Part shown: one piece after another, positions 1 through 38,840 of the stretch | Position numbering within the stretch: the stretch's first letter is position 1 | How the letters are laid out: each line of letters starts with the position of its first letter | Origin: a virus | Strand: one strand, 5' to 3' | Length of the DNA stretch: 38,840 bases | IMG/VR virus record: IMGVR_UViG_3300035182_000247 | Coordinates: 1 to 38,840 of that record | Notes under the pieces: model-generated | What the model saw: only the letters and a program-made list of their open reading frames with translations | What the model was told of the DNA's origin: nothing | The model's database searches: none | Made by a program: the position numbers and the translations under genes

Positions 1-745
1 TCGCTTTACGGCTCAGGATGACGGCCTTGTGATCGCTGATTCCGTTGATCGCGCCGTCGTCATACCCCTGTGTTTTGAGGTACGTCTTGAGCGCATCACG
101 TTCCGACTTCGCCTTCGCTTCGTCCTTCCATTCGGGCAGCTTGGCAAGGAGTTCTTGCTGCTGGGTCGAAAGGTTGTCCTGATGCGCCTTGGCTTGTTCG
201 GCTTGGAATTGCTGTGCGAGCGTCTGCTGTTCCTGCTGGTTCTTCTGAAGCGCGGCTTGTCTTTGGTTAGAAAGGTGCTGCTGTTTCAGGAATTCAACGG
301 GGTCGCTTTCGAGCAAAGCATTCCAGTCGATTTGCGCTTGTTGCTGTAACGCGCCTTCAAGCTGCGCGGCCATCTTCGTCAGGTTCTGCGCATAGGCCAT
401 GCGCTCCTGTTGTGCTTTGCTCGTTTCGGCCTCTGCGGCCTTGCGGGCTTCAGCGACGGCCATCGTCTTCTGCGTGTAATCGCTTTGACGCAGGCCGTTC
501 TTGTAAGCATCCGCGACTTGGGCTTTTGTCAGCGTGACCTGCTTGCCGTCCACCTCTACGGTGATCGGTGCGTCGTCGCCTTCTTCGGCTGCGTTCGGGG
601 TTGCTTCTGGTTCCGCCTCTTTCTTGGGCGGGTCAATCTCCGTGTCTACGGCGGGCTCCGCAGCCGCAGGCGGGTCGATGATGTCGGCCCACGCAGCGGC
701 AGCGCCGTCTACGGTCAGGGCGGATTCCGATGAGGGAGTGTCCAC
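1..745 (-). CDS. Scaffold-like head assembly protein (3' end beyond left edge)
   Basis: Reads leftward off the window, so only about 248 N-terminal codons are seen. The GTG start at 743..745 is chosen because an in-frame TGA lies 12 nt upstream and TTGGAG precedes it at good spacing. The N-terminus (residues 1-65) is acidic and rich in Ala, Pro and Glu; then comes ITVEVDGKQVTLTKAQVADA with the Q/K/E-rich helical segment of scaffold-like phage proteins, a coiled coil at about 95-205, and a charged region. Such proteins guide coat assembly and usually lie between portal and coat genes, so the coat gene is expected just beyond the left edge. The gene follows a terminator-like hairpin, so it may also have its own promoter. 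The assignment rests on composition and position; another internal head protein is possible. Confidence 0.68.
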   Translation of the reverse strand, partial: MDTPSSESALTVDGAAAAWADIIDPPAAAEPAVDTEIDPPKKEAEPEATPNAAEEGDDAPITVEVDGKQVTLTKAQVADAYKNGLRQSDYTQKTMAVAEARKAAEAETSKAQQERMAYAQNLTKMAAQLEGALQQQAQIDWNALLESDPVEFLKQQHLSNQRQAALQKNQQEQQTLAQQFQAEQAKAHQDNLSTQQQELLAKLPEWKDEAKAKSERDALKTYLKTQGYDDGAINGISDHKAVILSRKA

Positions 746-814
746 AGTATCTCCAAGTCAATGACGGGGAGTTCCACCCCGCCCCGGCGCCTCTCGGCGG
801 TCAGGTTTGGACGC

Positions 815-838
815 AAAAAAGCCACCTCTAGGGTGGCG
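815..838 (-). terminator. Rho-independent terminator
   Basis: On the minus strand GCCACCC and its near complement GGTGGC form a 6-bp stem with a short loop, followed directly by TTTTTT. It lies about 27 nt past the stop of the ADP-ribosyltransferase-like gene and before the scaffold-like gene, so it would end or attenuate late transcription inside the structural operon. Confidence 0.8.
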
Positions 839-864
839 TCTGTCGCGTGCGTCCGTCGCTCAGA

Positions 865-2055
865 TTATTTCAACGGTTGCCCGTTGCGTTCGAGGATGTT
901 CAACAGGCCCTCATTGCCGGGGAACACCACGTAATTGCTGCTGCCCTGCCCTGCCCCGCGTGAGCCGCTGTCTAGGTAGCGTATGCCGGGGATACCTTGC
1001 TGGCGTAGATAGGATGAGATCGCGGCGGATGCCTCGTTCGCATTGCCGCCAAATGAACCACCAAGCGTGTTATGCAGGCGTCGATAAACATCCGCGCCAG
1101 TTTCTTCAGGTAGGAAGTTGTGGCGGGCGGAGACTACTGACGCCTGTCGCATAAATGCAGCCAGCTCCGCTTCTGTCGGCGCGGCGTTGCCTTGGTTGCG
1201 AAGCGACCTAGCCTGCTGCATCAAAGGTCGCTTTCCTTCGATCGTTGTCGGGAACAATTGCTGCACCCCCGGAACCTGCTGACTCAGCGGCTTATCCCAA
1301 TCCAGCATCTTGGCAATGTGCTCGTCGGGGAGGTCTACTTTGTAGAGGTTGCCAGCGCGCTCACTTCCAGAATATGCGGCCTTCAATTCTTCAGGAACGG
1401 CAGCGCGTACTTCATCGCCGAGTGCGCCTTTACTATTTAGCCATGTCGCAAGCGAATTTTCGTTTACCCCGTGCAATTGTCCAAACTGAGCCCGGCCGCT
1501 TGGGTATGCTTTACGAAAGGCAGAAAGCGCTTCATCCGTAGGGTTGAACCTCTCTAAATCTGATCGTCCAGCATTGATGTATGACTCAGACACGGCTGGC
1601 GAATCAGCCAAATACAGACCATGCCCGTAAGCCTGCGCGCCCTCGCCCGTGCCAATCTTGCTGGCGTCGAATGCGTCGAACTTGTGAGGGCTGCCGTGCC
1701 ACACCACCGCACCTCGCTGCGCATTCCCCGGCCCGGCGAACATCGGTGCAGCATTGGTGTAGTTCGACACGCCCTGATTGATCGTTGATGCAATCTGCGG
1801 CGCCTTTGCAGCCGCGAAGATCGGCATTGCAAGCCCTGCGGATTCTCCGAGCATCCCGGAAACCCCTGACGCTGGCTTTGTGAGCCCCTTACGAGCCATC
1901 CATTCGGAACCGCCCACCGGCGCATCGCCAATCACGGGTTGCAGGCCGATCTTCTTGAGTGCCCACGCCACCGCGTCAATGGGGCCGCTCAGATTCCCCG
2001 CGGCGGCGTTGCTCGCGCCTTGGGCAAAGTTGCTGAATTCGTCCAGCAGGCCCAT
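865..2055 (-). CDS. ADP-ribosyltransferase-like polyvalent protein
   Basis: 396 aa. Residues about 1-115 are an Ala/Gly-rich helical region of the kind found in virion-internal proteins. At about 118-150 comes VVWHGSPHKFDAFD followed by IGTGEGAQAYGHGLYLAD, the NAD-binding start of the ART domain found in phage and conjugative-element polyvalent proteins; the C-terminal IRYLDSGSRG and SNYVVFPGNEG are typical of the same domain. Known members are thought to enter the host with the DNA and modify host proteins; that role here is inference from family and from its position among virion genes. Its ATG follows the stop of the small upstream ORF almost directly, and a strong terminator follows it. 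The catalytic glutamate cannot be assigned by eye. Confidence 0.7.
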   Translation of the reverse strand: MGLLDEFSNFAQGASNAAAGNLSGPIDAVAWALKKIGLQPVIGDAPVGGSEWMARKGLTKPASGVSGMLGESAGLAMPIFAAAKAPQIASTINQGVSNYTNAAPMFAGPGNAQRGAVVWHGSPHKFDAFDASKIGTGEGAQAYGHGLYLADSPAVSESYINAGRSDLERFNPTDEALSAFRKAYPSGRAQFGQLHGVNENSLATWLNSKGALGDEVRAAVPEELKAAYSGSERAGNLYKVDLPDEHIAKMLDWDKPLSQQVPGVQQLFPTTIEGKRPLMQQARSLRNQGNAAPTEAELAAFMRQASVVSARHNFLPEETGADVYRRLHNTLGGSFGGNANEASAAISSYLRQQGIPGIRYLDSGSRGAGQGSSNYVVFPGNEGLLNILERNGQPLK

Positions 2056-2288
2056 TACAGCCCCTGATTCAGCAGGAATGCCTGCATGCGAACCTTCTTG
2101 CGTTGCAGGGCTATCTGAGCAAGTCGCTCGCCCTCTCGCGCAGCGTCTGTTTGTGACGCAGGTCCGCAGCCGCTAGTTTGCCCGAATCCATCGTTTGTTG
2201 CAACGTGGTTTGGAGTTTTGTCAATAGGCTTTGCATCAGCCACAGCCGTTCGCGGCCTTCCACGTCCCTTGCGGGTGAAGATTTCCAT
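2055..2288 (-). CDS. Small overlapping ORF, uncertain
   Basis: 77 codons overlapping most of the neighbouring 94-aa gene in another frame, but extending 56 nt beyond it to touch the start of the ADP-ribosyltransferase-like gene. The basic C-terminal part (LAQIALQRKKVRMQAFLLNQ) looks protein-like, the N-terminal part less so. No good ribosome-binding site precedes the ATG. It could be real and translationally coupled, or just the open frame filling the gap. Confidence 0.33.
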   Translation of the reverse strand: MEIFTRKGRGRPRTAVADAKPIDKTPNHVATNDGFGQTSGCGPASQTDAAREGERLAQIALQRKKVRMQAFLLNQGL

Positions 2289-2395
2289 TGCGCGTCGATC
2301 TCCGCTTTGATTTGGTCGAAGGCGAGCTGATACGCCTCATTGTCGAGAACCTCTTTGGCCCGGTTCGCTTGGTAGATGGCTTGCTCAGGTGTCAT
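2111..2395 (-). CDS. Small conserved-type phage protein, 94 aa
   Basis: MTPEQAIYQANRAKEVLDNEAYQLAFDQIK begins a mainly alpha-helical protein resembling small phage proteins found near head genes, which start MTPEQA and carry AKEVLDN. The ATG overlaps the stop of the upstream repeat protein as ATGA, so translation is coupled. Its function is not known to me; virion assembly or a minor structural role is suggested only by position. Stop is TAG at 2111..2113. Confidence 0.7.
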   Translation of the reverse strand: MTPEQAIYQANRAKEVLDNEAYQLAFDQIKAEIDAQWKSSPARDVEGRERLWLMQSLLTKLQTTLQQTMDSGKLAAADLRHKQTLRERASDLLR

Positions 2396-3801
2396 AGGTG
2401 CAGGAGTAGTAGCTCAATGTCTTCCTCGTCGCGCATCTGCTCGAACAACTCGATCAGGCGCTCGTATTGCTTGGCGGCGAGCGATTCTGCGTAATCATCA
2501 GCCTTGCCGACCGTTTCGGCAAATGCCTTGACGGCCGGCAGGTCAATGACTTCTTCCGGCTCGGCTTCGGCCTGCTCGACGGCCGGCGCCTCTTTAGATT
2601 CCGGATCATCAGCTTCGAGCGCCAGCGCGTTGATCGCATCGGCTTCGTCGGTGAAGACCAGAAGCTGATCTTCGACCTGTACCGCATAGCGCTTCTTCTT
2701 CCAGCCAGGCCCGTAGGGGTCGCCCACGCCAGAAGGCGGGACAACCACAACCGGATCCTCCTCGATGATCGGCTCACCGACGCACATCCAGTCGAACAGC
2801 GTGGCCGACTCGTCAATCTCATACGGCCAGAACGGATCGGGCTGCGGCTCATCGACCACAACCACCACGCCATCCGACTGCTGGGCGCTGCCAGGGAATG
2901 CAACGTGATCGAACCCGTCCGTCAGCCAGTGGTCGAATGTGTCGGCCTGGCCGGACTCTTCCGGTGCGGCGGCATTGACACCGACCGGCGACGAATCAAG
3001 GCTCAGCTCCCATTCATCACCGAAGCATTCCTCATCCCACCAGACGTCGGTCGGCTGGGGGTCTTCTTCAATGATCGGCTCGCCGACCACCATCCAGTCA
3101 TAGAGCGTCGCGGCCTCGTCCGTGTCATACGGCCAAAATGATTCGGAAGGCGAATCCTGCGCGACTGCGGCCACGTCCGACTGCAACGCCGATCCGGGGA
3201 ACGCGACCGACTCCCACCCATCGGCGAGCCAGTGGTCGAACGTGTCAGCGATGCCAGGCTCTTCGGGTGCGACTGGCGCATCCAACTGCAACGCGCTGCC
3301 CGGGATCGCAACGTGATCCCAGCCATCAGCGAGCCAGTGGTCCCAGATGTCTTCCGGCAGCGCCGGCACGACCAGATCGGCAACCGGCGACGAGTCAATC
3401 GCCTCATCCCACGGGTCGGCCGCGTCTTCGCTCCAGACCGGAGCAGGCTCTACGGGGCCGTCTGCGCCCGCTACCGGGCTTGAATCGAGCCCCTGCCACC
3501 AATCCTCGTCCGTCGCCTCATCGGTCCACGCTGGGGGCGTCTGCGGGTCGTCCTGAGCCACTGCGGCGGCGTCGGTCTGCTGCGCACTGCCGGGGATGGC
3601 AAGAAGCTCGATGCCTTCATCGAGCCAGTACGGGAACGTGTCCTCGCCGGGCTTGTCGTCTGCCGGGGCTGCCGGGTTGCTCTGAAGCTGTACAACAGGA
3701 ACGGCCGTGTGGTCGATCCCATCGGCCGACCAGTGGTCGAATGTGTCCGCTGGTGGCGGATCTGCCGGGGTTGAGCCCAGCAGCGACAGCAGCAGACTCA
3801 T
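2392..3801 (-). CDS. Acidic mosaic-repeat protein, 469 aa
   Basis: Built from three interleaved repeat types: about five copies of a 24-residue unit DTFDHWLADGWDHVAIPGSA, three copies of (L/I)DSSPV, and two copies of FWPYDTDEAATLYDWM..GEPIIEEDP. Very acidic, with many Trp and Tyr and a short hydrophobic N-terminus. After about residue 350 the repeats end in a basic patch (GWKKKRYAVQVEDQLLVF) and an acidic helical tail. The repeats are also visible in the DNA, so copy number could vary by recombination. The ATG lies 3 nt after the preceding small gene's stop, with no clear Shine-Dalgarno, suggesting coupling. No known function is recognised; position in the late operon suggests a virion component. 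Confidence 0.75.
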   Translation of the reverse strand: MSLLLSLLGSTPADPPPADTFDHWSADGIDHTAVPVVQLQSNPAAPADDKPGEDTFPYWLDEGIELLAIPGSAQQTDAAAVAQDDPQTPPAWTDEATDEDWWQGLDSSPVAGADGPVEPAPVWSEDAADPWDEAIDSSPVADLVVPALPEDIWDHWLADGWDHVAIPGSALQLDAPVAPEEPGIADTFDHWLADGWESVAFPGSALQSDVAAVAQDSPSESFWPYDTDEAATLYDWMVVGEPIIEEDPQPTDVWWDEECFGDEWELSLDSSPVGVNAAAPEESGQADTFDHWLTDGFDHVAFPGSAQQSDGVVVVVDEPQPDPFWPYEIDESATLFDWMCVGEPIIEEDPVVVVPPSGVGDPYGPGWKKKRYAVQVEDQLLVFTDEADAINALALEADDPESKEAPAVEQAEAEPEEVIDLPAVKAFAETVGKADDYAESLAAKQYERLIELFEQMRDEEDIELLLLHL

Positions 3802-3804
3802 GGC

Positions 3805-3978
3805 TTAGATCGGCGGGCCGGTGCGCGGGGCCGAATAGACGCGGTGAACCGTCGCGCAGTAGACTACCGATGCCACGGGGCACGGCTTGCCCGTCACGCG
3901 CACACGCTTGTCAGGCGCTACCGGCCCACTGCTGATGCAGGGGTCGATGTCGCAGCCGTCGAAGCAGTCCTCGAACAA
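3805..3978 (-). CDS. Small Cys-rich protein with TTG start, 57 aa
   Basis: A 58-codon frame fits exactly between the 500-aa protein's stop (3982) and the repeat protein's start (3801). The TTG is preceded by GGAG at 6-nt spacing, and that GGAG overlaps the upstream gene's end. The protein has Cys residues clustered at FEDCFDGCDIDPC plus two more, and ends PRTGPPI. Function unknown; metal binding is possible. The tight packing on both sides is the main support. Confidence 0.65.
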   Translation of the reverse strand: MFEDCFDGCDIDPCISSGPVAPDKRVRVTGKPCPVASVVYCATVHRVYSAPRTGPPI

Positions 3979-3981
3979 GGA

Positions 3982-5484
3982 TCACTCCCACCCGAAGACG
4001 GGAGTCCAACGGTGGACGATGGTCCCGGCCGTGCCCGCGGTGCCGATGTGGCGCGTGCAAAGCGCGACGAACTCGCCGGGGTTGACAAACACCGGGGCGT
4101 CGCCGAAGTCACAGAACATCACGCCCTGCGCCACCGCGGTCTGTACCGCTTGAGTCACGACGATCTGCTGCGTGAACGGGAGTGCAATGCGGCGCGGGGC
4201 CTTGGTGGCAGCAGCTTCAGCGGTCCCCAGCGACACAGCGGTGTGGCCGAAGGCGAGGAACCACTCTGCCGTGAACGGGCCGCCCGTAATCGCGGTCTGG
4301 ATGTAGCTCGTGAGGTACATGCCGCGCAGCACGAGACGCCGGCCAGGCAGGTTGGCGGTGCCGGCAGGGACTTGGTACGAGGCGATGATGCCGTCCGTGT
4401 TCACGGCCAGCGTGGCGGTTTCCCAAAACGTGCCGCCCAGGCCGCTGCCGAGCGCGGCGGTCGTGGTCGTCGGCACTGCGGCGGACACGTTGGCCTCGTT
4501 ACCCGTCGTGATCGTGCCCACGCGCGCCAGCGTGCCCATCGTGCCGCCTGACTGGCCCTGATAGCTGCCCAGCATCCGGTTTCCCGCCGTGCTGATCGCG
4601 GTCGTCATGTTCGACCCACCGATCCGCACGCTGTACGCATTCAGCTTGGCCTGGATCACGCCGCCACCTGCGCCGCCAGTGATCCGTTGCTTGAGGGCGA
4701 ACGGCAGCGCCGACGACATGCAGATGCGGCCCTGACCAGCAGGCAAGGGGATGGAGCCGAGCTTGTACGCGCCGAGGATGCCATCATTGACCCAGAAGTG
4801 AGCCTCCGTCGCGCTCGCGTAGACGATGAACTGATACCGCTTGTCGTTCGTGTAGGCCCACGTCCCAGCCCCCGCAGCGGACGGGAAAATTCCGGTGCTG
4901 GTTTCAGCGCCGTTGAAGCTGGCGATGCCCTGCAACCCAGAAGCGTTAAGCCGGAAGAACACGCCATCAGTCGGGGCAACCGCCACCGTGCTTGGCAACA
5001 TGAAGCCGAACTCGACGAAGGTGTTCGTCTGCGGCTGCGCGCTGAATGCCAGTTCGCAGTCATTCGACAGGGTCTGCGTTCCGGTGATAGGAAAGAAGGC
5101 GTAGGTCTGGAACACTGTGCCGGTCGTCGTCGTCGTGATCGACCCGCTGTTCGTCGTCATCAGCCCGGCCGTCCAGGCGTTCACCATCGTCGTCGTCAGG
5201 TACGTGTGCTTGCCGGTGTTCTGCGCGGTGTAATTGAAATTCTCGTCGTCAAGCATGATGTCTTGACTGACGCGGGTGCGGTAGTCCGCATCGACTTCTG
5301 CCGACAGCAGGTAGGGCACGCCGGTTGCGTAGCCCATGTCCGATTCGCCGAACACCCGAACGCCGCCGATGTTGGCAGCGCTCGTCAGCGAGTTGGTTTC
5401 TCCAATGGTCTTGAGGTAGTTCGCCGCCGTGACCTCAGCGCCGTTGCCGGTCGAGTTGCCGACTATTTTCGAGTCGAGTGCCAT
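3982..5484 (-). CDS. Virion structural protein, 500 aa (unassigned)
   Basis: A Thr/Ser/Ala/Gly-rich protein with few Lys and many short beta-like stretches (LSAEVDADYRTRVSQD, VFFRLNASGLQG). It ends in a compact beta-rich segment (GEFVALCTRHIGTAGTAG, then HRWTPVFGWE). This makeup is usual for phage capsid-decoration, tail or fibre proteins. It sits in a run of late genes with a 97-aa protein 21 nt upstream and a TTG-start gene 3 nt downstream. The last third contains MYLTSYIQTAI and VMFCDFGDAPVFVNPGEF, which look like a beta-sandwich. I do not recognise the family; it could be a receptor-binding or decoration protein. Confidence 0.75.
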   Translation of the reverse strand: MALDSKIVGNSTGNGAEVTAANYLKTIGETNSLTSAANIGGVRVFGESDMGYATGVPYLLSAEVDADYRTRVSQDIMLDDENFNYTAQNTGKHTYLTTTMVNAWTAGLMTTNSGSITTTTTGTVFQTYAFFPITGTQTLSNDCELAFSAQPQTNTFVEFGFMLPSTVAVAPTDGVFFRLNASGLQGIASFNGAETSTGIFPSAAGAGTWAYTNDKRYQFIVYASATEAHFWVNDGILGAYKLGSIPLPAGQGRICMSSALPFALKQRITGGAGGGVIQAKLNAYSVRIGGSNMTTAISTAGNRMLGSYQGQSGGTMGTLARVGTITTGNEANVSAAVPTTTTAALGSGLGGTFWETATLAVNTDGIIASYQVPAGTANLPGRRLVLRGMYLTSYIQTAITGGPFTAEWFLAFGHTAVSLGTAEAAATKAPRRIALPFTQQIVVTQAVQTAVAQGVMFCDFGDAPVFVNPGEFVALCTRHIGTAGTAGTIVHRWTPVFGWE

Positions 5485-5505
5485 GATGCTGTTCCTGTTG
5501 TGAGG

Positions 5506-5799
5506 TTAGTCTGACCAGACCCAGCGCAACGCGAACTGGCCTTGGAGTTTGTGGACCGATCTGGCGTGGATCGTGAAGCCCGTCGCCGCGGTCGGCGTGC
5601 CGCAAGTGAAGCTCGCCAGTTGGGGCAGGTAGCGATGATCTGCGGCCGTGTGACCCGTGGCCACGTCGTCGCCCATCACGAAGACCTCGGCCTTCGACGT
5701 GGCGCTGATCGCGGCCTGACCCATCACGGCCACGCTCGCCTCGTTAGCGCCGGGGAATGCGCCGAAGTTGATGGTGGCCGTGCCGGTTGCATTTGCCAT
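5506..5799 (-). CDS. Small virion-type protein, 97 aa
   Basis: Small Ala/Thr/Gly-rich, low-Lys protein beginning MANATGTATINFGAFPGANE, predicted beta-rich, ending ALRWVWSD. It resembles small structural proteins accompanying tail or head genes. The ATG lies 6 nt past the stop of the 56-aa gene. No specific function can be given. Confidence 0.7.
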   Translation of the reverse strand: MANATGTATINFGAFPGANEASVAVMGQAAISATSKAEVFVMGDDVATGHTAADHRYLPQLASFTCGTPTAATGFTIHARSVHKLQGQFALRWVWSD

Positions 5800-5805
5800 G
5801 ACGGG

Positions 5806-5976
5806 TCAGAAGTAGAGGGTGGTTTCGATGGGGTAAGAGGCGGGGGCAGGGGCCGCGCCGGAGTTCTCCGACACGATGCTCGCCGCCACAATAGCAACCT
5901 TCTGCGTCCCCTCGACCACATAGGCAATCACCGGCGCCGGGCCGGTGGCGACGATGATGGTGCGAGGCGTGGTCAC
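5806..5976 (-). CDS. Small virion-type protein, GTG start, 56 aa
   Basis: The GTG start overlaps the upstream gene's stop as GTGA (5973..5976), the coupling used throughout this operon. The protein begins VTTPRTIIVATGPAPVIAYV, has two hydrophobic beta-like segments and ends YPIETTLYF. It is low in charge, like its neighbours, and probably structural. Function unknown. Confidence 0.65.
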   Translation of the reverse strand: MTTPRTIIVATGPAPVIAYVVEGTQKVAIVAASIVSENSGAAPAPASYPIETTLYF

Positions 5977-7544
5977 GACAGCACCACAATCGGGTCGATG
6001 TAGACGGCAGTCGTAGTGGCCGACTTGATCGTCACGTAGATTTCACCGGCCAGCTGGGGCTGCGGAGCCGACAAGGTTGCGGTCATCTTGAACGCTGTCG
6101 TACTGCCGCCCCATGATGACGCATCTGTCGTCTGCGCATTACCGGTCGCCAAGGTATCCGCTTTGGTGCCTGATAACAGATAGAGTTGCGTGGATCCGGC
6201 ATTGCCTAGATACCCGACCTCCATCCAGACTTGATCGTTGAGGGGGAGGCCTGCACTTGTCCAGATGCCGTACACCGTCACCGTGACATTGGCGCCTGTT
6301 ACGCTATTGGTGGCGACGAGTGGGGTGCTGACGAATGGGGCGTATGGTTTCGCCCTGGACGTTGCTACCAACTTCATCGACACGCTCACACCATTCACCT
6401 GTGCGCCACCGGTGCGGACGATGGTCGTATCAGTGGTCTGGTCACCGTATGAATCGTGCTTCTCAAGCCTGTTCGTTGCCGAACCCGAGTCGCAACGAAC
6501 AAGGAATGTTGTTACATCTGTAGACGTTGTCTGGGGGGCTGCAATCGTGATGGCTGCAGGGAGATTGCAGTCCTTGATGTAGACGTTGAGGCTCTTACCG
6601 ATATTGTTGACAATCGTCTTGGTGCTCATGCCAGACAGGTCAAGACCCTCCAGCAGCACATTTCCGTTCTGAGGGCTACCGCCGTTACTTGAGAACAGGT
6701 ATGTGGGGGGTGTTCCGACTGCGTTCGCCGTGTTCCTCCAGATCAATGTTCCACCCAGCAGGTAGATCGACCCTGCTGCAATCGTGGTGTAGGTGGTGTT
6801 GTCCCACTCGACCCTGCCATTCCCCGAGTTACCCGTCCCACCAATGGTGAATGAATTGGAGTTCGTGCATGGGTTGGAGAATGCACATGACTTGAATATG
6901 AGATGTGAGGGGGAGTTGACTGATGCCCCAGAACCAATGGCTGTATTCCCGTTGTTACTTCCCGTACCGCATCCAAACGAAACCCCATAGATGTACCCAA
7001 ACCCGTAGATGTAGAAACCTCCACTGCCAGTGATGTTCGCTTGTGCGCCTGTTGCAAGCTGCGCCGATGTCGGCGGAATGGACCCGGCAGCAACGACAAC
7101 GCTCAAGACTCTACAGGGTGAGGAGATAGTCCCTGGAATGTTCCATGTCGATGTAGCGCCCGCTATCGTCTCAGCACTGTTGTTGGCGACGTAGACATCA
7201 TCTCCCGCTGCCGACCAGCCAGAAGTGAACACGTTCGACAATCTGGCGTGTGGGGCAGTCCATGTTCCTGCGACTTGATCTGCTTCTTGGCCTGTACATT
7301 CCGTCCAAGTAACACCACCATCAGCAGCCGTGACGCCATTCTTTGTCAGCGTCCATGCGGGCTCAGTGGCTCCGCTCGTTCCGCTCACAGTGCAACGAAA
7401 CACGCGCTCGCTGTTGACGGCTGGAGTAGCGAGTTGACGCCGATAGTCTCCTCGCCCACCATTGCTGGTACTGACGTATGCCGTGGTAGCGGCCCATGCT
7501 GTGACAGCCGTGTAGGCGACGGAACTGACGTATTGATTTGACAT
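5973..7544 (-). CDS. Beta-rich structural protein, probably tail fibre/spike, 523 aa
   Basis: Very rich in Thr, Ser, Asn and Gly. The N-terminus (about 1-110) holds a carbohydrate-binding-like segment (RVFRCTVSGTSGATEPAW, then NGVTAADGGVTWTECTG), a pattern common in phage tail proteins. The middle (about 110-370) has repeats of short Asn/Gly/Ser turns resembling a right-handed beta-helix (FYIYGFGYIYGVSFG, LLEGLDLSGMSTKTI), and the end is a beta-sandwich-like domain. It is transcribed after the G8-domain protein, about 18 nt downstream, and overlaps the next small gene as GTGA. Its base composition is more AT-rich than the flanking head genes, which suits exchangeable host-range modules. Enzymatic activity is not evident. 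Confidence 0.7.
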   Translation of the reverse strand: MSNQYVSSVAYTAVTAWAATTAYVSTSNGGRGDYRRQLATPAVNSERVFRCTVSGTSGATEPAWTLTKNGVTAADGGVTWTECTGQEADQVAGTWTAPHARLSNVFTSGWSAAGDDVYVANNSAETIAGATSTWNIPGTISSPCRVLSVVVAAGSIPPTSAQLATGAQANITGSGGFYIYGFGYIYGVSFGCGTGSNNGNTAIGSGASVNSPSHLIFKSCAFSNPCTNSNSFTIGGTGNSGNGRVEWDNTTYTTIAAGSIYLLGGTLIWRNTANAVGTPPTYLFSSNGGSPQNGNVLLEGLDLSGMSTKTIVNNIGKSLNVYIKDCNLPAAITIAAPQTTSTDVTTFLVRCDSGSATNRLEKHDSYGDQTTDTTIVRTGGAQVNGVSVSMKLVATSRAKPYAPFVSTPLVATNSVTGANVTVTVYGIWTSAGLPLNDQVWMEVGYLGNAGSTQLYLLSGTKADTLATGNAQTTDASSWGGSTTAFKMTATLSAPQPQLAGEIYVTIKSATTTAVYIDPIVVLS

Positions 7545-7562
7545 CGGTGTGCTATTTTCTGG

Positions 7563-10500
7563 TTAACTGAACCTGGCGCTGAATGTGGTCTTCGAGCGAC
7601 CAACAATCACAGCGCCAAGTGAATCACTGGAAAACTCGAACGTGACAACAGTCGTATTCAGGCCCAGCGTGGTTTGATTAGCGGACCAACTCTGTGCCGA
7701 CGCCAATGACACCCACGACCCTGTCGTTCCCGCAGAAAGCGATCCAGAATTAACTGTTGCCCTGACCCAATAGGACGACCCGATGCTGGTTGTTGTCGGG
7801 GAGAACCACGGCACTGTCGGATTGGCTGTGGCTGTGATGGTGCCGTTCGTGTTGAGAGTCAGCGTCGCCGTCGCAGTCGATCCGACAACTGTGGCGCTGG
7901 CTGTGCCGATAGATCCCCATCCGGGGTTACTGCATATCTCAAGCGTACCCTGCCGGTTCAGATCGGTGTCTCCGTCAGCCACTCCGATTGCGAAGTTCGG
8001 GTTCCAGATGAACTTAGAGCCAATAGCCTTGATCCAAACAATGTTGTTCGTCGTGTCCTGCCAGAGATACAGGCCGTTGTTGCCGCCTGTCTGCGTCACC
8101 AATGTTGCGTAGCTGGTCGCGCTATGGGTTCCGGTGTAGGTGGCCCCGGCAACCAACCCATAATTATTGACATCGTGATACCCGATGTTGAAGCGGTCAC
8201 TCCCGGACTTCATCATCACTCGGGCCGGAGAGTTGTTGTCCCACGGGATGCCGATGTACATCACATCAGTCGTGCGCGTGAAATTCCATACCCCGAACCC
8301 GACACCTAAATTCATAGGCGTCGTGTCGTTCGGATAGCCCCACAGATAGCGCCCACCATTGCGCAAGCAGGCATGCCGGAATGAGAATCGGCTTGAACCT
8401 GTCCCGTCATGTACAGCCCATGTTCCCTGTACCGTGCCACCTGAATCGAGTTGCTGCGGGGCAATGGCAAACGTCGCGGTTCCGTATGGGCCAACGTCAA
8501 CTGAGTCGATTGCAAATGGACTGAAGCCGTAGAACTCGTCTGTGCTGGTGTAGCCTTGGAAATCGCCAGTCGGTGTCATGGCGGTCAGACTAGCCGCTCC
8601 GTAGGTCATAAACGGACTGTCTTGAATCATGTAGACGCCAGACCCGTTGCCCCAATAGCCGTAGGGGTCCCACTCCGCGCCGACGATGTTCCAGTAGCGC
8701 CTGTCTGCGAAGCTGGGGCTCGCTGCCGAAAAGTTGCGGCCATCAAGGCTTGTTGTTGTTGTGGCTCCGCCACCAGCGCCAAGAGTTCTGAACCCAGGGT
8801 GGCTGTTAACGTACTTGGTCCGCTTATCTCGGTAGGTTCCACGACTGATCGGGTTCAGGTAAAGGTCATACGTGCGCTGCGCACCGCCGCCCTGCCAGAA
8901 GTTATAGTCGTTGTCATTGGTTGGGTTCCCTATGAGCGGCTCGGCTGACCGATTCTGGTAAGGGAAATTCACCCACGTCACGTCCACTGTATTCAGTGTC
9001 CGGTGATAGCTAGACATGCCGTGCAGCGTTGGCTGGACATTCAGCGGCGTACCGTGGGTCGTGTTTGGCGTTGATCCAACCACCAAAGCGCTAGTCAGGA
9101 ATGCGTTATCCCCAGCCGCACCGAAAAAGTGGACATATGGATTGTCAGAGCTACACCACCCCAAGTAATTGACTTGCTTCACTACGTTGGAATAGCCAAC
9201 CGCTCCCGCATGGTGCGTGTTCACGTTCGATATAACACCAACGACCGGCGTACCGACAGAAGTGCCGTCCGATGTTGGCTCCCACTTAAACGCCCCGGCA
9301 GTTATGGAACCAAAATTGTCTAGCGCTCCGCCTCGGGTAAGCAGGTTGTTTGCGGCGTTTGAGAACGTCACGTTGCCGTCGTGAGTGATGGACTGGACAT
9401 ATGCCGGCGTGATGGCAACTGACGTTGACAGACCAAAACAGTTACTAGAAAGAGCGTGCCAATACCCGTTCCCTTGACAATCTCCTGCCACGTTGGACTG
9501 GAACGTATTACCCATGTTAGTGATCCAGAAGCCAGAGCTTCCGCTTGCCATCGAGTCGTCAGTACCGCCGACATAGGCATCGAATGCCTTGATCCTGCGC
9601 AGCGCCAGCGGCTCATCGACCTTCAGGACAGCGTTTCCGGTCCAGGTGTTGTTCTGCTCGCTGCCATCTTCGAGGAAGTAGGCGTTCCCGCTGATCTGGT
9701 AGGCGACGTTGTTCGTCAGCGTGATCCCATCCGTGCCGTGAACCACGATGGCTCGCTGCTTGGAGTTCTTGATCGCGCAGTTCTTGGCACCTTGGCCGGC
9801 GTTGTTGGCCCCGAGAGATGCCCCGCCGCCGCTGAATACGCCTGCGCTGAACGAGGCAGGTGAATAGCTCATCATGTGCCAGTGCAGCGGGTAGCGGCCC
9901 ATGCGCCCCTCTTGCCCGCATCGGTTGATCTCTGCGCCTTCGACGTACATGTAGCCGCCAGCCATGCACATCATGTGAACACCCATTCCACCGAGGGCGG
10001 TGATCGCGCGCGAACTAAGCGTGCCGTTGCTCACGCTCATCGTGTAGGTGCCGGCCCCGCCAGTGCCCGTCCCAAGTGCTGCGATGTACGTCCCCGTCGT
10101 AATGCCGGTGCCGGTGATTTCCTGCCCGACAGCCAGCGTTCCAACCGAAGGTGCCGCAGCGGTCATCGTCGTTCCGCTGAACGAGGCATTGAACGTGGCG
10201 CCGGTCCACAGCGCATCGTTCGCACCATTGATCTTGAGATTGCGCGTCAGGTTCAGGATGTACGCGCGCTGGTCGATCTGCGTCGGCTGGCCCGCCGCGC
10301 CGTTCGTCCACGTCCCGGCCGTGGTGGACACGTAGGGGCTCGCGTCGATGGGGTACATCATCTGCCCCCAGCGGTCGAAGCCGATGCCGCTGGTGAGTGC
10401 CAGGCTCGTGCCGCTGGCGTTCGTGTTCAGCACCTTCAGTTCGGTGCGCTTGCTGGCGTTGTAGTAGCCCGTGGGGCTGATGGCGATTTCGTCACCAGCC

Positions 10501-11027
10501 GTCCAGCCTGTCGAGACTGCCGTAGTTAGCGATGTCGCCCCGCTACTGGCAGTCGCGTTCAATTGCGTGTACGGCGTCGGCGAAGCGCCGTAGAGCTTCA
10601 TCACCCCGCCCGACATGACCATGATCCCGCGGTACATGCCGGTGTCGTTGTTCACCATCGTCGGGTAGGCCGACAACGTGGGCCACAGCGGATCGACGCC
10701 ATTGAGCGTGATGTTCACCGGGTTCGTCAGCGGGCTGTCCGCTGTGCCGCCCAGGAATGAGCCTTCGACCTGAATGCACTCGATGCCGGGGAAACCAATC
10801 GTGCCGGTTGTCGCTAGCTTGAGTGTCGTTCCTGCCGGGATGATGATGCAGCTTAGGCTGGCCGATGCCGTGACATCGAGCACGACAGTCTTGCCTGCAG
10901 GGATGGTGACATCACCTGTAGTGGGCACCGTTCCGCCCCACGTCGCGGGGTCAGACCACAGCAGATCGGGCGACGCCGCCCCCGTCTGCGACCGCAGCAT
11001 GCTCCGATGGCAATCAACGATGTGCAT
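7563..11027 (-). CDS. G8-domain / beta-helix protein (CEMIP/TMEM2-like), tail-spike candidate
   Basis: 1154 aa. A G8 domain lies near the N-terminus (about 21-130: LLWSDPATWGGTVPTTGDV, IPAGKTVVLD, IQVEGSF). It is followed by a right-handed beta-helix with the features seen in animal CEMIP/TMEM2 and bacterial relatives: RYPLHWHM near 378-385 and HGTDGITLTNN...YFLEDGSEQNNTWTGNAVL near 430-466. A Gly/Thr-rich insert of a type common in phage tails (TGTYIAALGTGTGGAGTYT) lies at about 277-345. The last about 110 residues look like an Ig-like domain. Animal members degrade hyaluronan; here a capsule or polysaccharide depolymerase role is inference. The frame opens at 11159, but the ATG at 11027, just after the upstream stop, fits better; an ATG at 11000 with GGAG upstream is also possible. 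Confidence 0.78.
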   Translation of the reverse strand: MHIVDCHRSMLRSQTGAASPDLLWSDPATWGGTVPTTGDVTIPAGKTVVLDVTASASLSCIIIPAGTTLKLATTGTIGFPGIECIQVEGSFLGGTADSPLTNPVNITLNGVDPLWPTLSAYPTMVNNDTGMYRGIMVMSGGVMKLYGASPTPYTQLNATASSGATSLTTAVSTGWTAGDEIAISPTGYYNASKRTELKVLNTNASGTSLALTSGIGFDRWGQMMYPIDASPYVSTTAGTWTNGAAGQPTQIDQRAYILNLTRNLKINGANDALWTGATFNASFSGTTMTAAAPSVGTLAVGQEITGTGITTGTYIAALGTGTGGAGTYTMSVSNGTLSSRAITALGGMGVHMMCMAGGYMYVEGAEINRCGQEGRMGRYPLHWHMMSYSPASFSAGVFSGGGASLGANNAGQGAKNCAIKNSKQRAIVVHGTDGITLTNNVAYQISGNAYFLEDGSEQNNTWTGNAVLKVDEPLALRRIKAFDAYVGGTDDSMASGSSGFWITNMGNTFQSNVAGDCQGNGYWHALSSNCFGLSTSVAITPAYVQSITHDGNVTFSNAANNLLTRGGALDNFGSITAGAFKWEPTSDGTSVGTPVVGVISNVNTHHAGAVGYSNVVKQVNYLGWCSSDNPYVHFFGAAGDNAFLTSALVVGSTPNTTHGTPLNVQPTLHGMSSYHRTLNTVDVTWVNFPYQNRSAEPLIGNPTNDNDYNFWQGGGAQRTYDLYLNPISRGTYRDKRTKYVNSHPGFRTLGAGGGATTTTSLDGRNFSAASPSFADRRYWNIVGAEWDPYGYWGNGSGVYMIQDSPFMTYGAASLTAMTPTGDFQGYTSTDEFYGFSPFAIDSVDVGPYGTATFAIAPQQLDSGGTVQGTWAVHDGTGSSRFSFRHACLRNGGRYLWGYPNDTTPMNLGVGFGVWNFTRTTDVMYIGIPWDNNSPARVMMKSGSDRFNIGYHDVNNYGLVAGATYTGTHSATSYATLVTQTGGNNGLYLWQDTTNNIVWIKAIGSKFIWNPNFAIGVADGDTDLNRQGTLEICSNPGWGSIGTASATVVGSTATATLTLNTNGTITATANPTVPWFSPTTTSIGSSYWVRATVNSGSLSAGTTGSWVSLASAQSWSANQTTLGLNTTVVTFEFSSDSLGAVIVGRSKTTFSARFS

Positions 11028-11041
11028 GCTGCGGCCGTCGA

Positions 11042-11533
11042 TCAGACTTCGATGAAGCCGACGCGCAGGGACAAGGGCGTTGCCGATGGAACAGTGATAC
11101 CTCGGATGCACAGCGTCGAAGCCGGGATCGCGGTCGCATTGGCCGTGCTGGGCATCCAAATGGCGTTGTTGAAGTTCACGTTCGCTTTCCAGTACGGGCG
11201 CCCACCGTTCGCGTTGACCGAGAAGCGCTGGATCACGCTGCTCACGGTCGGCTGGGCCGTGGTGTAGCCGGTCAAGCTGCCAAAGGCTGTGCCCGAGAAT
11301 GTGTTACCCGCCGAGCGAGCCGGCGTCACCGGAACGATTGCAGTCGGCGCAGTGCCTGTTCCTGCTGCAGTGACCACATAGATGCCGACCATGTTGGCAA
11401 CCGAAGCATTCGACTCCCCTTGGCCGTCGTATTCGACAAGAGCCCAGCCTCGGGCGACTCCTCCGACGATGATGAGGTGGTCGATGGTGGTGCTCAGGGC
11501 CGCATTGGTGCGTTCTACGTTGTACGGGATCAT
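11042..11533 (-). CDS. Small virion-type protein, 163 aa
   Basis: Low-charge, beta-rich protein beginning MIPYNVERTNAALSTTIDHL, with Thr/Ala/Pro-rich middle and ending LRVGFIEV. It lies between the 100-aa protein and the G8 protein in the late operon. Composition suggests a decoration or tail-associated protein; no family recognised. Confidence 0.7.
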   Translation of the reverse strand: MIPYNVERTNAALSTTIDHLIIVGGVARGWALVEYDGQGESNASVANMVGIYVVTAAGTGTAPTAIVPVTPARSAGNTFSGTAFGSLTGYTTAQPTVSSVIQRFSVNANGGRPYWKANVNFNNAIWMPSTANATAIPASTLCIRGITVPSATPLSLRVGFIEV

Positions 11534-11554
11534 GGTATTTCCTTGATGTTGAAG

Positions 11555-11857
11555 TCAGTGAGAAGTGGCGAAAACATGGGCTGTTTCTGCCCACTCCGAC
11601 AAGGTGCAGCGCTCCCCGAATTTGAGGTACTGGCCTTGAAGCTCTGCGCGGACAAAGACGTGATCCATGTCCTGCGAACGAAAGTAGCTGCTGCACTCCG
11701 AGTAGGGACGCAGCGTGCCGATGGCCCTGGCCCCGCCGAGCACACCAGAGCGCGCACTGCGCACCAGGCACATGCCCTCGGGAATGGAGCTGTTAGTCGC
11801 TGGGTTGCGGCGCTCGATCATCACAACGCCATCCCAGGCTGTAGAGGTGTGGGTCAT
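11555..11857 (-). CDS. Small late-operon protein, 100 aa
   Basis: The ATG overlaps the portal gene's stop as ATGA, so it is coupled to portal translation. The protein starts MTHTSTAWDGVVMIERRNP and contains ECSSYFRSQDMDHVFVRAEL. No known domain recognised. It could be a head-completion or assembly factor, but nothing beyond position supports that. Confidence 0.65.
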   Translation of the reverse strand: MTHTSTAWDGVVMIERRNPATNSSIPEGMCLVRSARSGVLGGARAIGTLRPYSECSSYFRSQDMDHVFVRAELQGQYLKFGERCTLSEWAETAHVFATSH

Positions 11858-14235
11858 GCTGTGACTTTCGCGGATTGAATGCCGATGGCCCGGCCGTTGG
11901 CATCACGCACGATCTGTTTCGGTGCGGTCAGGTGCGTGGACAGCGCTTGCAGGCTTTCCATGATCTGCGCCATCTTCGGGTCGGTGCCAGCCACCGTCGC
12001 ATCGGCCTTCGCTTCGGCTGCGCTTTGCAATGCGGTTGCCTGCACCTGCGCCTGAATCTGAGCAATCAGCACCTTCGTGCTGTTGTCCTGCTCCTTGCGC
12101 GCGTTCTCTGCGTCCTGCCGCATCTGCTCCAGCACCATCTCGTGCTGCATCTTGGCGGCTTCGCCCTGCGCGTCGAGGTTCGCTTTGTGCGTGTCAACCT
12201 GCGCTTGCAACTGCTGCTGCGCCGTGGCCTGCACTTGCTGTTGTTGCTGCGCATTGGTGTCAACCTGCGCCTTCATCTGCATTTTCTCGCGCTCGATTTG
12301 CAGCGTCGTCTGCGCCTTGACCTGCTCAAGCTGCATCGCGCCCTGCACTTTGATCTGTTCGGGGTCGGCCTTGGGTGGCGCTGGGGGGGCCTTCGCCGGG
12401 TCGCTGAAGAACTTGTCGCCGTTCTTCTGTCCGGTCAGCTTCGCAAGCTCTGCGCTGGCGTTGTAAATGTTCTCCGGGCTGGCAACACCAATCGCATGGA
12501 CTTTTTCCTGCTGTGCGATCACCGCCATCAGGTGCTGTACCTGCTGATCCTTGTTCCCAACGCCCAAGCCAATGTTGATGTTCAGATCGAACTGATTGCG
12601 CCACTCGCGCGGGTCAACTCCCTGCCACTCGCCGCCCAGCCGAACCTCGGTCGATTTGTCCTGATACTGGCAAACAAGGCGCAGCATCTGCCGGAACAAC
12701 TCGACCCACCCTTCGGCAAAGTTGCGAGCAATCAGGTCAAGACGCATATCATCTTTGTTCGTGATGATGTTCGCGCCCGTTGCAGTGCCTTGGATGGCCT
12801 TCGCGTCGTTGCCTTGGCTGTAGCGCGTCCAGCCGGTCGCTGACTCGCCGAACTGCTGCATGTATTCCAGCATGCCCATGCCGGCCGATGCGTCGCCCAT
12901 CGCTTGATCGAGACGGCCGACCATGCCGGGCGACTTGATCCGCACCACCCCACCGGGGCGGCTTGTCAACAGGTCATCTAGGTTCACTTGCCCGTCAACC
13001 GCGAAATAACGCCCGTTGACCTGCAAATACATGTTGTCAAGCTGGCTGCGCAGGATGCTCGTCTCGGTCTTCTGCGTCTCCATTGCCAAGTCGGCAGCCG
13101 ACAGGCCGAAGAACTTGTGCGGAATTGGAATCGGGCAAATGCTGACGAACGGCGTCACGTCCACTTCCTCGTTTTCGAGGATCACGTTCCCGGCCCGCGT
13201 GACCTTGCGAAGCTCGCTGATGCCGTCGCCGTCCCAATCGCAGCGGATGTAGCAGTCCGTCACCCACACTTGGCGCTGACTGTCATCCATCGACTCAGGC
13301 TGATCGCCCTGCGCCGCCATCTCATCATCGAAGCTCAAGCGTTCGATGCGCTCTGCGTTCAAGCTGACCGCGTTGTCATCACTGCCCAACTGATCGACGT
13401 TCTTGTAGCCCATCGACTTCAGATCGGACAGCGTGCGCAAGAACCGGTGCCCGACGAACGGGCTGGTTTCAATGTCCTTCGCCTTGCGGCTGATGAGGAA
13501 TTCCTCGGGCGGCACGTTCTCAATGCAGACCTTCCCACCTGTCTTCTTGCGCGTGCAAGTGATGTCATACAGCATCACGGGCGGCGCAGCGTGAATCTGC
13601 GCGGCGTGCTGTTGCAGTTGCATCAGGGCCTGCGGGTTGTGCGCCGCGGCTTGCATCTGTTGCGCGATCTGTTCCAGTGCCTTCTGACGCTGCTCTGCGT
13701 CTTCCTCGTCTGGATACGCGCGCTGCTCAGTCGGGGTGATTTCCTCATCGTCCAGGATTTCAGCCAACTCGACCTGACTGAGCGCCTTGTATTCCTCTTT
13801 CTTCTCTTCCGCGCGCGTGTCCCACCAGACCTTGATGAACCCGCGCTTCTGAAGGAGGGCGTCCTTCATCCACGCATACGCGATGGCGTGGCCCTTGTTC
13901 TTCTTGACGAACAGATAGTTGATGTAATCGGTGCATTGCTGCGCCTTCTGTTCGTCGCCTGACTTGCACGCCTCAAACTCGACCACCGAATCGCCGCCCA
14001 TGAACTTGACCATGAGCTGCGGCATCATCGACTCGACCACGTTGCGCACGTAGGGCACCACCACCGAAGACCGACCCTCTACTTCCGGGGGTGACAAGTC
14101 TCCTTGTGGGAGTGCGAGGTAGTAATACTCAGACTTGCGGCGCATCTCTGCCAGCTTGCCGCCGCTGTAGCCAACCGACGCACGCATCTCTGCGTCCGTG
14201 ATCGCCTTCAGCTCGTCTTCGGTCATTCGTGTCAT
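11854..14235 (-). CDS. Portal protein
   Basis: 793 aa. The first about 560 residues look like portal proteins of short-tailed phages: an N-terminal helix (LAEMRRKSEYYYLALPQGD), SSVVVPYVRNVVESMMPQL, a wing region, and a stem/crown region around MQQFGESATGWTRYSQGNDAK. From about 580 on there is a long Gln/Ala/Lys-rich coiled coil, as in other long portals of this group. The portal is the dodecameric ring at one capsid vertex through which DNA is packaged and ejected. It follows the terminase genes, with only a short ORF between, the usual order. The ATG is 5 nt past the end of the read-through frame of that short ORF, with AGAAGAAG upstream. Confidence 0.85.
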   Translation of the reverse strand: MTRMTEDELKAITDAEMRASVGYSGGKLAEMRRKSEYYYLALPQGDLSPPEVEGRSSVVVPYVRNVVESMMPQLMVKFMGGDSVVEFEACKSGDEQKAQQCTDYINYLFVKKNKGHAIAYAWMKDALLQKRGFIKVWWDTRAEEKKEEYKALSQVELAEILDDEEITPTEQRAYPDEEDAEQRQKALEQIAQQMQAAAHNPQALMQLQQHAAQIHAAPPVMLYDITCTRKKTGGKVCIENVPPEEFLISRKAKDIETSPFVGHRFLRTLSDLKSMGYKNVDQLGSDDNAVSLNAERIERLSFDDEMAAQGDQPESMDDSQRQVWVTDCYIRCDWDGDGISELRKVTRAGNVILENEEVDVTPFVSICPIPIPHKFFGLSAADLAMETQKTETSILRSQLDNMYLQVNGRYFAVDGQVNLDDLLTSRPGGVVRIKSPGMVGRLDQAMGDASAGMGMLEYMQQFGESATGWTRYSQGNDAKAIQGTATGANIITNKDDMRLDLIARNFAEGWVELFRQMLRLVCQYQDKSTEVRLGGEWQGVDPREWRNQFDLNINIGLGVGNKDQQVQHLMAVIAQQEKVHAIGVASPENIYNASAELAKLTGQKNGDKFFSDPAKAPPAPPKADPEQIKVQGAMQLEQVKAQTTLQIEREKMQMKAQVDTNAQQQQQVQATAQQQLQAQVDTHKANLDAQGEAAKMQHEMVLEQMRQDAENARKEQDNSTKVLIAQIQAQVQATALQSAAEAKADATVAGTDPKMAQIMESLQALSTHLTAPKQIVRDANGRAIGIQSAKVTA

Positions 14236-14288
14236 GTTTATCAGTCTTCTTCTGCTTTAGCTTTCTGGCGCTTTGCTTCTGCCTCAAG

Positions 14289-14408
14289 CTACAAGGCCGT
14301 CTCGATTGCCGCCTGTTCGTCTGCATGCTCTTGCATGGTTTGCCATGAGAGGATTCGCAGAAAGGCGGCGTCCGCATAAGCGTCGTCATGGACGATTTGT
14401 TCATTCAT
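14289..14408 (-). CDS. Short ORF ended by in-frame amber; frame continues to portal
   Basis: The ATG overlaps the terminase stop (14405) as ATGA. 39 codons (MNEQIVHDDAYADAAFLRIL...AAIETAL) end in TAG at 14289..14291. The same frame then continues for 15 sensible codons (LEAEAKRQKAKAEED) to a TGA at 14241..14243, 5 nt before the portal ATG. The full 14241..14408 frame would be a 55-aa charged helical protein filling the gap exactly, so the TAG looks like a mutation, a sequencing error, or a suppressed or read-through codon. Function unknown. Confidence 0.6.
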   Translation of the reverse strand: MNEQIVHDDAYADAAFLRILSWQTMQEHADEQAAIETAL

Positions 14409-15715
14409 ACAGTCGCCAATCGTTTGTATTTGAGCGGAACCTGCATCGTCGGCACCTCGTGCGCGACAGCCATCAGGCCGAACGCATCGGCGCCGTGCGA
14501 TGCCCAGTCGTGTACGGGGCCGAGCCCGATGTCGCGCACCTCGTCTTTGTTCTCGTGATACCAACCCAGCGCCGCGCGGCCAGCTTCTGTCGTGTCTTCG
14601 TTGAACCACATCGACCCGAACAGTCGGCGGCCTTCCTGAATGCGCGACATCGCGGCGCCCTTGCCCTGATTCGGGATTACGGTCACGCTGTAGCCGGCCT
14701 GATTCAGCGCGCTTTCATAGGACACGTCGAACACCTTGTCATGTGTCGAGCCGTCGTGGGGGAGCCAGATTTGCGCCTTGTCCTTCGTGTAACCGCGGCT
14801 ACGCAGCCAGCCCAGATGCGTTGCCAACGGCTGCCCGACCGCTTCGTAATAGTCGAGCACCCTGATCTCCATGCCGATGAACTGCGCCACCCACATCGTG
14901 AATGCGTCTGCCTTGGCCCCCGTGCCTCCAATGTCGCAGAACACGCGCAGGGTCATCAGCGGGTCAGCGGACACGCGGCCGATGCGCCCATCGAGCTTCG
15001 CCTTGGTGAGGCTCGCGGCGTAGTACGCGCCTTCAATCACTGTGGCGTGCTCGCCTTCCCAGATGTGCGGATACTGGTCGGGCCTGTCTGCCAGGTCGCG
15101 CTGCCGATCCCGCTCCAGCTTCGCCGGGAACTTCGGGTTGTCGCGCCAGTTCAGTTCAACGATTTTGATGAGCGGGTCGCCCGCGCCGAGAAACCGCTTC
15201 TCCACTGCCGCGTTCTTGCGCTTCGGGTTCCACGTCACCCATAACTCAGCGTTCCAGCCCGTGTCTTCTTCCCGCAGCGTCGGGATGAGTACCGTGAACG
15301 CCTCATCCGTGACGGGCTCAGCCTCGTCAACCCAACAAAGCAGAATCCGGCCCTTTGACTTGACGCTGGCGATACTGCGGTCCAAACCTGCGAACGCAAA
15401 CGATATGCGCCCGTCTCGGCTTTTGATGAACTTGTCGCCGACCTCGTAATACGCGGCCAGAAACGGTTCATCCTCAATCGCCCGCTTGCATTCCTCCAGG
15501 CTGGAATCTTCCAGGCTGTTCATGAACTGGCGGCCACACAGGATGATCCCGCTGGTGCCGGCGTTGCCGTGGATGTAGCCGTTGACCGCTGCCATCTTGG
15601 CAAAGCTGCGGGTCTTCGCAGACCCCCGCCCACCGTAGGCGCCACGAACGTCAGCGCGCCCTAGAAATACTGGAATCAACTTCTCGGGAAGCGCGATCGG
15701 CACGGAACCGATCAC
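14405..15715 (-). CDS. terL: Terminase large subunit
   Basis: 436 aa, full length for the PBSX/P22-type group. The ATPase domain has Walker A GGRGSAKT at 28-35 and Walker B ILLCWVDEAE with the Asp-Glu pair at 130-131. The C-terminal RNase H-like nuclease has acidic residues in VFCDIGGTGAKAD (about 259-270) and HDWASHGADAFG near 407-418. The enzyme cuts and pumps DNA into the prohead through the portal. Its start overlaps the small subunit's stop by 4 nt and its stop overlaps the start of the 39-codon ORF, so the packaging genes are translationally coupled. Confidence 0.92.
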   Translation of the reverse strand: MIGSVPIALPEKLIPVFLGRADVRGAYGGRGSAKTRSFAKMAAVNGYIHGNAGTSGIILCGRQFMNSLEDSSLEECKRAIEDEPFLAAYYEVGDKFIKSRDGRISFAFAGLDRSIASVKSKGRILLCWVDEAEPVTDEAFTVLIPTLREEDTGWNAELWVTWNPKRKNAAVEKRFLGAGDPLIKIVELNWRDNPKFPAKLERDRQRDLADRPDQYPHIWEGEHATVIEGAYYAASLTKAKLDGRIGRVSADPLMTLRVFCDIGGTGAKADAFTMWVAQFIGMEIRVLDYYEAVGQPLATHLGWLRSRGYTKDKAQIWLPHDGSTHDKVFDVSYESALNQAGYSVTVIPNQGKGAAMSRIQEGRRLFGSMWFNEDTTEAGRAALGWYHENKDEVRDIGLGPVHDWASHGADAFGLMAVAHEVPTMQVPLKYKRLATV

Positions 15716-16050
15716 TTGAGCGCGACCAATTCGATACGTGCGACCAATTCAACGGCGCCGCCATCCGGCCCGGTATGTTCAATGGCCTGCAAGCGCGGAT
15801 GGATGTACGGCGCAGCAGCCTTCGCGGCCTCGAACCGCATGACGGTCGCCGCCAGCCACTCGCGCGGCTCAAGTTCATCGCTGGGAACCGACCGCATTAC
15901 CTGCAGCATGTACTCCAACGGGCTCACCCCGCCTTCCATAGCCCGGTCGGCAATCTCCCGCGTGCGCTTCGTCGCGGAACCCGCCTTCCGGCCAGAACCC
16001 TTCCGGGCGCCGCCGTGGCTTGATTCCACTTGATTGTTTTCAAGTGACAT
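15712..16050 (-). CDS. terS: Terminase small subunit (probable)
   Basis: 112 aa from the ATG at 16050; the frame is open to a TTG at 16071, but the ATG is preferred. The N-terminal GGARKGSGRKAG is a basic DNA-binding stretch common in phage small terminases. A helical middle follows, with AAKAAAPYIHPRLQAIEHTG, a motif seen in the same family, and a short beta end. Small subunits recognise packaging-start DNA and load the large subunit, whose gene overlaps this stop. Confidence 0.8.
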   Translation of the reverse strand: MSLENNQVESSHGGARKGSGRKAGSATKRTREIADRAMEGGVSPLEYMLQVMRSVPSDELEPREWLAATVMRFEAAKAAAPYIHPRLQAIEHTGPDGGAVELVARIELVALK

Positions 16051-16188
16051 GATGGGTTCGCCTTTCGGCAAGTGTCCAAAGGTTGTGCAGCTTCAAACCC
16101 GCCATCCGACGAAGAGGGCGCCGGCCGCGTTGCGCTATCTTGCTACTGGTGGGCTTTTCTCAGCACCACCCGACTGAGCCCCGGCAAG

Positions 16189-16377
16189 CTACGGAGCGGT
16201 GATGGTGTAACCGGCCGCCTCAAGCACGGCGACTGCGGCCTTGATGTCCTTGGCGAGTTGCTTCGCCGCTTCGGCTTCCCACATCGTCACGAACTCAATG
16301 ACCTGGGCAGCCAGGATTCCGCCATTTGCCACCGAGTATTTGCCTTCGAGATAGACCCGAACGTCACCTGTAACCAT
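16189..16377 (-). CDS. Small phage protein, 62 aa
   Basis: First gene of the leftward late run. A strong GGGAGG lies 5 nt before the ATG. The product begins MVTGDVRVYLEGKYSVANGG, has a charged helix (MWEAEAAKQLAKDIKAAVAV) and ends AGYTITAP. No family recognised. Because it leads the late operon it could be regulatory or an assembly factor. About 140 nt separate it from the terminase start; I see no clear terminator or gene there. Confidence 0.65.
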   Translation of the reverse strand: MVTGDVRVYLEGKYSVANGGILAAQVIEFVTMWEAEAAKQLAKDIKAAVAVLEAAGYTITAP

Positions 16378-16482
16378 GAAACCTCCCTGTTGATGTAGGT
16401 CAGGCCCCTTCCGCCTGTTGCCGGCTGCGACGCCGGGTTAGAGCGCTCGTACTCTTCGGGTTTGTCCCTATAAAATATCCAC

Positions 16483-16511
16483 TTGCTAAATAGCGCATGA
16501 TGCCCTATTAT
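16483..16511 (+). promoter_or_regulatory. Sigma70-type promoter for the two small plus-strand genes
   Basis: TTGCTA, a 17-nt spacer, then TATTAT: 4/6 and 5/6 matches to the -35 and -10 consensus. Transcription would start near 16518, about 40 nt upstream of the ATG at 16560. It lies in the divergent region next to the late operon; no equally good minus-strand promoter is seen, so late transcription may need a phage factor or antitermination. Confidence 0.6.
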
Positions 16512-16515
16512 TTAG
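16486..16515. promoter_or_regulatory. Inverted repeat over the promoter (operator candidate)
   Basis: CTAAATA and TATTTAG are perfect 7-bp complements 16 nt apart, spanning the spacer and -10 of the plus-strand promoter. A dimeric regulator could bind here; the HTH-like protein at 16760..16942 is one candidate. Inference only. Confidence 0.4.
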
Positions 16516-16559
16516 TCATCGGTTAGCGCAGTGCAGCCGACAACCCAGGAGCAAAGATC

Positions 16560-16763
16560 ATGAGCAACATCACCGCAGTCAAATCCACGAACGACGGTCG
16601 CCAATGGTTCATCGTGACGTTCGCTGAGGACGAGTTCGGGCAAGAAGCCGGGGCGCACGAATACGCCATCGCCGATGACGGCGCCCTGCTGAACTCCGAC
16701 GGCGCCCCGGTGGACTACAACGAATACCTGCGCAACGCCGTACTCAGCGCCATCGGGCAATGA
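16560..16763 (+). CDS. Small phage protein, 67 aa
   Basis: AGGAG lies 9 nt before the ATG. The protein starts MSNITAVKSTNDGRQWFIVT, is acidic (FAEDEFGQEAGAHEYAIADDG) and ends NAVLSAIGQ. Its stop overlaps the next start as ATGA. One of only two plus-strand genes between the late and early minus-strand operons. Function unknown; a small acidic protein here could act as a regulator or a host inhibitor, which is speculation. Confidence 0.65.
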   Translation: MSNITAVKSTNDGRQWFIVTFAEDEFGQEAGAHEYAIADDGALLNSDGAPVDYNEYLRNAVLSAIGQ

Positions 16764-16942
16764 GCGGCCGGCCATCGCAAGCGGTAACACTCGCGGTGCG
16801 CCTCGTGCGCTCGCATGGGTACACCGTGACTGCCGCAGCCGAGCGGCATGGCTTGGCGGTGTCAAGCGTGCGCCGCGCCCTGCGTACTGCGGGCGTCGAG
16901 CCGTTACCTCGTGGTCGCCCTGCAAAACTCTCTCCTGTTTAG
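16760..16942 (+). CDS. Small helix-turn-helix protein, 60 aa
   Basis: Basic protein with a helix-turn-helix pattern: TVTAAAERHGLAVSSVRRAL (about residues 22-41), as in Hin/transposase-type HTHs (AAxxxGVSxxTVRRxL). Ends GRPAKLSPV. The ATG overlaps the previous stop. It probably binds DNA and could control the adjacent late operon or its own promoter; the target is unknown. Confidence 0.6.
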   Translation: MSGRPSQAVTLAVRLVRSHGYTVTAAAERHGLAVSSVRRALRTAGVEPLPRGRPAKLSPV

Positions 16943-16971
16943 TCCGCGCTATAACTAGGGCGTTATGTGGT

Positions 16972-17029
16972 GCGGGGCTAGAACCGGCTGCGCACAGTGG
17001 CGCGTTGGATGCTTGAGGTTCAGCCCCGC
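16972..17029. repeat. Inverted repeat with 42-nt loop
   Basis: GCGGGGCT at 16972..16979 is complementary to AGCCCCGC at 17022..17029 downstream of the small HTH gene. No T-run follows on either strand. It may be a structured transcript end or a protein site; it is too short for a tRNA. Meaning unknown. Confidence 0.35.
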
Positions 17030-17042
17030 GAAAACGACAAAT

Positions 17043-17071
17043 CCCCAAGCACGCAAATTGCGCAGTCGGGG
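17043..17071 (-). terminator. Probable terminator of the minus-strand early operon
   Basis: Read on the minus strand, CCCCGACTGCGCAA pairs with TTGCGTGCTTGGGG using several G-U pairs and one mismatch, followed by ATTTGTCGTTTT. It lies 37 nt past the stop of the last minus-strand early gene, a sensible place to end that transcript. The U-tract is weak. Confidence 0.45.
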
Positions 17072-17108
17072 CCTCTACCGATACTTTGCCTGAATTCGAG
17101 GTGATTTG

Positions 17109-17489
17109 TCAAGCCACCCCGGCCCGCTCAAGCAGAATCAGTAGCTTCGCCCGCGCATGCAACAGCAAGTGCGCCCGCTCCATGTCGTCAACCGGCAGGC
17201 GTGGCGAGCGCCGCCCGCTTGCCCCTAGTGCCAGGTCGCGCGCGTTGAACTCGACGGCGGTTTTCCACGGCTGGTCCATCATGTCGATGCAATGGCCCAC
17301 CGCCTCTAGGCGCGATGAGTCCTGATCGCTGTCCAGCGCACCGTTGCTGTCGTCGTGTTGTCTGCTGGTTCGGTACAGCTTGCAGGTTGTGTTTTCGGTG
17401 TAGTAGCCCGTATCGGCCTTGGCGTGAAGCTCGCGCAGATGCCATCGGCGCAGAAGGTCGTTCAGTAGCTCGTCGGTGTCGTTCTTCAA
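17109..17489 (-). CDS. Late-regulator-like phage protein, TTG start, 126 aa
   Basis: The TTG overlaps the upstream stop as TTGA and follows a GGGGGAG tract; no in-frame ATG exists until after the conserved middle. The C-terminal half (GHCIDMMDQPWKTAVEFNARDLALG, RRSPRLPVDDMERAHLL) resembles a family of small phage proteins found at the end of early operons in phages of Burkholderiales, in the position of Q-type late regulators. That position, just before the late operon, fits a late antiterminator or activator, but no such activity can be read from the sequence. Confidence 0.6.
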   Translation of the reverse strand: MKNDTDELLNDLLRRWHLRELHAKADTGYYTENTTCKLYRTSRQHDDSNGALDSDQDSSRLEAVGHCIDMMDQPWKTAVEFNARDLALGASGRRSPRLPVDDMERAHLLLHARAKLLILLERAGVA

Positions 17490-17722
17490 GGCTCCCCCTT
17501 CGCTTTTTCGATCCGCCCGGCTGTATGTATGGCGCTCATCGTCCCCCGCAGCGCGTCCGCATCGTCGGGGCCGTGCCTTCGCTCAAAATCTGCGAGCCAT
17601 GCTCGACGCTGGTCAAGGTGCGGCAGATTCAGGACATGCCGCGCTAGACACTCGTGGCGCCATGCGTCGGCATCCGACATGACGAACTCCCCGCCGATGA
17701 GTTGCACAAGGGTTGCAGTCAT
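17486..17722 (-). CDS. Small early-operon protein, 78 aa
   Basis: Start at the ATG at 17722, which overlaps the preceding stop as ATGA; the open frame extends further upstream but without support. The core DAWRHECLARHVLNLPHLDQ then RRAWLADFERRHGP is typical of a small protein common in phages of Burkholderiales near NinB/NinG genes. Function unknown. Confidence 0.7.
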   Translation of the reverse strand: MTATLVQLIGGEFVMSDADAWRHECLARHVLNLPHLDQRRAWLADFERRHGPDDADALRGTMSAIHTAGRIEKAKGEP

Positions 17723-17907
17723 GTCGTGATCCGGTTCGGGCACTCGAGAACCATCCACTTCACCACAGCAACCACGGCCGGCTCGATCATCACTTGTCGG
17801 TCAGGGTCGCCCGGCTCGCGTCTTCGGCAGGACTGGCAGAACCAGAACATACTGCCGTCGCTGACGGGTACGCCTTCACAGCGCGCGATGTCGTTCGGCA
17901 GGCTCAT
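17719..17907 (-). CDS. Small CxxC protein, 62 aa
   Basis: Starts at the ATG at 17907, overlapping the NinG stop as ATGA. Contains FWFCQSCRRREPGD, half of a zinc-ribbon, plus single Cys residues at each end; metal binding is possible. Function unknown. Confidence 0.65.
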   Translation of the reverse strand: MSLPNDIARCEGVPVSDGSMFWFCQSCRRREPGDPDRQVMIEPAVVAVVKWMVLECPNRITT

Positions 17908-18425
17908 GCTTTCAGTTCCCGCGTCATTGCCCGATACTTGATGCCGATGGCCTTCAGCTCGTCGATTGTGTAGTGCTTGGGCTCGTGGGCGCCTTCGAGC
18001 CAAGCGACGCGATCAGAGCCAATCCGATGCACCAGTTCTTTCCTGTATGCGATCAGGTTGCCGCTCAGTGACGTGTTGCACCGCTCGCATTGGCGATGCA
18101 CGTTCAGCGGATCGAATCGCAGCTCAGGCCTTGCGCCAGTGCTCAGGTAGTGCCCGGCATTGACCTTGCCTGATCGCACCCCACAACTGATGCAACGCCG
18201 GCCAGCATCACGCGCCCGAATCCACCCGTTGAACGCGGACTGCGCCGTCTTGAGCCAGTGGCTGCGCGGTTTCGCTGCATCCACCTTTTGCCGATGCTCA
18301 CGCTTCGCCTCACGCTCTGCGCGGCGATTCACGGTCGGCATGCGCTTGGCACAGGCGATGCCGCACACGATCTGCCCCATCCGGTCTTTATCAAACTCGA
18401 CGGCACAGACGCGACAGGCCGTCAT
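17904..18425 (-). CDS. ninG: NinG-like recombination protein
   Basis: 173 aa, the expected length for lambda NinG (Rap). The N-terminal zinc finger has C-x2-C (CRVC) with IVCGIAC, then a basic helix (RRAEREAKREHRQK). The second half has CISCG, GHYLSTGARPELRFDPLNVH and QCERCN, the HNH-like zinc-binding core of the family. In lambda it helps RecBCD or Red recombination by acting on branched DNA. Overlaps its neighbours by ATGA on both sides and follows NinB, the lambda nin-like order. Confidence 0.88.
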   Translation of the reverse strand: MTACRVCAVEFDKDRMGQIVCGIACAKRMPTVNRRAEREAKREHRQKVDAAKPRSHWLKTAQSAFNGWIRARDAGRRCISCGVRSGKVNAGHYLSTGARPELRFDPLNVHRQCERCNTSLSGNLIAYRKELVHRIGSDRVAWLEGAHEPKHYTIDELKAIGIKYRAMTRELKA

Positions 18426-18730
18426 GCTGTCTCGTACTCCATCGCCGGGAATTTCACACCCTCACGCGCGCCGAAAAACTCGCACAACTCGATCAGTTCG
18501 TTCATTCGCTTGACCGTCATCCCGGAGGTCGATTCGCCGATCACGACGAACCCATTCCCTTCGATGTTCGGGACGATCTTTTGCTTTTGCAGGCCAGCGG
18601 TCAGCACCCATTTCCATTCCACCGGTTCAAGCCTCTGGCCATGCCAGATCACTTGACGGCTGATCGCGGTCAGCATCAGCCACATCAATCGATTGGCCTG
18701 CGCGCTACGGGTTTCTGGCTTCTCGCTCAT
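18422..18730 (-). CDS. ninB: NinB-like recombination protein
   Basis: 102 aa from the ATG at 18730 (ATGA overlap with the gene before). Conserved features: LMLTAISRQVIWHGQRLEP, WKWVLTAGLQKQKIVP and STSGMTVKRMNELIEL, all typical of NinB (Orf). In lambda it binds single-stranded DNA and can replace RecFOR in loading recombinase. Together with the ERF protein on the other strand it forms the phage's recombination kit. Confidence 0.88.
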   Translation of the reverse strand: MSEKPETRSAQANRLMWLMLTAISRQVIWHGQRLEPVEWKWVLTAGLQKQKIVPNIEGNGFVVIGESTSGMTVKRMNELIELCEFFGAREGVKFPAMEYETA

Positions 18731-18942
18731 CGTGCCGGCCCAATCCAAACGAACAACTGCGGCTTGATCGGCCCCCTCGACTGCCCATACCCAGCGTTCT
18801 TCACGAGCCCGTAATCACGCATCCGGTGCACCAGCTTTCGAGCGTTCTCGACTTCCATTTCCGCGACGACCGCCACGTCAAACACCGTCACCGGCTTCCA
18901 GCACAGCGCCTCGATAGCCCGGAATACCTGCCAATGACTCAT
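18727..18942 (-). CDS. Small winged-helix-like protein, 71 aa
   Basis: MSHWQVFRAIEALCWKPVTV, then VAVVAEMEVENARKLVHRMRDYGLV, reads like a winged helix with a recognition helix followed by a hydrophobic strand. Both ends overlap neighbours as ATGA. Probably DNA-binding or a small replication accessory; no firm family. Confidence 0.6.
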   Translation of the reverse strand: MSHWQVFRAIEALCWKPVTVFDVAVVAEMEVENARKLVHRMRDYGLVKNAGYGQSRGPIKPQLFVWIGPAR

Positions 18943-19175
18943 TTCTCCCCCAGCCCGTCAAGCACCGCCCGGCCCTTTGCCGTGACAACCCAACGCCGTT
19001 CGGCCAGGCCGTCACGCTGCATCTCATTGGCCGCGCCTTGTGCTTGGGGCTTTCCGCCGCAAATGTCGATCAGATGTTTGCGCATCTGCATGCAGTTGCC
19101 AGCATCAGCGGCAGCCATCGCGGCAAGGGTTCGCATGCGGTTGCTGCGGGATTTGAATACGCCGTGTGCGCTCAT
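18939..19175 (-). CDS. Small early-operon protein, 78 aa
   Basis: GAGGG lies 7 nt before the ATG, and the ATG overlaps the stop of the 297-codon frame upstream as ATGA. The product is basic, with a helical N-terminus (MSAHGVFKSRSNRMRTLAAM) and a C-terminal segment (GLAERRWVVTAKGRAVLDGL) that looks like a winged-helix end. Function unknown. Confidence 0.65.
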   Translation of the reverse strand: MSAHGVFKSRSNRMRTLAAMAAADAGNCMQMRKHLIDICGGKPQAQGAANEMQRDGLAERRWVVTAKGRAVLDGLGEK

Positions 19176-20065
19176 GCCTGCACCCTCTCAGAACATTGAT
19201 TCAAGGAGACGAAAGGCGGCAGATGCACACTGAGGCACTTGCCCGTTTCCGATGGCTTTAAGTCGGTGTGTCCGATGGGCCACCCCATTAGCCACTCGAC
19301 CCAATTCGGGTTTAGACTCCCACCCATCAAATCGCCAAGTTGCACCGTGTCCCTCGCCATCTGCGAAGGTGCTCCCGTTTCCTTGGCGTTGTGAGCAGTT
19401 GGCGTCGGCCACATCCGAACCGCAGTCGCCAGCCCGTCCCCGCTCGTTGCACTGGCACCCTTCCTGTTGTAGTTCCCGCATACCGTGGGTGTGGGCCACA
19501 GCACTTGCGCTGATAACTTCGGCTCCCCCCGGCTGTTCCACTTCCCAGCCTTCCGATTACATGCATCGTCTGCTACGGGCGTTTGCCAAAAGCCAAAATC
19601 GCTCCCTTTCATGCGACGCCCCAACATCGGCAGCGGATAGCACTGTCCACCGGCAGTCATACCCGAGCGCGGCCAGGTCACCGAGCACAGTTCCGAGTCC
19701 TCTAGTAACGATTGCTGGGCTGTTTTCCACGAAGACGAAGCGGGGTCGAACCTCGCCAACGATCCGCGCCATATGGCCCCACATACCGCTGCGGGTTCCA
19801 GTGATGCCTGCCCCCTTGCCTGCGACGCTGATGTCTTGGCATGGAAACCCGCCAGCCACGATGTCAACAACGCCGCGCCACGGATTTCCGTCAAAGGTCT
19901 GCACGTCATCCCAAATCGGGAAAGGCGGGAGGCTTCCATCGTTTTGTCGTGCCACAAGAACAGCCTGTGCGTAGGGCTCCCACTCGACTGCGGCGACGCA
20001 TCGGTGCCCAAGCATTTGGCCTGCGAGGATGCCGCCACCAGCGCCTGCGAATAGATGTAGCTCAT
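19172..20065 (-). CDS. Long frame overlapping the methyltransferase (WPTPT-type protein)
   Basis: 297 codons without a stop. The ATG directly follows the TGA of the preceding gene and the stop overlaps the next gene as ATGA. Motifs FDPASSSWKT, VTWPRSGM, GFWQTPVAD and WPTPTV occur in a phage protein type I recognise, often seen near cytosine methyltransferases. Here those motifs are the second-frame reading of methyltransferase motifs: FDPASSSWKT lies over RFVFVENS, GFWQTP over FWLLANA, WPTPTV over AHTHG. It is either a true overprinted gene or a long non-coding frame kept open by composition. The unbroken frame and exact junctions favour translation; the other frame carries a stop. Confidence 0.5.
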   Translation of the reverse strand: MSYIYSQALVAASSQAKCLGTDASPQSSGSPTHRLFLWHDKTMEASRLSRFGMTCRPLTEIRGAALLTSWLAGFHAKTSASQARGQASLEPAAVCGAIWRGSLARFDPASSSWKTAQQSLLEDSELCSVTWPRSGMTAGGQCYPLPMLGRRMKGSDFGFWQTPVADDACNRKAGKWNSRGEPKLSAQVLWPTPTVCGNYNRKGASATSGDGLATAVRMWPTPTAHNAKETGAPSQMARDTVQLGDLMGGSLNPNWVEWLMGWPIGHTDLKPSETGKCLSVHLPPFVSLNQCSERVQA

Positions 20066-20069
20066 TCAC
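19188..20069 (-). pseudogene. C5-cytosine DNA methyltransferase interrupted by in-frame TAA
   Basis: The GTG start at 20069 overlaps the previous stop as GTGA. Motif I HLFAGAGGG is at 5-13, motif IV GGFPCQD with catalytic Cys at 77, motif VI FVENSP at 113-118, motif VIII RERFW at 155-159. The same frame continues after a TAA at 19557..19559 into a short variable region and motif X (RLKAIGNGQVP, then AFRLL), ending at 19188. All essential motifs are present, so only the ochre codon breaks it. It would methylate cytosine in a short DNA site, perhaps to evade host restriction. A recent nonsense mutation, a sequencing error or suppression are all possible; a 170-aa product lacking motif X is unlikely to be active. 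Confidence 0.72.
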
Positions 20070-20251
20070 GCCACCACCCTCTTTGCCACGCAGGCCGCGC
20101 ACATCCACAGCGCCCCGCGGCCCCGGCCGCCCTTGGTCAGCTTGGCGGGCGTGCATGGCGGGCAGTGAAGGCACAGGCGGGTCGGCTGCATTCCGCCTCC
20201 GCCGATCACGAATTTCACATCGGCTTGCCGGGTCATGTTGTCACTGCTCAT
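20066..20251 (-). CDS. Small zinc-ribbon protein, 61 aa
   Basis: Starts at the ATG at 20251 (ATGA overlap). Contains CLHCPPC and CAAC, two CxxC pairs forming a probable zinc ribbon, with GGRGRGALW between. Its stop overlaps the methyltransferase GTG and is followed at once by the ATG of the overlapping frame. Function unknown. Confidence 0.65.
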   Translation of the reverse strand: MSSDNMTRQADVKFVIGGGGMQPTRLCLHCPPCTPAKLTKGGRGRGALWMCAACVAKRVVA

Positions 20252-20460
20252 GCGGCGATCCCGTCGAACGGCTCGGCACGGCGCAGCAGCGCGGGCACGT
20301 TGCGGCGCTCCCACGACCCGACTGAGCGGGTCACGCGGCAGATGGGGAACTCATCTTCAAGGTCGCCTGTCACCGCCAGCGCTTGCGTGATCTGGAACGG
20401 CGTGAAGTCGTCGCCGGCACGGGCGCAGTTCAGCAGGGCATGGGCTTCGGATTTCGTCAT
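20248..20460 (-). CDS. Small early-operon protein, 70 aa
   Basis: Starts at the ATG at 20460, overlapping the preceding stop as ATGA. MTKSEAHALLNCARAGDDFT, then ITQALAVTGDL, suggests a helix-turn-helix-like small protein often found beside phage replication genes. Function unknown. Confidence 0.65.
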   Translation of the reverse strand: MTKSEAHALLNCARAGDDFTPFQITQALAVTGDLEDEFPICRVTRSVGSWERRNVPALLRRAEPFDGIAA

Positions 20461-20909
20461 GCTGCAGCCCCCGCTTCGCTTTCCAGCGCTGCGCGCCACA
20501 TCGCCCGTTGTGCGACAGTCAGACGGCCGGCCTGCTGCTCACGCTTGCGCAGCGTGTGCGCCCATTCCTTCGCCACGATCCCCGCCTTTGGCTTGAATGC
20601 CTCCTTCACCGCTGCAACGATGGCCGGGTTAGCAACTGGTGCCGCGAGTGCCTTCGGGGCGTAGCGCGGGGCATTGCGGCATAGCGCGGCAAACTGGCTC
20701 ACGGTCGGCGGCATGTCGGCCGGAAGGTTGTTCAGCGCATGGGCGATTGCATCCGGTGCCTGCCCATAGCCGCCGAGTACATCGGCCCAATCGGCTTGCA
20801 CATCGGACAAGTCAACCCCCTTCCACTTGTTCAACCAAGCCGAGCCGTAGCGAACTTGCAGCCGGGCGAACAGCGACTTGATCCATTTTTCGGGCAGCGG
20901 TGTGTGCAT
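20457..20909 (-). CDS. Lambda P-like replication protein (probable)
   Basis: 150 aa from the ATG at 20909, with AGAGG 6 nt upstream; the frame opens at 20972 but the conserved part begins LPEKWIKSLFARLQVRYGSA. WKGVDLSDVQADWADVLGGY and LPPTVSQFAAL-like text (MPPTVSQFAALCRNAP) match the type of phage replication protein that recruits host helicase. It overlaps the end of the YdaU-like gene by 98 nt in another frame. Shorter than lambda P, so it may have only the helicase-contact part. Confidence 0.65.
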   Translation of the reverse strand: MHTPLPEKWIKSLFARLQVRYGSAWLNKWKGVDLSDVQADWADVLGGYGQAPDAIAHALNNLPADMPPTVSQFAALCRNAPRYAPKALAAPVANPAIVAAVKEAFKPKAGIVAKEWAHTLRKREQQAGRLTVAQRAMWRAALESEAGAAA

Positions 20910-21651
20910 CAAAAACCTCTTGGAGTGCGTCAGGACGACGGGGGGTGAACGGCTTTGCCGAGACAAGTCCACCAGTCATCTCGTGAACTCTGGCGATAGC
21001 GGCAAGCTCATCGCGTTCAGCGAAACTCATCGGCGATGCGCGGGCCTGCTGCAAGTTTTCGGCTGCCCGGCGAATCCAGTTCCGCCATGCGCCCGGCCAG
21101 TCGCTGATCGCGTTTTTGAACGTGTGGTCGCGCAGCTTTTCAGTCTCGGCCCGGTAGTCCACGGCGGGGAACTTGGCGGCGAATTCGAGAAGCTCGGCAG
21201 TCAAAGAAAACGATTCAGGGCACTTCCTGACAGCGCGCGGCGGCTTGGCCGACGCAGCAGAAGCGATAGCTTCTGTATTTGGTTCTTGGTTCTGTTTCTT
21301 GGTTGGCATTGGGGTGTCGATGGGGGGGCTATCGCCCCCTTTTGCCCACCTCTTAGCCGCCCCACGTTTACCCCCTTCGCCCATCAGTCGAAACTTGGCA
21401 ATTTCCTTGTCGGCACGGGTATGAGTCCAGCCTTCATCAGACGGCGCGAAAAACTCAGCCAGCACCACTTCGACCTCGGCAACATTCGCCTTCATGCGAA
21501 TCAGTCGGGCAATGTCTGCGGCATCGCGTGGCAGCGCGCATTCGCGCATGTAGTACAGATCGAGCATCCGGCGATAAGCCAAATCCTCAAGCGGCTCCAG
21601 ATGGGCCGTGTGGGCGGCGTAGTCGCCCAGGTTGAAGGGGTAGTAGTTCAC
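20812..21651 (-). CDS. YdaU-like (DUF1376) replication initiator
   Basis: 279 aa with a GTG start 6 nt after the preceding gene's stop. NYYPFNLGDYAAHTAHLEPL then EDLAYRRMLDLYYMRE is the DUF1376/YdaU signature, a winged-helix domain; GKRGAAKRWAKGG forms a basic linker; the C-terminal half (FKNAISDWPGAWRNWIRRAAEN) is a second conserved helical domain. By position it takes the role of lambda O, binding the origin and handing over to the P-like protein whose gene overlaps its end. An origin within the gene is possible but no clear iterons are seen. Confidence 0.82.
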   Translation of the reverse strand: MNYYPFNLGDYAAHTAHLEPLEDLAYRRMLDLYYMRECALPRDAADIARLIRMKANVAEVEVVLAEFFAPSDEGWTHTRADKEIAKFRLMGEGGKRGAAKRWAKGGDSPPIDTPMPTKKQNQEPNTEAIASAASAKPPRAVRKCPESFSLTAELLEFAAKFPAVDYRAETEKLRDHTFKNAISDWPGAWRNWIRRAAENLQQARASPMSFAERDELAAIARVHEMTGGLVSAKPFTPRRPDALQEVFDAHTAARKMDQVAVRPAASSLRLGLVEQVEGG

Positions 21652-21656
21652 AGCGA

Positions 21657-21854
21657 CTAAACCAGGCGATACGCCTTGAAACGCGACCCGCCCGCTTCAA
21701 CCCACTTGTCGATGACGTTGTGCCCCTGCGCCCGGAAAGCGCTCACACGCTGCGCCAGGCTGTTCAGGCCGCAATGGTGCTGCGAGTCCTTCACCGTCAC
21801 CCACTGTTTGCGCAGCAGCACGAACAGCGCCCGAGTCTTTGAATCGTGTTTCAT
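21657..21854 (-). CDS. Small HTH-type protein, 65 aa
   Basis: MKHDSKTRALFVLLRKQWVT, then CGLNSLAQRVSAFRAQGHNV and GGSRFKAYRLV, matches the small winged-helix type found in phage early operons (LxxRVxxLRxxGxxI, then KxYRL). GAGGACTGAGAC precedes the ATG. It may act as a CII-like or accessory regulator; the target is unknown. Confidence 0.7.
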   Translation of the reverse strand: MKHDSKTRALFVLLRKQWVTVKDSQHHCGLNSLAQRVSAFRAQGHNVIDKWVEAGGSRFKAYRLV

Positions 21855-21904
21855 GTCTCAGTCCTCTGCATTGCGTTGCATTGCACGGATCGATTGAGCA
21901 CGGG

Positions 21905-22102
21905 TCAGGACGCTTTAGCAGGCTCGGGAACCATGTCGTCGAGCGTCACTTCCCCATCAGTCAGTTCGACGATGGTTTTCATGTTCGACACAGGGACTCC
22001 ATTCGTCTTCCACTGACTGACCGCGGCAGCGGTAACGTGGAAGTGCTGGGCAATCGTTGTAACCCTGCCGCGTTTGGCTTCGATCCATGCGCTGAAATTC
22101 AT
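21905..22102 (-). CDS. Cro/YdaS-like transcription regulator
   Basis: 65 aa helix-turn-helix: AQHFHVTAAAVSQWKTNGVP (about 18-37), then TIVELTDGEVTLDDMVPE, the Cro/YdaS pattern. It is the first gene of the minus-strand early operon. A strong promoter ends 6 nt before the ATG, so the mRNA would be leaderless, and an operator-like palindrome lies in the promoter spacer, so the protein probably represses itself and the divergent promoter. No partner CI-type repressor is found. Confidence 0.8.
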   Translation of the reverse strand: MNFSAWIEAKRGRVTTIAQHFHVTAAAVSQWKTNGVPVSNMKTIVELTDGEVTLDDMVPEPAKAS

Positions 22103-22108
22103 GGATCG

Positions 22109-22138
22109 AGTTTAGGTGACCCTAAGAACCCATGTCAA
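22109..22138 (-). promoter_or_regulatory. Leftward early promoter, leaderless transcript
   Basis: On the minus strand TTGACA (22138..22133), 18-nt spacer, TAAACT (22114..22109). The ATG of the Cro-like gene starts 6 nt after the -10, where transcription would begin, so there is no room for a Shine-Dalgarno. Confidence 0.7.
22111..22125. promoter_or_regulatory. Operator candidate 1
   Basis: TTTAGGTGACCCTAA contains a perfect TTAGG/CCTAA inverted repeat with 4-nt centre, lying over the spacer and -10 of the leftward promoter. It shares TTTAG-N5-CCTA with the site in the rightward promoter. Confidence 0.6.
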
Positions 22139-22192
22139 GAAGAATCTAAACGCAACTATTTCGAGTCCACCAAACTATTTCTTAGCTATCGC

Positions 22193-22221
22193 TTGACGCT
22201 TTGTTTAGATTGCCCTACATT
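22193..22221 (+). promoter_or_regulatory. Rightward early promoter
   Basis: TTGACG, 17-nt spacer, TACATT. Transcription would start near 22228 and drive the pentapeptide-repeat gene (ATG 22261, preceded by AGGAG) and the plus-strand early operon. An operator candidate overlaps its spacer. Confidence 0.7.
22204..22218. promoter_or_regulatory. Operator candidate 2
   Basis: TTTAGATTGCCCTAC shares TTTAG-N5-CCTA with operator candidate 1 and lies in the rightward promoter. In addition GTTTAGATT at 22203..22211 is the exact complement of AATCTAAAC at 22143..22151, so a further half-site lies between the two promoters. Confidence 0.5.
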
Positions 22222-22260
22222 ACGCCTAACCGCTGCACACCGCAGCCAACAGGAGCAGAG

Positions 22261-23022
22261 ATGGCAACGCAAAAGATCGTCAGTCGTTGGAACAGCGACA
22301 AGGTGCTGTTTGAGTGCGAACTGCCCGAAGGCATCGATAACAGCTTGAAAATGCGCCACGCGGTTGAGAAGGCAACGGAATCGCGCGCAAACCTGTCGGG
22401 CGCCAACCTGTCGGGCGCAAAATTGTCGGGCGCCAACTTGTCGGACGCCAACTTGTCGGATGCCAACTTGTCGGACGCAAACCTGTCGCGAGCCTACCTG
22501 TCGGACGCCAACCTGTCGGGCGCCAACCTGTCGGACGCCTACCTGTCGGACGCCAACTTGTCGGACGCCAACTTGTCGGACGCCAACCTGTCGGACGCCA
22601 ACCTGTCGGACGCCAACTTGTCGGACGCCAACCTATCGGGCGCCAACTTGTCGGACGCCAACTTGTCGGGCGCCAACCTGTCGGACGCCAACTTGTCGGA
22701 CGCCAACCTATCGGGCGCCTACCTGTCGGGAGCCTACCTGTCGCTCGCCAAGTGGCGCGACGGCATCGTCATCAACAAGACGCCGATTCAAGTGTTTGGC
22801 CTGCATTGGATCGTGACCATCCTTGATGCACACATGCAGATCGGTTGCGAACTGCATCCACTGTGCAACTGGCTCGCGTTTGATGATGCCCGAATCGCAT
22901 CGATGGACGGCCGCGAGGCGCTGCGGTTCTGGCGCACGAACAAAGACGCGCTGCTGTCGCTGGCCCGCGCCAATGGCCGCACGTTCGAGGTTGCCACTTC
23001 CGCTGAACCCATCGCCACCTAA
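22261..23022 (+). CDS. Pentapeptide-repeat protein, 253 aa
   Basis: Residues 42-161 are 24 tandem pentapeptides, nearly all (D/G)ANLS with a few AYLS and one AKLS, enough for six turns of a right-handed quadrilateral beta-helix. A short N-terminal region ([20 protein letters not shown]) precedes, and a C-terminal about 90-aa domain follows ([19 protein letters not shown], then [16 protein letters not shown]), a tail seen in other phage pentapeptide proteins. Some family members mimic DNA and bind gyrase; the role here is unknown. ATG at 22261 is chosen for its AGGAG. It takes the first place on the divergent rightward transcript, where a CI repressor is expected. Confidence 0.85.
22384..22743 (+). 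repeat. 24 tandem 15-bp repeats
   Basis: Near-identical copies of a 15-bp unit close to GACGCCAACCTGTCG encode the pentapeptides. Differences are mostly GAC/GGC and CTG/TTG. Low divergence in synonymous positions suggests recent expansion by slippage or recombination. Confidence 0.9.
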
Positions 23023-23040
23023 CTAAAAGGAGCAGAGCAG

Positions 23041-23250
23041 ATGAGCCACTCGAAAATCATCACGCCGGCAAAGCGGCTGTTCACCAAGCTGTTCGGTGAC
23101 GACGACTTCGACATGAGCGCCGCGGACTGCGACGACGAGGAAAACAGCGACGACGAAGGAGGATATTGCACGGCCTGCAGCGGTTCGGGCGAAGGCATGT
23201 TCGATGGCTCGCGCTGCAGCACCTGCCGCGGGTCGGGAGATTGCGCATGA
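23041..23250 (+). CDS. Small zinc-finger protein with DnaJ-type CxxCxGSG, 69 aa
   Basis: Acidic middle (DDDFDMSAADCDDEENSDDE), then CTACSGSGEG and CSTCRGSG, two CxxCxGxG motifs like half of a DnaJ zinc domain, common in small phage proteins. The stop overlaps the next start as ATGA. Function unknown; probably binds zinc. Confidence 0.75.
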   Translation: MSHSKIITPAKRLFTKLFGDDDFDMSAADCDDEENSDDEGGYCTACSGSGEGMFDGSRCSTCRGSGDCA

Positions 23251-23435
23251 AGCCGATAACGGTCCCCCTTCGCGTGCTAGTAGCAGCCGCCGCTGCGTTG
23301 CAAGAAGCTTCACGTATCCCCTACACGCAGGCCATCAACACGCGGCTCGCGCTTGAACTGGTCACAGCCAGCTCGGCGCTGAACTACTACGTCGAGCAGA
23401 TCAATGCCGAACGAAATGTCGAGGTGACAGCATGA
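23247..23435 (+). CDS. Small phage protein, 62 aa
   Basis: Start at the ATG at 23247 (ATGA overlap). MKPITVPLRVLVAAAAALQE is followed by a helical segment ending ALNYYVEQINAERNVEVTA. No signal peptide cleavage pattern stands out. Function unknown. Confidence 0.65.
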   Translation: MKPITVPLRVLVAAAAALQEASRIPYTQAINTRLALELVTASSALNYYVEQINAERNVEVTA

Positions 23436-23692
23436 AGCGCGACGTGTACATGCCGCTGTTGAGCGACAACGAAATTTCTCAGATCAACGCCGAGCGCGAA
23501 GAGCGCCGGGGCGCCGCTATGGCACTGCAAGAGCAGTGGCGCGACGAGTGGGACATGGGCGGGGGAAACATCGCAGGGTTCTCGCCCGCCGATTCTGAGC
23601 CGCCCTCGGAGTCGATGTATCGCCTGAGCGAGTTCGTGATTGCGCTGATTCTGGTCGGCACGATTGCAGCCGTTCTGCTGGGGATGCTGTGA
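23432..23692 (+). CDS. Small membrane-anchored protein, 86 aa
   Basis: ATGA overlap with the gene before. The N-terminal about 60 residues are charged (INAEREERRGAAMALQEQWR), and one C-terminal membrane helix (FVIALILVGTIAAVLLGML) ends the protein, so the charged part would face the cytoplasm. Possibly a membrane-linked phage factor such as an exclusion protein; nothing specific supports this. Confidence 0.65.
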   Translation: MKRDVYMPLLSDNEISQINAEREERRGAAMALQEQWRDEWDMGGGNIAGFSPADSEPPSESMYRLSEFVIALILVGTIAAVLLGML

Positions 23693-23829
23693 TGAACTTC
23701 CACCGAGAGAGATACGTGATCCCCTGTGCAACCCGCTGGCGCCGTGCCGCCGCGCTGATTGTTCTGTATGGCACCAGCGCGGCCATCGTGATTGGTGCCG
23801 GCGTTGCAATTTGGAGGGCAGTGCGATGA
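23692..23829 (+). CDS. Small membrane protein, 45 aa
   Basis: The ATG shares one base with the previous stop (TGATG). A basic N-terminus (MNFHRERYVIPCATRWRRAA) leads into one membrane helix (LIVLYGTSAAIVIGAGVAIW), and the stop overlaps the next start as ATGA. Two membrane proteins in a row may work together. Confidence 0.6.
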   Translation: MNFHRERYVIPCATRWRRAAALIVLYGTSAAIVIGAGVAIWRAVR

Positions 23830-24077
23830 GCACCCCCACCCAACCCACCCGACACCTGTGCGGCCCAAAGCCGGCAAAGTACGTCCCGGCCAGCCATCAA
23901 AATACAGACGGAATTCTCGCGCGCTGGAATTGGCAGCGCAACAGCGAGAACGCCGCGAACTATCTGACCGACTTCGACATGCCCGAACCGCTGCCCGCGC
24001 CACCCGTAGATGGTGATGAGTACCAGCGCGAACAGATCAACGAACACGCGGGCCGCAAGATTCCGCGCAACTGGTAA
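23826..24077 (+). CDS. Small phage protein, 83 aa
   Basis: Start at the ATG at 23826 (ATGA overlap; GGAGGGCAGTGCG upstream). Pro- and Asn-rich, starting MSTPTQPTRHLCGPKPAKYV and ending NEHAGRKIPRNW. No known domain. Lies just before the ERF gene. Confidence 0.65.
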   Translation: MSTPTQPTRHLCGPKPAKYVPASHQNTDGILARWNWQRNSENAANYLTDFDMPEPLPAPPVDGDEYQREQINEHAGRKIPRNW

Positions 24078-24083
24078 ACACCT

Positions 24084-24728
24084 ATGAAGCTCATTGCATC
24101 CGCCTTCATCAAGGCAAAGCGCGAATTCGGCCCGGCGCTGAAAGACAAGACGAACCCGGCGTTTCGGTCGAAATACGCCGACCTCGGCGCATGCATCGAT
24201 GCGGTAGACGATGCGCTGCTGAATCACGGCATCGCCTTCGTTCAGCACACGTTCGAGGATGCCACCGGGATCACGGTCGAAACCGTGTTCCTGCACGACT
24301 CAGGCGAGACGATGGCGTGCGGGAAACTGCACGTCCCGGCGTCGAAACAAGACCCGCAAGGGTACGGGTCAGCCCTGACCTATGCGCGCCGCTACAGCTT
24401 GATGACGGCGTGCGGAATCGCGGCCGAAGATGATGACGGCAACGCAGCCAGCAAGGCAAAGCCAAAGATCGAGCAACCCAAGACTGGGGCAATGGCCGAC
24501 GTGATCGCGCAGATGCCGGAACTAGCCCCTGATGACAAGCTGTATTTCGATGAACTGGCATTCAATGTGGCCGACCTATTTGCCTCGAAAGGTCAGGCCG
24601 TGGCGTTTGACCGGGTGAAGGCGGAAGGGCTCGATTCTGACCAAACGCTATACCTTTGGAGCAGGCTAAAAAGCAACGTGCGCAGCGGCTTGAAGGTGGA
24701 GAAGGGCTTGCGGAATGGGTCGGCATGA
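24084..24728 (+). CDS. erf: ERF-family single-strand annealing protein
   Basis: 214 aa, usual length. N-terminal IKAKREFGPALKDKTNPAFRSK-type start (KTNPAFRSKYADLGACIDAV), GYGSALTYARRYSLMTACGI in the core, and a variable C-terminus are the ERF signature (P22 Erf). It binds single-stranded DNA and anneals complementary strands for phage recombination or circularisation. It starts 6 nt after the preceding gene and overlaps the next by ATGA. Such recombinases also promote gene mosaicism, which may matter beside the cassette array. Confidence 0.88.
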   Translation: MKLIASAFIKAKREFGPALKDKTNPAFRSKYADLGACIDAVDDALLNHGIAFVQHTFEDATGITVETVFLHDSGETMACGKLHVPASKQDPQGYGSALTYARRYSLMTACGIAAEDDDGNAASKAKPKIEQPKTGAMADVIAQMPELAPDDKLYFDELAFNVADLFASKGQAVAFDRVKAEGLDSDQTLYLWSRLKSNVRSGLKVEKGLRNGSA

Positions 24729-25087
24729 AGCGCGCAACCCCCCTGCGCCTGAATGCCTTGTGCGTGGCAAAGATGATCCGTTACATGCAAGACGTTCCAT
24801 GCAGCGTGCATGACGTTGTTGAGGTCACGGGCCTGAGCCTGCAAACCTCACGCCGCTTCGTGCTGGCGCTGGCCCGCGAAGGCGCGATCTATGTTGTCGC
24901 ATGGGAACAGGACGGACTTGGAAGATTCGTGACAAAGGTCTATGCGTTCGGGCATGGCAGGAACGCGACAAAGCCGAAGCCATTCAAGTCAATTTCCGAG
25001 CGGCGCAGGGAGAAACGGGGGCGCATTCGGCAGATGGCGATGATGCAAATGATGGCGATGGAGATTGCAGCATGTCCGACGAACTGA
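24725..25087 (+). CDS. Winged-helix DNA-binding protein, 120 aa
   Basis: Start at the ATG at 24725 (ATGA overlap). MIRYMQDVPCSVHDVVEVTG, SLQTSRRFVLALAREGAIYV and AWEQDGLGRF form a winged helix-turn-helix, followed by a basic tail (RRREKRGRIRQMAMMQMMAM). This type is common in phage early operons, probably as a regulator or replication accessory. Confidence 0.65.
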   Translation: MKRATPLRLNALCVAKMIRYMQDVPCSVHDVVEVTGLSLQTSRRFVLALAREGAIYVVAWEQDGLGRFVTKVYAFGHGRNATKPKPFKSISERRREKRGRIRQMAMMQMMAMEIAACPTN

Positions 25088-25200
25088 CAAGAAATGCTTG
25101 TGAGTTCGGCGCGCATCTTCGCTTCTGCGCTTTCTGTGGAGAGAACTTGCACGCGAAGCATGCCGCCCAACCGTTTGAGTTAGAAGGCTTGGTGGAGTAA
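25072..25200 (+). CDS. Small CxxC protein, 42 aa, C-terminus formed by a cassette junction
   Basis: GGAG 8 nt before the ATG; starts inside the end of the previous gene. MSDELTRNACEFGAHLRFCA, then FCGENLHAKHAA, holds a short CxFC zinc-like motif. The last codons (QPFELEGLVE) are read across the short recombination-like site at 25166..25190, so the original C-terminus may have differed before the cassette inserted. Confidence 0.6.
   Translation: MSDELTRNACEFGAHLRFCAFCGENLHAKHAAQPFELEGLVE
25166..25190 (+). repeat. Short degenerate attC-like site at array start
   Basis: CCCAAC, 7 nt, then GTTAGAAGGCTT. It has R''- and R'-like cores but no L arms. GTTAGAAGGCTT is the exact complement of AAGCCTTCTAAC at 26067..26078, the end of the PP-loop enzyme's cassette. 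Could be an insertion target or a shortened attC. Confidence 0.55.
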
Positions 25201-25211
25201 CAAGGAAATGT

Positions 25212-26063
25212 ATGCACGACGCATTTAAGACTGCTGGGCCGACCTGCATTAGCTTCAGTGGCGGCAGGACGAGCGCTTACCTTCTGTGGCGCGTGCTACA
25301 GGCGCACGGCGGCAAGCTGCCGGACGATGCACATGTGTTGTTCTGCAACACCGGCAAGGAAGAAGAAGCCACGCTGCGCTTTGTGCGCGACTGCGGCCAG
25401 CGCTGGGGCGTTGACATCCTGTGGCTGGAGTACACCGGCAGCGGCGCATGGATACAGGCCGATTTCCATTCGGCTGACCGCAACGGTGAGCCCTTTGAAG
25501 CCGTGATTGCCCAGCGCGGCGGGAACCTGCCAAACAGGATGGCGCGGTACTGCTCCAGCGAACTGAAGACACGCACCATGCACCGCTACCTGCGCTGGAG
25601 CGGGTGGACAGAATGGGACACGTTCATTGGGATTCGCGCCGACGAGCCGCGCCGTGTGGCGAAGTTCAGGGCGAACCCACACCCGGAGACAAAGGCCGAA
25701 ACAGTGGACATGCCGCTGGTGTGGGCCGGCGTTGGCGCTGCCGAAGTGGGCGAGTTTTGGAAGGCGCAGCCCTTCGACTTAGAGTTGCCAAACAACGGCG
25801 GCAAGACGCTGCACGGGAACTGCGACCTGTGCTTTTTGAAGCCAGCAGCCCAGGTGCAGAGCCTGATTGCCGAGAAGCCAGCCCGCGCCGTGTGGTTGGC
25901 GAAGCAGGAAGCGAAGGCGCTTTCAGCCGGGATCGGGTGGAGCGGTTCACGCTTCCGTGATGACCGGCCAGGCTACGCCGCGATGAAGCTGGCGGCAGAG
26001 CAGCAGCGCCTGCTACAGGGCTTCGAGCATGAGGAAGCGCTGGCGTGCTTCTGCGGCGAGTAG
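25212..26063 (+). CDS. PP-loop ATPase, PAPS-reductase-like
   Basis: 283 aa. ISFSGGRTSAYLL (13-25) is the SGGxxS PP-loop that adenylates or binds a nucleotide. LFCNTGKEEEATLRFVRDCG and YCSSELKTR are typical of the phage phosphoadenosine-phosphosulfate reductase/sulfotransferase-like group. Cys pairs appear late (GNCDLCFLK, ACFCGE), possibly holding a metal or cluster. The substrate is unknown: sulfur metabolism, tRNA or DNA thio-modification (DndC-like) are options. The gene fills its own cassette (25179..26078). Confidence 0.78.
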   Translation: MHDAFKTAGPTCISFSGGRTSAYLLWRVLQAHGGKLPDDAHVLFCNTGKEEEATLRFVRDCGQRWGVDILWLEYTGSGAWIQADFHSADRNGEPFEAVIAQRGGNLPNRMARYCSSELKTRTMHRYLRWSGWTEWDTFIGIRADEPRRVAKFRANPHPETKAETVDMPLVWAGVGAAEVGEFWKAQPFDLELPNNGGKTLHGNCDLCFLKPAAQVQSLIAEKPARAVWLAKQEAKALSAGIGWSGSRFRDDRPGYAAMKLAAEQQRLLQGFEHEEALACFCGE

Positions 26064-26066
26064 TGG

Positions 26067-26094
26067 AAGCCTTCTAACGACCTAGTTAGGCCCC
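26067..26094 (+). repeat. Short degenerate attC-like site
   Basis: AAGCCTTCTAAC (cassette end), 6 nt, then GTTAGGCCCC (next cassette start). No L arms. GTTAGGCCCC is the exact complement of GGGGCCTAAC at 26676..26685. Same R-core-only design as the site at 25166. Confidence 0.6.
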
Positions 26095-26117
26095 ACGTAA
26101 CCGGAGCGAGACACGGC

Positions 26118-26315
26118 ATGAATGACAAAGTTGTGTTTTTGGCCTACCGCACGGACAAGGCCAACACGGACGGTAAGGAAGTTCTGGCGTGCGCCCAGTG
26201 CAAGAACAAGGCATGGACTGTGGTGTACGACGACCAGGGCGACCAGTACCCGCGCCTTGTGTGTACTGCGTGCGCTACGGATGGCGGCACGTTTGGGTGG
26301 GTAAGCAAGGAGTGA
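26118..26315 (+). CDS. Small zinc-ribbon protein, 65 aa
   Basis: CAQC and CTAC, 27 residues apart, form a probable zinc ribbon (VLACAQCKNKAWTVVYDD, then LVCTACATDGG). First of three genes in a 600-bp cassette. GGAGC lies about 13 nt before the ATG. Function unknown. Confidence 0.7.
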   Translation: MNDKVVFLAYRTDKANTDGKEVLACAQCKNKAWTVVYDDQGDQYPRLVCTACATDGGTFGWVSKE

Positions 26316-26317
26316 AC

Positions 26318-26557
26318 ATGGCGGATAGAAACATTTTGGTGACTGCGCATGACTACCGAGGTGAAGAAGCGAAGGAGCTTGCACGGTGGGCAGCGCGTGG
26401 CCGGTGGCTGGCCGAGAAACTGACCGAACGCTCAACGCCTGACGGTAGGACGGTTTTGGAGCTGGTGGACGAACCCATCTGGGCGCGCGCAGACGGCACG
26501 TTTGCCGACTACTGCGCTGCGGTGGATGCGGCAATGGAGGCAGACGATGGGTGCTGA
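26318..26557 (+). CDS. Small cassette protein, 79 aa
   Basis: AAGGAG 6 nt before the ATG at 26318; the stop of the previous gene lies in that spacer. Starts MADRNILVTAHDYRGEEAKE, helical, acidic end (YCAAVDAAMEADDGC). Second gene of its cassette. Function unknown. Confidence 0.65.
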   Translation: MADRNILVTAHDYRGEEAKELARWAARGRWLAEKLTERSTPDGRTVLELVDEPIWARADGTFADYCAAVDAAMEADDGC

Positions 26558-26684
26558 AATTTACCCGCACCACTGCGCACCCGAGGATGTGGCGGCGCTG
26601 GTGCGGCGGTTGGAAGCGCTGGCCGACCCAGCGCAGCAGCCGACGCCAAGCTACGAGAACACCGACTGGCGGCACGGGGCCTAA
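26547..26684 (+). CDS. Small cassette protein, 45 aa
   Basis: Starts inside the end of the preceding gene (ATG 26547, GGAGG-like GGAGGCAGACG upstream). MGAEIYPHHCAPEDVAALVR, then a helix, ending TDWRHGA. Its stop TAA is the TAA of the cassette-end GCCTAAC, as in many cassettes. Function unknown. Confidence 0.6.
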   Translation: MGAEIYPHHCAPEDVAALVRRLEALADPAQQPTPSYENTDWRHGA

Positions 26685-26737
26685 CGCTTGACTTAAGCGG
26701 CGAGCGCAGCGAGTCCGACTTGAAGGAATTGTTAGGC
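26679..26737 (+). repeat. attC site A, 59 bp
   Basis: GCCTAAC (26679..26685) and GTTAGGC (26731..26737) are perfectly complementary. Inside them GACTTAAGCGG pairs with CCGACTTGAAGG, leaving unpaired bases in the right arm, around a 14-nt centre (CGAGCGCAGCGAGT). Length and layout match textbook 59-base elements, and the flank GCTTGACTTAAGC...GAATTGTTAGGC closely resembles attC sites of aadA-type cassettes as I remember them. Confidence 0.88.
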
Positions 26738-26759
26738 CTGTGGGCCGGAGAGGACATGG

Positions 26760-27218
26760 ATGATAGAACTACTGACAAGGCTGCGGAGCGGGCATGTTTC
26801 ACGCCAACCGCACCGAGACGCAATGGGCAACATGACGTGGATTGAGATTCCACACCCGCCATCTGATCTGTGCTCTGCTGCAGCGAATGAGATCGAGCGT
26901 ATGCGCGCCATTGTGGACGAGCAGCAGCGGACGATTGCCGCCTTTATGGATGGGCTCGATGACACTACGACGCCAGTGATTCGCCGACTTGCCGCTGCCG
27001 CCGACGAGATTGATCGGCTCCGCGCTGACCGAGATTGCGAACATCGGTTGCGCAAGGACAGCGACGATCTGGCCACTGAACTGCGGCTGGCGCTTGAGGC
27101 AGTCATGTCTCTCCCATCCGATACCGAGTTGGCTTGGGCGGTGCTTGAGCGAATTCACGGTGTTGGAAGCGGTGGGTTTGTGAGGCCTAACGTAGAGCTA
27201 AGCGGGAGATGCCCATGA
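26760..27218 (+). CDS. Cassette protein with coiled coil, 152 aa
   Basis: AGAGG 7 nt before the ATG at 26760, all within the cassette. Middle residues form a coiled coil (AANEIERMRAIVDEQQRTIA, AAADEIDRLRADRDCEHRL). Phage-like proteins with such IERMRAIVDEQ segments are common in early operons. The C-terminus RPNVELSGRCP is read from the following attC site (27185). Function unknown. Confidence 0.7.
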   Translation: MIELLTRLRSGHVSRQPHRDAMGNMTWIEIPHPPSDLCSAAANEIERMRAIVDEQQRTIAAFMDGLDDTTTPVIRRLAAAADEIDRLRADRDCEHRLRKDSDDLATELRLALEAVMSLPSDTELAWAVLERIHGVGSGGFVRPNVELSGRCP

Positions 27219-27278
27219 CCAAGCATGAAGACACCACCCAAGCTGCCGGCGGCTCTCCGCTTGAGCGAGTGGTTAGGG
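27185..27278 (+). repeat. attC site B with start codon in its loop
   Basis: GCCTAAC (27185..27191) and GTTAGGG (27272..27278) flank arms GAGCTAAGCGG (27195..27205) and CCGCTTGAGC (27257..27266), which pair with one unpaired G. The about 50-nt loop holds GGGAG and the ATG at 27215 of the next cassette's gene, whose frame runs through the right arm as PLERVVR. Confidence 0.8.
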
Positions 27279-27568
27279 CGCTGCCTGAGCCCCTGCCATG
27301 CCCGTTTTGTGGGCGACAGCCGGAGCTAGACAACCCGGACACTCTCTATCCGAACGGCACTGGGTGGAAACCGCGAAGCGGCCTCCGTTCTTACGTCGGT
27401 TTCCGCGAAGTTCCGAAGGAGCGGTGGTGTTACGGGATGCACTGCTGCCAGTGCTGCGGTGGGTGCGGCGCTGAGATTCATGGAGATAGCGCGGCCGAAG
27501 CCGTGCAGAAGTGGAACCGGCGCCCTAACGTAGAGTTAAGGGGCGACGCTTCGCGGCGTCCCTCTTGA
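27215..27568 (+). CDS. Lar-family-like restriction alleviation protein
   Basis: The Lar signature is clear: LPCPFCGRQPEL near residue 27, then a second Cys cluster (MHCCQCCGGCGAEIHGDS) and EAVQKWNRRP. Lar relatives relieve type I restriction by affecting methylation or the restriction enzyme. The first about 22 residues, ending SPLERVVRAL, come from attC site B and precede the normal Lar start; the C-terminus RPNVELRGDASRRPS comes from site C. GGGAG precedes the ATG at 27215. Anti-restriction activity is inferred from family. Confidence 0.75.
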   Translation: MTKHEDTTQAAGGSPLERVVRALPEPLPCPFCGRQPELDNPDTLYPNGTGWKPRSGLRSYVGFREVPKERWCYGMHCCQCCGGCGAEIHGDSAAEAVQKWNRRPNVELRGDASRRPS

Positions 27569-27582
27569 ACGGCGGGTTGTGC
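27523..27582 (+). repeat. attC site C, 60 bp
   Basis: CCCTAAC (27523..27529) and GTTGTGC (27576..27582) flank arms GAGTTAAGGGG and TCCCTCTTGAAC, which pair with two unpaired bases, around GACGC...GCGTC, a small hairpin. The right end matches its own cassette's end at 27784..27793 (10 bp) and not its own left end, as expected in an array. Confidence 0.82.
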
Positions 27583-27607
27583 GCCGATTTTGAAAAAGGA
27601 GAGATAC

Positions 27608-27850
27608 ATGGACGTAAGCAGGCAAGAGGAAATCATCTCCATACTATGGATAATTGCTGCATTGATCGCCTTCGGTAACGGATTTGATGGATGGGGATGG
27701 GCGTTTGCAATTAAGGGCGGTCTTGATACCGCAACGGCTATTTGGTTTGCAATTAAGGAAATCATCGCCGAGATCAAAGCGAAGGCGCACAACGTGGAGT
27801 TGATCGGACCGCAACAGCCCGCACAGGAGCACGCAAATGGAACAGAGTAG
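27608..27850 (+). CDS. Small membrane protein in a cassette, 80 aa
   Basis: AAGGAG 6 nt before the ATG. Two hydrophobic segments (IISILWIIAALIAFGNGF and GWGWAFAIKGGLDTATAIWF). The gene is AT-richer than its neighbours, suggesting a separate origin. The tail AHNVELIGPQQ is read from the next attC site. Overlaps the next ORF by 14 nt. Function unknown. Confidence 0.68.
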   Translation: MDVSRQEEIISILWIIAALIAFGNGFDGWGWAFAIKGGLDTATAIWFAIKEIIAEIKAKAHNVELIGPQQPAQEHANGTE

Positions 27851-27888
27851 CCAGGCCGTTGTGGGTCCGCTCGAACGCCGTGTTAGAG
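27787..27888 (+). repeat. attC site with start codon in its loop (C2)
   Basis: GCACAAC (27787..27793) and GTTAGAG (27882..27888). Left arm GAGTTGATCGGACC pairs with GGTCCGCTCGAAC with one mismatch and one unpaired G. The loop holds CACAGGAG and the ATG at 27837; the frame passes through the right arm as PLERRVR. Confidence 0.78.
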
Positions 27889-28226
27889 CACTGGACCCGG
27901 AGCGCGCGAAGTTTGAGACGTGGTGCTGCAAGCGCTGGGATGGCGACAGCATGCCTTTGAAGATGAACGAGTCCGGCGAGTACGACAACGGCTATGCGCA
28001 GTTTGCTTGGCGAGCGTGGCAAGAGGCACGGCCCAAGCGGCCAGCAGTTGGGGCGGCCATGAATGTGGCTTCGATGCTGGCGCAGCGCAAGCCGCTCACG
28101 GCCTTCGCCGAGTTGGAAGAAGCACGGCAAGTCGGGCGCCGCCAACTTGCGAAGGCATACAACAGGGCCGACGAAGACACGCGACTGCTGGCGGTGAAGT
28201 TGATTGATGCACTACGAGCGCTCTAA
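27837..28226 (+). CDS. Phage-type cassette protein, 129 aa
   Basis: Leader ending GPLERRVRAL comes from the preceding attC; the body begins near FETWCCKRWDGDSMPLK and YAQFAWRAWQEAR, a pattern I associate with short phage proteins (FxxWxxx...YxxxxxxxxWxAWQ). AGGAG lies 9 nt before the ATG. The stop TAA is in the cassette end CTCTAAC. Function unknown. Confidence 0.7.
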   Translation: MEQSSQAVVGPLERRVRALDPERAKFETWCCKRWDGDSMPLKMNESGEYDNGYAQFAWRAWQEARPKRPAVGAAMNVASMLAQRKPLTAFAELEEARQVGRRQLAKAYNRADEDTRLLAVKLIDALRAL

Positions 28227-28324
28227 CGTAGAGCTAAGCGGGCACCAGCGGCCCGCACAGGAGTAGGACATGAGCGAAGAAATTACCCAGGCCGTTGGTG
28301 CTCCGCTTGAGCGCCAAGTTAGGC
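28222..28324 (+). repeat. attC site D with start codon in its loop
   Basis: CTCTAAC (28222..28228) and GTTAGGC (28318..28324). Left arm GAGCTAAGCGGGCACC (28232..28247) pairs with GGTGCTCCGCTTGAGC (28297..28312) over 14 pairs with two unpaired bases. The about 50-nt loop has CACAGGAG and the ATG at 28270; the frame continues as PLERQVR. Confidence 0.85.
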
Positions 28325-28596
28325 CGCGTGCGATGTGGAGCAGCGGCCTGCAATGCGGCTGGCAATCTTGGACTGTGGTGGACGATGGCATTCTGCGCCT
28401 GGACATGCCGGCCGACAACTGCTGCGACATGGACGGCGCCATCAAGGCGGCCCAGGCGCTTTGCCCGAGTGTGTGGCGCATTGACACCTACTCGGGCGGC
28501 GAGCCGGACACGATGTATTTGGCGCGTGGCAGCAAGTGGGAGGCGGTCGATGAACGCGCCGCACACCTGCTGTACGCCACGTATCCAGCGGCCTAA
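28270..28596 (+). CDS. Cassette protein, 108 aa
   Basis: The leader APLERQVR is encoded by the preceding attC. The body starts RAMWSSGLQCGWQSWTVVDD and has Cys/Trp-rich strands and TYSGGEPDTMYLARGSKW. AGGAG precedes the ATG. The stop TAA is in the cassette end GCCTAAC. No family recognised. Confidence 0.68.
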   Translation: MSEEITQAVGAPLERQVRPRAMWSSGLQCGWQSWTVVDDGILRLDMPADNCCDMDGAIKAAQALCPSVWRIDTYSGGEPDTMYLARGSKWEAVDERAAHLLYATYPAA

Positions 28597-28651
28597 CGTA
28601 TGAGTGCAGGGGCGCCAGCTTGCTGGCGTCCCTTGCCACGATGGGTTAGGC
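28591..28651 (+). repeat. attC site E, 61 bp
   Basis: GCCTAAC (28591..28597) and GTTAGGC (28645..28651), perfect complements, with a strong central hairpin CGCCAGC-TT-GCTGGCG and GGGG/CCC arms. The L arms are poorer than in the other sites. Confidence 0.7.
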
Positions 28652-28697
28652 CTGCATCCGGGGCATTCCCCCAAGTTGGTGAACAAAGGAGAATTTG

Positions 28698-28973
28698 ATG
28701 TTTGGACTGACGAAACGTGAACAGCGATGGAAAGCAGAGCAGCAGGTCGCCGAGGTGATGGCTGGCTTGGCTGCTGTATCCATCCGGGGCGAGGCAGACG
28801 CCCGCGTGGCAGAGGCGCGGACCGATGCTGCGGAACTTGCGCGGCTGCGCGCCGAAAACGCGACGCTGCGCGCATTGATGACGCGCTACCGCAGCGAGAC
28901 GCCGCTCGGCCACCAGCCACACATGATCGCGCACGAAGTTGATAAGGCACTTGAGACGCCTAACGTAATGTAG
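28698..28973 (+). CDS. Coiled-coil cassette protein, 91 aa
   Basis: AAAGGAG 7 nt before the ATG at 28698. Helical throughout (LTKREQRWKAEQQVAEVMAG, ELARLRAENATLRALMTRYR), a leucine-zipper-like coiled coil, ending TPNVM inside the last site. Could dimerise; function unknown. Confidence 0.68.
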   Translation: MFGLTKREQRWKAEQQVAEVMAGLAAVSIRGEADARVAEARTDAAELARLRAENATLRALMTRYRSETPLGHQPHMIAHEVDKALETPNVM

Positions 28974-28975
28974 GC
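28958..28975 (+). repeat. Array-end site, right half not recognised
   Basis: GCCTAACGTAATGTAGGC: a left R core with a short GCCTA/TAGGC inverted repeat, followed by a GCAGCA-CTTC-TGCTGC hairpin (28974..28989). No GTTAGG-type right core is found downstream, so this may be the worn or truncated end of the array. Confidence 0.5.
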
Positions 28976-29036
28976 AGCACTTCTGCTGCGTAACACCGTC
29001 CCAGCAAGATTACGCAGCACGAACCAAGGGAGAACC

Positions 29037-29102
29037 ATGACTGACGGAAAAACCGCTGCCAATCGCGCTGCTATTGGGGCGGGCACAAAGGGGCCGACAT
29101 GA
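29037..29102 (+). CDS. Possible 21-aa leader ORF
   Basis: GGGAG 4 nt before the ATG; 21 codons (MTDGKTAANRAAIGAGTKGP...) whose stop overlaps the next start as ATGA. It may couple ribosomes into the Cys-rich gene. Short, so uncertain. Confidence 0.4.
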   Translation: MTDGKTAANRAAIGAGTKGPT

Positions 29103-29311
29103 AGGTTTGCAAATGCTGCGGATTGCCAGAGTCGAACCATCACGAATTCGAGCCGCAAATGCCTGATGGATGTATCTGCGATCCGGGAGAGTGGGGCGAT
29201 AACGTGAGACAGCCCTGCCATGAATACGTGGGCGACGGTGTGTCGTACTGCGCCACTTGTCAGCATGACAAAGCATGTCATCAAGCCCCAAGCAAGAATC
29301 CGCAGGCATGA
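29099..29311 (+). CDS. Cys-rich small protein, 70 aa
   Basis: About ten Cys and several His (MKVCKCCGLPESNHHEFEP, GCICDPGEWGD, YCATCQHDKACH) suggest a zinc-binding fold. Last gene of the plus-strand early operon. No known function. Confidence 0.7.
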   Translation: MKVCKCCGLPESNHHEFEPQMPDGCICDPGEWGDNVRQPCHEYVGDGVSYCATCQHDKACHQAPSKNPQA

Positions 29312-29404
29312 GTGACTAACCTATGGCGAATCATGTTCATGGGTAATCAGTGTGGTGAGCGTGCACTAACATTGACGTGGCACCCTATAGAAGTCGAAGA
29401 TGCT

Positions 29405-29563
29405 TTACACCGGGTCGGAAATGCGCCGCACCTCGATCCCGTTTGACTCATAGCCGGGATTACCTGCGAGCGGCTTCCACTGCGGTTCCGGCGCCGGCTC
29501 AGGTTCCGGCTTGATCGGCTTGCCCAGCGGATAGCCGCTGTCAGCCGGGTCGGTCGTCCTCAC
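29405..29563 (-). CDS. Small Pro/Glu-rich protein, GTG start, 52 aa
   Basis: The GTG overlaps the lipoprotein's stop as GTGA. The product has a KPIKPEPEPAPEPQW stretch and ends VRRISDPV. Probably the last gene of the leftward tail/lysis operon. The 93 nt between it and the convergent Cys-rich gene show no clear terminator. Confidence 0.5.
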   Translation of the reverse strand: MRTTDPADSGYPLGKPIKPEPEPAPEPQWKPLAGNPGYESNGIEVRRISDPV

Positions 29564-29742
29564 GGCCGACACATCACCGCGGCATCTTGTTTGCGGATTT
29601 CAGCGGTGACGCCCACGGGTCCGTAGAGGCTCGCTACAAAGGCACGATCCCGGTCAATGCTGCACGTTGCCACGTTGTCAAACGCAGCAGTCGTGCCGCA
29701 GCCGGCGAGTGCAATGGCGAGAGTGAGGATGGCGAGTTTCAT
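29560..29742 (-). CDS. Small lipoprotein, 60 aa
   Basis: MKLAILTLAIALAGCG is a lipoprotein signal with LAGC lipobox (Cys15). The remaining about 45 residues hold two more Cys. In a lysis region a small lipoprotein may be an outer-membrane spanin subunit (Rz1-like), but it lacks the usual Pro-rich body and no partner inner spanin is seen. ATG overlaps the previous stop as ATGA. Confidence 0.65.
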   Translation of the reverse strand: MKLAILTLAIALAGCGTTAAFDNVATCSIDRDRAFVASLYGPVGVTAEIRKQDAAVMCRP

Positions 29743-29912
29743 GCGGAGGCTCCAAAGGGAATTTCGCTGATGTCGAAGTCATCCGCGCACAGCATCGACA
29801 CGAGCAGCATGCGGGAAACGTAGTCCTCGGCTTCGGCTTGCGTGGCGAAGGCTCGTGCGGGGTACAGGCCACCGCCAGGCGTAGCGCGGCTGACGATGTA
29901 GACGCGGGTCAC
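29739..29912 (-). CDS. Small protein, GTG start, 57 aa
   Basis: GTG at 29912 overlaps the holin-like gene's stop as GTGA. VTRVYIVSRATPGGGLYPAR, then FATQAEAEDYVSRMLL, reads as a small alpha/beta protein, ending ISEIPFGASA. Function unknown. Confidence 0.55.
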   Translation of the reverse strand: MTRVYIVSRATPGGGLYPARAFATQAEAEDYVSRMLLVSMLCADDFDISEIPFGASA

Positions 29913-30133
29913 TTGAATGCAACGTGGTTGATGACGTAAGACACCGCAGCGCCGGCTACCGATGCCGCACCACCGAGCCACATCAGCGTTCGCCACCCGC
30001 CGCGGGCTTCGGTCAGGGCCGACAACACCTCGTCAAGTTGGCCGCTCATGCGAGTCAGTTGCACTTCCAGATGCGCGACTTTGATTTCGAGTCGGGCAAT
30101 CTGCACCTCGCTTTGTGTGGTCATATCGGTCAC
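29909..30133 (-). CDS. Holin-like protein (XhlA type), 74 aa
   Basis: A coiled-coil N-terminal half (IARLEIKVAHLEVQLTRMSG) followed by a single membrane helix (WRTLMWLGGAASVAGAAVSY) and a short tail is the layout of XhlA-like phage holin/haemolysin proteins. The GTG at 30133 overlaps the tail-fibre stop; an ATG at 30124 is an alternative. It may help release endolysin, but no endolysin is found in the window. Confidence 0.6.
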   Translation of the reverse strand: MTDMTTQSEVQIARLEIKVAHLEVQLTRMSGQLDEVLSALTEARGGWRTLMWLGGAASVAGAAVSYVINHVAFK

Positions 30134-31125
30134 GCCAGCGTGATGTTGGCAACGCGCGGCGTGCCGTCAGGGCTTCTCTCTAACGCTGCGATGCGAGTGC
30201 GGAGTTCTTGCATTTCCTTGACAAGCAATGGGACAAGTTTGCTGTAGTCCACGGACCAGGCTTTGGTGATCTCATCATCGATGTCACCTATGGTTACTGC
30301 TCGTGGAACAACACTGACAAGTTCTTGAGCTACGAAACCATAGTCTTCAACTTCGTCATTACTTTTCCATTTATATGATCGAACTTGTAAAGCATCAATC
30401 TTAGAACTTGCGGATGCAGCATCAACAATATCCTTCTTCAATCTAATGTCAGATGAAGTGTTATATGTTGTGGTTGTCGAAGAAGATGTGATCGAGCCGA
30501 CTGCTGTTGTAGATCCATTACGATAGAACGCAATATGATTGGAACCGGAGGTTCCAGCAGTGACCATACGTAGTTCGCCTGTCGGATAAAATGCCGAACC
30601 GACTATTGCGTCGGATGGATTCGATTTACCGATGAGCAGATCACCGTTTATATCAATCCGAATACGCTCGACACCGGCTGTGCTCACGATAACGCCGCTA
30701 TTGCCGTGGACGCCAAGACCGGAGCCGCTCATGCCCGTAAACGTCGCCATGTTCAAGCCGTAGTACGGCGAGGTCGCGCCGCTGATGGTGGCCGTTTGCC
30801 CGCCACCCGCGCCGAGGATGTAACCAAGCATCCATGTCGAAGTGCCGAAGCTGAGTGCGCTTGATCCGGCAATCTGCAAGGTCGCGGTGGATGCCGTGGG
30901 CACCGTGCCAATGCCAACCTGCCCGCTCACATCTGCAGTTGCCGCCGCCGTCAGGTAGTTCAGAGCCGTGTGCGTGGTTGTCACTGCCCCGCCGAAGCTC
31001 GGGAACGTGGCTTTGACCACCGCCTTCACCAGCCGAATGTGATCGTCACCCTCGCTCTTTAGGTCGCTTGCAGTTGGGTTCGCGCTGTTCAGGTCGGAAA
31101 TGTAGGTGGCGGTTTCGATGGTCAT
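30130..31125 (-). CDS. Tail fibre with S74 intramolecular chaperone
   Basis: 331 aa. The N-terminus (about 1-70) has the HIRLVKAVVKATFPSFGG and ALNYL segment typical of phage virion-attachment regions; the middle is Gly/Ser/Thr-rich beta structure; residues about 225-325 are the peptidase S74 domain (SDIRLKKDIV, YKWKSNDEVEDYGFVAQEL, VDYSKLVPLLVKEMQELR). The Ser-Asp at 225-226 is the expected self-cleavage point, where the chaperone cuts itself off after fibre trimerisation. The 3' half is visibly AT-richer than its neighbours, as for recently acquired host-range modules. Confidence 0.85.
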   Translation of the reverse strand: MTIETATYISDLNSANPTASDLKSEGDDHIRLVKAVVKATFPSFGGAVTTTHTALNYLTAAATADVSGQVGIGTVPTASTATLQIAGSSALSFGTSTWMLGYILGAGGGQTATISGATSPYYGLNMATFTGMSGSGLGVHGNSGVIVSTAGVERIRIDINGDLLIGKSNPSDAIVGSAFYPTGELRMVTAGTSGSNHIAFYRNGSTTAVGSITSSSTTTTYNTSSDIRLKKDIVDAASASSKIDALQVRSYKWKSNDEVEDYGFVAQELVSVVPRAVTIGDIDDEITKAWSVDYSKLVPLLVKEMQELRTRIAALERSPDGTPRVANITLA

Positions 31126-31180
31126 AGCGGGTCCTGTAAAAAAGGTCCACGACGTTGCCGTGCGGGCCTAGAATTTGTGG

Positions 31181-31324
31181 ATGACAGACGATCAGTTAGC
31201 GCGTGGCTTGATTGGCGGCGTGGTGTTCACTCTCATCGTGAACCGCGCGCAGTTAGCGGCCCTGTGCCGCCGTTGCGCCGAGAAGTGGCGCGAACGGCGC
31301 CGCCCCCAAAAGCCCCTGCGCTAG
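31181..31324 (+). CDS. Possible small membrane protein, 47 aa
   Basis: A plus-strand frame overlapping the 3' end of the convergent ejection-type gene. MTDDQLARGLIGGVVFTLIV is a membrane-helix-like start followed by a very basic tail. TAGAAT lies 6 nt before the ATG, but no -35 or Shine-Dalgarno is seen. Weak. Confidence 0.25.
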   Translation: MTDDQLARGLIGGVVFTLIVNRAQLAALCRRCAEKWRERRRPQKPLR

Positions 31325-32947
31325 TTGCGGAGCGAAGTCTGGCCGCTGCGTCAGTAGATAGGCCGCAGCGGCTTGGCCCGCTTTCGTGTATGGCAACGAC
31401 GCGGCCCCCAAGCCGAGCGCGGCGGGTATAGCAGCGCCGGCCATACCTTCGGGAAGCATCGAATGCCCAAGGAATGCAGCGCCGCCGACCTGCACCGCAT
31501 GCCTGAACGGTGTTCCGGAATCCGGCACTGTTGCGCCCATCACGTTTTTTCCAGCTTCTGATAGGTCTTGCATCAACGCCCTGCCGGTGGCGAACTGTCG
31601 ATTGTTCTTGCTCGGGTCGAGCGCCTTGACTGCGCTTTGCAGCTGGGCCGGCGTGAACAGGCCTTGATCTGCGCCGAGGAAGGACGACGCCCGCTGCGGT
31701 CGCATCAGGTTCGCATATCCGGTGTTGATCGATTGCAGGGTGTCGGCGAACTGCGGAGACTGCCGCGCCAGCATGCCGCGCAATGTCGCTTGAGCCTCCA
31801 CGATGGCTGTGCCCATTTGGCGCTGATCGAAGTCTGCGGAACGTCCATAGCCCTTCGCCAGCGCGCCGAGGTTGCTTTCTGCCGCCTTCAGCCCCTCGCC
31901 CGTGATGACGCCATTGTTGTCGAACCGGCTCAGAATCTGCGAGTCGATGATGCGCCCGAACTGGTCGCTCTGTGCCTTCGGCAAGCCCTGCACCAGCGAG
32001 CCGAGGCTAGACAGGTCGCCTAGAAACTTCTCGTCCGGCCTGACCGCGCCGATTCTGGTAAGTACGTCGTCATAGGCGCTGCCGAGCTTGGTAGCGGCAT
32101 AGTCAATGGCATCGCGCCCCGATGAACCGGCCGGCAGTTTGTCTCCGATAGGGGCGAGCGAACGATTGATCGCCGCAGTGTTGAATTGATCCAATGTGCG
32201 GCGCTGGGAATTTCGGATCATGTCGCCGAGCACTGGAACACTCGTCGCCGCCTGCTCGACGCGGGAGGTGCCGCCTCCGATGATCTGTCCCGGCGTCGGA
32301 GTCACGCCGGCATCAAGCAGGGTTTGCACTTCGGGGCGAACGGTTGGGGACACGACAGACGCGATACCCCGGAGCGCCGCATTTGTCGCGCCACCAGCTA
32401 CCCCGCCAATGATGACCTGTTTCCCCTTCTCTTTCCAGAAGTCTCCCGACGCCACCGGGGTTGACAGCGCGCCGAACATAGTACCCTGCGCCGCCGCGCC
32501 GCCGATGCTTGCCGTGGCGGGGAGCGCCGCCGCCATTGGCAGCGTGCCAAGCATGTTTCCACCCATACGCGCCCAATCGATGCCTGGGGGTTTCTGCGCC
32601 CTGTACTGCTGTTCGTTCTGCGTGATGTCAGCATCCAAACTTTTCGCAGTGGCCGGCACCATGCCAAGCGCCTGAGTGACTGGTCCGATGTAGGGCAACT
32701 TGTTAACGAACGAGGTCGCATCATTGACCGCACTGACCGCCTTGTCAGGCAGCGCGTGCGTGAGCAACTGTGCGCCGGCCGAAGAAACGTCGTTCAGGCC
32801 TTGCATGAATCGATCCGAGAAACTCATCTGTGCTTTGGCCGCAGATGATGTTGATGAGGCAGGCGTCCCCATCAGCACATCGAGCCCGCTTTGCAGCTTT
32901 GGCGCCTCCGAATCTATACCCATCAGAACATCGAGGCCATCAGACAT
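31253..32947 (-). CDS. Internal virion (ejection) protein, 564 aa
   Basis: Begins with a repeated GLDVLMG (MSDGLDVLMG and SGLDVLMG), then a long helical protein with Gly/Ala-rich, membrane-active-looking segments (NMLGTLPMAAALPATASIGG, VIIGGVAGGATNAALRG) near the middle and end. Position and composition fit DNA-injection pilot proteins of short-tailed phages, which leave the virion and form a channel in the cell envelope. The start is next to the end of the following upstream gene, with a one-base overlap. No enzyme domain is seen. Confidence 0.7.
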   Translation of the reverse strand: MSDGLDVLMGIDSEAPKLQSGLDVLMGTPASSTSSAAKAQMSFSDRFMQGLNDVSSAGAQLLTHALPDKAVSAVNDATSFVNKLPYIGPVTQALGMVPATAKSLDADITQNEQQYRAQKPPGIDWARMGGNMLGTLPMAAALPATASIGGAAAQGTMFGALSTPVASGDFWKEKGKQVIIGGVAGGATNAALRGIASVVSPTVRPEVQTLLDAGVTPTPGQIIGGGTSRVEQAATSVPVLGDMIRNSQRRTLDQFNTAAINRSLAPIGDKLPAGSSGRDAIDYAATKLGSAYDDVLTRIGAVRPDEKFLGDLSSLGSLVQGLPKAQSDQFGRIIDSQILSRFDNNGVITGEGLKAAESNLGALAKGYGRSADFDQRQMGTAIVEAQATLRGMLARQSPQFADTLQSINTGYANLMRPQRASSFLGADQGLFTPAQLQSAVKALDPSKNNRQFATGRALMQDLSEAGKNVMGATVPDSGTPFRHAVQVGGAAFLGHSMLPEGMAGAAIPAALGLGAASLPYTKAGQAAAAYLLTQRPDFAPQLAQGLLGAAPFAPLLGATAAQGR

Positions 32948-34626
32948 CAGAGCGCCCCCATGTCTTTTAGCACCTTCGCTTGCTGCGCCAGATCAGCCCG
33001 CACCGAGGTCGGCAGCTTGAACAGATACTTGTGCGCCTCATCGGCCGACATCGCCTTGATCTGCCACAAACGCGGGTCGGCATTCTGGTCGAAAGCCTGT
33101 TCAAGCTGCTGGTACTTCACCGGGTCTTTCGCATTCCCCGCGCCTGACAGCATTATCATCTTCGCTTTCGTCAACTCGTTTGCGCCAATCAGGTTGTCTG
33201 CCGCCTCGTGAATGGCCTGAACCGTCATATGTGCGTTCGGGTATGCTGATTGCAGAATAGCCCGCGCCGAGTCCGTGCTGAGTCCGCCTTGACCGAGCCG
33301 GGCGACGATCTGATTGCCGTACTTGTCGAGCAGGTTGTTCGCCGTCACCGCATCGGTCGCGCGATCGCTCAACCCGGCCGTGTCGAGTAGTGCATTGACA
33401 AACTTCGCCTTGTCGGAGAATTGCCCCGTCGATGCGGTCGCCGCCAGTTGCTTGATGTTTTGCAGGTAGGAGGTTGTCGTTTGGGCCTGTGCCGCGGTGT
33501 CGCGCAGGGCGGAATAACGCTTGCTCATGTCGGCCTGTTGCGCGTCTGCCGCCGTGGTCGCGCCGAGCGGCGGCGTTGCGTACAGGCCGCCTGATGTGTT
33601 CGCGCCCGGTGCCGATTGGTCGAAGGCGTTCAACATCACCTGCCGCTCTTGCGGGTCTTTTATTCCCTCCAATGCCTTGCGGAACGCCACCGGGTCTTTG
33701 GTGTTCTGCAAGATAGGCGACTGCTGCCCGCCTCCCAATGCGCTCGCCACACTGGTAACGGGCGAAGGAGCGCCGCTCGCCTGATAACCGGCGTAAGGAG
33801 TGAACTGCGCAGTGCCTCCCGCTTTGGCCGCTGCCGCCGCCTGCATGACCGAGGTCGCGCCCATCAGCGGGTTGATGGCGGTCACGTTGCCGCTGGCATC
33901 GAATACCGGCACCCCACCTTCCGGGACGTGCGGGTTGAACGCCATCGCCTGCATGGTCTTCGGATCGCGCAGAATCGCGCCGGGCCGCGCGTTCACTGGG
34001 GCGATGTAGTTCGACTTTGCGATGTTTTCGCGCAGGACTGCAATACCTTCCGCCGATGCCGGATCAATGCCAGCCGCGAGCATCATCTTTTGCATCTCAG
34101 TCGGTTCGTTGTACTTTCCGATCAACTCGGGGAGTTTGGCAAAACCGCCCGTGCCGATGGTCCCCAACGCCACGCTGTCAGGCACGCCGGGGAACATGCT
34201 GGCATGCGGCTGTTGCGGTGCCGGCATGTTCGCCGTCGTCATTGATTGCTGGTTCTGCACGGGCGATGATTGGCCGCTGCCCGGCATGAACGATGGGGCC
34301 GATGCGCCGGCCGTCATCTGCTGGCCAGCGCCGAGGCCTGATGCCTCGTGCATCCTGCGCACCGCTTCTTCAAGGAACGGCGTTTGCAGGTTGAACATGC
34401 GCGTGTCCTGTGCAAATTTCAGTTGCTGCATGGCAAGCTGCTGTTTTGCGGCCTCCATCTGTTGCGCCTTGACTTGCATGTCTTGGCTGTTCGCCATCGC
34501 CCCCTGATACCCCGCCAACCCCCGGCCTAGCCCCTGCCCAAAGCTACCCGGACTGAGTAGACCCGCGGCCAGTTGCAGCGTCGCCATCGATTTTGGATCG
34601 TCCCATCCATCGCCTAAGAGTCCCAT
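32947..34626 (-). CDS. Internal virion protein, 559 aa
   Basis: MGLLGDGWDDPKSMATLQLA starts a protein rich in Gln, Met and Ala, with a coiled coil (MQVKAQQMEAAKQQLAMQQL) and Gly/Pro-rich linkers. The C-terminal 190 residues are helical (TSYLQNIKQLAATASTGQF, ANNLLDKYGNQIVARLGQGG). Similar proteins of podoviruses are ejected with the DNA. One base separates it from the gene upstream. Specific role not known. Confidence 0.68.
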   Translation of the reverse strand: MGLLGDGWDDPKSMATLQLAAGLLSPGSFGQGLGRGLAGYQGAMANSQDMQVKAQQMEAAKQQLAMQQLKFAQDTRMFNLQTPFLEEAVRRMHEASGLGAGQQMTAGASAPSFMPGSGQSSPVQNQQSMTTANMPAPQQPHASMFPGVPDSVALGTIGTGGFAKLPELIGKYNEPTEMQKMMLAAGIDPASAEGIAVLRENIAKSNYIAPVNARPGAILRDPKTMQAMAFNPHVPEGGVPVFDASGNVTAINPLMGATSVMQAAAAAKAGGTAQFTPYAGYQASGAPSPVTSVASALGGGQQSPILQNTKDPVAFRKALEGIKDPQERQVMLNAFDQSAPGANTSGGLYATPPLGATTAADAQQADMSKRYSALRDTAAQAQTTTSYLQNIKQLAATASTGQFSDKAKFVNALLDTAGLSDRATDAVTANNLLDKYGNQIVARLGQGGLSTDSARAILQSAYPNAHMTVQAIHEAADNLIGANELTKAKMIMLSGAGNAKDPVKYQQLEQAFDQNADPRLWQIKAMSADEAHKYLFKLPTSVRADLAQQAKVLKDMGAL

Positions 34627-34627
34627 G

Positions 34628-35347
34628 TCAGCCCCTTACCGGAACGCGCAAGTAATCGGGCAGGTTTTGATACTGCCCGCTCGGATCGTATGTGGATGCC
34701 AGCGCATACGGGTTCGTGGTGCTCGACGACCCGCTGCCCAGCCCAAGGTTGCCGATCAGTTGCGCGCCGGCCAACCCGAGCCCCGAGATAGCGCCTAACG
34801 CGCTGCCGTTTTGGGTCTGCGTCTGTGTGCCACCCAGGCCGCTGAATTGGCTGTAGACGTTGCCGGCGTTTTGCAGCGACTGCCACGGCGCCTGCTGTTC
34901 GGTCGTGCCCAACCCTTGCAATGCCGAGCCCTGCCCGACATAGCCGGCGTTTGCGCTGTTCGTCAGGTTCGCGCCAAGCTGCAAGCCGGACTGATCGAGC
35001 CCGCGCTGCTGGGTGTAGAAGTTGTTTTGCGTCGCTTGCGCGTTGTTCGCCAGGCTGCCCAGGCCGAGGTTGTATTGCAGGTCTTGCCCGTAGGCGTTGC
35101 CGTACAGGTTCGCCGTGGCGTTGCTGATGTCCTGATTCGTCTGCCCGATGGCGTTCGCCTGCGCGATGCCCTGCCGCGAACCGCCGTAGCCACCCGCTGC
35201 CATTGCACCGGAGTCGATGCCGGGCAGGATATTGTTTTGCAAGTTACGGGTCGCGGTGTTGGCAATCGCGCCGGCCTGCGCGCCCAAATAGGGATTGCTG
35301 GGTGCGCCGCCCATGCCGAGGTTTGCGTCGTAAGGGTTCGTCGCCAT
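34628..35347 (-). CDS. Internal virion protein, 239 aa
   Basis: NPYLGAQAGAIANTATRNLQNN, then LPGIDSGAMAAGGYGGSRQG, is a pattern I recognise from Bcep22- and related-phage internal proteins. Gln/Asn/Gly-rich throughout, ending YQNLPDYLRVPVRG. Likely a third component of the ejection set with the next two genes. The start follows the previous stop by 1 nt. Confidence 0.72.
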   Translation of the reverse strand: MATNPYDANLGMGGAPSNPYLGAQAGAIANTATRNLQNNILPGIDSGAMAAGGYGGSRQGIAQANAIGQTNQDISNATANLYGNAYGQDLQYNLGLGSLANNAQATQNNFYTQQRGLDQSGLQLGANLTNSANAGYVGQGSALQGLGTTEQQAPWQSLQNAGNVYSQFSGLGGTQTQTQNGSALGAISGLGLAGAQLIGNLGLGSGSSSTTNPYALASTYDPSGQYQNLPDYLRVPVRG

Positions 35348-35348
35348 T

Positions 35349-36680
35349 TCAGTTCCCGTAAGGCCGCAGATTGCCGAGTAGCCCGGTCATCTGCGGTCGT
35401 TGTTGATTAAGCTGGGTTTGCATCGGCTGCCAGCCCGGAACTTGCGCTTGCGGTGCGACTTGCATAGGCTGTTGCGCCGGCTGCGCGGGGTTCAGGCTCG
35501 CCTGCCCGCTGGTGAATGGGTTTCCGGCCATCGGCCCACCCAGCAGACCGCTTCCTGCGCTGCGCATCTGGTCAAGCCCTTGCGTGTAGCCGGGGCTGAG
35601 AAGCGCGGCCTTTTGCATGTCGATGCCTTGATGCTGCGTGGCATTCAGGCCGCTGTTTTGCGACTGTTGCGCCTGCAACGCTGCCACTTGTGCCAACAGC
35701 CCGCCGCTTCCGTCAGCACCGTAGAGGTACTTCGACATCCGCGGGTCGATGGTGTTTTGCGCCGTGCTGGTCGCTGAATTTAGTCCGCTCAAAGCTCCCC
35801 CCGATCCTGTTTGACTGCCGATGGCAGCGCCAAGAAGACCGCCTCCCGTTTGCAGAAGCTGGCCGTTGCTGATGCCCGGAATGAGTTGGCTTGCTGCCGC
35901 ACCACCAGCCGGTACAGTTCCAGCGGGCACGCTCGCTGCCGGGGCCGCACCTGCTGGTGCCGTCGCTGCCGAGGGGGCCGCGGTGGCAGGCGCTTCCCCT
36001 GCCGCGCCTCCGGCCGCCACCTGAGCCGCGGTCAGGTTGCCAAGCCCCCCGGCATCTGCGCCGGCAAGTTCAAGTCCGGTGTACGCCTGTTGCGCAGCAG
36101 TCAAGCCACTGGCGCCTTCGGCCGCGCCACCAAGTCCCGCGGCGGTGTCCCATGCCGGGACACCCGACGCGACGCCTTCGCCCAAGAACGCACCATTGCC
36201 AACGGCCGCCCCCGCGCCTCCTTCAGCAGCGCCAGCGCCACCCGCTGCTAGGCCACCCACACCCGCCGCGGCCCCGCCGACGACACCGCCCGCGAGGATC
36301 ATGGCGATCTTGAACGCCGTGTCGTCGTCCTGCCACTTCACGCCGTCACCCTGCATCTGGCCGGCTTGATTGAACAGCCCCGCTTGCGATGGGCCTTCAC
36401 TGACCTTGAATTGCGGGGTCAATCCTTGCTGCTGAATCCATTGCATCAACTGCGGGTCAAAGCTCTGCGTTGCCTGCCCGCCTGAATCGCCCCAGCCGTT
36501 CGCCCAGGTCTGATTGACGGTCGGGCCGGTGTAGCCCAGCGACTTCAGGTAGGCCGGGTCTGCCCATCGTGAATTATTCGACAGCAGCCCCATGCCGCTT
36601 CCACTGTCTCCAAGATTGGATGTCGTCCATTGTCCCGGCTTGGGCAGGTTTGCCATCGCCATGAAGTCTTCATAGTCCAT
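35349..36680 (-). CDS. Gly/Ala-rich virion protein, 443 aa
   Basis: ATG at 36680 is chosen; it lies 2 nt after the previous stop, whereas the frame's extra upstream residues are Arg-rich and unlikely. N-terminal 100 residues are globular (LKSLGYTGPTVNQTWANGWG). From about 110 there is a low-complexity Gly/Ala/Pro region with a membrane-like stretch (AFKIAMILAGGVVGGAAAGV), then Gln-rich helices. The makeup suggests a membrane-penetrating internal virion protein ahead of three more ejection-type genes. Confidence 0.68.
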   Translation of the reverse strand: MDYEDFMAMANLPKPGQWTTSNLGDSGSGMGLLSNNSRWADPAYLKSLGYTGPTVNQTWANGWGDSGGQATQSFDPQLMQWIQQQGLTPQFKVSEGPSQAGLFNQAGQMQGDGVKWQDDDTAFKIAMILAGGVVGGAAAGVGGLAAGGAGAAEGGAGAAVGNGAFLGEGVASGVPAWDTAAGLGGAAEGASGLTAAQQAYTGLELAGADAGGLGNLTAAQVAAGGAAGEAPATAAPSAATAPAGAAPAASVPAGTVPAGGAAASQLIPGISNGQLLQTGGGLLGAAIGSQTGSGGALSGLNSATSTAQNTIDPRMSKYLYGADGSGGLLAQVAALQAQQSQNSGLNATQHQGIDMQKAALLSPGYTQGLDQMRSAGSGLLGGPMAGNPFTSGQASLNPAQPAQQPMQVAPQAQVPGWQPMQTQLNQQRPQMTGLLGNLRPYGN

Positions 36681-36682
36681 GC

Positions 36683-36928
36683 TTACCCCAGCAGGTGCCA
36701 TGCGGCACCGCGATAACCGTAGAAACCGGCGCCTGCGCCGGGGTTCCATGACGTGCCATCGGCAAGGACAATCAAGCCCTCACGCGGTTTGGCCGGCGCC
36801 ACGTAAAGCGTCTTGAGCAACAGGAACGGCGCTTGCGCTTGGAAGCTCTGCGCAATCGACAGCAACTCACGGCGCAAGAAGTCGCCGACCTGCGCCGTAT
36901 CGACGGGAACATCAGATGGCGTGTACAT
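36683..36928 (-). CDS. Small virion-type protein, 81 aa
   Basis: ATG at 36928 shares one base with the previous stop (TGATG). MYTPSDVPVDTAQVGDFLRR, then LYVAPAKPREGLIVLADGT and FYGYRGAAWHLLG, a compact beta-rich small protein found next to tail genes in podoviruses. Function unknown. Confidence 0.68.
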   Translation of the reverse strand: MYTPSDVPVDTAQVGDFLRRELLSIAQSFQAQAPFLLLKTLYVAPAKPREGLIVLADGTSWNPGAGAGFYGYRGAAWHLLG

Positions 36929-38466
36929 CAATACCGCCCGTGTGCCTGCACGTCAGCATCGAACGACTTCAGCCGCCAAAGTGCCGAGCTTGTCGAAGTG
37001 ATCCGAATCGACAGAAATCGCCCGGTTGCAAAGGCATCGACCTTGCGTGTCGTGCCCACGGTGTAGGTGACGGGAGCGCCCCATGTCGGCGCCACTTCGG
37101 CATCCATCGACGCGCCCAGCTCGAAGGTCAGCACCGTGCCTGCCACCGCCTCAATGCGTGGCGTGATCGACTTGATCGTCTTGACCACATCGGGCGCATC
37201 AAAGGCGATGCCAGTGCGCTCCAGAATGCACGTCGGGTTGACGCCGTTGAACTGCGAGCCACTTTCCATGATCCATATGCCCGGCGTGATGTTGCACGTC
37301 AACAGCCGGGTTTCGGTCGCGCCGAAGCCGTCGTTGTTCCACGTCGAGACATCGTTCTGCCATGTGTCCGTATCGGTTGCCCATGTCGCATTCGCGGCTG
37401 AAATCACTTGCCCCGATGCGCCATAGGTGACGTTGGACAACTGCCGCACGCCGAAGGTGTCGTCTTGCCAGTTCCACACAAGGGCCAGCGTGCATGTCGC
37501 CTGCCCGTTCTCAGGGAAGCAAATCCATGCCTCGTTTGTCGAGTAGTTCGCCGTCACGAATGAGCGTGCGAAGTTCGTCGTGTCAATGCTGTTGAACAAC
37601 CACTTTCGAGTGCGGGCGTTGACGATGCTCTGCGGCCCCTGCCCACTGTGGACGATCACGTCACCCGCAGTCAGCACGACATGGCCTTTCGGTGTGTTGG
37701 CAGCGCAACCACGCGCCAGCATCCCCACGTCGCCGGGCAGGCGGTAGAAACGCCAGATGAAGGGCGCGCCGATGTACTGCATGCCGTACATCGAGCGCTC
37801 TTTGTAGATGACGTTCACGTCACCCATCTGCAACTGATCAACCAATAGATCGGTTGTCTCTGCCAAGTCCTGTTCGCCCGCGTCTTTGGTGGCGTCGGTT
37901 TCGTCCCAGCTCGCCGGTAAGGTGCCAGGGTTCGCCGCGGCCGACCACTTGACCATCGAGCCGTAGCGCGTGCCGGTCTTGGTCACGTCAAGCGCGACAA
38001 GGTAGTTTTTGAACGGGCGCAACGAAGCGCAGCGCCAGTTGGCATTCCAGCCGGTCAGGTTGGCGAAGTCGTTGGCGACGTTGCCGCCCCAATACTGCGG
38101 CTGGTCAACGCCGTTGTTGATAACCATCACCCCCTGCGCGCTGCCGCCCGTCCATCGGTCGTCCACGGCCCCGGTGTAAGGCGTGACGGGGGTCAGGTCG
38201 GTGCGGGTCGCGCCATCGTCGCAATAGACGCGGGCAATGCCGGCGTGAATCCAGAATTTCGAGTTCAGCGCGCGATAGGGCGTCAGGAAATACGGCGTGA
38301 CCGATGGCGACGTGAATACCTGCGCCGAGCCTCGGAACCGTTCGGCACAGCCATCGCGGAAGCGGATGTTTTGAACGCTGCTCCATGCGTTGACCGGCAA
38401 TTCCTGCGGCAGTGCGTCATAGATGACACCGTACTGCCCTGCGGCCGGAACGGTCGTCACGCTCAT
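36928..38466 (-). CDS. Tail/head-tail structural protein, 512 aa
   Basis: ATG at 38466 overlaps the adaptor gene's stop as ATGA. The N-terminal NAWSSVQNIRFRDGCAERFR, followed by a beta-propeller-like series of Trp/Tyr-rich strands (FWIHAGIARVYCDDGATRTD, GVMVINNGVDQPQYWGGN) and WKFxxVWNWQDDTFGVRQL-like text, resembles tail nozzle or packaged-DNA stabilisation proteins (P22 gp10-like) of short-tailed phages. Direct position after the adaptor supports a portal-tail connector role. Confidence 0.68.
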   Translation of the reverse strand: MSVTTVPAAGQYGVIYDALPQELPVNAWSSVQNIRFRDGCAERFRGSAQVFTSPSVTPYFLTPYRALNSKFWIHAGIARVYCDDGATRTDLTPVTPYTGAVDDRWTGGSAQGVMVINNGVDQPQYWGGNVANDFANLTGWNANWRCASLRPFKNYLVALDVTKTGTRYGSMVKWSAAANPGTLPASWDETDATKDAGEQDLAETTDLLVDQLQMGDVNVIYKERSMYGMQYIGAPFIWRFYRLPGDVGMLARGCAANTPKGHVVLTAGDVIVHSGQGPQSIVNARTRKWLFNSIDTTNFARSFVTANYSTNEAWICFPENGQATCTLALVWNWQDDTFGVRQLSNVTYGASGQVISAANATWATDTDTWQNDVSTWNNDGFGATETRLLTCNITPGIWIMESGSQFNGVNPTCILERTGIAFDAPDVVKTIKSITPRIEAVAGTVLTFELGASMDAEVAPTWGAPVTYTVGTTRKVDAFATGRFLSIRITSTSSALWRLKSFDADVQAHGRY

Positions 38467-38840
38467 CGCGCACGCACCCGCATCGTTGAACCTGAGTACC
38501 AATCAATCGAGTTGATCGTCTTGACCGATTCCTGATACTTGCGCTCGTACACCGCCAGGCGCTCATCGTCTTGCGTGAACGGGGAAGCCGACAGAAGCGT
38601 GCCGTAGAGGTAAATGTCCGGGAAAGCCGTCAGAAGCCAGTTCGTTGTGTTCGTGATCGACAGCGCGGGAATTTTCTGCTGATAGATCAGTTCGATCGGA
38701 TAGTCTGAATCGGGCGGGGGCGATAACTCAATGTTCGCGCCGATGATCGTGAAGCACGCAGGCTTTGAGGCCGCCAGCAGGTAGCGGTTGTCAGCGATCA
38801 GTTGATCCGGCGACTTGTACTCAAGCACCGTCGCTGGGTC
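38463..38840 (-). CDS. Head-tail adaptor-like protein (5' end beyond right edge)
   Basis: At least 125 C-terminal residues are seen; the start is outside the window. IELIYQQKIPALSITNTTNW, LTAFPDIYLYGTLLSASPF and DDERLAVYERKYQE match the phage adaptor type (gp4 / tail-tube A-like) that sits under the portal. Its presence at the right edge, with the scaffold-like gene at the left edge, suggests the coat gene lies in the missing junction. Confidence 0.72.
   Translation of the reverse strand, partial: DPATVLEYKSPDQLIADNRYLLAASKPACFTIIGANIELSPPPDSDYPIELIYQQKIPALSITNTTNWLLTAFPDIYLYGTLLSASPFTQDDERLAVYERKYQESVKTINSIDWYSGSTMRVRAR

Follow-up and report, generated by a model that had tools for sequence, protein, structure and literature searches.

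Introduction

Bacteria gather antibiotic-resistance genes by means of attC sites, and in bacterial integrons each attC lies 3′ of its gene. The choice of attC strand is said to be essential for orienting cassettes toward the integron promoter (PMC8946536). In class 1 and sedentary chromosomal integrons, Pc drives expression of the ORFs, which face away from intI. The phage arrays described here share with them the IntI family, the attC structure, an attI next to the intI start and the attC polarity relative to intI, but their ORFs face intI and the attC lies 5′ of the ORF. Treponema-type integrons resemble the phage arrays in that intI and cassette genes are read in one direction. There, however, it is intI that is flipped, so as to be co-directional with the array, and attC is still found 3′ of the gene, whereas the phages have intI, attI and attC in canonical polarity but reversed ORFs.

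Phages carrying intI-less attC arrays (CALINs), including methyltransferase cassettes, have already been described for TJE1, P12002L and PH101, and their attCs are recombined by IntI1 (Qi et al. 2023, PMC9892861). An initial annotation of the present locus, which knew of no well-described example, was therefore not new in its bare idea. In TJE1 the attCs lie 3′ of the ORF, as is canonical, and neither a phage-specific IntI lineage, attC-supplied start codons nor natural cassette variants were reported for these CALINs. Complete integrons with intI and cassettes are likewise known from temperate phages (Vibrio Va_90-11-286_p16, Shewanella M16-3, E. coli P1), of which the Vibrio and P1 examples are bacterial integrons captured by phage according to Qi et al. 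(PMC9892861). The IntIs of all three are only 41–54 % identical to our query from the phage clade described below.

Results and Discussion

The locus lies in a viral contig of 38,840 nucleotides (IMG/VR IMGVR_UViG_3300035182_000247), the whole of which is called the window here. Between positions 25179 and 28964, eight segments of the type GTT...AAC follow each other in an unbroken series, and the two ends of each segment are perfectly complementary to one another over 12, 10, 9, 10, 10, 8, 10 and 7 bp. The sum of these own pairs, 76, is the top value among all 40,320 head/tail assignments, with a single tie because segments 3 and 8 share the same beginning. The longest plus-strand chain of self-paired segments comprises eight members in the window versus at most five in 100 dinucleotide shuffles. 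The self-complementary segment ends given in the initial annotation were thus confirmed by pairing and shuffling, while its claim of L arms with unpaired bases held for six junctions; the two leftmost have no L arms.

These six junctions are intact attCs with R′′, L′′, L′ and R′ arms and an extrahelical G, fulfilling the definition of core boxes (RYYYAAC...GTTRRRY) that flank an imperfect hairpin with an extrahelical base (Table 1). Following the annotation's proposal of an attC covariance model search, we ran model R1 on the window and recovered all six, on the plus strand only, four of them being outside the training set. L′′/L′ covariation amounted to 0.250 against 0.081 in shuffled controls, although the 14 sites used had been selected for pairing. 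Homology to known attCs is given as well, as R1 also matches class 1 integron attCs in loci L051–L054, and the stretch 26670–26745 matches aadB/fosI-type attCs in 2,198 plasmid records by blastn, there with the gene on the opposite strand. The attC at 27185 has 92–93 % identical copies of exactly that stretch in L118, L158 and L094 with unrelated flanks, and the one at 28221 a 94.5 % identical copy in L008. Rfam gave zero matches across the whole window at gathering threshold, blastn of the region found no match in INPHARED, and an R1 search of 11 attC-free sister phage genomes carrying ERF detected no attC.

Tandem attCs of a single polarity with one or a few ORFs each and no adjacent intI constitute a gene-cassette array or CALIN, and the array with integron-type attC sites at 25.2–29.0 kb is real in this sense. 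As neither intI nor an intI remnant was found in the window, it is not a complete integron, in agreement with the initial annotation. That integron-type cassettes sit inside a phage early operon is supported by the attC structure, the plasmid attC homology, the absence of such sites from attC-free sisters and the exact cassette differences among near-identical relatives. Among the surrounding and enclosed genes, ERF matches a PHROG family and Lar both a PHROG and a Pfam family, and the phage nature of the array contigs is supported by terminase, head, tail and integrase genes.

Table 1. Features of the cassette array and its surroundings in the window.
Feature	Positions	Strand	Remarks
ERF single-strand annealing protein	24084–24728	+	PHROG 2324, E 3e-40; early operon, directly upstream of array
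Junction J0, left, degenerate	25165–25185	+	R′′ GCCCAAC, 7 nt, R′ GTTAGAA; no L arms; no match in covariance model search
Cassette 1 ORF, PAPS-reductase-like protein	25212–26063	+	PF01507 4e-5; PHROG 424 4e-44; cassette ends, up to J1, complementary over 12 bp
Junction J1, degenerate	26072–26091	+	TTCTAAC, 6 nt, GTTAGGC; no L arms; R1 just 8.2 bits
Cassette 2, three small overlapping ORFs	26118–26684	+	26118–26315 Zn-ribbon-like; 26321–26557; 26502–26684, ending on TAA of next R′′
attC, compact	26679–26737	+	R1 21.5 bits, outside training
Cassette 3 ORF, 152 aa, function unknown	26760–27218	+	
attC, long VTS with start codon	27185–27278	+	R1 54.3 bits, training site
Cassette 4 ORF, Lar-like restriction alleviation protein	27209–27568	+	PF14354 4.5e-6; PHROG 599 8e-10; begins within attC, PLERVVR encoded across L′–R′
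attC	27523–27582	+	R1 51.7 bits, outside training
Cassette 5 ORF, small hydrophobic protein	27590–27850	+	
attC, long VTS with start codon	27787–27889	+	R1 25.1 bits, outside training
Cassette 6 ORF	27837–28226	+	Start within attC (PLERRVR); ends on TAA of next R′′
attC, long VTS with start codon	28221–28324	+	R1 53.8 bits, training site; fold z −4.7 (single-strand DNA)
Cassette 7 ORF	28270–28596	+	Start within attC (PLERQVR); ends on TAA of next R′′; relative in array locus L175
attC, compact	28591–28651	+	R1 32.4 bits, outside training; DNA fold z −4.7
Cassette 8 ORF, coiled-coil-like, unknown	28695–28973	+	
Right end	28958–29003	+	R′′ GCCTAAC and GCAGCA/TGCTGC hairpin (R′′/L′′/L′); good R′ lost; R1 10.1 bits
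Possible ninth cassette ORF	29099–29311	+	Relative in L040 array region

The right end may be either a decayed attC or an attI-like end. It has the 13-mer TGTTACGCAGCAG in common with attI1, which we dropped as proof of attI since a decayed attC, with this 13-mer as its L′ arm, fits equally well; a clear attI-like box, by comparison, is seen only in intI-bearing relatives. A 'mini-attC' (AAC-N5-8-GTT) was also considered as a site type of its own and discarded, these motifs being mostly the R′′–L′′ half of ordinary attCs.

Polarity of the cassettes

All R1 sites of the window and all cassette ORFs lie on the plus strand, placing each attC 5′ of its ORF and not, as in the canonical arrangement, 3′ of it. 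The orientation of cassettes cannot be deduced from the complementarity of segment ends, and the segment reading of the initial annotation, which implies the opposite polarity, had to be amended; the crossover is AA^C on the plus strand (equal to G^TT on the other strand) instead of G^TT on the plus strand. Scoring ORFs by codon usage yielded 177 inverted versus 7 canonical cassettes in phage arrays, and 0 inverted versus 28 canonical in bacterial genomes retrieved with the same probe. This scoring replaced a count based on the longest ORF, which had given 98:57 with 89 ambiguous cases in GC-rich DNA. Polarity at a single site depends on the extrahelical base and on the codon-usage ORF caller, and the extrahelical G on the gene strand supports the inversion, as does the opposite gene strand in the plasmid matches. 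The phage cassette array is thus inverted, with attC in front of its gene, a feature missed by the initial annotation. We found no earlier report of inverted phage CALINs, and the inverted class appears to be new.

Among 165 cassettes, the gene stops at the TAA of R′′ in 61 and starts inside the attC in 56. Leaders encoded by attC use two frames (30 and 22 cases); the third hardly occurs, since it would read the TAG within GTTAGG, and hence no special coding design is claimed for the leaders. Fusion across cassettes, in which the attC of one cassette would start the gene of the next, was rejected as source of the PLERxVR leaders because shared cassettes contain the upstream and not the downstream attC.

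Integrases and cassette exchange in related phages

About 20 related phage contigs present cassettes, a conserved attI-like box and intI in this order, all co-directional, and the box precedes nearly all of 19 phage intIs. The IntI of these relatives scores 390 bits with TIGR02249, above the cut-off and thus within the family, and its nearest solved structure is IntI4 (2a3v, E 3e-69). The phage IntIs form one clade (support 100/99) separate from 32 bacterial IntIs, and this split matches cassette polarity. Most of the arrays compared contain no intI within the stretch analysed. The earlier inference that the phage must borrow an integrase or inherit the array as a block is hence amended, as some 20 relatives encode their own IntI and the phage of the window does not. 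The latter probably carries an intI-less array of a phage-specific integron variant, whereby recombination of these attCs by phage IntI is inferred.

Comparison of related phages for gain or loss of exact cassettes, the other check proposed initially, was positive. In near-identical pairs (99.98 % and 99.84 %) the differences are whole cassettes, with all junctions at AA^C. Two cassettes separate L282 from L283, which share 99.98 % identity across the 4,586 bp to the left of the array and 96.4 % across the 4,267 bp that start at attI. L295, L298 and L299 have different cassettes to the left of the attI-like box and 100 % identity on its right side. Cassettes common to L129 and L181, and to L106 and L187, have both borders at R′′; over all shared blocks the breakpoints are mixed (12 at R′′, 10 at R′), and only the recent ones favour R′′. 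Whole cassettes are thus naturally gained in the relatives. For the phage of the window we found no variant with another array, L006 being 99.94 % identical with the same array, and mobility of the window array itself is therefore not shown.

AA^C corresponds to the IntI cut, and the AA^C junctions in the relatives are consistent with integrase recombination at G^TT.

DNA methyltransferase families account for 14 of 108 scanned cassette products; in a control set of 100 genes the number was at least 2. A PADLOC scan again returned chiefly methyltransferases. Further cargo includes Lar and a Mom-like protein; the cargo genes are small and enriched in DNA-modification functions, and most cassettes remain without assigned function. 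Based on the methyltransferases, Lar and the Mom-like protein, the modular anti-defence loading suggested initially is plausible, its function being untested, and the cargo likely serves to vary counter-restriction and takeover genes, a role that is inferred.

Alternative explanations

Ordinary bacterial cassettes with attC 3′ of the gene could have entered the phage en bloc through illegitimate recombination and be carried as passive cargo. Canonical phage CALINs such as that of TJE1 do exist, and Qi et al. (PMC9892861) discuss the illegitimate route as an origin of phage CALINs already known; in the window, intI is missing, and the array is unchanged in L006. Nearly all of these phage arrays are inverted, however, and none of the bacterial ones are, while related phages possess a distinct IntI clade and swap cassettes at attI, which renders passive capture very unlikely. 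We regard it as just as improbable that the conserved attC repeats serve as substrates for homologous recombination of the phage ERF/RecT type and that cassettes are swapped in this way instead of by an integron integrase. Some attCs are indeed 92–95 % identical over 95–110 bp across unrelated phages, sufficient for ERF-type recombination, but this process would not yield segment ends matching only each other over 7–12 bp, the L282/L283 junctions have only AAC and a few bases in common, and the relatives have IntI and an attI-like box.

The hairpins might also merely look like attC and in fact be repeats with a regulatory or terminator role in the phage operon; they occur between all genes, and three bear start codons. 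This reading is practically ruled out by the extrahelical G, the plasmid attC homology, the self-paired segment ends and, in relatives, the IntI and attI-like box next to the array, with the compensatory L′′/L′ pairs adding support within the selection caveat given above.

Proposed model and significance

Our favoured explanation, which we consider likely, remains an intI-less array of a phage-specific integron with inverted cassettes. Sites, polarity, attI-like box and IntI clade are established; the degenerate state of the two left junctions and of the right end of the window array speaks against it. In the model, one plus-strand cassette would consist of the C of the R′′ box, the rest of attC, the ORF and RYYYAA, with attC at the 5′ end of the gene. 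IntI would cut at the canonical G^TTRRRY, i.e. RYYYAA^C on the gene strand, and the cut would therefore fall just past the gene end, often right behind the TAA stop. Cassettes would join at other attCs or at the attI-like box, placed directly 5′ of the phage intI in relatives. Together with intI, where present, they are predicted to be transcribed early, in a single direction and as one unit, behind the recombination genes (ERF in the window, Sak4/SSB/Gam in L282), and expression would then come from a phage promoter and not from the integron Pc. The attC would act as a translational joint, R′′ giving the stop of the preceding gene and the hairpin the start codon of the following one in about one third of cassettes. 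On the window array, IntI of co-infecting phages or hosts may act.

A bolder reading, which we hold to be fairly likely, is that temperate phages of Betaproteobacteria and beyond keep an integron lineage of their own, with their own IntI clade and attI, cassettes inverted for early-promoter expression, attC as stop/start joint and a pool of accessory and counter-restriction genes shared also with intI-less phages such as that of the window. If nearly all cassettes of a lineage are flipped, this points to an orientation rule that exists for the sake of expression and not of recombination. The natural phage pairs differing by whole cassettes are ready test material. Phages may have adapted integrons to serve their own operons, which would give them an integrase-driven route to exchange accessory genes between unrelated genomes and possibly a counter-defence reservoir to set against the defence cassettes that bacterial integrons carry.

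attC sites in the phage array

This 38,840-base sequence, a linear contig from IMG/VR, comes from a phage whose minus strand carries genes for TerL, portal, tail fibre, DNA ejection and NinG; ERF lies in a plus-strand early operon that continues into the array. A second contig (L006), 99.94% identical over 14.5 kb, carries the same array. The eight consecutive self-complementary segments claimed by the initial annotation are all present and the claim held, as segment ends pair over 12, 10, 9, 10, 10, 8, 10 and 7 bp, only 2 of 40,320 permutations reach the score of the true tail-to-head assignment (the identity and one tie), and 100 dinucleotide shuffles of the window gave chains of 5 segments at most. 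The same annotation had proposed an attC covariance-model search, which was run with R1, a model built here from 14 phage sites including 2 from the window. R1 found six sites, of which four had not been used to train it, and gave zero matches at E 0.001 in 11 array-free ERF-bearing sister phage genomes. One window site alone (26670-26745) returned blastn matches in 2,198 plasmid records, aadB and fosI cassette attCs included, while class 1 integron attCs (L051-L054) were matched by R1 in turn. Given these matches, the empty sister genomes and a complete R''-L''...L'-R' layout at six junctions, the six sites are attCs. At its left the array has decayed junctions, and the nature of its right end is ambiguous.

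Outside the array, the early region upstream of ERF encodes a pentapeptide-repeat-like protein with repeated A(N/Y)LS units. A separate DNA methyltransferase gene shows DNA-level similarity to several related contigs (L036, L135, L116).

Features located in the window and in related contigs
Feature	Record	Position	Strand
Eight-segment array	window	25179-28964	
R1 sites (six)	window	26.6-28.7 kb	+ only
ORFs starting within an attC hairpin	window	27209, 27837, 28270	
Pentapeptide-repeat-like protein	window	22201-23022	
DNA methyltransferase	window	19172-20065	minus
Array beside intI	L274	11918-19057	
IntI-like protein annotated xerD	L344 (KX853513.1)	4680-5678	
Long attC-like repeats	L344 (KX853513.1)	near 8415 and 8686	

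Inverted polarity of the cassettes

Compared with plasmid attCs, the window attC at 26679 is placed in reverse complement relative to its gene, with its extrahelical G in L' on the gene strand; in L051-L054, the attC match is on the plus and the resistance genes are on the minus strand. For a polarity survey, attCs were oriented by the extrahelical base, and ORFs between consecutive sites were called by codon models. Viral ORFs ran along the R1 orientation 177 times and opposed it 7 times, six of these in L166, which encodes an IntI and whose cassettes are canonical (attC 3' of the ORF). The corresponding counts were 0 versus 28 for bacterial genome contigs and 0 versus 2 for plasmids. These counts and the plasmid comparison show that attC precedes its gene in these phages. 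A single probe yielded both L001-L010, inverted wherever classified, and an entirely canonical bacterial set. The polarity depends on extrahelical base and codon scoring, and exchange junctions and intI layout agree with it independently. TJE1, one of the known phage CALINs (attC arrays without intI) of Qi et al. 2023, has canonical polarity. In the open-access literature searched, no account of inverted phage cassettes came up; subscription papers and preprints lay outside this search.

The chosen ORF starts within attC in 56 of 165 cassettes, and in 61 of 165 its stop codon is precisely the TAA of the R'' box that follows. In three window ORFs (see table) PLERxVR is read through L'-R'.

Relatives encoding their own integrase

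Neither intI nor a fragment of it was found in the window, so the annotated absence of an integron integrase held. IntI exceeded the cut-off in 3 of 50 array-bearing viral records, and the IntI of L273 as query retrieved 38 viral loci. In about 20 of these, R1 sites lie immediately upstream of intI, and the ORFs run the same way as intI in nearly all callable cases. A conserved box, RYYYAAC-TTAAATTC-nn-CGACA or a variant of it (TGTCGTTGAATTTAAGTTAGGC in canonical sense), precedes nearly all of the 19 phage intI genes examined and abuts the last cassette. It is read as a putative attI. Many intI-bearing contigs are phages (13 with GpA-type terminase; phrog_15 terminase in 9 of 17 tested; SSB, Mu-Gam-like, phage integrase, tail and terminase genes in L282), although not all viral contigs are proven to be. 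Loci were retrieved with specific probes, and the counts carry no prevalence.

Exchange of whole cassettes

Comparing related phages for exact cassettes, as the initial annotation had suggested, revealed whole-cassette differences in L282/L283 and L295/L298. L282 and L283 are 99.98% identical across 4,586 bp ending at GAGTCTCAA and 96.4% identical across 4,267 bp to the right, counted from the attI-like box. The two flanks enclose one cassette in L282 (X; junctions GAGTCTCAA^CGCAAAAG and CACAA^CTTAAATTC) and Y-X-Z in L283 (CAA^CGCATGAG, GCCAA^CGCAAAAG, CACAA^CGGCTGAA, GCCGAA^CTTAAATTC). X and Z consist of an attC followed by a plus-strand ORF; no clear attC was found in Y. L295/L296, L297/L298 and L299 come from five metagenomes. 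Right of the attI-like box they are identical for 1.3-6.6 kb, and left of it they differ; further left, L295 and L298 become 99.84% identical again over 3,165 bp, up to GCCTGCTAA^CG. L129 and L181 share a 448-bp block (98.7% identical) of upstream attC plus ORF, and their downstream attCs differ. Exact cassettes are thus gained and lost in relatives in integrase-type fashion and in the claimed polarity; among older shared blocks, which have diverged further, the evidence is mixed.

Cargo and proposed mechanism

Among 108 cassette products scanned, 8 of them from the window, 14 matched DNA methyltransferase families (10 N6_N4, 2 Dam, 1 D12, 1 MT-A70), versus at least 2 of 100 genes that lie outside the arrays on these contigs. 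Two were PAPS-reductase-like, and Lar, a Mom-like modifier, dGTP hydrolase, MazG and RNA ligase each matched once; the majority of cassettes had no family match. In L274, a single phage array holds four or more different DNA methyltransferase-like genes, in separate cassettes.

The initial annotation had suggested that the phage would need to borrow an integrase, or else that the array is inherited as a block. For the window's phage, supply from outside is inferred: it and other intI-less phages would receive IntI from a co-infecting phage, a resident phage or the host. The cassettes may be read from the phage early promoter, with attC as a putative translation joint between their genes, and the cargo may aid against restriction. 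The preference for the bottom strand of attC has been described, as has the part it plays in orienting cassettes for Pc (PMC8946536); inverted ORFs would be silent under a Pc-type promoter, which fits a phage-promoter arrangement.

The phage IntI lineage and its probable origin

A maximum likelihood tree of 53 IntIs separates, at 100/99, 32 bacterial sequences from a group of 19 viral sequences and two found on bacterial contigs (L355, L357). At no other bacterial locus do all callable ORFs point towards intI, the inverted arrangement. L362, with mixed ORF direction, groups with bacterial IntIs. L355 lies within a prophage (phage integrase, tail, tape measure, major head, terminase and primase genes) on a contig of a Rhodocyclaceae MAG (betaproteobacterium). 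As bacterial IntIs of this order reach about 65-67% identity to the phage IntI, the phage lineage probably derived from such integrons.

A further viral IntI clade, separate from the first (99/97), comprises L300 and L301-L307; in L300 intI lies upstream of the array and points the same way, and callable cassettes are canonical. An IntI-like protein is also encoded by Virus Rctr41k (L344), a phage in GenBank that came from an enrichment of methane oxidisers; Qi et al. 2023 do not name it in their main text.

The Rhodocyclaceae MAG (G107) combines a chromosomal-type IntI (L323) and the prophage-borne, phage-clade IntI (L355); cassettes might move between the two there.
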